From: Aphelocoma coerulescens
Lineage: Eukaryota > Chordata > Aves > Passeriformes > Corvidae
Direction of reading: 5' to 3'
Length of the DNA stretch: 64,000 nt
NCBI RefSeq assembly: GCF_041296385.1
Contig: NC_091014.1
Coordinates: 20,435,578-20,499,577, forward strand
Shown piece by piece: positions 1 through 64,000 of this stretch (position 1 is its first letter; every line of letters starts with the position of its first letter). Below the pieces are notes generated by a model, which worked only from the letters and a program-made list of their open reading frames with translations, was not told the DNA's origin and did not search any database. The translations under genes were made by a program, and so were the position numbers.

Positions 1-1
1 T

Positions 2-898
2 ACTAGCAATGTAGCAAACCCTGACTGGAAACCCTTACCTTGTTCTAATATTAAGGATTTGTGCAAGGCCATTAAGGAGTTTGGAATGCATAGTAATTAT
101 TTTAAGAGCCTTTTAAGTGCTACTTTTGCAACTCACTTACTAGTACCTCATGATTTACTAACATTGATGCAAACTCTTCTAACAGCTGGTGATTTTATGA
201 TGTGGAAAAAGCAATGGAAAATAATTTTATCTGATTTACTAAAAATTTTGTGGCAAACTCCAGATAATTACCTGGACCTTGAGAATAATTATATCACATT
301 AGACCTTTTATCTGGTGACAATAATATGGCAAATCCTCAAAAACAAGCAATGCTTATCCCTCGTCCAGTTCTTACTGAAATCACACGTGCTGCTGAAAAG
401 GCCTTAACATTATTACCATCTCAAACTCCTAACTCTCATTATACCGCCATCAAGCAATTGCCAAATGAAAATATTATTCACTTTTATAACCGTTTGTGCG
501 AAGCTGTCTCTTCTCAGGTCCCTAATCCTGACCTCCGACAAGCGCTCCTACTCGAACTTCTCCAAGTGAATACCAATGATGCTTGCAAACAAGTCATCCT
601 CACTCTCCCTCTTCATCCTCCTCCTACTGTTGAATCCATCCTCGAAGCCTGTACAAAGAAGGTGCAGCTGAACACAGCTGCTCCCTTTTTAGAAAAAGTG
701 GGGATGGTTGGGGAAGTTGTGGAGAATGCTATGGGTACAGGAAAAACTCAATCGCGTGGTAACCTTATATGCTATCGTTGTCAGAAAAAGGGACATGTAG
801 CTCGCAATTGCAGAGCCATTATAACTGCTGATAAAAACTCTCCAAAGACTGTTTCCCCAGGTCAACAGCGGGGAAACCAGCAACTCAACGCGTCCTAA
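2..898 (+). CDS. gag: Endogenous betaretrovirus-like gag, 3' part (capsid C-terminal half and nucleocapsid)
   Basis: The frame is open from the window edge to TAA at 896-898, so the true start and the matrix region lie upstream; the TTG at 59 is only an internal codon. Gag would build the intracellular particle and package its RNA. Seen directly: a capsid-like alpha-helical stretch, then a major homology region at 455-496 with the conserved Q, E, F and L spacing (Q-LPN-E-NIIH-F-YNR-L), then one CCHC zinc knuckle at 770-811 with exact C-X2-C-X4-H-X4-C spacing. Many betaretroviral nucleocapsids have two knuckles; only one is visible before the stop, with a 28-residue polar tail after it. The end of gag overlaps the pro-pol frame (-1) over 835-898, which carries the frameshift signal. 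No internal stop or frameshift is seen. The class II/ERVK-like assignment rests on the neighbouring pol and the frameshift layout. Confidence 0.9.
   Translation, partial: TSNVANPDWKPLPCSNIKDLCKAIKEFGMHSNYFKSLLSATFATHLLVPHDLLTLMQTLLTAGDFMMWKKQWKIILSDLLKILWQTPDNYLDLENNYITLDLLSGDNNMANPQKQAMLIPRPVLTEITRAAEKALTLLPSQTPNSHYTAIKQLPNENIIHFYNRLCEAVSSQVPNPDLRQALLLELLQVNTNDACKQVILTLPLHPPPTVESILEACTKKVQLNTAAPFLEKVGMVGEVVENAMGTGKTQSRGNLICYRCQKKGHVARNCRAIITADKNSPKTVSPGQQRGNQQLNAS
871..877 (+). promoter_or_regulatory. -1 ribosomal frameshift slippery heptamer GGGAAAC (gag to pro)
   Basis: In the gag frame the heptamer reads G GGA AAC, the exact X XXY YYZ phase needed for tandem -1 slippage. It lies inside the 835-898 overlap, 18 nt before the gag stop. 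After slippage the next codon is at 877 in the frame that stays open to 4341. The same heptamer is, to my knowledge, used at the gag-pro junction of Mason-Pfizer/simian betaretroviruses. It is followed after 9 nt by a foldable pseudoknot. Confidence 0.9.
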
Positions 899-3800
899 CA
901 GCTCCGCGTTCAGACAAAAATAGAGCTGCAGACAATGCAACTTGGACTTCTGGACTAAGGTTTAAGGTAACCTGTGCCAAAACACACCATTTCAACAACA
1001 ACAAACAGACTGCAATACCTATCTCATTCCAGAATGTGGACCACATGCAAGACTTTACATACCTTTTTGTTATTGGGGACACTCGGGTAACACCTGCTGG
1101 GATAGAGGTTACACCCACACTCATGAAAGTGGATCAGAATGGGTGTTCTAACGTAATGGTACAATGTATATATCCGCCGTACTTTATGCAAAAGGGTCAA
1201 GTCATTGCACAGGCCATTCCACTGCCCAAATACCTGCCCACAGATGGTCATATCCCAGCCATCTGTTGGACTGAGGTTTTGGGAAATGACAAACCTATAA
1301 TAGAATGTAAGCTCCGTCATAAATCACATAAAATCAGTATAATGGGAATGATAGACACAGGTGCTGATGTGACTGTCATTCCATTTGATAAGTGGCCTGA
1401 GCAATGGGAATTGCAGTCTCAGGGCATCATACAAGGGATTGGAGGTACCCAAATTGCAAAGCAATCCAAATACACCATCCAAATTGAAGGTCCTGAAGGA
1501 CAAATAGCAACTCTTCGTCCGTATGTCCTGGACACCAAATTCACCCTGTGGGGAAGGGATGCCATGTCTCAGGGGGGAACAAAAATTGATATCACCCCTA
1601 GATATCAAAATTTTCTCCTGCAGGCCACTGAAGCAGAGTGCCTTCCACAAAAATTAACTTGGAAAACAGATGAACCCGTGCAAGTTAGACAGTGGTCTTT
1701 AAAAAAAGAAAACTTAGAGGCACTCAAAACATTAGTAGCTGAACAATTGGCTAAAGGAAATATAGTTCCAACTAACAGCCCATGGAACACACCTGTGTTT
1801 GTAATAAAAAAAACGGGAAAGAACAAATATAGGCTACTCCAAGATCTTAGAGAAGTTAATAAAGTTATTGAAGACATGGGACCCCTTCAACCAGGTATGC
1901 CATCACCTTCAATGCTCCCACAACATTGGCATTTAGCTGTTCTTGACATTAAAGATTGCTTTTTTCATATTCCACTCCATCCTGCAGATGCCCCTCGATT
2001 TGCATTTTCTGTACCCTCTCTTAATCATGAAACCCCCATGGAACGTTACCATTGGCTTGTGCTTCCCCAAGGTATGAAAAATTCCCCAACTCTCTGCCAA
2101 GAGTACATTGCTAAAATTCTATCTCCCATCCGTGCCAAAGCAGAGAAAGCCATCATCCTACATTACATGGATGATGTGCTGGTGTGTGCTCCCAATAATC
2201 AGTATCTTGAGCAGACACTTAACATGGTGATTGAGGCCCTAGAGGCCAAGGGCTTTGAATTACAACCTGAAAAAATGCAGAGAACAAGCCCTTGGAAATA
2301 CCTCGGACTCAAAATCACAGAAACCTCTATCACCCCAACACCCGTCACCATTAATAATAACCCAAAAACATTAGAGGAAGTGCAACAGATCTGTGGGACA
2401 CTGAAGTATTTAAGGCGCTGGTTAGGACTCACCACAGAGGATGTAGCTCCTATTGCAAACCTAGTAAAAGGGGAAGGCGGTCCAGCATCCCCCAGATCCC
2501 TGACAGAAGAGGCAAGGCAGTCTCTCAGAAAGATACAAGAGCTCATTTCCACCAGGCAAGCACACAGGTATCAGCCCTCCCTACCCTTTAAGCTTGTCAT
2601 TCTAGGGAAGGCACCACGCTTTCACGGCCTCATATTTCAGTGGGACAAAGAGCAGAAGGACCACCTCATCATAATTGAATGGGTTTTCCTTCCACTCCAG
2701 CCTCCTAAAACCATCACACAGCCACAAGAATTAATAGCAAAAATTATCATGAAGGGTAGAGCAAGGCTCCGCACCCTGGCAGGATGTGACTTTGCATGCA
2801 TCTACTTACCGGTAACAACAGACACATTAGATCACCTACTCCAAAATAATATAAATTTACAATTTGCATTAGATAGTTACTCAGGCCAAATCTCAAATCA
2901 TTACCCAAAACATGAAATGTTTAATCTGGCATTCTCTTTCATCCCTCGAGAGATACAAAGCAGAAAACCCCTCGATGCGATTACTGTTTTTACTGATGCA
3001 TCAGGGAAAAGTAAGAAGTCCGTGGTCATGTGGAGAAATTCAAAGACACAAAAGTGGGAATCTGACATAAAGGTAATCCAAGGATCACCACAAGTAGCTG
3101 AATTAGCAGCTGTCATTAGAGCATTTGAGAGGTTCAAAGAACCCTTTAATTTGGTCACAGACTCAGCATATGTAGCTGGAGTAACTGTTAGAGCTGAGCA
3201 TGCTCTCCTAAAAGAAATCTCAAACAAAAAAATTTATGATTTACTCTCAAAATTAATTTATCTGGTTTCCCACAGAGAGCATCCCTATTTTGTCATGCAT
3301 GTGAGGTCACATACAAACCTGCCAGGATTTATTGCGGAAGGTAATCGTAGAGCTGATGCTCTGGCTATGCCAGCAGACATAGTTCTATCAGCCGACTTAC
3401 CAAAGCTCCCCCAAGTTTTCGAACAGGCAAAACTGAGCCATGCTATGTACCATCAAAATATTCCTGCTCTCATCCGCATGTTCCATCTGTCGCGGACGCA
3501 GGCAAAAGCAATAGTGGCAACATGTCCCAACTGCCAGAAGCTACAGCTTCCATCACTGGGCATGGGAGTCAATCCCAGAGGCATTAATAGCGGTGAAGTG
3601 TGGCAGATGGACGTCACACATTTCCCTGAATTTGGGAGATTAAAATACGTTCATGTTTCTATTGATACCTTCTCTGGTGCTATGTATGCCTCTGCACATG
3701 CAGGCGAAAAAGCTAGGGACGTTGAAAAACATCTTGTCCAAGCTTTTGCTGTGCTCGGTATACCTGAGGAGATAAAAACTGATAATGGACCTGCCTACAC

Positions 3801-4341
3801 CTCTCAGGAGTTTAAAAACTTCCGTCAGCAGTGGGGATTTCGACATGTTACAGGTATTCCTCACTCCCCAACCGGACAAGGCATTGTTGAACGTGCCCAT
3901 CAAACCCTCAAGCGAATGCTGCTACAACAATCAGGGACCACCAAACTCAATTCACCTGTCCTCAGACTCAGCAAAGCACTGTTTACCATAAACTTCCTGA
4001 ATGGCACCTTTGAGGATCCAAACCCTCCCATCTATCGTCATTTCCAGAACACCGGGAGACAGAAACTGAAGGAGAATCCAGAAGTCCTGATCCGGGACCC
4101 AGAGACTCAGAAAATCCAAGGACCATACAAACTTGTAACTTGGGGACGTGGGTATGCCAGTGTATCTACCCCTCAAGGACTGAGATGGATCCCAGGGAAA
4201 TGGGTAAAGCCTTATGTCACTTCCTCAAAAATTAAGGAGGTTAAAACTGCCTCCTGGAAGAGACGCCGTAAAAAGGATCCTAATTTTGCACCTTCATGTA
4301 AACCCTTTGCTGCAGATTTTGATGTTAATCCCTTGAGTTAA
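877..4341 (+). CDS. pro-pol: Endogenous betaretrovirus-like pro-pol: protease, reverse transcriptase, RNase H, integrase in one open frame
   Basis: This frame is open from 835; translation is expected to enter at 877 by -1 frameshift from gag, giving 1154 codons before the TAA. Order: a linker and possible degenerate dUTPase-like segment (about 1036-1290; no full dUTPase motif set seen); aspartic protease with DTGAD at 1354-1368; RT with its first catalytic Asp at 1945-1947 and YMDD at 2164-2175; RNase H with D, E, D, D at 2995, 3100, 3160 and 3355 and a conserved His at 3310; integrase with the HHCC zinc site (H 3439, H 3451, C 3523, C 3532), catalytic D 3610, D 3781 and E 3889 (exact D-X35-E), then a basic C-terminal DNA-binding domain about 4090-4280. 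All active-site residues are present and no stop interrupts 3.4 kb, so the insertion is young or conserved. Unlike classical betaretroviruses, protease and RT share one frame. No env follows. Confidence 0.93.
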   Translation, partial: PATQRVLTAPRSDKNRAADNATWTSGLRFKVTCAKTHHFNNNKQTAIPISFQNVDHMQDFTYLFVIGDTRVTPAGIEVTPTLMKVDQNGCSNVMVQCIYPPYFMQKGQVIAQAIPLPKYLPTDGHIPAICWTEVLGNDKPIIECKLRHKSHKISIMGMIDTGADVTVIPFDKWPEQWELQSQGIIQGIGGTQIAKQSKYTIQIEGPEGQIATLRPYVLDTKFTLWGRDAMSQGGTKIDITPRYQNFLLQATEAECLPQKLTWKTDEPVQVRQWSLKKENLEALKTLVAEQLAKGNIVPTNSPWNTPVFVIKKTGKNKYRLLQDLREVNKVIEDMGPLQPGMPSPSMLPQHWHLAVLDIKDCFFHIPLHPADAPRFAFSVPSLNHETPMERYHWLVLPQGMKNSPTLCQEYIAKILSPIRAKAEKAIILHYMDDVLVCAPNNQYLEQTLNMVIEALEAKGFELQPEKMQRTSPWKYLGLKITETSITPTPVTINNNPKTLEEVQQICGTLKYLRRWLGLTTEDVAPIANLVKGEGGPASPRSLTEEARQSLRKIQELISTRQAHRYQPSLPFKLVILGKAPRFHGLIFQWDKEQKDHLIIIEWVFLPLQPPKTITQPQELIAKIIMKGRARLRTLAGCDFACIYLPVTTDTLDHLLQNNINLQFALDSYSGQISNHYPKHEMFNLAFSFIPREIQSRKPLDAITVFTDASGKSKKSVVMWRNSKTQKWESDIKVIQGSPQVAELAAVIRAFERFKEPFNLVTDSAYVAGVTVRAEHALLKEISNKKIYDLLSKLIYLVSHREHPYFVMHVRSHTNLPGFIAEGNRRADALAMPADIVLSADLPKLPQVFEQAKLSHAMYHQNIPALIRMFHLSRTQAKAIVATCPNCQKLQLPSLGMGVNPRGINSGEVWQMDVTHFPEFGRLKYVHVSIDTFSGAMYASAHAGEKARDVEKHLVQAFAVLGIPEEIKTDNGPAYTSQEFKNFRQQWGFRHVTGIPHSPTGQGIVERAHQTLKRMLLQQSGTTKLNSPVLRLSKALFTINFLNGTFEDPNPPIYRHFQNTGRQKLKENPEVLIRDPETQKIQGPYKLVTWGRGYASVSTPQGLRWIPGKWVKPYVTSSKIKEVKTASWKRRRKKDPNFAPSCKPFAADFDVNPLS
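887..928 (+). promoter_or_regulatory. H-type RNA pseudoknot stimulating gag-pro frameshifting
   Basis: Stem 1 pairs AACGCG (887-892) with CGCGTT (905-910), 6 of 6 Watson-Crick. The loop segment CAGCTC (899-904) pairs with GAGCTG (923-928), again 6 of 6. Loop 1 is 893-898 and contains the gag stop codon; there is no base between stem 2 and the 3' strand of stem 1; loop 2 is 911-922 (12 nt). The spacer from the slippery heptamer is 9 nt (878-886). This geometry is typical of retroviral frameshift pseudoknots. The base pairing is read directly from the sequence; function is inferred. Confidence 0.85.
1608..1614 (+). other. Vestigial pro-pol slippery-type heptamer A AAT TTT
   Basis: At the protease/RT border the protease frame reads caA AAT TTT, a canonical slippery pattern in the correct phase. 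To my knowledge AAAUUUU is the pro-pol slip site of Mason-Pfizer-type viruses. Here RT continues in the same frame without slipping, and a -1 slip would meet TGA at 1629-1631. It therefore looks like a leftover of an ancestral second frameshift. A chance match in an A/T-rich stretch cannot be excluded. Confidence 0.5.
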
Positions 4342-4571
4342 GTTGCACTGTTTTGCACTCAGGTTTTTGCACTGTACTCTGTAAGTCTTCGTCCTGATAC
4401 TCCATACCATAGATGTCCTAACTAACCCCCTGAGTTTTGCTGGGGAACTAGTTTAAAGGCATCCTAGGTACTATCGAAGTTGTAGGGACGATAGATTCCA
4501 GTTATGTTTTGCACTGTTGTTCTGTTACTGTTCTATGCACTTTAAGTTACTAAGAGTTACAACCCAGCTTT
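4342..4571 (+). other. Short env-less spacer between pol stop and polypurine tract
   Basis: Where env would normally lie there are only about 230 nt with no significant frame. Five TGCACT hexamers occur (4344, 4354, 4368, 4510, 4536), the first three within 30 nt. A 6-bp perfect hairpin pairs CTATCG (4471-4476) with CGATAG (4489-4494) around a 12-nt loop. In simple retroviruses this position can hold an RNA export element; nothing here matches a known one by eye. Confidence 0.6.
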
Positions 4572-4592
4572 AAAAAAAAAAAAATAGGGAAT
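4572..4592 (+). promoter_or_regulatory. Polypurine tract (plus-strand primer)
   Basis: A run of purines (A-rich, one T at 4585, ending in GGGA) lies directly before the TG that opens the 3' LTR. This is the expected position of the RNase H-resistant primer for plus-strand DNA synthesis. It is A-rich rather than G-rich, which is somewhat unusual. Confidence 0.7.
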
Positions 4593-4860
4593 TGTTGCTG
4601 CCTGTTCTGAACTTCCCCTCCCCCTCCCAAAGACACGTGCTCCGGCCACGTGCTCCGAGCTCCTTTGTTCGAAGCGCGGGCAAAACCAAATGTAACTCAA
4701 ACTCTTCAGCAGTGTCTGATTGGCCACTCACCCCAGGTCCTCCCCTTCCCTCTTCTCCGAATAAAGGATAGTCGAGGGGAGGCTCCGCCCTCTCTCAGCT
4801 CAGCTATCTTCCTGTGAACATCTGTGGTTGTCTCTCTCTTTCTTAAGGCTTCTAACTGCA
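4593..4860 (+). mobile_element. 3' LTR of the env-less provirus (3' end approximate)
   Basis: It starts with TG right after the polypurine tract. It is GC-richer than the host DNA, has an inverted CCAAT box (ATTGG) about 4718-4722, an AATAAA at 4760-4765 followed by a GT/T-rich stretch at 4821-4845, and could end in TGCA at 4857-4860. No clear TATAAA is seen, so AATAAA may serve both as poly(A) signal and TATA-like box. The terminal inverted repeat is poor and the 5' LTR is outside the window, so the right border could be later (up to about 5092). Confidence 0.6.
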
Positions 4861-5092
4861 GGAAATTGAGCGGGCAGGGAGCTATATTTCTCCCTCTTTG
4901 CTTCTGCTGATGGTATTTGCTCTGCAGCTGATACAGGTACCGATTTTAGAGCTATTAAGGTGCTAGATCGCCTGTGCTGCCTCTCTGGGCTGCTCGAGGC
5001 TTTCTAAGGCATTGAAATACAAGCGCTAGCCGGTATAAAGCTGAAAAGATACCATCCACAAGGTACCCACAAAAACCACCCACTCACTCTTC
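4861..5092. other. Unassigned sequence between two LTRs
   Basis: This is 232 bp between the proposed end of the provirus and the next LTR. It may be host flank or a longer U5. No frame, repeat unit or motif is recognised. Confidence 0.3.
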
Positions 5093-6086
5093 TGCTGCAG
5101 CCAGACAGAGAAAATTTAACAAAGGGTACAGGAGTTGAGATCAGGACTGGGAGAAGACAGAAGGGCAAAGAAGTCTCAATATGAAGTGATTTATTGCTAG
5201 CAGGTTCAGAGCAGGATAATGAGAAGTAAAATAAGCACTTAAAACCACCTTCTCCCCATCCCTCCCTCCTTCCCAGCTCTACTGCCTACCCCAGCAACAC
5301 AGGGAGATGGGAATGGGGGTTATGGTCAGTTCATCACCCATTGCTTCTCCTGCTGCTCAGGGAAAGTAGTTGTTCCCCTGCTGCACCATGGGGTCCCTCC
5401 CATGGGAGACAGTTCCCCGTGGACTTCTCGGACATGAGTCCATCTTATATGCAATACCTCTCTGCAAACTGCTGCAATGTGAATCCATCCCACAGGCAAC
5501 AGTACCCCTCAAACTGCTGCAATGTGGGTCACTCTGACAAGGGCGTAGTCCTCCAAGGACAGGCTGTTCCAGCCTGGAAGCAGGGCCCTCTCTCTCCACT
5601 GGGTCTCCCACTGGATCACAGCCTCCGCCAGGCATCCACCTGCTCCAGCATAGGCACCTCCCCTACAGGCTGCGGGTGGATCTCTGCATCCCCTGTGGAT
5701 CCCCATGGGCTGCAGGGGCACAGCTGCCTCTCCATGTCTGCACCATGGCCTGCAGAGGAATCTCAGCTTCGGCGCCTGGCGCACCTCCTGCCCCTCCTTC
5801 TCCACTGACCTTGGTGTCTCCATGTTGTTCTCTTCATATATTTTCACTCCCCTCTTCCCTAGTCACAATTAAAACTCTGCCACAAGTTTTGTTTTGATTT
5901 CTTCTTAAATTTCTTATCACAGAGGCGTTACCACCATTTCTAATTGGCCCGGCCTTGGCCAGCAGCATGTCCATCTTTAGAGCCACCAGGGATTTGCTCT
6001 GCCGGACATAGTAGAAGCTTCCAGCAGCTTCTCACCTTTTCTGTGCGCCCCCCCCACCAAAACAAAGGCCATGCAAAACCAATACA
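5093..6086 (-). mobile_element. Solo LTR, minus strand, unrelated to the adjacent provirus
   Basis: On the minus strand the unit begins TGTATTGG at 6086 and ends GCTGCAGCA at 5093, i.e. TG...CA. A 4-bp direct repeat CTTC flanks it (5089-5092 and 6087-6090), which is weak support for a target duplication. It has a TATA-like ATTTAAG segment at about 5905-5920 and an AATAAA poly(A) signal on the minus strand (TTTATT at 5190-5195) followed by about 100 nt to the end. The overall sequence resembles an abundant avian ERV LTR family known to me by appearance only; the class is uncertain. The long frames in both directions inside it are by-products of its GC content and 45-bp repeats, not genes. Confidence 0.6.
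5394..5528. repeat. 45-bp tandem repeat, three degenerate copies, inside the LTR
   Basis: Copies at 5394-5438, 5439-5483 and 5484-5528 each start TCC(C/A)TC and end in a (C/A)ATG(T)G-type block. The second and third share an exact AACTGCTGCAATGTG core. The period is exactly 45, a multiple of three, which keeps an accidental frame open. A fourth, poorer copy may follow at 5529-5573. Confidence 0.7.
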
Positions 6087-9000
6087 CTTCTAAATTTCTT
6101 ACTCCCATGGTTTTCTGCGAAAATTTTGCAAAGTGTAAGAGGCAAATATGCACTTCTTCTGCACTGTCAAAAGGTTAGGGAATCTTACCACTTTCCTTAA
6201 TTGAAACAAGCATGATGTTCTAGTCCTCACTGTCCTAGAAGATTTCTCAGCTAAAAGTTTCCATCCATTTATATATTCAGAGATCACTTCGGTAAACGAG
6301 AGCGTAACAAAATAACCAGGTCACTAACAGATAAACACAGAGCAGCACAAGAAACAAGTAATTTTGGAGGGGTAGCACTGTGTGGGCTGGGAATGAATGG
6401 CTTGTAATGAGGAAAAACTGGGACAGGTATCTTAATGTTTGAGTCTTCTTGTGTGTAAGGAACTGGACTTTTGACATTCCTCCCTCTAATACATTGATGT
6501 GCACTTTAGAAAGTTTGGCACTAGGAGTATTTTCTCCTCTTCGTGAGAATAATCTGGGGTATCCCAAATACCTGCCAACCACTCTGCCCAAAACAGTTAT
6601 TTCTTCTAGTGTGTCAGTACCTGGAAGCCTACCACAAGTCAGGTCTCTGTTGTGTCAATGAAAAACAAACAGAGAACTCACCCAAAATACAACCAAACAA
6701 AATTTGCCTCCAAAAGTCAGTTTTGTTGTATTCCAAAATACACTGAAACAGCTGTAGCAACAACAAACCCTCAGCTTTTACTACGCTTCAATATGGGGTT
6801 GATCAGCTTAAACAGCTGCATTAATAAACAGCTCGGAAACAGCATTCTCTCATGTTACACCATCTTTTATTAAAAATTAGGACACAACGTTCTCAAGTGT
6901 CCCTGAACAGAGCATTCTCAATATTCATGTAGCATGTTTATTATGTCAGTACAATTAATACTTTCATGCATATACTGTTAGTATACTAGATCATTAAGTG
7001 CTTTTAAGCATTGTTCCAAATCCTTTCCTAGAGCTGAGGAATCTTCTCACATTCCCGCGAAAAGCATTCTGTCCAGAGTCTTCATCTTGACTGAATTCAG
7101 AAGTATTCCCAGTTTATATAAAGGGCAGTGTTTCTGCCAGTATAACCCTTTGGCTTAATAGTGCAGAGCACAAGTATCACTATACATCTACACAGCTCAA
7201 GGTGAGAATTTCCTCTGTAGCTTAAGTTTGCTTATGTTTACTTTTTTTACAAAATTATTTACTCAAAAAGTCCCATAATGCACAACACATTCATTTCATA
7301 GGATGGTGCATCCATTTATCAAACACATTTCAATTACACTATTGGTTGGATATCACTGAAAATTAATACCCTCTCTTACACCATGCACTATATTTTTTTA
7401 TATTTCAATTATGAACACAATCTGCTGAAATGTAGACAGTGAGCTTGTACAGGAGAGAACAGTTAATTACTTATTCTACAAGGTTAATGAAAATTAGCAC
7501 AAAAAATTCTCAGCTATTTGACACTTTGTTTTTTTCTGCAGGGAATGCATAAGCACAGTTCAGAGTGCACATTTTTGTCCAGTGTTAGGACTGAGCTTTA
7601 CTAAAGGCTGTCTCCTTCAAAATTATTTTGGAAGGGTACTGAGAACAAATATGAAAAATAGCAGTATGTTTGTTTTTTAAAAAAAGGATTGCTCATCATT
7701 TAAAAAAATGATTGATCATAAATCAAGTCTTGTAAAACAAATTAGGATTTTTTCCTCCTATTCAGCACTTGTGATGAATTCAGACTTTTTGAGTTTGCAA
7801 TCCTCTAGCTAGCAGATGATCTTTGTCCTTTTTAGTTCATGGCCTTTCAGGTAGTATGTTAACACCCTCTGAAGGCAATGTCTGCATCTCATTCACAGTG
7901 AAACCTCTGTGATCAGAATGTTGTCTCTGAGAAAATTACTGTACAGAGTTGGGAAAGTATGGAGTGTAAGTAAGAATAAAAAACTAGGCAGAACAGTGAA
8001 TTTTGCATGTTTTCCTTTTGAAGATACTAATGTAAATCTCCTGAAAGATGAGACACATAACTCAGTTAATACTGTATTGTTAATTAAGAGTTTGTTCTGC
8101 ATGAAAACAACTGTTTCAGATTTTCCTTCTCCCATCATCATTTCTCTTATATCTCTGAGGAGGGGAGAAGATGAATGAATTCTTTAGCATCCCCAAGCTA
8201 AGATTTCTTGAAACATTCAAAAAATTTGAAACATTTTTAAAACCTTTAAGTTGTTTTTAGTTGTGACTTTTACATGTGTTTATCTTAAAAAACGTGTATG
8301 TAAACATAGTTTTAGTATGTTTATCATGAAATGTAGAATGTTTTGCAATCTAGGTCATTACTTTCAGTAAACCATATATTACAATAAAATAAGGTAATGG
8401 GAATCATAAAAACAGCATCACTCAAAACTAAATGAATGGGATAGGAATGAAAGTAGAAGGGTGAAGATAAAAGAACATCTTAAATGCCTTGCATTTACCA
8501 GTGTTTGTGTAGTATCATAGTTCTGATTTTTTATTTTGCCAGCTCATAAAGATCAAGAGAGCACCAAAGGGTCAACGCATGTGTACCGACAGGCAGGTCA
8601 AGCCTTTTTCTTTGCTTTTCTTTTTTAAACATTGAATCAAAGTGAGGACAAAGGCTGGACATTTTTACATTTAACAGAGGAAATAAATTATTAAACTTCT
8701 ACAGAAAAGGTCAATGTATGACTTGCAGAAAGTGTCCGATTGACAGTCTTGAAAACCAAAATCCTTCTTTAGCTGTAGAATAAATGTTGTTCAGCAGCAA
8801 TTATGGATACTAGTCTTGATTTTTCTGCTAGTTTTAAGTGGCATAATATCACTAATTTCTACAGGAAAAAACTGCTTCATCCAGGTTTTTTAAAAAAAAG
8901 GGTTTATTACTTTCTATCCTTTTAAAATGCAAGGAACCTGATATACCAACAGTCCAGATACTGAATAGGCAAAGACACATAAAATCAGGGGGTTTTGTGA

Positions 9001-9579
9001 TTTCCGTTTATTCTGACATTTTTCTGACTAAGAAAATATAAAAATCCAAAATGTTTTAATGTCCTCAGCCCATCCATAGAAGATAAGAGCCAACTTTTTT
9101 AACAGAGTTTTTGAGTTTGGGAGGGAGAAGTGGGCAAATAAGAAAGAGGATAAAGGATAAGTAGAACATAATGGACAAAATCCTAGACATGATACATTTT
9201 TTCTGAATGGGAAAAAGTAATTATTTAAAGTGCAAGATTGATTTACACTATTATATGCCCTCTGATATAATCTGTGTGTATTCTCAAATACAGGCATTAT
9301 GCCCATAACTGACTGACTTCAATGAGGGGTTTTGCATCAAATTAAAATTCAGATTTTTTTTTTTTTCATTTATTTCCAGGTAATATTCTGCCTTGGTGCC
9401 CTCCTGCCTCTAGGGAAGTCCATGAACATGAAATTTAACACCATATGAAAAAAGCCGTGTACTTGTTTTCTATAGACAGGTTACACCTGGTGATGGTTGA
9501 TCACTGTGTTCTCCCCTCTGTGAGCATATAGACAGAAATATCAACACTTGGTGAAGATGAGCTTGAGCATAAAACTCTC
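6087..9579. other. Non-coding AT-rich host sequence
   Basis: Both strands show only short frames without recognisable domains. No CR1 tail, LTR or RNA gene is seen. Low-complexity patches include T/A runs near 7380-7400, 8885-8900 and 9354-9366. Confidence 0.6.
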
Positions 9580-10750
9580 AGAGGCCTTCTGACTCACATG
9601 GTCTAGCTGTTTCCTATTACAGACAATCGTATCTTATGATTACTTTTATAAACTAAGTTGATTCTACTTCAATTAAGCTGATTCCATTACTTCTATCAGA
9701 AGGACATTCCTCATTCCACTGATAGTTCCTCTAATTTCTGACTTAAATTTTATAATGAATCTTTGGTTTTGTGCCAACAATATCCTTTAGATTAATTAGT
9801 TCTCCTCCCTCCGTGCTGTTTATTCCCCTCTGATGCATTTAGAGAGCAATCGTCCTTTCTCAGCCTCCATTCTGTGAGTTTAAGCCAAGATATTTTTATT
9901 TGCTATTGTAAAATGTGCCCTCTGGTCCACTGATCACCTAGAACAGAAATTCATTTTTGTTCTTTAGTACAGAGACTGCTTTCTGTAGTTGAATATTTTA
10001 TTCAGTTTCTACGACCTCAATCTTTTCTATTTCTTTCTTCAAGATATCCCAGCACATTTCTGATTGGATGATGACTACTGACTTTGTGTGTTCAGCACTA
10101 TTTATAAGAATTAATGACTTCAGCACAAAAAGAAAATCAGTGAAAGTATTAAATAATTGTTCCAAGATTGATCCTTGAGAAATTCCAGTCATAACTTCCT
10201 TCAGGTTTTTTCTTAATGGTAACATGGTGTCATTCTTTTCAACCAGTCTCAGTCTTACTTTCCAATCTTAGTACTAATCCATTTTGTTGGCTGGTACCAC
10301 AGCATTGGCTTTACCTTTTTATAGGTATATTAAGCCTACTGTTTTCCCTTGTCTAAAAGTAACAGCTCTTTTGTAAATGAACAACACCTGGATAGATTAG
10401 TACAATCTACCTACAACAAACTCCTTTAATATTTGCTTTCTTTTCCACAGAACTTCGCATCTTTTATTGTTCTTCCACTCAAAATTGTTATAGACTTGCT
10501 TAAAAGTGAGGTTGGCTAAATTCTTTTATATTTTTCCAAACTATTTCTTCCTCCTCTATTAATTATGCATACTATGTATGTTATCTTCCAGTAAGATTCA
10601 CTTAAGTCATTGTCTGCTCTTCCAGTGTTCTGGGATATCCAGAAGCAGAACTTCAGTATAAAATATGGAGTTTAAGGGACATAGGCTTATAATGCATCTC
10701 TCTTTAGCAAAAAACAGGTAACTGTATGACTTTTTAGCTGATTTATGCAT
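9580..10750 (-). mobile_element. Ancient CR1-like LINE fragment, antisense, heavily decayed
   Basis: The + strand shows the pyrimidine-rich text typical of the antisense of old amniote CR1-type LINEs, for example the blocks about 9795-9890 (TTTATTCCCCTC then AGAGAGCAATCGTC), 10165-10280 and 10340-10400 (CCCTTGTCTAAAAG). The order of the blocks fits a reversed LINE body. Many indels and stops show long decay. Exact ends cannot be fixed by eye. Confidence 0.6.
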
Positions 10751-12261
10751 AGGCCTAAGTCTAAAAGCATCCTTAAACTGAATAAATTTCTACCCAGATA
10801 TAGTATTGCAACATCTCATCCACAATGTAGACACCACAATTTGTGAACTTACCTGCTACTTAATGCATGATCTATTTGGCTATTATGTAGCTTCTTTCCT
10901 ATTATTTTTCAAGAAGAATAAGACATTGTGCACATGTTTCTTGAGTGCACCAGTGAAAAAGATTACTAAGCCACTGCTTCCAGTAATGTAGACAAACATA
11001 CAGCTTTAGCCTTCAGCTAACTTGGACTCAGTAAAAAAGAGAAAACAGTTATGAAAGCTTATTTGCTATGCAGTCTGTTAACCCTTACCTGTAAATAAGC
11101 CTCACTTGTCCAATTGAGATCAGAAATAGAGTATATAAAGCTGAATGTCTGGATCTGAACAGTGATGCATACGTGAATCACTGTTTTATCACAAAAGGAA
11201 AAAGCTAATCCTTCATGAGAGAAGAAAAAAAAAAGGGCCATTAACAATCTGCTTCACACTTCATTTAACAGCAAGCATCAACAGGCACTGGTTGAAATGG
11301 AGCTCACACTAACCTTTCTTGCCTTCTGTCAGCTCTCCTTTTCCCAACAGGGTGTGGGGAAGAGAGAGGAGAAATTTTTAAAAAAGGAGGGAGGAGGAGC
11401 TCCAATTGGCAGAATGCATAAATACCTGGGAAGAAGAATACCAGCTTGTTATCTTACAGATCCAGGCAACTGCCACATTCTGGAACTTTACACGGCAACT
11501 AAAATTATGTACTACTTACTGTATAACCAGGAGACTATCTAAAAAGTCTCAGCCACAGCAGAGTAGCTTCTGAATTTATTTCATAACTGAAAAGACTGCC
11601 TGAGGGTGCCTTCAAATAAACTCCTTATGTGTAGGCTCAAAACAAACCTGGCACTGTTGTATTTATAGATCATTTCTGGAGTAAGTCTAAAGGAGGCTGC
11701 ATGTTCTGCTGCTTAGAGCCAAAGAGCTGGGAATAGGCTCTCCAAAGGATACCATGTGCTATTCCCAGTAGTGCCATTAACTGACCTCTTTATGCCTCAA
11801 GCTGCTCAGCTGAAAAATTGAAGGCTTTTTCAAAATAAAATCAAGAACTCTGAGAAAACCAACAATAGCACGGTTTCAGGCAGGTCATGAAGTCAACTGA
11901 TGGCAGTTCTATTCCTGGCTCTGAACTGTACTCAGCTGAACCTGGACGAGTTATTTAGGGCAAGCTCACACCATAGAGCTCAGCAGAGAGCACTGAGTTG
12001 CCTCAAGGGAAACCAGGTTCAGAACCAGAAACTAGATAGTTGCAGCAGGATATTGTTCCACCTGAGCTAGCTCACTAATTATCTCTAATTAACCCAAGCA
12101 GACAGGCAAGGCTAAATCAGCTAAACTGCCTCATGTGCACAAACAAATCTCTGAAATGCTTTGCTGTGTGTTGGACAGCTATACCAAGCAGCCAGGATCT
12201 TTCTTAACCCAGCTATGAGCTGTACCCTGAAGTCACAGCACCTAATAATTGTGCACAATAT
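10751..12261. other. Non-coding host sequence
   Basis: No gene, repeat family or RNA gene is recognised. Frames on both strands are below about 85 codons and look random. Confidence 0.55.
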
Positions 12262-12327
12262 TTTGTTGTCGTTTTGGGGGGATTGTGGGGGGTTTTTGTT
12301 GCTTTGTTTTTTGGGTTTTGGTTTGGC
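12262..12327. repeat. G/T-rich low-complexity tract
   Basis: Alternating G runs (6 and 6) and T runs on the + strand, grading into TTTGG-type repeats. Confidence 0.6.
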
Positions 12328-12459
12328 TAGCTGAAATTTCTAACTCAAGCTTTGTTTACACAAGTAAGGAATCGTGTACAAACTCAGTCTTAAATACCAA
12401 ATATGGATTTACTTTCCCATAGAGGTAATATTACCATAACTTTGAGCAAGAACAGCAGT

Positions 12460-12545
12460 TTCATTAATAAATTAAATATAAATAATTTATATAAATTATA
12501 TAAATTTATTTTTAAAATTAAATATAACTTTTGTAAATAATAAGA
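12460..12545. repeat. AT-rich low-complexity tract
   Basis: Nearly pure A/T over about 80 bp with TAAATTATATAAAT-like motifs and several short palindromes. Confidence 0.7.
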
Positions 12546-14299
12546 GCTAAATAAAGACATTTATTTCTAGAGGATATGAAAATTATGTAGGTTTTGGAGC
12601 CATTGGCAATACTTGAAAGTTGTAAGGTAGACCAAAATAAGCTTTTTTAAAAGGATTTTCTTTCAAACCTCCAGCAAGTTTGAGTGAAATCAAGCAGAAA
12701 TATGAGGGGCTTGCTATTCAATGTCATGCTTTTCTTACTGGAACACCTGAGCTCAGTGTTGCCACTTCAATCCTCCCCCGTTCAACTATTCATATGCTCT
12801 ACTCAGATGTATTGGCCATTGATTTGAATGGCATGACTTAAAGGAGAGACTGTTGCCAAACACAGCCTTTTATTCTCTTCCAGTGCTCATGTGCATGTCC
12901 TAAGAGTAGTCAAGAGGCTGATGCCAAAGCTCACTCTATGAATCAGCAATTGGGCTGCTCCCTCACAGCACAATCTAAAGCACTCTCAGACAATAAGGAA
13001 TGAAGGCAGGGGGAGGTTAAGGTATTAGCCCTAATAGAGTTTGTCCTAATGCTTTTCATAGAAATTAGATTAGTCACAAGACCTTTTCTGGTATTTTAAA
13101 ATCATCTAATAAGGGGTCTTCCATTTTTGCTCAGATATAAAATCTCTCTTTCTCTGCTTCTCTTTCATTCATTTCAATTTGCTGAAAGCAAGGAAGAAAA
13201 AATCTAACTCTGTCCATTAGGATGTTTCAGCTGACTGTTGTATATAGAGAGTTGTTATTAAAAGCATCCAGTAATTTCAAGTTGGTTGTAAAATATGTGC
13301 TCTGACATGTATGGCTACTAGACATTAGCTAGTCATTTTGAGCCTATAAAGTGTCCCTGTTTTTCTCATTTTCTTTGTTCAAAAAACGATGATGATTTTG
13401 GAAATCCATTTGTAGGACTTATAAATCCCAATGTTAGCATGGAACTCTTAGGTTAATAACCAACCATTTAACAGTGGAATAAGTCATACATCAGCAAGGA
13501 TGGTATTACAGTCTCCTCAAAGCTAGAGGACCACTGGAGACTCTGTTTATACAGGAGCACTTAACAGGAAACACAGATTTGGGCTTGAAGGAATGAGGCT
13601 GGGGAAAGAAGGATACAAATAGCAGCTCTTAAAAAACTTGACACTCAGAGACGAGTGATTAAAGGCTTGTTTGTGGAGAGATTATTTTGTATTTTAAGTT
13701 CACATGAAAAAAGATTAAAGGAAACCTTAAACAGTATGATTTCAAGGCAAAAAAATATGGCAAAGGGCAAACAGGAACTTCTGAGATAGGACTTTTCCAA
13801 AATGTAACACAGGTAACATAAATTCTCCATTCTTCATTTCACAGGTACCTTTAAATACTTCCAGCAGAAACAGAAGCTAAAAAAAGAAGAAAATATTGAC
13901 TTGCACATGTATTTCAAAATATCATAGTATACCAGAAAAATAAGGAAAGTAATCTACCTCTTTTTTTTTAATTCCTTGTACTAAATAACACAAAAAATAC
14001 TTGTCTAGGAACTTATCCACATACTGATATGATACGTAGTATGTGAAGTAGCACTGGCCCAAACCAGAAAGCAGCCCAACCCTAAAATAGCCAAATAGCA
14101 TCAGGAGTCAACTATGATTTTCAAGACTGGAGCTGACATCTCAATAGGTGTAGAAACACTGCTTTATATAATGGTTAGCCTGAGACTCAACACCACACTT
14201 CACTGCAAGGTAAAAGCATGCTTTGATTAGCCTTTGTAAAATCCACTGCAGTAGTGTCCTACCACTATTTTTTTCTTGACTTCAATGCGAGATTAACAA
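12546..14299. other. Non-coding host sequence
   Basis: Nothing gene-like is seen. The stretch about 12970-13120 is a little less AT-rich and carries homeodomain-like TTAGATTAG motifs, but this is not enough for a call. Confidence 0.5.
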
Positions 14300-14340
14300 G
14301 TAGCCTCCACTGAACAAACCATTCTATGATTCTATGATAC
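14300..14340 (+). mobile_element. CR1 LINE 3' terminal remnant
   Basis: It contains the avian CR1 terminal octamer repeats (ATTCTATG ATTCTATGAT) at about 14321-14338, preceded by AACAAACC. Only the last tens of bases are recognisable. Confidence 0.6.
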
Positions 14341-15079
14341 TCCAGAAAATTCTAAAGGAGTGGTGATATAGCAAGTTGTTGAGCTTAAGGGAAATTTAAG
14401 AATTTCCCAAGGTTCCTAATATGGTCTGATCCATACATAGCAACCTGGAGTGGCTCCATCAGGAAATTTTTATCCAGTGCTTTGCTACAAGAAGAAAACT
14501 TTGTGGCACTGGGATTGACGGCATTAACAGCATTCACATGTACACCTAGCTGTCACAGAAAGCCTGCTATTTGAATTTACATTGAAAGAGGGCTACGCAG
14601 TTGCCTCCATAAGACAAAAGTAAAGGAACTATTCAAAGCCAGTGCCAAACTATAACATCATTGGGAAAGAGCGATGAACTCATAGCCGAGTTAAAATTTG
14701 GAAATGGCACAGAGCTTTGGGTTACAGACCATTACTATATTTTGGTAGCAACTATGCCTAAAAAATTCCAGAAATCATAATCCCTTGGTATTCACTTGAA
14801 ACATTAATCCAAACCCAGATAGGAATGCCTGGTGGGTTTTGTTGGTTTTGTTTTCAAGTGACTTGTCCTATAGTAAAACAACCCAGTGGTTTTGCACTGT
14901 AGTTGTATAGTTTATAGTTTAATAGTTTTATTGTTAATATGGAAAATAAGATATTCAGCACTCTAACCAAAGTAACTTAGTTTCAGACATGCTTTGATTT
15001 TTGTCCATAGAAATTCTTGCTTAAGGTAAATATGAATTTGTACTTCCATATATTTGTATCAAAAGTAGTATTAGACACT

Positions 15080-15083
<4 letters not shown>
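14341..15083. other. Non-coding host sequence before a poly(A) tract
   Basis: No recognised feature. The following poly(A) could be the tail of a retrocopy, but no parent gene is recognisable here. Confidence 0.45.

Positions 15084-15115
<32 letters not shown>
15084..15115 (+). repeat. Poly(A) tract, 32 A
   Basis: Uninterrupted A32 followed by CACAAAAAC. It may be a simple repeat or an old retrotransposition tail; no target-site duplication is obvious. Confidence 0.85.
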
Positions 15116-15116
<1 letters not shown>

Positions 15117-16859
15117 ACAAAAACTGGCAGTTTCCTGAAACTCCTTATGAAGAACATTTTAGCAATGTTGACAGTGTGTTGGAAGTTACCCTTTGTGAGC
15201 TGGAAGAGCTCACCAGTAGTGCTGATGAGAATTTTCAAATTAAAAAATCTCATTGGAATGTGGTGATTTTTTTAACCCAAACACTTAATCCAATACATCT
15301 GCAGTTGGCAAGATCTCACTGGATTCCTGCCAAAATTCCTGGAAGGGTACCAGGCTAGGGATTGAGGACCCAGTGCTGTTAGTGTTTCAAGTTTTGAAGA
15401 TAACCCAGCAAAGCAGAAATCCAGCCTTTTTGCCATCTGTGTGGCAATATGTATTTCTTTATAGTCACTCCCAAACCTCTGAAGGTAGAAGTAACATAAT
15501 ATTCCTCAGGATACTACTTTGGGAACTTATGGTGGGTTTATATAGTCAATACACAGCAGACATCCTTGTGGCCATGTGCAGCTACTATTCACTTATTGCT
15601 GTTTCACCAGCCAAGAATCACCTGCCATTAGTGTAATTAGTGACATTAGTGTTGTTTAAACAATTAAGGCCCTCTTCTACACAGGGCTTGTCAGCTCAGG
15701 CACGGCATTATAGAGCTAACTGCATCTGATTACCCTGAGCAGCCTAACACTTTTTAAAATGCCTTGTTCTGTTTTTCTGTCTGCTGTTTGTAAGATACCT
15801 ACAGTCTTCCTGATTATATTCCAGACTCACACATGACATTAGTAGTCTGAGCTTTGCTCCTCCAGTCAAAGAATAGAATCAACATATGGCAAACATGGTA
15901 ACTCACAACTAGACAGCAGATTTCTGCCTGCAAGCAGGTATCAAACATTCAAAAGAACTTTTACACAATAAGCTTATTATACAAACATTAAAATTAAATT
16001 TCAGTAACAAGTAATTCAAGAACAATAGTCTATGCTCAGGCATCTGGGACATGTAGAAACCTGCTATTTACCGCAAATTTTTCTTTTCCATCCTATATAT
16101 GGCTTTGTATGCCCTCATCAGAAAGTCATAGGTAAAAAAATTGAAAATTAATTTAGCATGCTTTGTCAGTTACTGCTTGATCCAGAAATGATTTATGTTA
16201 AAGGAAGAATTGTGCTCTCTTCAATTGGCTTTAGATCACCACTGTGATGATGAAGTTAGTACAGATCTACAAGAAATTGAGGTGTTGTTATGCATTTTTT
16301 AGAATTCTAAGTTTGAAAAGTGAAATTAAAAGCCATTCAGGCTGAAGGAGGAATGTTCTTCAAAGTCTCTAAAATGAAATTCAAAACTTGAGCATATAAA
16401 ATAGCAAGAGATTATCCTACCCTTTTGAAATAAGAAGAATGTTCCCATTTAATCTCTGAATTATGAATGCAAGAGCATCTGATCCATAAACCCACGTTGT
16501 TGTATTCTTTATTAAATCTAGAAGTTTAACAAGCTTATCACACGATGTTCCTTTGTTATCTGTTCCTGTCCTTTTTCCCCTATGTATTTTTCTGAAGAAA
16601 ATATTAGAGGAATAAAATACACATAGCATAGCTAAAAATGGCTAAAGAGTCATTAGTTAACTTTTTATCAAGTGTCCAAAGGACAGCAAGTAAGGAATGA
16701 AGTAGAGTTATTGTGTGATCATGAAAGAGACTTCATATGATTGTTTGCTGTGATAAAATGACTAATTCTGTAGCTGATGAGAAACTGGTAGATGTCACTC
16801 ACTCAACTTCAAAAGGACTCTAGATATGCTCCCCAACAGCACTGTTTTATCCAGGTTGA
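15116..16859. other. Non-coding host sequence
   Basis: No recognised gene or repeat. The stretch 15640-15760 is moderately GC-balanced and could be a conserved element, but I cannot test this. Confidence 0.45.
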
Positions 16860-17270
16860 GATGTTATGTTCTGGATGGACAGGTAGTGCACTGAACATCA
16901 GTGAGTTCATGGAGCTGATGGTTCACACTTTGAGGCTGGTTACAAATGACGTTCCTTAGGAGTCTGCTATTGCCTGAGTGAAATATCTTTGGATATCTTG
17001 TAATATCTTGGTCTGGAAGAGATGGAATTCACATTCATACAGTCTGTGGATGACAGCAAAGAGCTCCATGGATCATTAGGTCACCATCTAGGAGCAGAAG
17101 CACCTATCCAAACTGGAGTAATGCAACAGCAGGAAGTCTATGAAATTAACCAGGGACAAATCTATACTCCTGTACATGGGATAGAACAATGTACTCATCT
17201 GTACAGGCTGAGACTGACTGTTTGGGGAGCAGCTCTTCTGCAAAGGATCTGTGAGCTGTACAGACAGCTG
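16860..17270 (+). mobile_element. CR1 LINE, RT-domain 3' part, left piece
   Basis: Recognisable CR1 ORF2 text in order: GACGTTCCTTAGGAGTC at about 16949, GTGGATGACAGCAAAGAGCT at 17045-17064, the segment around 17135-17170, and CAGGCTGAGACTG...GGAGCAGCTCTTCTGCAAAGG at 17203-17246. Stops and indels break the frame. It is interrupted at 17270 by an insertion and resumes at 17778. Confidence 0.7.
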
Positions 17271-17766
17271 TCAGTATCCTGGATGCACTCCCCAGGTCTC
17301 CCAGGGTTTGGATGCCAGAGGGGGCTGCATTTGAGGGCAGCTAACTGAGCTTTAGTGGCAGCTTTAGTGGAAAAGTAGCTGTAGGAAGACACAGCAGGAC
17401 TTCCCACCCCCTGACTCTTGAGAGCCCCTCTCAGTCAAGGCTCTCTCTCTCGGCCACAGACTGACCTGCCCAGGCCTGTGCCTGCGCCTGTCCATGGCCC
17501 CCTGACCCTCACCTGATGGATAAGCCTGATGGACAAGCTCTGACTGATTTCTAGCCTTGACCTAGGACCTGCCTTATCACCATGGACCTGCCTGGCCACC
17601 ACCAAGCTGAGCTTGAGGCTGGGCACCATGTCTGCCCTACTCACCCCTCTCTTGTAGTGTGGGACAGACACTGGCTGAAGAGGCCCTCCCCTCAAAGCCC
17701 AGGCATTGGGCTCAAATTCCAGCCTCCCATTCCCCAGGGAGCAGCCAGCCCTCATTGTCCCCTGAC
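17271..17766. mobile_element. 496-bp GC-rich insertion of unknown class inside the CR1
   Basis: It is flanked by a perfect 11-bp direct repeat, ACAGACAGCTG, at 17260-17270 and 17767-17777. Removing it joins two CR1 pieces without loss. The first and last bases give a short inverted match (GTCAG at 17270-17274, CTGAC at 17762-17766). The inside is rich in CCTG/GACC words and has no convincing protein. It does not end in a poly(A). It could be a non-autonomous DNA transposon, a diverged LTR or another retroelement; I do not recognise the family. Confidence 0.6.
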
Positions 17767-18190
17767 ACAGACAGCTGAGCAGGAACAACTGTGTGTCCTG
17801 GCAGCAAGGAAAAACAGCAGCCTCCTGGACTGTACCAGCAGGAGCACACCCATCAGGGGAGGGATTGTATCTCTTACTCTACAACCTTTAACAGCTCTGA
17901 AAAACTGTGTACAGTTTGGAGCGCCAGAGTTCACAGCCAATCAGTGAAGTGGAGTGAATTTAGTGGTAGGAGACCAGGATGGCGTTGCGGTAGAGCACTT
18001 CATGCACTTGCCCCATGAGGAGAGGCCAAGGGCTGGGATTTAGAGTCTGGAGCAGTGATGGTTTCAGGAATAGAAACGTTACATTCTTCAGAGATTTTCA
18101 AGACCAAACTGAGTAGTTTGGCCAGGATGAACATGCTTTGAGCAGCAGGTTGGACTGACATGTCCTGAGGTCTCTTCCTGAAGTCTCATG
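17767..18190 (+). mobile_element. CR1 LINE, right piece with internal deletion
   Basis: It resumes with GTCCTGGCAGCAAGG at about 17796, then blocks matching CR1 at 17853-17915 and 17995-18040 (ATGAGGAGAGGCCAAGGGCT at 18015-18034), then jumps to the CR1 3' region at about 18080-18190 (GAGATTTTCAAGACC; TTGGACTGAC; AGGTCTCTTCCTG). A stretch expected between about 18050 and 18080 is missing. The octamer tail is not preserved. Confidence 0.7.
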
Positions 18191-20446
18191 CATGGTCACG
18201 TTGTCCTGAGAGAAGATGCTTCCAGGAAGTAATGCTCATTTCTCTGTGATCTAGCAAGGACAGTGGGGCATAACACCCAGGAAGGTTTTTGCTAATGGGC
18301 ATTGAATAGAAGAAACACCATGAATTTGAACCTCTGTGCCTTTGACAGTATTCAATTTACACTATAGATGTTAGGCTGCTCCACTGGTGTTAGGGCATCA
18401 GTGGTAACTATTGACATTTCGTGGAATGCCTAGAGAAAATGACATGGAGGACTAGTGCTTGAAACATGGAAGGTTAGAATATCCTTCAGATCAAAGCTCT
18501 GCAGAGTCAAAATTTCCAATATGACCTTTCTCACTGTCAGTGCACAGCATCTCAGTACATCTGGTCTGGAAATCTATGTGCATCTATCTTCTACACATGC
18601 ACAGTAAATCAAGAATTTTTAGGACATGCTGAACCTCCTGGACATGCACAGAAAAAAAACACATTGCACATCTGCAGAAGGTTTGATGCACATGGAGCTT
18701 GTTTGCAATATTGAAGAATACCAGATGTGTGGTTCTTGATTGGCAGGTTATGACCTACTAGGGCCTGGAAAAATACATAAAGTCTTCAAAATCCTTGTAT
18801 AGACAATCTCTGCCCAAAATAACCAGAACATGTCCAGGAAAACTTAAATATACTGTAACACTTTCAGAAAATTTTAGCCACTGCCTAACTGTCTCCCAGC
18901 ATCCAGCAGTGGCATGTGCTGTATGACTCCTGAGCAATGATAGATAGGAAAGGTCTACTCTTTCTCCTCACATGTGCAGGACCTGCCTGCTAAAAGGAAT
19001 TTAGTTTCCCCCACTTTAAGAGATTAGAGATTTTGCATCAAATTCAACAATATTCCAAAGGTAAGACTGAAAAGCTTCTCAACAGTACCAGTCAGTAGGT
19101 ACTTACAGATGCTTACACAGCAGTCCAAAGAATAGCTTTTACATGTGCCTGACAGTCTTACCATATACAGATCTCACTGCCCACATCCGTTTAACATGGA
19201 GAGCCGTGGCTCTCTGCCCTTAGCTGATCTAAAGACAAGAAAAAGCAGTAAAAGTCTATAAAGCTAGGAACACCTGAAGAGTCCCGCAGGTTTTTGTGCA
19301 TGTCATTCAGTGCCTTGAGATTTGCAGTCTCTACCACTTGGTGACATAGTCACAGCTTCCTGTTGTTACCTACAGGTCTCTCTCTCAATATCACCTATAT
19401 TCTTTCCACTGGTTACTGCACAGTCCCAGCAAACTCAGCTTCAGAAACTCAGTGGCAGCTGCCACTACAGTTAAGGAGAATAGAACCAACTAGTGTGTTG
19501 AATGGCTTATTCAGAGATCCTGTAAGAAAGAAAACTACAAGACTGCTTCTACAGCTGTGTTTCTGCATACTGGGACAAAAACAGGATGTAAGTTTTTTGT
19601 GTATGACTTTTGTCCTAGCTAAAGCCACCCTGGTATTACAAGGAAAGGAAATAGGAACATGAAGTAAAGGTAATAAAATAGAAAAAACTTTTTTCCTGAA
19701 AAGGCAAACAAACAAGTATGCTAGAAGGTGCCATCAAGGACTGCTTCAGGATGTCCCCTTCCTAAAGGAACTCTACTAGAAATGAAAAACAGCCCAATTA
19801 TCCTAATTTTAGAGGGTTCTTCCTTTCAGTATAGCCAGACAAGGAAAGACAGGAACTAAGCTTGCTGTAATAATCTGTTCCTTCTGAATTTTCCAGGTCT
19901 ACATGGAGAGATAATCACAGCAAGAATTTTGGATTTAAAACACAGCTATTGTCAAAGGGGAAAGGGCAGTTTTGTTTCTCCAGTACTGGCCATATTCTTA
20001 CAAAAGAAAACCATGGTTACAAGTACTTAAAGTATGTTATTAACTCACAAGACAAGGGTTTCATTGCCATGAAATAGATGTATATAAATTAAATTTGCTG
20101 CAGGCTTCATGTTCTTGTGCATGTATAGCACTTGCTTGCAGGTTGGTTTTGGGTTTTAATACAAGCATATTAATAAGTCATCTGTGTAGCTGGTTCTCCT
20201 ATTCACTTTATGTGTCAAAAATGACATGCATTCTGCAGTACAGTCAGCTTTAAAGAATTATATTCAATGCAATATTTGTTTTTCTGCACATCCCAGATCA
20301 TTCTAGGAACTGAACAAAATGAGCTAACTAAATATAAACAAGTCATCTGTGTTCTGTGTGCCTATAGTACTGTTGTCTCAAAGATGACAGTAAGCAAAAA
20401 ATACTGAAAGTGTTCATTCCTATTCCAAGCTTGTTGCATTTTTTCC
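18191..20446. other. Non-coding host sequence
   Basis: No recognised gene or repeat family on either strand. The longest frames are about 100 codons and have no domain-like composition. Confidence 0.5.
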
Positions 20447-20462
20447 TTTTTTTTTTTTTTTT
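20447..20462. repeat. T16 homopolymer
   Basis: Uninterrupted T run. Confidence 0.8.
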
Positions 20463-23400
20463 CACAATGACTGTTACAGGGGAGACTTATATTTAGCAGT
20501 GACTTTTTAACATCTGTTTGCTAAACCAAATAATGCAGGCAAAGTTGTGGCTAGAGATAGTACATAGAAACAGCAAGGCCATAGAAAAGGGAAAAAAATG
20601 CACGCTTATGCTGAAGGATCCTTTTGTTTAGCTCTTTTGAGAGAGACCTCGGTGACCTTAGAAAACCTCCAGCTGCAGCCCGTGAAACTGGGTTAGGAGG
20701 CTCAGCAGAGGACCTTGAGAGCCCTCTACAGGCCATCCGTGCCCGGTAACGCCGAGAGCCTGATCCTGGTAGCCCTGCTCTGCTCGTCCTCAGCTGCCTT
20801 GATGTGTGGATGAAAGACGTGTTTTATTTGCTATTTATCACAGTAGGGGTTTTAGTGTGCAACAGTAAGCCATCCCTTTAATGATGCCTTCAGCTGGCAG
20901 CATTGTTCTGCTTAAATAACTACTTGCCAAAAAAGGAAAAGAATTTGTCCTCTCTGTGAATTTGTTATTTCATTAGGGTTCCTCAAGAGAACTCCAATAA
21001 AGGATTTGAGTGTATTAATCACCCTCTACAACCTTCTCACGTAATTAGTCTTTAAAAATGTTTGCTACCTCCTTAGTAGTACATAATTTGATGGTGTTCA
21101 GTGAATCAGCTGAGGTTCAGACTCACTAACCTTTTGAAGTTCGGCCTGTCTGAGCTCATCAGTCTGGGCCCCCAGTTGAACTGAAAACTGCACTTTTTTC
21201 ACTCTTTGTGGCAGGTTTATGGTACAGCACTGCTGGACGCCTGCCATGAAGGAAAACTCAAAACATATAAATTCTTCATAAGGCAACGCTAGAAGGTGGC
21301 ACTGAGAAATAATGCTCTCATGCTGTCAGAGACACTGCAGGGCGAGCAGGGGCAGCCCTCAGCCTAAGACAGATGTAGCAACCATTGCTCCTGTTTAACT
21401 CCCTAAATGGGTAATCCTAGTTTATGGGGCCCCAGTGGTGGAAATCTTGCTGCCATTTCTCTGAGGGTTTGGGGGGTTTTTTGGCACAGACTGTGGGCTC
21501 TCAGAAGATCATTGCAAGGGCCACACTGACAATTCAGATGCAGACACCTTGAAATAAATGTAAAGTGCAATTTTCATTGAAGAGACATAATTTTTAATGA
21601 GAAATTTCACAAGGAATATAGCTAAAATATTGCCAGTTTATTTCATACATAAACTGGACAATGAAGCAATTTAATGTTAGAAAATACAAAGTCGCAAATG
21701 TCTCAAACATATTTGGCATCACCAGGTAACACAGTTCACATGCCTTGTTATTTCTTCTTGACATTCCAGTTCCATTGGCTTTGTTTCTGGGAAATTAAGA
21801 AAGCTTGTATCTCTGAAATGCCAAATAAAACTCCTGGAATATCCTCAAAGTGGTCTGTGATTCTGTAATTACGTATTCACAGGCCACCTTGGGGACATTT
21901 CAGGGATTTGTATTTGGCATTTCAGAGAGATGTAAGATACTTGTAAGATACCCAAACTAGAGCTGTTTGGAGGACAAGGATCTTATTTTACTACATTTTT
22001 AAAGGTTTAGACTTCTGATATTTTATTGTGATACTGGCCGGAAAATTATTTTGCAAAAGAGATTTGAATTATAATGCCAATTTTTAAATTAGGTTTTTTT
22101 GATCTTTAGGTTTAGTTCATAGTTCTCTTCTGGTACTGGACAGGTAGACTCAGATGTGTGCTCTGACACTATATAGTTCGGGGTTCAAGGACAGTGAGCA
22201 AGAAAACTAAAGATACCAGGGCAAGAAAACTAAAGATGTCAGCTTAAATCTATGCTCTTCCTGCATCCGTGTGCAATAATTCACCTGAGATCACATTCAA
22301 TCAGAGAAAATTGTGACAAGGACACTAATATCCTGGACTGGAATTCTTTAAAATACAAAATCTCAGTCAAATAAATGCAAACTATGACTATCATTGTTGC
22401 CAGTGTGCAGTATACGACTGAAAAAATGACAATAAGAATTTAAGTAGAGAGACATTAATCCATCTTAATCCAGTGCAAACTACCTGCAGGTTTTTCTGCA
22501 GGTAAAAGGTTGTTTTTATCTATATAAGCTCACTCCTGGCTCTCAGAAAAGTAGAAATACAAAATATTTGCAGAAGGGAGCCCATCTCTTCAGTCAGAAG
22601 GATTTGTCTCAATTTCCAGAAAGGGCCTCGTTTGTAACTCATTTATCATTTTACACTCCTCATGCATAATAGGCAGCACTTGCATTGGCAAGGTATCGTG
22701 CTTAATTAAATTGCAAAAGAGTTCCCTAAAGTCAGTAAATGACAATGTATTATATTTTGGTATTTCTGGCCATATGGCATTAAAAAAAACAATTAAAAGA
22801 TGGACATGCCCGAAACTTCAGCAGGAGCAATATTGCATTCATTTTTGGGCCAGAGGCAAGGGCTGGTAAAAGGCAGACTTTACACACAATAGTTCTGTCT
22901 TACAGACATAGAAGTAAAAGTACACTTTTATTAGTGGACATTTATACATTTATAAAAGAATAGATCAGTGTGTTGCTATGGATCTATGTAATATGTCTTT
23001 TAGGCAAATGTGAGCTCAAAAGTCAGTTCCACTGCATCTACTTGACAGAAAAAAAGACTGGCCATCTCATAATGATTGCTTATCTCTTTACTAAAAACTC
23101 TGTTAAATGAATTTGCACCATTCATGTGTTTGTGTTTATTTGTATATATAGTAGTCATCACAGTGAGTGATGAGTATGTGAAGCCAGTTAAAAAAATACC
23201 TGAAAACACTATTCTTCAGCTGGTTCCTTTTAGTGGTGAGCATTAGTCTCTGAGATAATAGAGTTTCTTATTTGCTTGTGCCTAAGACACTGTTAGGGCT
23301 GGTGAGATGCAGAATGAGTCCTGCAGATCCTGCTGGTAAACGCAGGACAACTCTTACTTATTTTAAAGAAATAATTGAGTGTCCTACTGTAACTACTGTA

Positions 23401-24507
23401 AAATTTTGGGGTTTTTTTACAACCAGGTCAGAAATCTTTAACATAAGGCAAGTTAGTGTGGTATGGACAAAACAAAAGACATCTATTTTAATAATCCTCT
23501 CTCTGCTCAGCAAGGAACATAACATAGCAACGCACAAGGTCAGGGGGTTGGATTTTATTTTCAATACCTGAGAAAGCAATTATCTTTAAAAAGACTCCCC
23601 AAACTCCAATTGTCTAACAGATTCCAAAATTCCAAATCAAAATATGAGCCTGCAACACCTATCAGGGTCCCTTTAAGAATATTCTTCATAGTGATGGAAA
23701 AGGATTTAAAGTAATCTCCTTATGGCTGATTGTAAAATCTCAGTGACTGAGGAAGACATAAGAATTAGCAGTAACAGTACACTAAAATTTTACATTTTTA
23801 CTTACCTCTGTTACTAATAACACTTCAGGAGAGAGGGAAAAGGAAAGGAATAACACAAAGTCTAATATTTCTTCTTCCATTTACGCAACTTGTTATTCTT
23901 CCCCTGCTTTGGGTTGTGAGAGTAGAAGCTATTTGTTAATGTTCTTGTTCTCCTCCTGGCTCATGTGAAAGGGCAGACAGATAACATCAAGTAGCTGTGC
24001 AGGGATACTGCATGTACTTTTTCACTCTACTGCTTAATGATATGGGGTTTAATTAAAAATTTATGGTGTCATATTTTCCGTGATATTATTGCTTGCAAAA
24101 AGGCTCTGCATTACACAACCATATTGACCATGTCATGTCCCAAGCAAAACACACTAGCCTCTATCTGCTTACATCTGTTTTAAGCCCCAAATATACAAGT
24201 TTGCACAATGTCTCACTTTGGAGCACTGAAATTGTCCTGTCTTATGTCTAGGAGAGTGGAGAAAGGTCCTGGAGAAACCGTCCAATGCAGTCTCCTTCTG
24301 CCAAGGACCTTGAAGTTTCCAAAATGTCTTTGTACAGTAAAAGTGTAGAAAAAAGTGTAAAAATCATCTTAAAACATGAAACTGGTTAAAACAATAGCTA
24401 TAGGACAGGTAACAACTGGCACAGTTACAAGCATTTTTTGTTGTCAGGTTATCAGGAAACCTGTCCCTATTTCTGCAAGCATTATAATTATTCACAAGCA
24501 TGGGATT
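20463..24507. other. Non-coding host sequence with one small GC-rich patch
   Basis: No gene is recognised. The patch 20640-20800 is clearly GC-richer than its surroundings and keeps a few CpGs; it may be an old repeat or a regulatory island. A short direct duplication lies at 22198-22237. Confidence 0.45.
22198..22237 (+). repeat. 17-bp direct duplication, period 23
   Basis: GCAAGAAAACTAAAGAT occurs at 22198-22214 and again at 22221-22237, separated by 6 bp. Confidence 0.85.
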
Positions 24508-24902
24508 TGTTACAGTGGGGATACTGTAACGCCTTTATCAAACCAGGAGGATTCTTGCTAGATGTTTCAGAGATGTTTATTTCCCCAGCCGCATGGCCGG
24601 GGCTCTGCCGAGGAACTGCTACAGTCACGGGACCCGAGGGTCCTTTTCCCACGCAGGAAACACAAACCAACCCATGGGGAACGAGGCTGAGCAGGGGCAG
24701 GGAAACCCCATGTCTGTGCCCTCAGGGCTCCCAGGGCTACATGGAGGGGGAGGGACCCCGACAGGGATTCAGCACCCTGATAATCTGTGACTGTCCCATA
24801 GGATATACTTTCTCCCTACATGCTGAAAATGAATCTTGTTATGACTGCTTACCTAAGAATTGCAGTATTTTTTGGTTCCATGACAGTATGCCTGGAATAA
24901 CA
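24508..24902 (-). mobile_element. Candidate solo LTR, minus strand
   Basis: A 395-bp unit starts TGTTATTCC (minus strand, 24902) and ends CTGTAACA (24508), giving TGTTA...TAACA ends. A GC-rich core carries CpGs in an AT-rich setting. A minus-strand AATAAA (TTTATT at 24576-24581) lies about 70 nt before the proposed end, as in avian ERV LTRs. No clear target-site duplication is seen. The text around 24590-24780 resembles a repeated avian LTR, from recognition only. Confidence 0.5.
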
Positions 24903-27900
24903 AATGAGAAACAGCTAATAATGAGTGAACTTTCTAACAGGTAATCATTCATACTAAATTACATTCAGCTCTAGGCTTTCATAAGCATATTAAAATATAC
25001 TATATGGGGACTGAATACCTATAGTACGTATTATTTCACAAATGAAACCAATTTAACCCTTTGTCAGAAATACATTTGTGAGTCATATTTTTAATATTAT
25101 GTCAGCTACATGCTTTTAAATACAGGAATTATTAAATGCTACAAAGGCAATTTTAAGGGTTTATTGTACCTATAAATGGACATCCAAGGTAGGTTGCAGC
25201 TGTAAACCCTTATGATGCCATCTCTACCTGTACAATATTCTTTCCTATGTTACTGTTATATTTCTATGAACCCTAAAAATGGAAGCTTCATATTAACCCT
25301 ACCCAGGGAATCTGTATTAATTGCTACACTACCTTTCTTCCATTATCATTTTGAAATGTTTGCTTAAAAGATAGATGACTTTCAGTGCATAGTTTTTATC
25401 ACTACTTCTATTGTGTGTTAGACATTCTACTTCCTATATAAGAAAATTTTATGTCAATTCCTCTCTGGCTACATTAATAAATTATATATTGCTCTTTGAT
25501 ATTTTTAAAATATTGAAATGCAAGATTACCTTTTCCTAAAAAAAAGGAATACCTTTTATTAAAATAAAAATATTTGCTTATACATTTATGCATTTATTTA
25601 AATAAATTGAACTTCCATGAAAAAAAATTGTCAGAAAATCTCTGTTTGATTCTAAATTCTTTTCTGCTTGGGTTGTGTTGAAATTATGTCTTCCATGAGT
25701 ACAATAAGATCTACATCTTCCATCTGGAAGGAATCCTTGAAATGTTCGGTCAGACAGTGCTTTAGGTAAATATATTTATAGAAAACTTACCACAATTGAA
25801 GACCAGTATGTCTCTGACCAATAGTTCAGGAACCCAGAAGTTTTAACTGACATAGCTAATGTCCCATTGTGAAGGGACATGATACATCTCTCTCAAATAA
25901 GACCTCTCAGGACTGCTAAAGACAGAATCACAGGTTAGTAAATCCTCTTCTCTTCAGCAAAATAGTGATTCCTTAGCCTTTATTAAATTTAGGCCGCTAA
26001 GATGAAGTGCACCATGGAAGCCAGAAGCACTAACGGAGCTTCAGCTCCCTCCAACTCCTCCAACTCCCAACAGTGTCATCCAAAGTGCTGTACAATTCTA
26101 AAAATGTCCATGGGGGCTTCAGTGTGGTTATGAAGCCTACCTCATTCACTTAATGGGCACATCCAGATTCTACTGGGCCTGATATGTGTTAATCTTTGAA
26201 AAAATTTGAAAGCTCTAAAATTAGCAGTGTGTGACAAAAGTTGTCATTTTGAAAAGTAGTCCCTCAAGACACTTGATAAATCATGGACAAGCAGATTCAG
26301 GTGAAAATAATAATTCTCTTTCTCTTGTCATGGGTATGAATTTCTACTCTAAAAAAAATGTTTCCCCTTAAATTCCATAAACACAAGGAGTCTTTTTATG
26401 AAATTACAAAGGAAGAAGAGAACTCAAATGGTTTTAATGTTCATTTTAGCCTTAGATGCTTTCACAATTTTCCCCTTTATTCATTGTCTGTCTTAACAAA
26501 ACATAGCTCTTTCTAGTCCTTCTGGCCTCCAGTAGCAGTAAAATTCCCCTCAAAGTGCTGACCAGACATGTGGCACAGTATCTCCATACCAGCTCACTCC
26601 TGTGGAAACCTATGCAAATGCAGGACTTTTGCTAAATCAGTGTGAAACTTAAAAAACATAAAGACAATTAATCCTGATATGTTTACTGATACATTTACAT
26701 AAAGAACAGAATTTCTGATGTACTATTTTCCTTGGCATCTCTGTGAGTAAATTGCGGATGTGGCAAGCACAGTTAAGTGTGGTTAAGTAAAGTTGTTTCC
26801 TTAGAGACATTAAAAGCAGAAACTATAAAGCAGCATATCCTCCCAACTGATGTGACTTTTTAATGGTACTGATAACACAGAGAACAGACGTAAGTAGTCT
26901 CACTGTTTGTATGCACACAGCATAGTTCCCCAAAGAGCTGAATTACTTTCCATATAAGATCATAAAATCTAGATAGAATCTCACAGGGCTGCCATTAGGC
27001 AAGAGGGCATGGCTATGACGTTCCAATATTAGTATTATAAGCTAAATATAGCAGCCAGCATTTCTGGGGCCCACTTGTTCTTGTTTCTTCTGTGATGAAT
27101 AATTTGTCTCTCTTCTTCACGTTAACAGTGAGTTCATGTGTATTGGAAAGATGTGATGGGTGCAGCAAGTATGCTTCTAGCAAATGCAGGCCAGAGCTCA
27201 GACCAGTAAGCCATTCCTTTGCCAAGTTTTTCAAATACAGGAGCCCAAATTAGGCATGCAGAAAAGTAATTCCTGAAACCACTGAATGTACAAAAGCACT
27301 TCAGCAGGACTGGGAGACAGGGAGGGGAAAGAGAAAGTTTGCATTTATGTAGAAATCAATTTGATGAAAAGCCTTCATGTTTATCTCTGGATGTCACAGG
27401 AAGTAAGGGACCGCAAGCAGACATTCACTGTCCTCAGTGATCAATAAGTGATGATTTGTTTCAGTCAACGGGCATAAATGCACTGACTTCAGATTACTGA
27501 GTCGGTTTTATAACTGCTCTATGTCTCTGCAGCCACATGCACCATTCAGGGTATGTTGAGTCTTTTTAGGCTTTACAGAATTTCATAACATAAACTGTCA
27601 CCTGAAAGCAAAAAATTTCATGGAAATTTTGGTCACTGAAAAAGGTGACACACTATTTCCTGGTTTTTGCTGCTTTCTAAAACCACTTTTCAATTCTTCA
27701 AAATTGATATGCAGTGTTGTATGATTAGGAGAGTAATGAAGAGGCAATGGGCTAGGTCTCTGCCAAAACCAGTCAGGGCACAGAGATTGGCAGAGGCTGA
27801 GATTGCCACAGAGATTTTGTCTCTGTGATTATAGCAGGCACTAACATTCACAAGCAATATTCTCAATCAGTATCTCCATCCACACACACAGTGCCTTCAG

Positions 27901-30598
27901 TCATAGCACGAAACAAGTTTTGAATCTGATCTCCTGTTACAAGTAAGTTTCAGAGATGATACACAGCATATTAAGACCTTAAAAAGTCTAAGAAAGCAGA
28001 AGGACCAACAGCCTTAAGAGGGACCAGCAGTCCAATAAGTAACAATAACGCCTTATAAGTATCTCAAGAGAGTTTTTAGAATACTGCTCTCTTAAAGGAC
28101 AAGAGAGAACCTAGGAGAGACAAAAAAGAATGGAAAAAGCATTTTGTCCATGCTGCTACTCAGGAAAGAAACCATTTTTATTATTCCTTCTTTCTTTCCT
28201 CCGTTTTTGGTGGGTTTTTATTCAAACAGGTTGGGAAGGGTAACACATGAAAAGGCAAATATTGTAGGAGAAATACAATCTATCACTCATATATACAGGA
28301 GTCAAATGTGGCTGCAAAGAGCAACTATATAAGCATTTGTCCTCTGGATGCTTCTTGAATAAACTGAGGTTTAAGAGCTTTAAGTAAATGTGATTTCCCT
28401 TATGATTTTCTGTTTCTTAGTTAAAAGCTCTTTCATTCCTTGACCAGTAACTCATATTCTTCCTTCATCTTTGACTGAAAATAGTTCAATTGTTATCTCA
28501 GCTTTCCTAAATTAAATCATGTTACTTCTCCGTCATTTCTTGTTTGTTGAGTACCATAATAATTACCCTTAAAAACTAGCAAATTTGTATTTTGAGGGCA
28601 AGAAAGAGAGTAAAATATCAGATTCTGTAGTACTAGTATGGAAAATATTAATCTTTTTTTGCCTTTACAGTTTTCAGTTTTTTCTCCACATACAAAGCAA
28701 CCTTGGAACACCACCATAATTTCAGAAATGAATAAAATTTGTCTAAATTATGCTTAGTGGTTATTAAGAAATGGGCTACCTTAGTAATTTGAAAACAGAT
28801 TTTTTGGGGCACTTGACTTAGGCTGGCTGTATAACTACACTAGATCTCAAATACCATTAGTACAAGCTAATGTACTGCAGAGCACAGAGAAACTGGACTC
28901 TATATAACAACCTTTGGCCAAGGTATCTCAGAGACAGAGACACACAGTGCTGCAGTTACCTCTGACTTTTGCGGAACAAGACCCTTCAAGCTGCCTTGTC
29001 TCTTTCCTTCTACCTCATCCTTTCTCAGTTTGCAATTTGAAGATAAAATGTAATTCATTTTTATATTTAGATATTAGGGGTCAGTGTGTTGTTTTCACAA
29101 ACGTGTTTTGTTCTATCAGCTCTTTACCTGTTTTGTCTAAAAGTTTAAATGTTCCTTATTATGTATCTTAAGTGTATAGCAGAAGCAGAACACAACTGTT
29201 ACAAGCAGGGTAAGCTTTCATAGACAGCTCTAAGTGAGCACAATAATTAAGAAATTTCAGAATGAAATATAAAATAACTTTTCTTCACAGCTGTTACAAT
29301 GGGAGAGTCCAATTTATGTCTGTGTGCACAAATGATAGGAAATTCATTGAAAGATATTTGTATCCAGAGATAATAGTAGCACAGTTTATCTCCATAAACA
29401 GTATGGGTCTTTTACTGCCTTTGACATTCTGGTATCATTCAAACCTTTTGACAGGTTCAACATGACTACAAAACATATTCCCATATTTCTATTTTATACA
29501 TACATTAAATGCCTTTTTACAGAATATTGTCTTTTTGCCAAATACTATTGCACACACCACAGTGGATTTTGCAGACCAATATGCTTAGGAAAGAGCAAAG
29601 TACAGGTGGAAATCTGTAAAAATAAATCTGTTGTGTTTTAGGAGCTAGTTTTTGTCAGTGCAGAGTGTCATATGGCTGCATTTGTCCATCAGTGTCATAG
29701 GAAAGAAATTAGGAAGCCACAATTTAATCCACTTCCCCTTTGCTTTTGGGTCTCATTTGCTACTGCCAATCACATACATCAATCCTGCCACAGTTGTGTA
29801 GATCAAGGAACCAAGAAAGCTGCTTGCATCTTACACATCCTTTCTTCAGAGAAGACAAAGATACACTTCTGGAAGATCCAAATCATGTAAATAGACATAT
29901 GAATTTAAGTGGTCAATTCCTTGCTTCCTTCTGTGCCCCTGTGTAGCTAAATCTGTTCTGTATTTTTTACCTGGACTCTGGTTTTGTTGCACATATGTGG
30001 AATTTCAACAGCCTGATTAAATCAGAAATTACTTTTAAATATACACTTCTGAGCAAGAATGGGGGCATAACTAAGGATAAGCAGTTTTCGTCTTAAAGAG
30101 AATTCATTTGCTTGATCATGTTACTGCTCCACCTTTGAGTTTATCACTGCTGTAAGTAAAGTGCCCACATATCAAGAGCACATATTCTCTCCACTTATGT
30201 TTATAAAATTAGGAATTAACTCATTGAATTTACATCTAAGCTGATAGCAATGACAATCCCTATGCCAGCAACTCTAATGGAAGTTATGTTTTCTGAGTGT
30301 GGCTATATGATCTAACTAGTGTTTAGATGAACTGAATTGTACCATTGATTTGTGCTAGTGCTATACTTCACATGATTTTACTCTTTGGAATTGATCCAAT
30401 GTAAAGTTCAATACCTGACAGACTGGGGGGGAGGGTGTTGTCATCTAGTCTGCTAGGTTTTCATCTATGAAATAATGTGTTTAAGGGATGCACAGGCTCT
30501 TTCACACAGAGAACATTGCAGAAAAATTTCTCTCCAAAGTTGCATAGCCAATAGCATTATTACAAGTGATCTGGTTTTGCTAAACATTGTATTTTCCC
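24903..30598. other. Non-coding AT-rich host sequence
   Basis: Nothing gene-like or assignable to a repeat family is seen over 5.7 kb. Short A/T runs are common (for example 25490-25625). Confidence 0.5.
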
Positions 30599-30599
30599 A

Positions 30600-30630
<31 letters not shown>

Positions 30631-30679
30631 CAAAAAAAAAACAAACAAAAAAAAAAAAAAAAAACAAAAAAAAAAAAAA
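30599..30679 (+). repeat. (AAAAC)n simple repeat grading to poly(A)
   Basis: At least five consecutive CAAAA units (30606-30631), then imperfect A runs broken by single C bases. Confidence 0.9.
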
Positions 30680-33600
30680 CACGGAAACTGGAGGAAAAGA
30701 GAGCTGCTTAAAATTCAGACTGTTTAAATTATTGTATTCACTGATGTCTTAGCAAAAATCAGGACTCTGTAAAGTTCAGAGTGGATAAAGTGGGAAGTGA
30801 GAGTAATTCTTAAATAATGCTAGTTTACTGTAATATAGAGAAAAAATCTATTTAAATAGTCATAAGTTACATAACTGACATTTTAAATAAACAGCTTGTT
30901 GCTAACAGCCTGACAAGACTCTTCAAACTGAGGATGACGGTGCTAATGTGAGGGTGGGAGAATTGCCTGTCATGTATTCTTGTCATGGTTGATGGGAAAG
31001 GGATTCATCTCACCTAGATGAACTCCAGAACTCCAGCAGCTATGGGTGGATTTCAGCTCCAAAGCCAGACATGCAACCAGGTGTACATTCAGTGTCTTAG
31101 CTAAATTATAGGCTTTCCTAATCCAGTCAGAGAGCTACTGAGATGGTCAAAAGTGAATTCCAGGGTGAGATTAATAACTTTCTCACTTCTGCTCACTGTA
31201 TGGACTAGATCTGACATTCATCTCTGTATAACCTTTGGTGTTGAACATCATCTGAGATTCCCCAGATGTCCAGGATGTCAGCTGAAGGCTGTGAGGTATG
31301 GCATGGCACCTATAGGCAGCCCACACCGTTTGGTTACAGTAGTTAGAGATTATACTGTGTACCCTGGGGCTCCTCAGGTACATGTCTTAGGCAACTGAGT
31401 TGCACTCTCATTGATTATAGCAAAACTTTAAATTTTAATAGCTGGCTCACATGCAGTTACCTTCCTGTGCACATGTAAATTTAGTGTCCCAGTCTGTCTT
31501 AACATGGATATCTAATGCTGTTTGAGTTGTTCAAGCAATTTCTAGCTCCTTCTGGATTCTATTTACACCACCAATCATGTTCACCAGCTTTGCAGACATC
31601 TGAAATACTCTAGGCAAGAAATTGCACAAATACATATGTTTAGCCATTTGAAGCCTGCCTTCAGCTTCTAATCTAAGCTAGCTGTTACATTTATTCTCCA
31701 GACAACAGAAAGGCATAGATACTTCCATAAATCTATTAATCTTACTTGAATGGTTTAATATATTTTAAAAACTGATTCTCTACTGAGTACAGTGGATAAT
31801 AACACAACTTTCTGAGAGTAAAAAAACAATTTTCAGATAGAGAAAAGTGGTGAGAGGGTCCAAGAGACCTAGCATTATTTCACAATAAATCATTACCAGT
31901 ATTGACTTAGCCTGTGTTGTGGGGCATCTGAGAACCTCAGTGCAAACAATTTACAGACCACAAACAGCAGAAAGAGTTGTTAGGGAAAACAAGCAGCAGA
32001 ACACATTGGGTGCTATTACCATGAAGACTCTAAAAAAGGCACCAGAATACATAATCCTTGTTTATGAGTTGTGTAGGCTCACCCAAAGAGTCTTTTCTGA
32101 GTGCAAATAGTCTCTGAAAAAAAGGGGTTATTGCAGAATTCTCCTTAGGCTATATCATGGTGTTAAGTTTTCTCTAATTTAGCTTGTATTACTTGTCTCC
32201 CATATCTGTTTGAATAAGGGAAACCCCTTATCTCCAAAAGTCTTACCTCCAGGTCGAGGAACTACTGTGTATTTGAGCCTTAGCCTTACATAATGCACTG
32301 TAAATCTACAGTCTGGTGCCTAGACCTGTGCTTGCTTTGCTTTCACTTCATTGTAACAGGAGGTTTATAAACTCCAAAGCAAACACTGCCATACACAACC
32401 AGGGCTTATCGCAGCAGATCAAGCACAGGCCCTTCAGGCCAGAACTTGTTTGTATCATCTTGAATTGGCCATAGGCAAAGCAAGTTCAGGTCTTCTCCAA
32501 AGAGAAAATAAACTTTCTCATTAATTTTAGTCAAGTCTGCAACTTGCTGTATAACTTCAAACATCTCAGAATGTCTGTTTCCCTGTGAGGTTTCATACCA
32601 TGGGGACAGAGTACTCTGACAGTCTTCAGTGCTACCATCCTGCTACAGGAATCACGGACACCTTTGAACACCATTTCACTGCATGAGATAGCTAGACCCA
32701 TGGGCTCCTTGAAAATCTGAACTGCAAAAAAATACAGTATCTTAAAGTTTGCTAAACTATTACCTTCTATTACACTATTGTAATATTTTGAATTTAAATT
32801 CTGTAATATTTAGGAAGACACAACAGGGCAAAACTTCCATTTACCCAGACAGAATTTTATCATCCTTCAAAGACAAACAAGAAAATACTCTGCCTTCTGC
32901 TTGCATACTACTGCCTTTATCAACACCTTACCTAATTTTGTAGGTGGGCATTTATCCAGGTCATAAAAATCACCTAAAAGCTCCTTCTGGCTCATAGAGC
33001 TGGGTTTTTCTTAACTATAGAGCTACATCTCTGCACATGACTACAAATAATTGAAAGTGGTATATGTTATATAGCTCTCTGGTTTCATTTTAACTTGGAA
33101 ATTGGTCTTTGGATTCAAGTGAACTCATAATCTCATTTTCCTGGAATATTAAGAAAGAACAGTACATCAAAAAAAGCAGAAAGAAATCTGTTATGTAACT
33201 CCAAAGCAGGGGGAAAAGAAGAATAATAAGGTTTAATCGAAGAGGAATCTTTTTCAGTCAAGATTTTAGTAGAAGTTTCATTCGACAGTTCTGTGATCAA
33301 TGTTTTATTCAAATTTAGTAATATAAAACCTAATCACAGAGAAAGAGATTTGAAAAATACAGTTAATAGCATCTTTTCCAAAAATTTATCATGGCACATG
33401 CTGAACAAAGTTAATGTAATATAGCTACAAAAATGTAAAAAAAAAAAAAAAAAAATTGAGAATGAGTCAAAATTATTCAGTTACATTATTATATATTTTT
33501 GGAAATCTGATTTTGTCAAAATTTTTAACGTGAATGTAACATTTGTAATTGTAAATGAGAAAATTAGCATCAGAGCACATTAAAAAAATAGAAGAATCAT

Positions 33601-36600
33601 TATGCTTAGCATGCGTGACTCACTGAAGTGTGGTGAGTAGGAGGTTCTGTGTAGTAACCTGAATTGTACTGAAGATACAGTACACTTTTTATGGTTTTTC
33701 TCTCTCTCTCTCTTCAGAGGCTCATGAACCAAACCTCCACGCAGCACAGATGAATAGGATTTTGGATATTTTTCTTAACCAATTTTATGTGATTAGTGAT
33801 TATTAAAGATGTACAAACTGTTTTACAAACAGTGGGATGGAAACTGGCAAGAGGAACAGAAGCTAAGGCACAAAACCGAGAGAAGCCTATCTGCTTTTCT
33901 GAAAATGATTGCCTATTGTAATCAACATAACTTTTATACTAGGAACATCTTCCACATGTCAGCTAATGCAGCCTAAATGATTCCTTTCTGTAGTTTTGGG
34001 GCTCAGGTCCATATAAGTCAGTCAAATTACATCATTGCATGCAGATGCTAAAAACTCTGCTGGTCTCAGTGCTCTGCAGTCTCATTTTGCATCCTGCTTA
34101 TGCCAACTCAGAATGTAAGTGTAAAAACACTTCAAGTGAATCAAACTTCAGAAATACAAATTTCAGCTACAATGAGTAATTGGATCCCTGTCTGACCAAG
34201 TGGACAGAAAAAGCTAGTGTTACAAAATTTTACACTAGGAAAAAAATAAATTAAAGGATAACAGTCATTTCCACAGAGTGCACACAGAAGACATGAACAG
34301 AGCGTGAACTTAGCTAACCCCTGCAAAACTTATCCCTAAACCAGAACAAGCATAGATTAATTCCTATTGCCCAATCACTCTTCTAATTCCACAAAATTAC
34401 ATCAAATATTTCCCTTCATCCTGTTGTCCCTTCAGACCCATCTCTCCTCCTCAAAAGCAGGAAACGGTAATGTGAATTCTGGAGGCCTGAACAATTTCAC
34501 ATCTATTTTGTTCCACTATAGAACTTACAATTCTGGTTTTGTTACATTATTCCTTGCAATGTGTTTATCAGTAAGAACAAGCATGACAAATTCATCCTGT
34601 ATTCATTGTTAGACATTATCTTATTTTACAAATTTGGGCTGTCCAAGCAAGTAGAAATACTGTCATATCTCACAAACACTGGCAAGTATTAACTACTCAT
34701 AAATAGGCTTTTTCCACATTATTGAATTGTTACAGTATAGGTACTGTGATTTCTATGAATTTGTTTAAAAAAAAAAGGAGGAAATCTGTATTTCCTACAA
34801 AAAATGCAACCTGAAAAATCCACTAGCACTAGCTCCTTCTTATACTCTTATAGTCAGTGCTTTGCTCACAAATTCTCTACTTTCCCAGTAAAATGTCTCA
34901 GTGCAGGAAGGCAGGTTTTAGTCACCTAGAATGATTTAACTGCATGACTGAAGGAAAGGTCAAATCAGAAGGAACGTTTGGGAGGACTAGGAAGGAAATG
35001 GGTAAACAAAGAAACAGAATGAGGTGGATCTTATTACAAGAAGTTGACCTGATGTGCTTTCTCATCAGGACTGTTGAACACTGCTCTAGTTCCCTAAGTA
35101 ACTTGCAGCTCTGTACACAGAGCAGTACCTCCCTTCCCAAAGACCACCTGCACAAAGTTGTCTTGAAATCTTTTTTAAAACACTGAGAAGTTGCTGAGAT
35201 ACTTAATTCACATCATATACAATTTTGTGTGCATGTGAAAGAAGGAATATAAAAAGACAAATCATGAATCATCCATTTTAAGCATCCTTTTACTGGATGT
35301 AACCACTACAGTAAATAGGGGTCTCAAGACAGCTGTCAGATAAAAAATGGAAATAGGCAGCTAATGAAAGGAGATTTTTAAAAAGAAAATTGTTTGAAGG
35401 GTAAGCTGATGACTTAGAGGAGAGGGATGACAGTACATAGATGAATAAATCTATGAGGAGAGTCTCAAAATGCAAGTAAGATCATCATTCTTTCAATCTC
35501 TCTCAACTTCCTTGATTTTGATTGTGGCCTCAGGGCATGACTGCAACACACACACACGAAATAATAAACAGTGCAATAGGTCTTTAAGGCATTCTCTATT
35601 TCAGAGGAGCTCTTGACCTATGAACATCCTGGAAATAGTTTTTTTGGCACTGTCATAAATAAATTGGGCCATTTGTTGCTTGAGGGGGCCATTCTGGCAA
35701 GACTTTTCAGAACATAAAATAGGGCATGGCTGCTGACAGATGTTGAACATGTCCTTTTGAATGCATTGAAAAGATGCTAAAGAATACAAATGGACTGAAA
35801 AAAATAGTGTAAGCAAAGAAAAAATAATATATTTATATTCTTCATTCATTTTAAGTTTGGAGGAAAGCTTCAAGTCTTTGCTATATTTATAATATAAAAG
35901 TTAAGAGCTGTCCATGTTTTTAAACATATTGACTTCCTAAAAATAAAACGAAAAAACTAATTGGTAATGTTCATAAAATGGAAGTATTTACATTAATTAA
36001 AATTCCTTTTTTTTTTTTTTTCTTGGAAATATTGAAATAGAAAAGCTTTCCAACAAAGGTAGGGAGCTTTTTTATTAGAGAGCGTTTCTACTATCCAAAG
36101 TCCCAGGACTTACAGCATGTAGGATCACAAAGAGGTTTGAATGTTTTCCATTACTCTAAAAGAATTCTGAAGTCAAATTTCTGAAAAAGCAACCAGAATG
36201 ATGCTTCATGCCTCAGTGTCACAAAATTGTTGACCAACACCAGCATATTTTCCTGCTAGCCTACATATAGGCTCCTTCAGGTTATGAAAAATCTTAGTTC
36301 CCTGCTTATAATGGATCAGATTAAACAGAAAAAAAAAAAGAATTACAATTGTATTCAGCAGTTGTATCTCTTTCCTGGTGCTAGTTTTGTAAAGAGCAAA
36401 AAAACCAAATAATTCAGGCCAGAGAAATAAAAAAGAGTTTCCTCCATGTGGAATTAATCATCTCTTGTAGAAGAGGTGAACATTGCCCAAGGAACATATT
36501 TAATTTAAATCAATGACTGTGGTTCAAGCGTGACAAGTATTCTGTAAGATCTCCTGATTTAGAGGATGAAGTATCCTTGTCCAGAATCCCATATGATTTT

Positions 36601-38879
36601 TACCTACGTATGTCCTGCTTCATCAAAAATGTCACATTGGTCACCAAAATTATTTATGAATTGCCCACACAGAGTTGGATTCACCCCTTGGCAGGTTGCA
36701 TTAAAGCTGAGATCCAGTAAACCCCAGATATCTCAGATACCTGGTTACACTGAACAATTATTAAAAAAATAGCCAAGGTCTCCTGTAGTTGATATCCTGG
36801 GATTTTCAGTCAACCAGGTGAAAAATTCCCAACCTTGTATAGAAGAAAGTAAACTTGTCTAGATGCTTTGTCATGGTGCTAGTTGAAAGCCTTGTCAAAA
36901 TGAAAATTCACTAGCATTTACATATTCTGTGACAATATGCCAATTTCTATGCATTTCTGATGGATATTTTAAATACACTTTAAAATATGTTCATCCATCT
37001 CTCCAAATATTATTTCCCTGTTAAACCTTAACCTTATGTGATTTCCAAGCACCAGGGTTTTTCACCTAGGGAGTAATGCTTTTTTTCCCCCATGACTAGG
37101 AATCCAACTTTCCACTCATTTTCCAATGTGAAAGTTTATATTTCCTTGCTTACCTTAGATATACTGCTTTTCTATTTGCAAATTAGTTTTGTTTGTGTAG
37201 GTGTGGCTGGACTCTTCATCCAAACTGGCTGCCTCAAAAGCTCAAAAATCATCAGTCAACCCTCACAACATATCAAACCCCACAGTTACAATGAAAAATC
37301 ACGTGATAGGACAGTTCTTTTGGAAATCTAAAAATATGCTGGTTATAGAACTGATAAATGTCCAGAAACATCCCCTTCAAACTTCTCTTAAATTTCATAG
37401 ATTCAGTAAAATTAGAGCATTTCCTGAGCAGTTCAGCGTCACCAAGTACCTGCCAAGTCTCCTGATCAGCCCTGCAGCAGTTTAGTTCAGGGTCAGAGAT
37501 CCCAGAGTTGCCAGTGTGCATGCCAGCTGGAATGGAAGAGATATAAATAAAACATGTTGGAGGGGATGGTAGTGAGGGAAAGTAGTTGTTCTTTTCCTGT
37601 GCATCCCTGCGGTTGGCGATCACAATTCCACAGCAGCCCTGCCTGAACCACTCCATCTAGAATAAAATGTTTGTGTTGTTTATAGCAGTAGGGCAGATTG
37701 AAAATATGAAAATGCATTCATCATGTAATTAGGAAAGTTAGCATACAATGCAAGCTGAGGTTTGAATGCTATGCCTGTACCCAGGCTGGGAGTACTCAAG
37801 TGGCAATCGACCTACCACTGGTAGCAGTGTATGTAGACAATATTTGGTGCCTAGGTAAGAACCCAGCATCCCTGGCAGCCACATTCTTCACAATCAAAAT
37901 GTTTATCATTATTGGAATTTATTAAACTTTAATTGTTTTTCCTGCAGTTTTTCATGCCAGGTATCTGCTTAAAGCTGATTCATTTTGATGTTTCTGATAA
38001 AAATGTTCAGTCATTTCCAAGAATGATAGCAGAGAGGATGCACACAATGGCTGTTCTGAAAACCTCTTGCATGATTTTCAATGAGAACCCTAGATAGCTC
38101 AAATGCATCTTTACTTGACATAAGGGGTAAACAAAACAGAGATAGAGAAGAGAAAATGAGGGTAAAGAGAAGTAAAATAAAGGGGGAAATAGTTAAATAA
38201 ATCTTCTGCTTCCATCATAGTTGATTCATTCTTTGCACAGTATTCAAGACAGTCACTTCAAGGAATTTCTGGCAGAAATTTATCAGACATTACTTTGAGT
38301 ATTGTACTTAAGGAGGAAAATAAAATAAGACCACAAACTCCACCTGGTATTCAGGAAGATGTCTCATTGCATTGTCTTCAGGTAGCAGAAGCAATTTTGT
38401 CTGACATCTTCCAGTTAGTAATAATACCCTGATTTCATATGCCACTGGCATACTAGCCCATTACTTAATTGGTTAATAAACAGGTATATTCAATAATCAT
38501 TGTGGACTGTGCCAAACTGCCAGTCTTTGTTCCAGAAACATATGCTGACAATTAATAATGATGATTTAATAAAAGGATCTATTACAAGCAGTTTTTGGTT
38601 GCTACGAATTTGTACAGGGGAGAAAGCGTACTCAGGCTTTCAAGGTCTTCTGCATCTACGAGGAAAGGAAACAAGCAAAGTGGTTGATGTAATATGGGTG
38701 CTTTCCCTTGATTAAGTGAAGAGGGTGACAAAGAAAGCAAGCAAACACAAGAAGATCCATCCAGAACTGTGAGATATCAACCTGTAGGGATTCTATGATA
38801 ACAGTGCTAAGAGACTGCATTAACACAGCCAGAAAATACAAGCAGATAATCAACTGACAGTGAAAATGGCAGAGTGGAT
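30680..38879. other. Non-coding AT-rich host sequence
   Basis: No gene or RNA recognised over 8.2 kb. Minor features: A19 at about 33437-33455, a (CT)n tract at 33698-33716, T15 at 36007-36021. The somewhat GC-richer segment 30900-31400 contains no domain-like frame. Confidence 0.5.
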
Positions 38880-39470
38880 AAATCTGGTTCAACAGGGAGT
38901 CTTTATTCAGAGGGACTGACACTGCTGTGTCGTGACGCAGTTCGGAGGGCTGCAGTGAGGCTGGCATGTGGCTCTGCCAGAACAATAGTGATTGACTACA
39001 GATGGGCACTTCCTCTCCAAAAACACTCCTCACAGCTCACTGGCAGGGAGGGATACGCAGACACAAGCTCCAGTCTCCATGGTAACCACTTACTTCAGCG
39101 TGACATCAAGCCCAGATCAAAACTCCATAGGCGTCAGATAGTACATGCTGTTTCTTTCCTTGAATTAATAATATTGATTTAAAAGGCAGGTTCCATTAAC
39201 TGTTTCTACTCTATGCTGGGGATAATTACTGTCTGTGGTGCTGGTATTATTCCAGTGACTTGAAAACAGGAAGCGTAGAATCGAGTTAAATAATTCATGC
39301 TGTGCTGCTGCTCACTCTGTTCTTGGAAGCAGAATTATTGCTAACTGGGCATGGTAATTTCAGCACAGGGGTGATAGGATTACAAAATGTCTAATTGCCC
39401 TCTCATGCGATAAGATTACTTTTCTGAAAATGGTTTAATTCTTCCAAGCAGAGGCAAACAATCCAGACAA
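38880..39470. promoter_or_regulatory. Candidate regulatory/conserved non-coding element
   Basis: A motif cluster: a CRE-like TGACGCAG (38933-38940), an RFX X-box-like GTCTCCATGGTAACC (39073-39087; the right half GGTAAC fits the consensus perfectly, the left half has one deviation), and a second CRE/ATF-like TGACATCA (39101-39108). Downstream (39180-39470) there are homeodomain-like TAATTG and GATAAG words and rather balanced composition. X-boxes next to CREs occur in real enhancers and promoters, but chance matches are possible and conservation cannot be tested here. Confidence 0.3.
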
Positions 39471-41540
39471 GTGACAAAACAAGAACAGCCTGCATGAATA
39501 CTGCTGAGATTTTCCTTCTGAAAGCAGTGAAAAGTGTAGTCAAGGCTTCATTCTCCTTCCCACACCCTGTGCCCTTCCCTTCCCAAAAAAAAAGCTTTTC
39601 TAAAGCAAACAGCCAATGATGAGAGTCTAGAGGGGAGGGAGCTCCTTACACAACTCCTTAGAAGTTCCTCTCTCAGTTATATGATGTTAGCAGGCTCTGT
39701 GGGGCTTCTCAGTTAATCTTCCAAAGCTGCAAGGTTGGTAGTTGTGATACAGTGTGTCAGGGTGGGCTTGCTTGTAAAATTGGAGAAAAGTGGAAGAAAA
39801 AGCTTCATGTTTCTGTGATACATGCTAAGTGTGTCAAGGAGAAAAGCCTGAACAAAACAGGACAGTTCCACTTCTTAGTGAGGGCTGGAAATCAGAGATT
39901 TTTTTACAGTCTGGGCAGAAATATTTTTGGTATCTGAACAAGCCTTTTTGTTCACAAAAAGAAAGCTGCAGCTTTGGGGATATATTAGGAGACTGAGTGT
40001 GTGTTAGCATTCAAGAATGTCAGAGACAATGAATCACCTGGGCAGTAGGTCACCCAATGCCTAAGCAAATGCTCTTACTCACTATGAGAAGTGTTGATTA
40101 GCTGACTTGTTTGGAAATCTTGAAGGAGAATGGATTTCTTGAAGGAACTGAAGGTTCATCTGATTCTGCATTTGCATTGGAGGAAAACACATACACTTAA
40201 TGAACTTCCACACCAGACTACAAGCTACCTACATAACTCAAGGGGCTCACAGGACTAAGCAGTCAAAGTAGGCAGGAACAGGTTAACTGCTTCAGACTAA
40301 GAATTCACCTAACCCAGTAACCATAAGCCTACACCAGGAGAATGGAAGGAGAGGGCAAGAACAGACCACCAAGAGCAAGAACAGGGAAATAACTGCATTT
40401 TCCCCATTTTTTCCCTGTCTACTTTCTGCAGATGGGGATCTGTCAAATTTACATACACAGTCTATTTAGTAATCTCCAAAGGATTTTTCTTCCATTTCCA
40501 CTGAAAGAAAAAGCCTGTTTTTATCCACAACATCCTTTGCCATAATTATATAATAATAATAGGTCTATTACTTAATTTAACTAAAGCTTTTTTTCTTTTC
40601 TTTTGTTGTAAAACTGTCATCTACTACATTTATCCCAGAGCCTCTAGTTCCTAAACAGGCAGTGAAGTGTCAACCTCTGTGAAACCCTTCCATGTCACTT
40701 GGAAGTGGAGTGGGAGAAGACAGTCTGGATAGCTGCCCAAGTTTAGGGGGATATTTGAATATATGAGTTTTCATATAGGAGAGATTTAAATGGGCAGAAT
40801 TATTTCTCTAATGATTTCTTGTTTAAATTACTCTAAAAAATATGTATTAGTCAGAAAATTAACATGGTGTGGTGCTAATGGGAGAAATTCAGTGAGGACA
40901 GTCCTGTTTTTGTGACAAAGAAGGATCCAAAATTGGAAAGACAGGACCATTTAAAGAATCTGAATGAGCTGAGACACTGGATGTCAGGGGCATATTAAAG
41001 TTATTTCAGATATTGTGCAATCTAAGACATCAGTCTGCATTTTGCTTGTGGTCTGAACTCACTGTGCACATGGTGTATAACCTGCAGTGGTGGTTCCCAC
41101 CAGCCACATCTAGAATGAGAAACAGTTCTGAGGTGTTCAGCATCACACCTACTACTTGCTGGCAACTGCTAGCCATGACTGTCCTTCAAACTCAGGGTTA
41201 GGGTTTGGGCACAGCCGGAGGCTGTTGTTTTCTGACTAACTCAGAGCAATTGACATTTCTAAAAGTGGATTGTTGAAATGTGCTAGTCATAACATTCTGT
41301 TATCTTCTTCCCAACTTCACAAAGCGCATGCTTAATTCAACCATTCCATCTAAATGGTTTTTACCATGTAGATCTCAGTGTCTTTCCCTCAGCCATCTGT
41401 CAGTGGTACTGACACAGTTCACAGGGCTTTGGAATTAAAAATCAGAATCACCACAACAAAATTCAAGATAAGGGGAAATATACTGAATATTGTTTTCTCT
41501 CTTACATACACATACATATATGTATGCATTTATATAGTCA
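39471..41540. other. Non-coding host sequence
   Basis: No recognised gene or repeat family. A perfect 16-bp palindrome, CATACATATATGTATG, lies at 41511-41526 in a short TA/CA-rich tract. Confidence 0.5.
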
Positions 41541-41606
41541 GGTCTTTGACTACATGATGCTTATGGGTCTCTTCCAACTACAGCTATTCTATGCTTTTAT
41601 GATTTA
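41541..41606 (+). mobile_element. CR1 LINE 3' end remnant
   Basis: It has the CR1 terminal text in degenerate form: CTACATGATGCTTATGGGTC at 41550-41569, TCTTCCAAC at 41571-41579, then ATTCTATGCTTTTATGATTT at 41586-41605, a worn octamer tail. Confidence 0.6.
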
Positions 41607-41632
41607 AAAACATACAAAATTGCTGAGAATGT

Positions 41633-41682
41633 TCCACTAGGATAGAGGGTTTAACTTTAACTCCACTAGGATAGAGGGTTTA
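41633..41682 (+). repeat. 21-bp direct duplication, period 29
   Basis: The unit starting TCCACTAGGATAG is present exactly at 41633-41653 and 41662-41682, just 3' of the CR1 remnant. Confidence 0.9.
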
Positions 41683-44600
41683 TTCTACCCTCCTGTAGCC
41701 ACTGTCCCAATGTTGTAGTAATGGACAGGAGCTCCCTCTCACATGCAGGCCCCAGGCCTCTGGTAATGCTCTTTATGCGAGCATGGGGAAAAAAAGATGA
41801 TCTCTCAACAGAACAGATATAAGTATGAAAATACACTGAAAACTAAGGGAGACAATGAGAAAATACTAATACATTTTAAAGATGGTTTATATATTGACAT
41901 ACTAGCTGTCAACCAGAAATACATGAGAGCTTAGCACTTCATTAGGAACAGCCTATCCACAGACTGAGATGCAATATGTAAGAGAATGAAGCTGGCCTTT
42001 TGAAAACGCATACATGAGGAGAACATATTTGGGACAAAAGTGAGGGAAGAGATGCTAGGACTAGAAAAAAAAGTGTAAGGCCTGCTTTCTTGTGAAATTT
42101 GCCTCTTTAAATAATTTAAAGCAGTACAAATTTTATCCTAAGCTGCATCTGGCCTCAGAAGTCCCAAAATCAGCTAACTTGTTTCCCCACACAAGGCGGC
42201 ATAGCTCAGGGGCTGACTGCACTGTTTGTCATCACGCAGGAGTGTTGTAGACAAAATAGTTGTTGGCACATGAGAAGAATGGACTTTGTAGGAAGTATCT
42301 TTTATCAGGTTACCTGACATAATGGGAAGAAATAGACAGGCCTCTGATGATAAAACCTTTCAGAGCAGGAAAACAGACTGCATTGTCTCTACTCATGTGG
42401 AGTTCCTCTTACAAGATTTTTATGGTGCTTGTAATTTCAGGCAATTAAATTATGAAATATTTATATAAAGCTGGTTAATAGCATATTCTAACAATATTAG
42501 CATAACAATATTGTCATTGCCTAAAGTTACATGATTTGCAGTAAAAAACAGCAATTGGAGATATACAGGAGAGTTGTTAAACAGCCATAGGAATGTACAG
42601 ACAAAAAAGACATGGAAATAAGACCCTGAAACAAAAGCTATTGGATATCCTTTCAAAGCTGTACTGTTTTCTGCTCATATATGTAAAAATTGGTATGAAC
42701 ATTATGTTTCAATCTTTGCAATATTGTCGCAACATTTTATTTTTAATATGCATTTTGACATGGGTTTCTTAAGGCATTTATAGCTTAACGGATGGTACAT
42801 TTCCTTGTCAGACCACACTTACTACATTTTGTATTATTGATTAATTTTCAGTGAATTGGAAAGAGAAGTCAAGGTGTCAAAGATAATGAAATTCCTGCAA
42901 GTACCATGAAGAATATTGCTTGGTTAAAGGAGAACACTAGAAAGAGAAAGACAGGCAGAATTCATCTGTTATATGTCTTGTTTTGGCAGCAGAACACATG
43001 TACCTACTGGCCAGTCAGCCAAGTGTACTGACTGGCAAACACAAATGTGCACAGCTTTGGGCAGTCACAGCTAATGACTAATTTCATCTGTTCTGTGGTT
43101 CATGAAACAACCTACTCTTATAGCCTTATCTGCAGAAGTGTTGCAATACTAAAAATTGGCAAAATTGCCAGTAATGCTGAAGACATATGTTATCCTCTAC
43201 TGTCTAGACAAGTCAACTTCACATTACAAATAGCCTTACAAGTACATAAAAGCTCCTGAAAGCCATTTTCTGTAGCATAACATCCTACCAAATGCAGTGT
43301 TTAAATGCCACAGGGGTATATTCAGACTTCAGTGTTCACAATATTTAACATCTTATAAACCAAGGCTTAGCAGCACTGGAGAGTACCAACAACAATCATC
43401 TTGTACCTTTAGCTGGTGTGTTAGGAACGCTGTGGAGTCCTGGAATAGAGACATATGAAAGGAAGTAACTGAAGGTACAGCGGCCTAATGTTGGAAGCTG
43501 ATCTGCAATGCATGTTTGACTCCAACCCATGCAGTGTTCCTGTCCACCCCCACCCCATGACACCGCTGTACCCCCAAACAATCAGACACTTCAGGGACCG
43601 TTCTGCTAAAAACCACTTATTTTCCACTGGGTTTACCTTTTAATAGGATGAATGTCGTGATCCAGATGACCACAATGAGTGGTTCAAGAGTTCTCATCTG
43701 GCAGCAAAGGAGGAGTTTGCTCCTTTCACAGACAGAGCAGACTTAGCTTATGAAACCATAGCTCTAAGATGATTCAACAAACCACTACTCGTATTTCACA
43801 TGAGTGTTTTGCTAAAGGGACACATTGGGAAAACAAGACTGCAGAAGAGGTGCTAAGAAATATATCTGCCCTAATCTGCAATCAGCCTAGAATCTGCATC
43901 ACATTCCCTGTGCTCTGAAGGGATTGAAGTGGCCCATGAGCTCTGAAGGGATGTTTAGCAAGGTGAACCATTGTCTAAGTATGTGAGAAAGATGTTTATA
44001 TGCGAATATATATGTAGACAGAAAAATATTAGAGTGAATAATGATTCACTAATAGCTCAGTTGCAGCAATCGGGTGCAATGATTTTGGCCCCATTTTTGT
44101 GATGGACCACAATGTGGCTTGAATAATTCCTTAAAACGTGCTAGAAACTATGCTTAATGCCTGTACAATTTTTTAAAAAATACATAAACAAATCACAAAA
44201 TGTAAGCATTCATCTGGTCACACTGGCTATTCCCTTATAACATAATATTTAGTGGTTTGTATATAAATTTGAACACCACAATAATAAACCTTGGCACTAT
44301 AAATAGACCGACTTGCAAACCCTGACTTTTAAAAAGCAGAGCTCTATTCCAAGCTGGAACAATATGTTGTCCTTGGAAGCCTATTTTAAAGCTTTTCTTT
44401 AAGTGCAGGTTTTCTTTGTTCAGTGTTTTGTCACCGCAATGCAATGCTCCTATTGACTGTAGTAGCAAGAGCTGAAAAGAGTTTTTTGCAGACAAGGTTT
44501 TTTGTTTGTTTATTTGGGTGTTTTGTGTATATAAACATTGTTGAATGCCTTCAATTTCATTTGAAGGGCAACAAGAGGTCTTCAGCTCCTCAGATAAAAT

Positions 44601-45889
44601 AAGTGCTAGAAAATTGTTGCTCTTATAGTATGTGCCCATCTGCCCACTCATCTCTTACTCACTTTTTCTGTCTTTAATCAGACAGTTTTGTCTGTTAGAG
44701 AAAAAAAATTTTTAAAAAATTATATGTATAAAGCTTGTTGCTAATTATTAGCACTCTAAGATTGTCAGATAATACAATCTCCCTTTAATTTGATATTACA
44801 TCCTGTTCCTCAAACAACATAGGGAATAAGAAAAGAAAAACCATTTTAACAGAAAATGCCTGCTTAAGTTCGGTAGTTGCGTGAGCATGGCCCGGCCGTG
44901 CGTTACACAGAGGTCCCACATGCACACAGTCCATGTCTCCAGCTGGGGCTGCCCGCAAGCCCCCAGGGAATGCCACCTGCATGGTGAGCAGCAGGCAGTC
45001 CCTGGAGATTGCTTCTCCGGCTACAATTTCTCCTTAATGAGAAGGGGGAGGGGAGGAAGTGTTCTGAATTATAAAGGCAGAATGGGAAACCCCTGAAGTG
45101 ACAAAATGCTGAATTATTCATTGTGCAGTTTCTAATTGTTCTTGAAGTTAGTGGTACCATTTGTAGCTAAACCAGTTCAACATTGCCATTTTTCTCTCCA
45201 CTCCCTCCTTCCACAGTGCTAGAAAAGGGAAGAAGGAAAGGCATTCCTGAAATACATCAGTTGCAGTCCAGCAGTGAGCCAGAACGGAAAACCAGGTTAA
45301 AAAATTAAATGTTGCCAGTTATCTATAGGCATTCATTTCAATCTCAATTTTTAAATTTAATAAAATTACTCATTAACGGTCACAGCAATTTTGGGTCTAC
45401 ATCAGACCAGCCTCACCTGGTGTCCTATTTTCACATTGGGTATCTAGCATTAAGAGCTTCAGAGACAGCAGCAAGAAACCAAGTGCTGAACAATTATTGG
45501 CTAAACTGTCCATGAGGAAAATATTTTCATGTTCTTCCTGGAAGGAGATAGTGATTGGACAATGCCCAGATGCACAGAGGTGTGCACTAATAAAAGAAGA
45601 GAATCACAATTACACATGGCATTATCCAGATTAACCTGCAACTCCAGTTTGAATAGAACTGAAGTGACATCAGTCACAGTGACATCAGATAATAATAACT
45701 CATTCCATATATTAAGTATGCAGTGTGAGAGGAAAAATTACATTTCAAATGCTGTTTTTTGAAATTTTGTCTACTGTGCTCTACATAAGTAGAGCTAATT
45801 ACGGACATCCACTTGACACAGTCTTTGCATGCCATTATTACTCATTCCCTTATCATTTCACATCTTGAAACCACGTTTCCCCATCTAAA
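41683..45889. other. Non-coding host sequence
   Basis: Nothing gene-like. The small GC/CpG patch 44870-45010 may be a decayed repeat or regulatory sequence. The 138-codon minus-strand frame at 44235-44651 has no recognisable domain and low-complexity flanks. Confidence 0.5.
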
Positions 45890-46290
45890 TTAACTATTCC
45901 CACCTTTGAATCCCACATTTCTGTTTTCCGAATTTCTGTCCTCTGGCTCTAAAATCCTTCTGGTTTTACTGTAGCCTTTTGAGATGGTAAGATTAGAACT
46001 CATTGATTCATGTAATGGCATTATACATGCTAACATGTTGTTTCCTTTTTGACCACCAATGCAGAATGAGCAAAGGTCAATTAATCTGACACCACTACTT
46101 ATCCTTCCAATCGATATTGCCTCATTGTTTCCTTGTCCTCCCACATCTGCCTGTCTGTTGGTACACTCAGATTGCAAGGTTTTTCAGGCTACAGACTTTT
46201 TACTCTCTGTGTGTAATGGATGTGCACAGTAGAGGCCTGATCAGTGTCTGGAGATTTTGTTGCAATACAAATAGATAATATACAAATGAC
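45890..46290 (+). mobile_element. Possible ancient amniote interspersed repeat (LINE/SINE 3'-end-like)
   Basis: The segment 46165-46290 resembles the worn 3' end of an old amniote-wide repeat that finishes with a CAATACAAATA word (46263-46273). The upstream pyrimidine-rich part 45890-46150 may belong to it. Recognition is by overall word order only; the family is not named. Confidence 0.35.
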
Positions 46291-46399
46291 AAAGAATAAA
46301 GGGTTCACACTGGTGCCTTAGTATTTTTTTTTCCCAGAGTGACTTCAGCTGATTTAAAACCCAGTAATGTGTATAAATCAAATTATTTACTGGAATATA

Positions 46400-47190
46400 C
46401 ATTACTTAGCATTTATCTTTATTGAATTTCATTTGCCATCGAGCTGCACAACTCATTAGATTCCCTGAATCTATTAAATACAAAGTCTCAGATGGATATT
46501 CTGGCTAGGTAAGTCTCTATGCTGCAGATAGCTAGAAGCTAGGAAGGTATACCAGGAGAAATATTAATGTTTGCCATTCTTCTTGGTATGTTCTTTTCCT
46601 ACACGTTTGCTATCAGGAATAGAGTCCTGGAGAAAGCTGATTTATAATCTGGCCCGGTATAGCTATTCTAATGTTCTTAGGTCTTTCTGAAGTTTCCTGA
46701 GTTGATTAATATTAATAGCTGTGTCATATACAAATTTTGTCACCTTTTTGCTCTTTCCTTCTGTATGAACATTTTAAACTGTATGTAAATGAAATGAAAG
46801 GTCAGGCAACCTCACTTTCTTTTTTTTGATGAAATTTGAATGCCTTTGTATCCCTCACCAGGTTATTACTCCATGACAGTACTGTAAACCTATAAACCTA
46901 TCATTATTTAGCTGCCCCAAGGTCTTTCCATGTGGGATTTAGCAAGCACTTTTAAAATCACATTCAGTGTCTCCAATCCTATTTTGCTTACCATTTTGCT
47001 AATATACACCGGAAAGTCTTTAGAGCCAAACCCATATTGTATTCTTGTGTGAAGTCAAGCTTGTTTATTTTCCTTTCACCAGGAAGTTTTAGAAATTATA
47101 TTTGAATTACTATTTCAACCATTGTACCAGTTATTCAAAGAAAACTTGTCAGTATTCAGTGTTCAAATCTTTCTCAAAGCAGTTTTGGAG
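46400..47190 (-). mobile_element. Ancient CR1-like LINE fragment, antisense
   Basis: The same style of text as 9580-10750: blocks about 46415-46440 (TTGAATTTCATTTGCCAT at 46423-46440), 46725-46750 (CAAATTTTGTCACC) and 46930-47085 fit the antisense of an old CR1-type LINE. Indels are frequent and the ends are uncertain. Confidence 0.5.
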
Positions 47191-49770
47191 ACATACACAT
47201 CATCTGCTCAAACACTCACACAAACCTGAGAATTAAGAACTACCAATCACTTTAATTAGAAGTTACAAACCTCTGTTATACTCTCAGCAGTTTCACTCTC
47301 AAACTCCAGCACTCAGACACATGTACAGTCCTGTGCTCAGGACCTGCTGCTTATCAGTTAATCAGGTTGTCTGAGTGTCTTTATTTCTGATAATACCTGA
47401 TCCTTACTATTTTTCAAGAGGTTATCCTCTGCAAGGGGCAGAAATAATTTATCTCCCCTGTAATGCTCTCTTTAATTGCTCTCCCTGATGTTCATGCCAA
47501 CCAACCAATTAAATCCCCAGAAGCTTTTCTGTTTACAGTGTTTCACTAAATGTTTTTTGGGTTTTTCTTCTATTTAGCTATTTGCTATTCAAACTCCATT
47601 TTACCACTACACATTTTCATCACCTGTTTTATGTGTGTCATCACTTGAGTTCCATATCCTGGAAGACATCTGTTTGACTGGAGTAATTTTGAGAGCCTTG
47701 CCTGGTACCCATGCTACCCTCCCTCCCAAAACACAGGCACGCAAACTTTTGAGTGCTTGCCAGCACTGTACTGTGCTTCTTGTTTATATCTGTAGTTACT
47801 GCACATCCGCTCTGGCCTCAGGATCCCCGAATTGTCTGATGTCAAATACACAAGAATGGGTTCAGCACCAAGAGCCATATGTGGAGGCTGTGACTCGGAA
47901 CTATATCCTAATATACAACCATGGGTATCCTCTTCATGTCTGTGATGTATTATTCATGAAATGTGTTTAAAGAAGCATCATTGTGAAGGGTAATATGTCT
48001 CAGCACTGTGACAGATTTAAAGAAACAGTACTTTAATGACAGCTTTTGTGACAGTGACCATCGGTTTCTGTCTGGAAGGACTACTTTGTCATTCCAAATG
48101 TTGGGCAGCTTGAACAGCATCAGTATGTTTCACCAAATTAACTAGATACTCTCTAAATTAGCATACTCTGACTCTGCAGGTTGTCCATTAACTGTCCATA
48201 ACTGATTCATTAATTAGAAAAAGGTAGAGCACTACCTACTGTTACAAGGCAGAGTTTATTATGAAGATAATTAAATAGATAAGTATGAAATCACTCAGAG
48301 CACCATGTAAATGCATCCCTAGAGCACTCCCTAGATTGGGCAGTTTAAATTAAAAGGGCTAGGATAATTCTTTATGACCTCAAAATTATATTTTTTAAGA
48401 ATAGAAACTTTTATGCAGGTCTAGGAAAAGGCAATTTGAAGTACTGCTCATATTGAGGTCAAAATAATCTTGACTACTGAAACTTTTCTGCTTTATCTGT
48501 TCTTGTGCTGGCCACAGTTCTACCGGCTACATCTACACCACTAAACTAAATGGGCCACGGATCACTCTGTGGACCTGAGGCCAGCTGGCAGTGTGCAGCT
48601 CCTATTGGTTCACAGAGCTGAGCACTCTTCCCTCCCAGAACAGAGTAGCCACGTCCAAATGGCCTATTAGGAACAATCTCCTGTCCCTAGTGACTCCCTA
48701 AGTGTGCCCAGGCGCAGCTGGCACAGCACAAAGACAGGCTAGGGATCATGCTAACAATTAACTGTACTGTTAATCACAGAGAGTTCTTGAATCCATTCCT
48801 GAGCTATTTAGATTCCCAGCACAAACTTAGTGATTGTGTTTCCAAAAGGCCTCAATAAACACTTTTGATATATTTAGTCTCCCAAAATAAAAAACATAAA
48901 TGCTTCATTCTCTCAGAAGCTATTATTTATAAATTATAAAAAAACCTACAAGTGGTACTTGCAAAACATGTATTCCTTGATCCCAAAAGTGTATCTTTTC
49001 TCCTAATTCTACCTTAAATGATGAAGAAGCTGACTTTAGAAAGCAGTTCAACTGGAAACACTGTCAAGAAGTTAGTGAGATGGCAGGTTTGCTAATAAGA
49101 GAATAAATTACCAACCAACTGCTGAACTGCAAAAAGCTGGTGTTCATGAAAGAGACAGGAGCTGAGGGTTTGGTGTACCAAACCCTCAACTCATCTGCCC
49201 TGAATTTATTTATCTGTGAACTGCCAGTCACAGTAAGTCACTGCTCTGTGAAGTCAGCTGCATCAAAGAACTTCTCTGTTTTCCATGGGGCTTTGGGAAG
49301 AACTCTTAAAGCTTTTTAGAGTAATCCTCTTTAGACCCATAACGTATGCTAAAAGCAAGTGGCTGTGAGTCATGACTTACTGAAAAGTGAAGGGATGGAA
49401 AAATACCTGCAGATTTCTCTCCATTTCACCATGTTTCAAGAACTTAAGGAAGACCTTCAAGCTAAGGAGAAATAAAATATTTGATTTCAGATGAAGATGG
49501 ATGGGACAAGTTTTTCAGTCTGTAAAACACCAAGATGGGTCTCTTGGTTCAAGACTGGGCAAAGTACACAACAGCTTACAAAGCCGTAGACAGGAGGAAG
49601 CCAATGTATAGAAGAGCCAATGACTAGGGCAATCACCCTGTAAGACATCTAAATACATGCTATGAATCTGAGAGAAGAGGAATTTAATCTGGTTTATCAT
49701 ACCTCAGGCTTATGACCTAACCACCAGACTGGTTTTTAATATGTGATTTTTTTCCTCACATTTGGCCAAA
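47191..49770. other. Non-coding host sequence with a GC-richer patch
   Basis: No gene recognised. The stretch 48520-48780 is GC-richer than its flanks and may be an old DNA transposon remnant, but no terminal inverted repeats were found. Confidence 0.45.
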
Positions 49771-50320
49771 TGTGCCAGTTTTGATTGGGGTAGAGTCAAT
49801 TTTTCTTCACAGTGGCTGGTTTTGAATTTGTGCTGAGCCCAATGCTGATAATATAGAGATGTTTTTGTTTTTGCTGAGCAGGGCTTACACAGAGCCAAGG
49901 CCTTTTCTGCTCTTTGTCCTGTCACACTGGCAAGGACACTGGGGTTGCATGGCAGGTTGGAAGGACAAACACCTGGACAGGTGACCACAGCTGACAAAAG
50001 GGATATTCCAGATCATATAACATCATGCTCAGTATATAAAGTGGGAGGAAGAAGGAGGAAGGGGAGGAATGTGGACTGATGGTGATGAAGGTCTGCTCTC
50101 CTGGGGATGGCTGAACACCTCCCTGCCCATGGGAAGCCATGAATGATTCCTTGTTTTGCTTTGCTTGCATGTGCAGCTCTTGCTTTACCTATGAAACTGT
50201 ATTTAAGCCTGTGAATTTTCTTACTGTTCCCCTTACAGTTCCCTGCCCGGTCCTGCTAGTGGGGAAGGGGGCAAGCAGCTGAATGAGGCTTGATTGCTGG
50301 CTGGGGTTAAACCATGAGAC
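49771..50320 (+). mobile_element. Avian ERVL-type solo LTR
   Basis: It begins TGTGCCAGTTTTGATTGGGG at 49771-49790 and ends GGGGTTAAACCATGAGA about 50303-50319, the recognisable ends of the common avian ERVL LTR in slightly worn form (the final CA is mutated). Inside, in order: a GCTGAGCAGGGCTTACACAG block (49875-49894), GGGATATTCC with CATATAACATCATGCTCAG upstream of a TATATAAAG box at 50033-50041, AGGAAGGGGAGGAATG, and GTTTTGCTTTGCTTGCATG (50154-50172). The poly(A) signal is degraded. No internal region or second LTR is present, so it is a solo LTR left by recombination. No target duplication is clear. Confidence 0.85.
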
Positions 50321-53300
50321 CTGCAAAATAATTTTTCATATATACTGCTGGAAGCAATAAATATCTATTGCAAAATATGATTTAACTGAATTGGCATTTT
50401 CCAAACAGAAACAATCTTGGCTTGGTCTAGTAATGGGTCCACATTATTATAGGTTGTTTGAAGAATTTCACTGTGCAAAGTGCATTGCAACCAATACTTT
50501 ATTCTGAAACACTGAAAAAATTGATTAGCTATAAATGTCAACAAAATCAATAACTAATTTCTTTAATGCTGTAAGAATTAAAATAATTAAAACAGCAAGA
50601 AGAACTATTAGTTCTCTTGTGTTCCTCAAGTGATGAACATTAACAAAGACAGAAAGAAAAAAAAGGATGTAATCAAACACTTGTGCTCTACAACTGAATG
50701 GCAAACTTTCAAAATTATTCATGTTCTTCCTTATTCAGTATTCTGAAGTATTTGCAGTTCATATTTTTTCTACTTTACTCACTTCTACTTCCTCTGCAGT
50801 TCTATTTCTTAGATTTGTAACAATCTGATCTCTTTTGTTTTTACGGAGTATTAATGTTTTATATTCCCTCAGTACTTTGACCTCTCTTTAGCCTTTGTGT
50901 TATATCAGGTAATATTCAACTGAAAGATTCATGTACTCAGAGAGATTTCCAAGAAATGACAGGGCAATTTCAGAGATATTACCAATCATGAATTGTCACA
51001 TTTGGTTTCTTTTTTTGTTTGGTTGGAATTTTTTCAATCTGGTCATATGGGATTTTCTCTCCACACAATAAAGGAGAGATTTTGTTATTTCCTTCAGTAG
51101 TGGGAAGGAAGACTCTTAAGAGAGTATTCATTGAAAGTGAATAGTAAAGAGCTTTGTTTCTGGGTCTAATGATATCTAACTCAGAACTTCCTGCATCTTA
51201 TTGAGTAGAAAATTCTCCCTCTACCTTAGAATGAAAAATTAGCTAATTTCTAACAGTTGTTATTTAAACATGTTTGTGTCCACCAAACAATACCTGTGAC
51301 ACATTTGAGACAAGAAATATCAGTCCAAAGAAAAATATATTTCTCATTTATGTGATACAGAGCTAGCTATACTAAATTGACTACCATGATGATAAGCCAA
51401 AACAAAAATAATACAAGTTGTTTCATTTGGTAGAGAAAGCAGTTTATGAACAGCTGTTTTCATGTGCATTGTTTTAATTTTGCCTTAGTCTAGGGAATAG
51501 TTTAATGATATCTCATTCTAAACCACCAAAAAACATCCTTTCTAATTTATAAAATCCAGCAAAAATATTCCAGATTTGCACTGTATATTTTCTAAAATTA
51601 CTTTCTTGGTCATGTCACTGAGTTTTCAATAGTTTAAATATTCTCATAACAACAAAGAATTTATAGTTGTTGGAGTTCTGGCAAATAAAATCCCTCCTTT
51701 CTGTTGGTCATCTTTTTTGATAATGGTTCAATATTTTAAGCTTGAAGGCATTGGAAGCAGTGTAGCACAATGTGTATTTTAAAAATACTTTGTATACACC
51801 AGCCATGATCATTAAATTGTATATCATTCAAATGAAAATCTAAAATGTGTTAACAGTTCTATAAGACATTCAATAAGTATATAAAAATTTTACTGGGATA
51901 TTTGCAAAACAAGAAGCATTTTTTGTGTTCACATGCTTTTTTGTCATTATTGAAGCAGTTAACCTTGTCCAGTATAGCTACACTAAATTCATTATGTCAT
52001 TTCCCCTCCATATCTTCATCCAGTATTTAATTCTATCCTTTGCAATATTGCCAACATTATCAATGTCATCATATTTTATGTAAGTCATACTGACAGATAA
52101 TGACCTCAATTAAGCTAATAGGAAAACATGAAAAGAACATCATGATTAGATTAAATAACCATAGTGAGTGAGTGAGCATCCTATGCCTAAATCAAAGGTT
52201 TCTGCTTGTTCTGACAGAATCAAGCATGACAGTATTCCTGTCAATAAATATAACAAGTCCAATATATTGGCAGGTGTCCTTTGCAGAATGGGGTTTACAG
52301 GATTCAAATGCATCATCACAAGCTCACTGTTGTGACTCCTGTGGTGTCTGCTGTCATCTGAAGGAGAATTGAAAAGATTCATTGGGAATAAATAATGAAA
52401 GGGAAACCAGAAGAGACCTTCAAAAATTATTATAAATTTGTACTGTGTAAAGATTTACAACAAATTTTATTAGAACAAATGTGTCTATAATTCAAAGATT
52501 ATCCTCCTTTACACTTCATGTCTTCTTTTTAAAAATGGGTATGCTTATAGCTGTGCTACATATAAATAATTTTTTCAAAATGTCATCAAGTTCTTGGCCT
52601 CCATCATGTCTCAGGGTCTTACATCTTCCTTGTTTTATTTAGTAGTCATTCTTCTTGCACTGACATGATGGAAAAAAGGTATCTGATAACTTCCAGTATC
52701 AGTATTTTTAACATATTTTGAACAGTACTCAAAATCCTTGAATTTTACCAGAACTTGAATTTTACAGGCAACATATATGGAAATGTGCTTGTTTGGGGGG
52801 GGTTTTGGTTGTTTCATTGTGGGTTTTTGCCAGTTCTGAATAAGTCTTCATTCTCGCAAGCGTGACATACTGAACAAGGTCTTCAATATCTACCTGCTGG
52901 GCACCTGGCCAGTTCCTTTCTTTCACTGCAATTACAGTTTTGGCATGTTTTTGACACAACTATGCAACCATAATTCTGTCTGGCATATAGTAGAACATTA
53001 TATAGGGTAAATTACTATTCATGATCAGCACTTAAGTAGCTCTTCAAAATCTTTCAAGCACATTGATTGATTAATACACAGCACTTTCACTGGAAGTGAA
53101 ATGCCTTCATAGTATAGTCACAATGTACTACAAGAAAGTTGTGCTGTAATTACATAGAGCTCTTTCTTTAATATTCTTTATTTGGTATGAGCATCTGTTT
53201 TTCCCAACTGTTTCAAAACACAGTCAGCACTTACTTGCTTTATTTGCAAAGCTACTAATCAAGAATAGTCAATTCCTTCTATTTAAAGTAACTAAGATTA

Positions 53301-53395
53301 AATTTTTACAAACTGAAGCAAATAATAAAACACCAAAATCCTTCCAACTTTAAATAGGGTCCAGACCTCTGCATTAGGATTCTTTATGAGTTTAA
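50321..53395. other. Non-coding AT-rich host sequence
   Basis: No recognised gene, RNA gene or repeat family; a G8 run occurs near 52795. Confidence 0.5.
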
Positions 53396-53467
53396 ACTTA
53401 GAAAAAACAGTCTAATCTCTTTCTATTTATCACTTAGAAAAAACAGTCTAATCTCTTTCTATTTATC
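53396..53467 (+). repeat. Perfect tandem duplication, 2 x 36 bp
   Basis: Copies at 53396-53431 and 53432-53467 are identical. The lack of any difference suggests a recent event or an assembly artefact. Confidence 0.95.
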
Positions 53468-56400
53468 ACAAATCTAAGTGAGGAAATATATTGATCAGAT
53501 TTTCCTGAAGGAAATAACACCTGACAACTGGATGGATCAACCTATTTTTCAAAATTTTTATATACCTCCAAATCCAAAACATTTTGTCTTTTTATTTAGA
53601 CTACAATAAAACTGTATCTTTCCTATAATCAGAGAACATTTACAACATAAAAAATTCAGAAGTTCTATATACGTGTCCATAAGCATATAAAACCTGCAAA
53701 GCTGACACTAAAAAAAAACTAGCATTGTGATTGCAAAGTCAAGCTTTCCAAAATTAAGTAATGACACTTTGCCTAGGCATTCATAATGCAGTTCTCCATT
53801 ATATATCCAGTATAGAAAAGCCTTAATTTGGTTAGCGTAATATTTTTCTGTAAGACTGGAAGCTCAACCCACAGGATGGACAGTGTTTGCTAAATAAGCA
53901 GCTCTTTAATATTTTGCCTTTCTTTTTTGTTCTTCATGGCATTCTGTGCTTTGTCTACTGCATGCCATTAAAATTCACAGTAAAAGGCATCCCTTTGCTC
54001 ACAGCCTTTTCTACCATTAGCACCACTGTCATATTTGAAATTTTGCTTATACACTTCATCCCAATATTGTGAGCTAAACAATAAGAATTAGTATTGCAGA
54101 TAAGGAACTAAGATAGCAAGAGACCAAAATGTTAATTAATTTTGCTTGAAAATTCCTGGATGCTTAGAATTATGCAGCCCTTCTCAGGGTTATATGTATT
54201 CAAAGATCATTTACCAAAAATTTTGCAGAGAACTCATTCAGAAGAAAAAGTTTAAGGCAACTTTTAAGCAATACAAAGCAACCCTAAGGCATAACCAAGA
54301 AAGATTTTGTCCTAGTGTTTGAGACAGGATTTAGCTGTATTACTCACAGGGCAGGCTTTGTGCAGTCCCTGGCCACACCTCTTTTATATCTATCAAGTTC
54401 TGTAAGAAATGACACACGATCTTACAGGCAAGGGCATTCCTTACGCAGCTCCGATTTCTAGCCTGCACACTGAATGGAAGCCTGAGGGAAAGCTACTTTA
54501 AAGGCTTTTTGGAAATCTCAGTTATGATACATGTATTTGAAAATTATGTTCTAGACCACTGGAGGTTATCTGACAACACTGCTTTGGTTCCATTTATGAC
54601 TTTGACAGATGTGGTGTCATCTACAGAAAGGTTTCATCTACAATAACTGTTATATGAGCATTAAATGAAAAGCACTACTGTTATAATTGAATTTATGTCA
54701 CACGCTGCATTAATAATCACATTTCTGAAAACCTAAAAAAATTGTGTGACTAATTAATTCAATTTATTTAAAAACATATTGCTAAATGATCTGTAAAGTA
54801 AATTCACATATAATATATGTAATACACTAAGATGGGTGGTCAGAACAAAGTAAAAGTTTATGACCCAAATGTGTAGTCTTCTCTAACAGCCCTGCAGCCC
54901 TTTAAAATGTATATTTTTAAATATATTCAGTAGCTTGCACTTAAGAAAGATTAAAAAAAAAAGAAGGAGGAGGGGGAATTATTTACGTATTTATGTCTGT
55001 TTGGTTTCAACAATGAGTTTTAGGCAGTTTATGCTGTGATTGACTGATAGTATGTAATGCTTTTGCATCTGTTTGTGCTTTCATAAAAAGAGATCTGAAG
55101 AAGAATTTAAAATAAAAGTGAAATTAATCAGATAAGGTTTTGCTGGTTTTCTACTTTGTATTTCACCCAAGTTCAAAATGAATGGTCTGAGATCACATTT
55201 CTGCCATGGAGTTGAGAGATTGGGTAAAAAATTTTCCACTCCAGTACCCTGACCCTAATAATTATTTGCTTCAAATCCTACAATACTGTATATGAGAAAT
55301 AAAACACAACAACAAAAAACAAATCTGTTGCTTCCTAAACACTACTCCAAAACTGCTTTTAAATATGCAAATAAAATTCCACGCACTAACAAGCACAGTG
55401 CTAAGTGTTTTTAATTAAAGCAAATATTACCATTTCTAGAAGAAGAAATTTTATAAGAAAATTTTACATATATGATCAAGACAGTCATATACCTTTGGCA
55501 AAAGTGGACATTTTTTGAATGGAATATGTTGTGAATTAAGTTTATCAGAGCTAGGTTTCATGGCTCACTGATATAGGTCCCAAGTAGAATAAGTTTTGAA
55601 ATTCCCCAGTTTCTGAAAGGTTTCTGCTACAGAGGAAAGGGCAAAAACTTGTGTAAGTGAATCTTGAAAGTGGTACTTTATGTCAAGCAAAAGCTTATGA
55701 AAACAGCCTGTCTCGAGAGGTTTCTGACACAAGGAAACTGACACTTGGAATCCGCTCCGTGAGCTTCACACGCTAATTTCATTCAACATACAACCAGGAA
55801 AGTGAGTTTCAATATGAGAAATTTCATTTTAACCCACTCCTACCCTACTAGAACCCCCCAAATATATTTTTCTTCAGTTTTTTCTTTTCTCATACTATGA
55901 GACATCTCCAATTTTTCACAAGATTAACATGCAGCTATGTCTTATATACATAGAGTATAAGGAAGACCATATAAATATGTATCAGACATTTATTTTCATT
56001 TTTGATTTATACCAGAAACTTGAAGAAAAAAAAAGGAACAAGGTGTTTCAGTTGTGTCCATTTATAACAGGGAGAACTAAAGATTCTGCTAGGCTAAAAT
56101 GACTTGACCAATATTTTTTATTGCACGTAACTTCTTCCGTTTTTATTACTTTGTCTGATCACCAGGGATGAAATTTTCATTGCTAAAACTCTTTCTCAAG
56201 TTTTACCTCTTGCACAAAGTTTAGCAAAAAGAAAGGCAGCTGTTTTAGGGGACTAAGACACAGAAACACAAATTATCTTGCCAAAGTTAATAAGAAAGTT
56301 TTTACTTTTTTTGATCTCTAACATTTTTCTAGTTCTGGATGGGGGAAGGAAAATTCAGTGATGTGAAAAATCTGGGACAAAGGCATTTTCCATCTTCCTA

Positions 56401-57540
56401 ATAAGCCATGTGAATGTTCCTGGAAAATCCTTGTTTAAGTACCCTTTATAGTGAAGGACAAAAATTTTGATTTTCCACATGTTCTTCCTCCCTTGAACAA
56501 CAACTAGAGGACTAAAAAGATTTTCCTTCAGTTTCTAGGATCTATTTTGGTGCCAAGAGTTGGAAAAGAGGTTGGGAAACTTCCCTGAGAACCTCCATAA
56601 CCCTATCACAATGAGTAGATAGTCCAGCAAAATAAGTTCTGCAAGAATTCACCAGTTTTCATAAGTCCTCTTATCTCATAGATGATTACAGAGACACAGA
56701 AATATCTCAAGTGTTATCTTAAAAATCATAGCAGTGCAGTAGTACATTAGATATTAATCCTGACTAGCATAGCTAACCTGCTTGTTCTATATATAAATAT
56801 ATAGAGAAAATTTTAGATGGAAGATATATTTCTTCTGTCGATCAGAACTCACATGACTTTTGGCATATGGAAGCATGGAACTTTTTGCAGTTCAAAGCTT
56901 AGAAGATAATGTGAAGGTACCTATGTTAAACATCTCTCATGACCTTTTCTATGTAATTAATCTCACTCCATTTTTAAGGGGGCATAAATAGTCAGTAAGT
57001 GGGACTACAGAGAGTATTGCACAATGAAGCAGAAATATGATAGTATCTAAGGAGTTAAGAAACAAAAAGTCCAATGACAGCTGAATGCCCTCATGCCCCT
57101 TAATTGTATTGTCTCTTCAAAAGTGTTCCTCAAGTTTTTGAGTGGCTTACAAGAAGTCAAAAATCAGAATTACTTTCTTCCTACTGCAAAAGTAGAATTT
57201 ATTCTATATATTAAATTTAATGCCCTAAAAAGTTTAAGGGCCCCCAGCTATAGTCTTTGAATGAAGAGAGAGGCCAAACTTGGAAAAATCCCATTACCAC
57301 CCTCAATTCTCTTTCCTACTCCCATATTTTAGAGCCTCCACTACTGCTTATCAGTAGTTATCAAAAATGACAATAAAGAGGCAGGAAGGAGAAGAATAAC
57401 AGTTCTCCAAGTAAACAGGTCATCACAAGTGACTTAAATTGGTGTGATAATTTAAAAATCAACCTACAAAGGCATCCTTAAAATTCTGTATGTGTGTATG
57501 ACCTTTATTTAGCAAAGATAATTTAAAAATTAATAGCAGA
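53468..57540. other. Non-coding AT-rich host sequence
   Basis: No recognised gene or repeat. A perfect 9-bp-arm inverted repeat (TCTATATAT, 2-nt loop) lies at 56786-56805. Confidence 0.5.
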
Positions 57541-57740
57541 ACAATTACCATTTGTATTTCCTCTATGGTTTCTGCATTTTGCCTAGCAATGTATTTGCTA
57601 TAATGTGCAATATTTTAATGATTGATTTTACAGTAGATCATTAATTTTCTAATCATTAAACACAATTTCCAGTAAGGCCTTCATAAATTATAAGTGAGTC
57701 AAGGACTCATGAGTCATCTTTTTGTGCTGCTGAATTCATA
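57541..57740. promoter_or_regulatory. Candidate AT-rich enhancer-like element with AP-1 cluster
   Basis: Several homeodomain-like words (GATTGATTT, ATCATTAA, TAATCATTAAA) at 57619-57660 are followed by AP-1-type sites TGAGTCA at 57695-57701 and 57710-57716. The latter is part of a 12-bp perfect palindrome, GACTCATGAGTC (57704-57715). Density and palindromy are seen; function is inference. Confidence 0.25.
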
Positions 57741-57904
57741 ATGACAAAAATTTACTGCATAGGTTAGTGACATTTATAATACCCCAAATCATCTTTAACA
57801 ATCAATTTTCTTATGACAGGTCATAGCTTATTTTTCAGTTTTTTATGATCAGTTCCGAAGAAAATGCTAACTATTGGTTTTTGCTGGGTCTAGTTTTGTC
57901 CAAA

Positions 57905-58072
57905 GAAGTTCTAGATAGATGTCCCATCTGTGGAAACACTCAAGGTCAGGTTGGAAGCACACTGAGAAACCTGATCAAGTTGGAGATGTCCCTGCTCATT
58001 GCATGGGAGTTGGACTAGATGATCTTTAAAGGTCCATTCTAACCCAAACCATTCTATAATTTTATGATTTTA
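57905..58072 (+). mobile_element. CR1 LINE 3' end
   Basis: Classic avian CR1 3' terminus: GGAAACACTCAAGGTCAGGT at 57933-57952, GAGATGTCCCTGCTCATTGC at 57983-58002, GTTGGACTAGATGATCTTTA at 58009-58028, then CCATTCTAACCCAAACC and the octamer-type tail ATTCTATAATTTTATGATTT. Truncated at its 5' end, as most CR1 copies are. Confidence 0.92.
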
Positions 58073-59079
58073 GACTATCTGAGTTATATGGATTGCTTCT
58101 AGAGCTAATTGGCAAGTAAAACTCTGAAAAATTATGAATCCTTTATGAAAAATATGTGACTAAAATTATATCAGTGCCACTAAAGGGATAAAATAACCCC
58201 AGCAAACTGCAGCTTATAATATATAACTCACTCTTAAAAGCTTGCAGGATCTCTCCAGTGGGTCAATAGTTTCTTAGCTGCATCACTATTTTCTGCCTCA
58301 AATCTGAAAATGCTAATTATATTTCAAATCAGGGGCAGTACAATGGCGTTTCTCAGCCTCCTGTCAACAGACTACTTATGGTGTATGATATCAGAACACA
58401 CAACACACACATGCATGAAGCCAGATATATTTTGTTTCAAAGGATGTGTGTCAGTGCTGCCTGTCTCAGCACACCCGAGTGGTTTCTTGCAGGTGCTGTC
58501 TCTATCTGCAGGCATGCACTATTGGATAGTTAAACTGCAGGCAGGTCACGTTAAATAGTTTTCAGTCTCAATAATTTCAATGAAAACGCAGCTGTAGCAG
58601 TTACAGTTTGGTACTGAAAAAATAGAGATGTTTTCTTAAATGATAAGTACTTTATTTGTCATTCCTTCTATACCTGCTGAATCATTAAATGATCATAAGA
58701 TGCAAAAGCGTTTGCAGATGTGTTTCATAATGTTTAGGCAAAACAAAAGCTGACACTTTCCAGTACAGCCTAAGAAATGGTTTCAAGGGTGTGCATCATA
58801 CTGGTGTTAAGCTTACCAAAAAAAAATCGTTCTGGCATCATGGTACAATTGGCTGTTTACTCTCTGAGAGTACCACAATCATTAGAAAGCAAATGCACAT
58901 CATTAGCTGCCCTTTCCTGCCCAGTATTCTTGAGAAAGCAACTAGCTCTTTTAGTCCCTGGGGTCAGATAGCAAAGAGATAAAGCCAGAATTTATCTAGA
59001 ATTCTATTTAAATAGGAGAATATTTTACTTGCCAGTGAAAATTCTGACAATTTGTATAAGTTGGTTTTTTTCCCTTTTT
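58073..59079. other. Non-coding host sequence
   Basis: No recognised gene or repeat family. Confidence 0.5.
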
Positions 59080-59134
59080 GGGGGGTGGGTGTGGGGGTGT
59101 GTGTGTGGGGAGGGGGGGTGTGTGTGTGTGTGTG
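59080..59134 (+). repeat. G-rich / (GT)n tract
   Basis: Runs of 6, 3, 5, 4 and 7 G separated by T, TGT, GT repeats and A, then (GT)n to 59134. It is suitable for a G-quadruplex on the + strand. Confidence 0.9.
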
Positions 59135-62100
59135 CAAGACAGGAAGAGAGTAGAGGGGTTTGCAGGTTTTTTTTCAAAGCAACATCTTTTTTTTCCTTCT
59201 CTGTGTTTGATACACAAAGAAATGTGAAACATGCCACCTTCTCTGCGGCTTTTATCCTTTGTGAAGGTTACATTCATGAGATCTAGCATTGTAACTGTAG
59301 TAGGACACGGTATGTTATTCAGCTGGGATTCTTGAAGTCAAGTTGTTTACACTTCTCTTGTGCACTTGTAGTTTCAGTCCATAGGTCTGTTTATACTGTT
59401 CTTGCCAAGCTGAAAGTAATTCTGTCACTGCGCCATAGGCTCCTACATAAGATTTAGCATTGCAGTGAGTTGAGTCAGTGGCACTGGCAAGCAGCCAGAT
59501 TTCATTATCACTTCAGCTTTTCTGGCATTTAGCTAGTGTCCAGGTCAGTTTGCTATAAAAGATATAGCAAAGAAAAGCTGTGTCTTTTTTTCCAATTTAG
59601 TTTATTAAAGCTATTCTTTGCCCAGAACATTAGGTGTATATAAACCCTCCTGACTAAATTCATTATGTGTAATAAAGTTGTAAAACCCTGATTTAGATGC
59701 ATAAGGATCACATATGGATTTTCTCATCTTTGATTAAACTAAAAAGGTAAAATATATTAAAATAGAGAAAATGAGGATCCTTTTCCAAGTTTCCTAAGTA
59801 TTGATTCACCCTCTGCAGAAAAAAGGCTTGCAAGGAACATATAGTCTGGATTTAACACACAACTTGGTTAAAAATTAAGCAATTATCACTGCCTCTGATG
59901 AGATTTTCTGTTATACATTCATTGTATAAAAGCTTGTACCTTAAATTTAGTAATGCTTATTCATTGCTACACATTATTAATTCCTACTGATTATACCAGC
60001 AGTTTCCATTTTAGTTTTCTTTTTCTTGATGTTTCAGTCTATCTGAAAACTTTGTCATTTCTTCTAGAAAATGAAAAAGAAATGCTACCACAGCTCCCCT
60101 TACTGTCTCTCATGCTGGTATTTGGAAGAAGTTGTTCAAATATCTGCCATGAATGACGTTTTAAGCATCTTAAAGCAGCCTGAAGTGCATCTTAAGCAGC
60201 TAAAAGTTTAAGAGCTAATAAAGAAAGGTCTGACAGAATTTTGAAGTCTTTAAAAGTGAAGCAAATTGATAAGAGAATGAGAATGTTTTGTACCAAACCA
60301 TGCTGGAGAGAGAAGCAGACATTTTTGTGAATCTCTGATGTATTCCAAAACAATTAAAGCAGCCAGTGTGGTACAAAGCTTCCATATGTGTGTAACAGTA
60401 ACCTTTCAACTGTTCTTGGGCTGGTTGCTTCACATTACTTTGGCTCTTCTGCTGACCATAGCTCTCTTGTGGGAAATCACAAAATGGGTATTGGGCAAAG
60501 TACAGCTGAAGTACAGAGCAGCCTGTCTCAGGAAATGGAGAGGACAAGGGGAAAGAGAACAGCTACCTAATTCTCTTTTTTTTTTTTAAATCCGGCTCTC
60601 CCCTCCTCCTTTTCCTCACTTCTGCTGTTCTTGTAAATGTTATATCCTCTAAGAAAGGTTTTTCCTACACAGAAACACGCTTACAGAGCACTATTTACAG
60701 AGTAGAAATTCTGTCATTTTATATAGCAAAATTAATTCAAGATGCATGCCTAAAATAATCTCATTCCAGTTTGCTAAAAATTCTATGTCTAGTTTAAGTT
60801 GTTCATGTAGACTCCCTCTGTAAAAGAGAAAAGGAAAAAAAATACATCTGTATGTCCAGAAATCAATCTATCTCACCTGAGACACATTTTGTCTCAGAAA
60901 AATCATTGTTTGAAATTTCTTTTTTTAGCTCTTAGCCATGGAAGAAACCTAGACAAACTGTGCAGATTAGACATCAAAATTTTAGATGGTTGAAGATAAA
61001 TGAGCTGAAACTTCTGTTTTTTATCCAGACAAGCTTCGCTCCAGACAAGCACAAACAAAAAATCCTACCTGTAACACAATTATTAAAAAAGTGAGGGTGC
61101 TAGCTAGGGTGCTGCTAGAAGTTTTTAGTGCAGTGTGTGAATATGTGTGGATGACTTGGTCAGTGAGTGATAAGGGAATATTCTCCTTTGCAGTAGAAAG
61201 ACAATCATCTTTCAAGGTCATGTCATTTCTCTAGTGTAAACACCTGAATTGCTCTTATTAAAACAAGAGCATGGCAAGCATTGTTTTGAATGGATGACAA
61301 AGCAGCACCTGTAAATTTCAAAAGGGGGGCATACATCTTAAATTCACTTTGTGCCTTATAAAATATTAACAATTAATAAGGGGGAAAAGAAGCCAATTCA
61401 GTCAAAATGGAATTCAGACTCATACTGAATCCAAAATAAGTGTATTTATAATCTCAAAGACTCCATAAGAAGCACTCTTTTTTTTTTTTTTTTTTTTTCT
61501 GGGATATCAGTTTAGTGGTGTTTAAACTATGTTAATATCCAAACCATATATGCCATACTGTGTTTTTAAAGCCATCGAGGGGAGCCTCAGTGGTCAACAA
61601 GTAGATGCACATTCTGGAGGAGCAGCTGGACACTGAGCATGATTGCTTCTCAACACTGTTTCACTGCATTGGTCAAAAAGATGTAACTGCATTTCATTTC
61701 AGCAAGAACACTAAAGAATTCTAATTTATGTTTACCAATAATCTAAAATCTAATTCCAATTATACTACAACATAAGGAAAAAATAAAACTTGAGACAGTC
61801 TATTTTGCTCTATAATGTTATTTTTTGAAAGGCATGAAAAAAAATTTTTGCATTCCATGACATCTCTCTTTGCTGATGTGTCCAACATCAGGCAGACCCA
61901 TCTACTCTGCAGTTGCCTCAGAAGGCCCAGTGTCAATGCATGAGCAATTGATCTTGAAATTTGAAATCAACAGTAGTTTAGCTCAGTTTTAGGCAGGAAG
62001 CATGTTTCATTGAGCTACCACTGTTTACCTCCTACTAAGCCAGCCGTGTGGAGCTGGGTCATAGTCTGCTCCAGGGAATGGACCACTCCTTTTGTCCTGT

Positions 62101-62520
62101 TATACACAATGTCAGGTAATAATGCATAGCCAGTCCATGCAATAAAGGAAATTCTCTTAGAAGCTGAGAAAAAGCTATATTTAGACTGAGCTTTGACAAA
62201 TTTTGCTTTGACAAATCTTATTAGCTCAGATTAGCTGTTGGAAGGACCAAATGTTCCCAAGAATTGAACTTTTCTTTAATTTATGAATTCAAATAAGAAA
62301 CCATTCCACCCTCAAGAAAAGCTACAGTTGGAATCATCCACAGAAAACTGAAACCAGACACTTGCAATCTTGCATGCCAGCTTTTCTCCTCAATGAATCT
62401 CCAACTGAAGCTCAGATAGGTATATATCAACACACAAACATACACACATATATATATGTATTCACATGACAAAGAAGGAGACCAAGTAGAATAACAGAAC
62501 AATAGGTTCATGAAGCTACT
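59135..62520. other. Non-coding AT-rich host sequence
   Basis: No gene or repeat family recognised; a T21 run lies at 61478-61498 and a TA/CA-rich tract at about 62435-62460. Confidence 0.5.
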
Positions 62521-63066
62521 TTATACCGCCCAGGGATGCTCGACACTGGAGCAGATGTGACCATCATCGCCCGCTCCGAGTGGCCAGGGAATTGGGAACT
62601 GGAGCCAGTGGCAGGTATGATCTCCGGGATTGGTGGAGTTGCAGTATCCATGAGGAGCAAATGAAATGTCATCATCGAAGGACCCGAGGGCAAGATAGCG
62701 ACCACCCGACCATTCGTGGTAAGGGCCCCCATCACCCTATGGGGCAGAGACCTTCTATCCCAGTGGGGTGCCACTCTTACCATTCCCAGCCAGGATTTCT
62801 GACTGGGGCCACTGGGAAACGCGCGCTGCCATCTACTCCCCCGCTCACCTGGAAGACTGACAACCCAAAGTGGACAAGACAGTGGCCCCTTAAAGAAGAA
62901 AAACTGCGCACGTTGGAAGCCCTGGTGGAAGAACAACTTGCCAAAGGTCACATCACCGAGACCACGAGCCCCTGGAATTCCCCTGTCTTTGTGCTGAAAA
63001 ATGCCCGGCAAAGACAAATGGAGACTACTCCATGACCTACAGAAGATCAATGAGGTCATTGAAGAC
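62521..63066 (+). pseudogene. Broken protease-RT fragment of a second betaretrovirus-like ERV
   Basis: The + strand frame from 62521 encodes the protease active site DTGAD at 62542-62556, an IGG flap-like motif near 62620-62634 and a LWGRDLL-type C-terminal helix near 62737-62757. TGA at 62662-62664 interrupts it and TGA at 62800-62802 ends it. The N-terminal RT region (TWKTDNP, then the EEQLAKGHI and SPWNSPVF motifs) is in the -1 frame from 62799. Near 62996-63006 the frame changes back, and homology stops at about 63066, long before YMDD. The copy is much GC-richer than the first element and clearly different from it in sequence, so it belongs to another family. It is non-functional. Confidence 0.85.
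62793..62799 (+). other. GGATTTC heptamer at the protease/RT frame change
   Basis: In the protease frame this is G GAT TTC, followed at once by TGA; RT continues in the -1 frame from 62799. The heptamer resembles the pro-pol slip site of mouse mammary tumour virus type, as I recall it. It could be a real frameshift site or coincide with a one-base deletion. Confidence 0.4.
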
Positions 63067-63333
63067 CTTCTCAGCAACTCTCTGCCCTCACTGGGGCAGG
63101 GGGCTAGCTTTATAGGGATACAGGGGGTGGGTGTCAGAGGGTAAGGGCCAATGGGTTACAAAGGATCTGCCTAGGGTCTCCCAGAGGATTCTGGGTTTGT
63201 CTTCTTCTCTCCATAACTGAGAAGTGGCTGCCTTCCCAGGAGGGGTCCTGCTGGGAGATTGCTGAATCTCCTTATCTCAGCAGATGTCCCTCCAGGGCAG
63301 TGGCTGGGCATACCCTACAACTTTACCCTGACA
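63067..63333 (-). mobile_element. Truncated LTR (U3 and start of R), minus strand
   Basis: On the minus strand it starts TGTCAGGGTAAAG at 63333 (or TGTAGGGTATGCC at 63319) and runs through GC-rich U3 to a TATAAAG box (63108-63114), followed about 25 nt later by a GAGGGCAGAG segment. It then meets the + oriented pol fragment at about 63066. The promoter layout and the TG start support an LTR; it is cut before any poly(A) signal. Confidence 0.55.
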
Positions 63334-64000
63334 GTACATCAAATCTGGCTCATGAGGCAGCCTACCCAGCTTCAAGAGGACTATTGAGTCAGTATTTTAA
63401 ATCTCCTTTTACTTTTTAAGGCAGCAGATGTAGAAAGGAAATCTATACGGAAAATCTAACTGCAAAATTCAGAACTGGTTGGCATTTTTAAAACTGACCC
63501 AAAACTGCAAAACAAAACACATGAAGAGTCTATTAATAATGAAATTACATTCAATAGCAAAAGGTTTCTATGGAAACCAAAAGTAAAACTCTTGCAGCAG
63601 AAACACTTATTCTGGCTGCAAGGAGTACTAGAGTATCACATGGAATTCTGTTTTCCTATAATGTGTCTGCTGAATAGATTATTTATACATGATTAAATCC
63701 TAACCATAGTTTTGTGATATTTTAGTATGAGGAGCCAGTACAGTAATTATAGTTAATGTACCTGAATAAATTTAGAGTTCAAGCAGGCAAGAAAGATATG
63801 TTACATCTTTGCATAATTAAAATTGTGCATAATTTTGCAAGTGAAATGTGATCAAGAAGAGATGATGTACAAACTCCAGCTTAGCATACAATGGTAAAAG
63901 CAAGAAAATTACCCAAGAGCACATTAGAACTGGTGTAGCCATGGGCCAGTTCAAAGAAAAATAGTGAAAATTTCTCAGGACATATACTACTCCATCCATC
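63334..64000. other. Non-coding host sequence to the window end
   Basis: AT-rich, with no recognised gene or repeat. Confidence 0.5.

Follow-up and report, generated by a model that had tools for sequence, protein, structure and literature searches.

The segment at 871 to 928 of the window (the whole 64,000-nucleotide stretch of Aphelocoma coerulescens DNA that was analysed) is very probably, with a likelihood that we put near 93%, a signal for programmed -1 ribosomal frameshifting in a young class II endogenous retrovirus that has no env and in which one event would set the amount of the enzymes against that of Gag. With G GGA AAC in its P and A sites, a ribosome translating gag would run into a pseudoknot; a fraction of the ribosomes would then move back one base, bypass the gag stop codon within loop 1, and enter the long pro-pol frame, and the remaining ribosomes would terminate at that stop. 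This single slip would fix how much protease, reverse transcriptase (RT), RNase H, and integrase is supplied for a given amount of Gag. We infer from the sequence that the knot forms in RNA and that slippage occurs, as well as its efficiency.

Table 1. Parts of the predicted frameshift signal and of the provirus that carries it, in window coordinates.
Feature	Position	Strand	Evidence
Slippery heptamer GGGAAAC, zero frame G GGA AAC	871..877	+	Sequence and phase; intact in 30/30 young copies, the window's own included
Spacer, 9 nt	878..886	+	Sequence
Stem 1, 5′ arm AACGCG	887..892	+	Perfect 6-bp pairing with 905-910; covariation at the inner five pairs
Loop 1, 6 nt, holding the gag stop TAA (896-898)	893..898	+	Sequence, ORF
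Stem 2, 5′ arm CAGCTC	899..904	+	Perfect 6-bp pairing with 923-928; covariation at the inner five pairs
Stem 1, 3′ arm CGCGTT	905..910	+	Pairs with 887-892
Loop 2, 12 nt, A-rich	911..922	+	Resembles loop 2 of related families (alignments)
Stem 2, 3′ arm GAGCTG	923..928	+	Pairs with 899-904
gag, 3′ part: capsid, one CCHC knuckle at ~770-814; 5′ part before the window	2..898	+	Pfam Gag_p24 3e-26, zf-CCHC 2.7e-5; ORF
pro-pol, single open frame next to that of gag, 1168 aa: protease, RT, RNase H, integrase	835..4341	+	ORF; Pfam
Candidate degenerate dUTPase-like domain, 5′ of protease	940..1266	+	PDB match 2d4l, E 0.064
pro-pol boundary, read through in frame in this element	1607..1614	+	Comparison with relatives
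pol stop to 3′ LTR, ~250 nt, polypurine tract at its end	4342..4592	+	Sequence
3′ LTR, TG...CA	4593..5060	+	Matches the 5′ LTR, L009:3084-3552, at 467/469 aligned positions
Target-site duplication AGGTAC, 6 bp	5061..5066	+	Sequence

The signal and its probability by chance

The heptamer lies in the X XXY YYZ phase within the overlap of the gag and pro frames, which contains no other strict slippery heptamer in phase. A short spacer separates it from a downstream structure that is predicted from the sequence and from covariation, and whose arms follow one another in the order of an H-type pseudoknot, with the 3′ arm of stem 1 directly after the 5′ arm of stem 2 and, therefore, no loop 3. The preliminary description of this DNA had read the heptamer phase, the spacer, the two perfect stems, and the stop inside loop 1 in the same way, and all of its letters and coordinates are correct. 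It had also considered the combination very unlikely by chance, which is borne out by our counts. Counting both strands, the window has 1,151 slippery heptamers, of which only the one in Table 1 is followed by a Watson-Crick 6+6 knot within generous loop ranges. Of 20,000 sequences made by dinucleotide shuffling of 878-957, just 2 carry such a knot (27 once G-U pairs count as well; none of 20,000 for a 6+6 knot within narrow loop ranges). Knots of 6+6 pairs start at 16 of 127,800 positions. The idea that short complementary words came to lie 3′ of the heptamer by accident draws on the self-complementarity of CGCG and AGCT, which pair easily, but given these counts and the covariation between families described below, its probability is negligible.

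The stacking sum for the two stems is -23.35 kcal/mol, and of the knots enumerated in positions 1-4592, one other stands above that at 887-928, which comes second by stem energy. As a nested fold, 871-940 has no unusual stability (z -0.38), and nested folding cannot show stem 2. When knots with two stems free of mismatches and 5 bp or longer were sought automatically, they turned up in only 4 of the 14 heptamer-bearing junctions surveyed, the window included, and a scan of the window with Rfam at the gathering threshold gave no match.

Covariation of the stems among related families

The layout of the signal recurs, with different stem letters, in three related families of the same genome, and, as judged from the alignments, the inner pairs of both stems covary across these families. 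In a 25-row alignment (A2; 23 distinct rows) built blind to structure, covariation was 0.257 compared with 0.156 +/- 0.016 in shuffles, none of 500 reaching it, a comparison that carries the tool's warning that kinship among sequences alone can outscore shuffles without structure. In the same alignment, 78.7% of the cells were paired, as against 26.9-49.0% when the partners were slid by 1-3 columns, and here the tool warns that a structure taken from one row, as used by us, tends to outscore its slid versions. The score after a slide of +2 columns remained fairly high (0.203), probably owing to the alternating CGCG stem.

The inner five pairs of stem 1 are 84.5% paired, and their covariation is reached by 4 of 500 shuffles; those of stem 2 are 87.2% paired, with a covariation of 0.276 against 0.105 +/- 0.023 in shuffles (0/500). 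For the L040 family, another register of stem 1 (alignment columns 18-22 with 42-46; 66.4% paired, 22/500) performed worse than that of the window and was rejected. The outermost pairs are not common to the relatives, since in the 25-row alignment that of stem 1 is paired in 5 of 22 rows and that of stem 2 in 3 of the 8 rows with letters. In the nearest family, stem 2 is displaced by about two pairs. Pairs with changes on both sides show no clear excess over shuffles (40/500 in one test, 175/500 in the 25-row alignment). Covariation is weak for stem 1 in a 46-row alignment (A3; 27/500 shuffles) and for nine pairs in a 28-row alignment (A4; 74/500), in each of which one decayed family dominates, although 12 pairs give 2/500.

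These values depend on which sequences were aligned. The 19-row alignment (A1) omits L086 and L087 (the same there as L085), L095 and L099 (deletions), L047, and L029, all of which are restored in A2, and A4 omits the L040 family and L081. Another six families (L042, L046, L066, L071, L073, and L078) were examined and kept out of the alignments, as their junctions were seemingly unalignable or showed no like knot, a choice that favours the families that fit. For the L074 family, 40 of 134 candidate places were scored and 20 besides L074 were fetched, while for the L040 family, 17 of 18 places were fetched, the remaining one being a 54-base match.

Covariation among related copies had been proposed in the preliminary description as a check, with an absence of compensatory stem changes counting against the signal; the stem cores of the related families do change letters and mostly still pair. 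The same data bear on whether stem 1 might act as a simple hairpin stimulator, the pairing of stem 2 being incidental. Nested folding does yield stem 1 as a hairpin and leaves out stem 2, and in our own reading of the alignment, stem 2 of the L041 family has only 4 bp. Nevertheless, the covariation of stem 2 is the stronger of the two, one of its pairs is seen as A-U, G-C, and U-A across families, and loop 2 is alike between families, so that a hairpin acting alone is very improbable and the pseudoknot is the reading that we retain.

The provirus and its young copies

By its protein matches and layout, the element belongs to the class II (alpha/beta-like) endogenous retroviruses; it is young and has no env, and its Gag and RT are nearest to those of alpha/beta viruses. 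The best PDB matches of Gag are 5a9e and p27 capsids (2x8q being named Rous sarcoma virus), with HERV-K Gag lower, and that of RT is 7sr6, "Polymerase", which we take to be that of HERV-K. Across three pro-pol pieces, Pfam matched RVP, RVT_1, RVT_thumb, RNase_H, Integrase_Zn, rve, and IN_DBD_C; the G-patch family, which after the protease is a feature of mammalian betaretroviruses, is absent from these matches. For the stretch before the protease, the weak match to 2d4l, a dUTP nucleotidohydrolase chain, is the only one in PDB up to E 10, and there was no match in Pfam (871-1290) or NCBIfam. A Lys-type primer site and a 6-bp duplication are marks of class II endogenous retroviruses, and both are present here, the former as TGGCGCCCAACGTG after the 5′ LTR. 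The gap between pol and the LTR is too short for env, and 7 of 7 further copies have the same arrangement. In other searches, a gag piece gave 1,802 candidate homologous proteins, none at E <= 0.001, a protease piece gave four stretches of viral contigs that fit the pattern and no relative, Pfam gave only an unrelated match (E 0.12) for the 5′ gag piece, and ten other ORFs of the window had no Pfam match.

At least 40 scored copies in the same genome are 98-100% identical, which makes covariation within the young family impossible. We fetched the 30 best-matching copies, including that of the window, and found the heptamer and the stem pairing intact in all of them, gag open across the 1,632 bases covered in all of them, and pro-pol open to the end of the locus in 28, the other two having stops in the covered part. 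Only one stem position varies (887, A>G in 7/30), and it still pairs as G-U. Variable sites amount to 1 of 58 inside the signal versus 44 of 870 and 45 of 1,672 outside; among copies this young, that is too little variation to support a claim of purifying constraint, for which the comparison is underpowered.

A different question is whether the signal is in use at present, as it could be a fossil that is intact only through recent insertion and is now inactive, the family being silenced or defective elsewhere. This would concern present use and not the identity of the sequence. LTRs so young, which differ by one substitution and one indel, would leave any sequence intact, and two of the 30 copies have stops in pro-pol, but the number of near-identical copies and the open frames of those fetched speak against a fossil, which we regard as somewhat unlikely. 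Since so many copies retain open frames, the signal presumably worked when they were made. Thus, the earlier suggestion of recent or retained function from an intact signal and an open downstream frame agrees, as regards recent function, with the LTRs and the copies.

Frame plan and comparison with known signals

In this element, pro and pol form one frame. Among the 23 relatives scored, by contrast, pol is in the -1 register to pro in 18 (the 23 come from the earlier part of a list of 44 loci and were listed only if both protease and polymerase matched). At the counterpart of 1607 to 1614, pro ends at a stop in each of the six relatives displayed, and their pol lies in the -1 frame. The element therefore follows a -1/0 plan and not the -1/-1 gag/pro/pol plan of the beta-like group, and given the fusion of the protease and polymerase frames, one frameshift should serve all enzymes. 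A gag-pro signal had been described earlier; that it is a frameshift signal is supported, but its scope is wider, as the fused frame means that Gag-Pro-Pol, and not only Gag-Pro, would be gated.

The closest points of comparison are in the retroviral table of PMC3835772, in which spacers range from 0 to 9 nt. The type D betaretroviruses and HERV-K10 tabulated there (SRV-1, SRV-2, MPMV, JSRV, SMRV) share with the window GGGAAAC, an H-type knot, a stem 1 of 6 bp, the absence of loop 3, a stem 2 of 6-7 bp (7 only in SMRV), and a loop 2 of 9-14 nt, but they have a spacer of 7 nt and a loop 1 of 1 nt, and their stems, at -31.8 to -33.8 kcal/mol, are stronger than the window's, although the measures may differ. 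Loop 1 is 1-2 nt in the nine GGGAAAC retroviruses of that table, and both loop 1 and the spacer of the window exceed those of all nine. By our own reading of the table, the rows marked CPK1 also have a loop 1 of 1-2 nt and a loop 3 of 0, so the window knot shares with them only the latter (PMC3835772).

The chicken alpha-beta (intermediate beta-like) endogenous retroviruses of PMC1224870 are likewise class II, with a gag-pro -1 frameshift; they have a dUTPase-like stretch before the protease, for which the window has a weak candidate. That source gives the plan of the group as -1/-1 and counts five Pro-Pol shifts of -1, three of 0, and one of +1; in contrast, the window element is -1/0 in an intact young family without env. 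Lentiviral gag-pol signals resemble it in that a single frameshift yields protease and polymerase together (HIV -1/0, PMC1224870; PMC3835772). Unlike in lentiviruses, the capsid and RT relatives of the element are alpha/beta-like. Intracisternal A particles resemble the element in their high copy number and frequent lack of env. They are also endogenous elements that make Gag-Pro-Pol via frameshifting, but, as described in PMC5009743, with two separate frameshifts, and the three tabulated in PMC3835772 have AAAAAAC as the heptamer.

The frameshift device itself is textbook, and what seems unusual here is the 6-nt loop 1 and the apparent use of one slip for protease and polymerase. As a tentative scenario, which we consider rather unlikely, a class II lineage might have dropped the second (pro-pol) frameshift by frame fusion and kept a remodelled gag-pro knot, with a long loop 1 and modest stems, as its sole control of enzyme supply. 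Going from two slips to a single one, with the knot retuned, may have accompanied env loss and the recent rise in copy number. In one genome, related families thus carry homologous frameshift knots that have diverged in their stems but appear to keep the inner pairs, and two translational plans, -1/-1 and -1/0, occur side by side. How a retroelement would retune frameshifting on dropping one of two slips thereby becomes directly testable.

The gag-pro frameshift signal and the provirus that carries it

The window begins inside a provirus, in which the gag frame (capsid and CCHC knuckle by Pfam) is overlapped by a second frame, -1 relative to gag, whose pieces match protease, RT, thumb, RNase H and integrase domains. 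GGGAAAC stands there in X XXY YYZ phase, as the sole strict in-phase heptamer of the gag/pro overlap, and is followed by an H-type pseudoknot whose two 6-bp stems pair perfectly and abut without an intervening base, the gag stop lying within loop 1; the coordinates and layout given for these parts in the preliminary description proved exact when checked against the sequence.

Features of the provirus, its frameshift signal and nearby sequence (window coordinates, except for L009, the 5 kb piece upstream of the window)
Feature	Position	Remark
5' LTR	L009 3084-3552	
gag frame	from 2	open to TAA stop at 896-898
-1 frame	835-4341	open
Heptamer	871-877	GGGAAAC
Spacer		9 bases, between GGGAAAC and stem 1
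Order after spacer		AACGCG, TCCTAA, CAGCTC, CGCGTT, A-rich 12-base loop, GAGCTG
Possible dUTPase-like domain	940-1266	before protease
Second computed H-type knot	1240 onward	within protease coding part
3' LTR	4593-5060	
Tandem copies	5435-5524	3' of provirus; two of 45 bases, 73% alike
Second class II ERV fragment	62514-63419 (+)	also L045; near window's end; protease motif at 62542

The provirus is flanked by a 6-bp duplication, AGGTAC, and TGGCGCCCAACGTG, which we take to be a primer site of the lysine-tRNA type, lies after the 5' LTR. Only about 250 bases separate the pol stop from the 3' LTR, so there is no env, and this env-less end is common to all seven other copies fetched. The closest solved structure to the RT is 7sr6; the Gag piece is closest to 5a9e and to p27 capsids, of which one carries the name Rous sarcoma virus. 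The domain before the protease resembles dUTPase weakly (E 0.064) and is perhaps a dUTPase without its former catalytic motifs. Over 469 aligned positions the two LTRs differ by a single substitution and a single indel. With 0.19% per million years, the rate that PMC5260121 quotes for chicken, this one substitution gives a very rough insertion age of about 0.6 million years.

The 64 kb contain 1,151 slippery heptamers on the two strands, and this GGGAAAC alone has a Watson-Crick 6+6 knot 3' of it. When the 80 bases behind the heptamer were dinucleotide-shuffled, such a knot arose in 2 of 20,000 cases (27 with G-U pairs counted). Both results uphold the claim that the combination is unlikely by chance. 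Nested folding gave a stability within the ordinary range (z -0.38), as expected because the method cannot see stem 2. By stem energy, the frameshift knot ranks second among the knots enumerated in window 1-4592; the one above it (-26.23), listed in the table, is probably due to chance.

A search of the same genome with window 740-1140 returned 224 candidates, and the 40 scored were 98-100% identical. In the 30 best-matching copies, the window's own included, heptamer and pairing were intact and gag was open across the 1,632 bases examined in every copy, while the pro-pol frame was open to the locus end in 28, shares that refer to these best matches. The sole variable stem site was 887, where A>G in 7 of the 30 turns A-U into G-U. 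These counts agree with the recent or retained function that had been suggested. Judged by its sequence, GGGAAAC with its knot is a genuine -1 frameshift signal, ordinary in kind and by all signs recently used. In the PMC3835772 table of retroviral frameshift sites, the type D betaretroviral knot is like the window's as regards the heptamer, the stem lengths and loop 2, and unlike it as regards loop 1 and spacer; thus, the window's knot would work like the type D knot while standing outside the rows marked as pseudoknot class CPK1. Among the papers listed by literature searches, none describes this element in its title or the abstract shown, which is weak evidence of novelty.

Related families and covariation of the stems

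A protease-motif pattern built to exclude the letters of this young family matched 1,101 times in the genome and never in the reversed control; therefore, many other class II copies are present. A junction survey of 26 sequences found a CCHC knuckle in 19, of which 14, window included, had an in-phase GGGAAAC or A-run heptamer 3' of it, and an automatic search for knots in which both stems are 5 bp or longer and free of mismatches found one in 4 of these 14. Three older families could be aligned with the signal without use of structure: L040 (18 places, 17 pieces), L041 (L041, L047, L079-L082) and L074 (40 scored of 134 candidates, 20 pieces), the last retaining the strict heptamer in 16 of 21 rows.

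Several ERV matches recur at repeated intervals, of about 12.5 and 19.3 kb on contig C3 (63.16-63.58 Mb), 7.82 kb on C8 (3.774-3.790 Mb), 38-48 kb on C13 (26.80-27.22 Mb) and, on C34 (13.506-13.532 Mb), four times at a distance of exactly 6,574 bases. They have the look of proviruses, or provirus-holding segments, arrayed in tandem. Of the L074-family places scored, 30 of 40 lie on contigs C34 and C35 (134 candidates in all), a concentration that would fit a W chromosome as an ERV refugium (PMC8310711).

With the window's structure imposed on alignment A1 (19 rows), 79.4% of cells were paired and covariation was 0.248 against 0.154 +/- 0.016, reached by none of 500 shuffles; in A2, where rows omitted from A1 were restored (25 rows, 23 distinct), the values were 78.7% and 0.257 against 0.156 +/- 0.016, again reached by none of 500. 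The covariation looked for across related families was found in the inner pairs of both stems. The inner five pairs were 84.5% paired in stem 1 and 87.2% in stem 2, their covariation being reached by 4 and 0 of 500 shuffles, respectively; for instance, at one inner pair of stem 2 the window has A-U, the L041 family G-C and most of the L040 family U-A. The outermost pair is unshared, being paired in A2 in 5 of 22 rows (stem 1) and in 3 of 8 rows with letters (stem 2).

Other scores were less supportive. Pairs changed on both sides were at least as numerous in 40 of 500 shuffles for A1 and in 175 of 500 for A2, and adding the L074 family (46 rows) gave stem 1 a covariation of 0.255 against 0.225 (27 of 500). 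For the window with the L074 and L041 families, nine pairs were reached by 74 of 500 shuffles, and a set of twelve pairs positioned to match the L074 family by 2 of 500. In the older families many copies are decayed and many changes break pairs; the support thus lies mainly in what distinguishes one family from another. The shuffles ignore the relatedness of rows, and related rows can exceed them without any structure. A slid-partner control on A2 that keeps relatedness gave 78.7% paired in the true register against 26.9-49.0%, although it tends to favour any structure taken from one row, as the window's was. The case rests on both controls combined with the layout common to the families.

A probable single frameshift in place of two

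In all six relatives displayed, a stop ends the protease frame 249-264 bases 3' of the active-site motif (L048 has an additional, earlier one) and the polymerase continues in the -1 frame. Among 23 relatives with both parts scored, the pro/pol register was -1 in 18, 0 in 2 and +1 in 3. The fragment near the window's end has protease and the start of RT similarity in the -1 register, with stops upstream. In the window, protease and polymerase share a single frame, which passes the pro-pol boundary in all 30 best-matching young copies, both stops in the two interrupted copies lying past it. According to PMC1224870, the beta-like group of chicken and reptile elements follows a -1/-1 plan, and 3 of 9 alpha-beta elements scored 0, which may partly reflect mutation.

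PMC5009743 describes retroviruses that slip a second time where pro ends, with 23% and 8% given as examples of efficiency and about 2-5% as overall Gag-Pro-Pol; IAPs are among those using two slips, whereas the window's element would use one. An element with one slip would be expected to carry a weaker signal, provided that the final ratio has to be the same; a longer loop 1 and stems of modest energy would fit such weakening, short of proving it.
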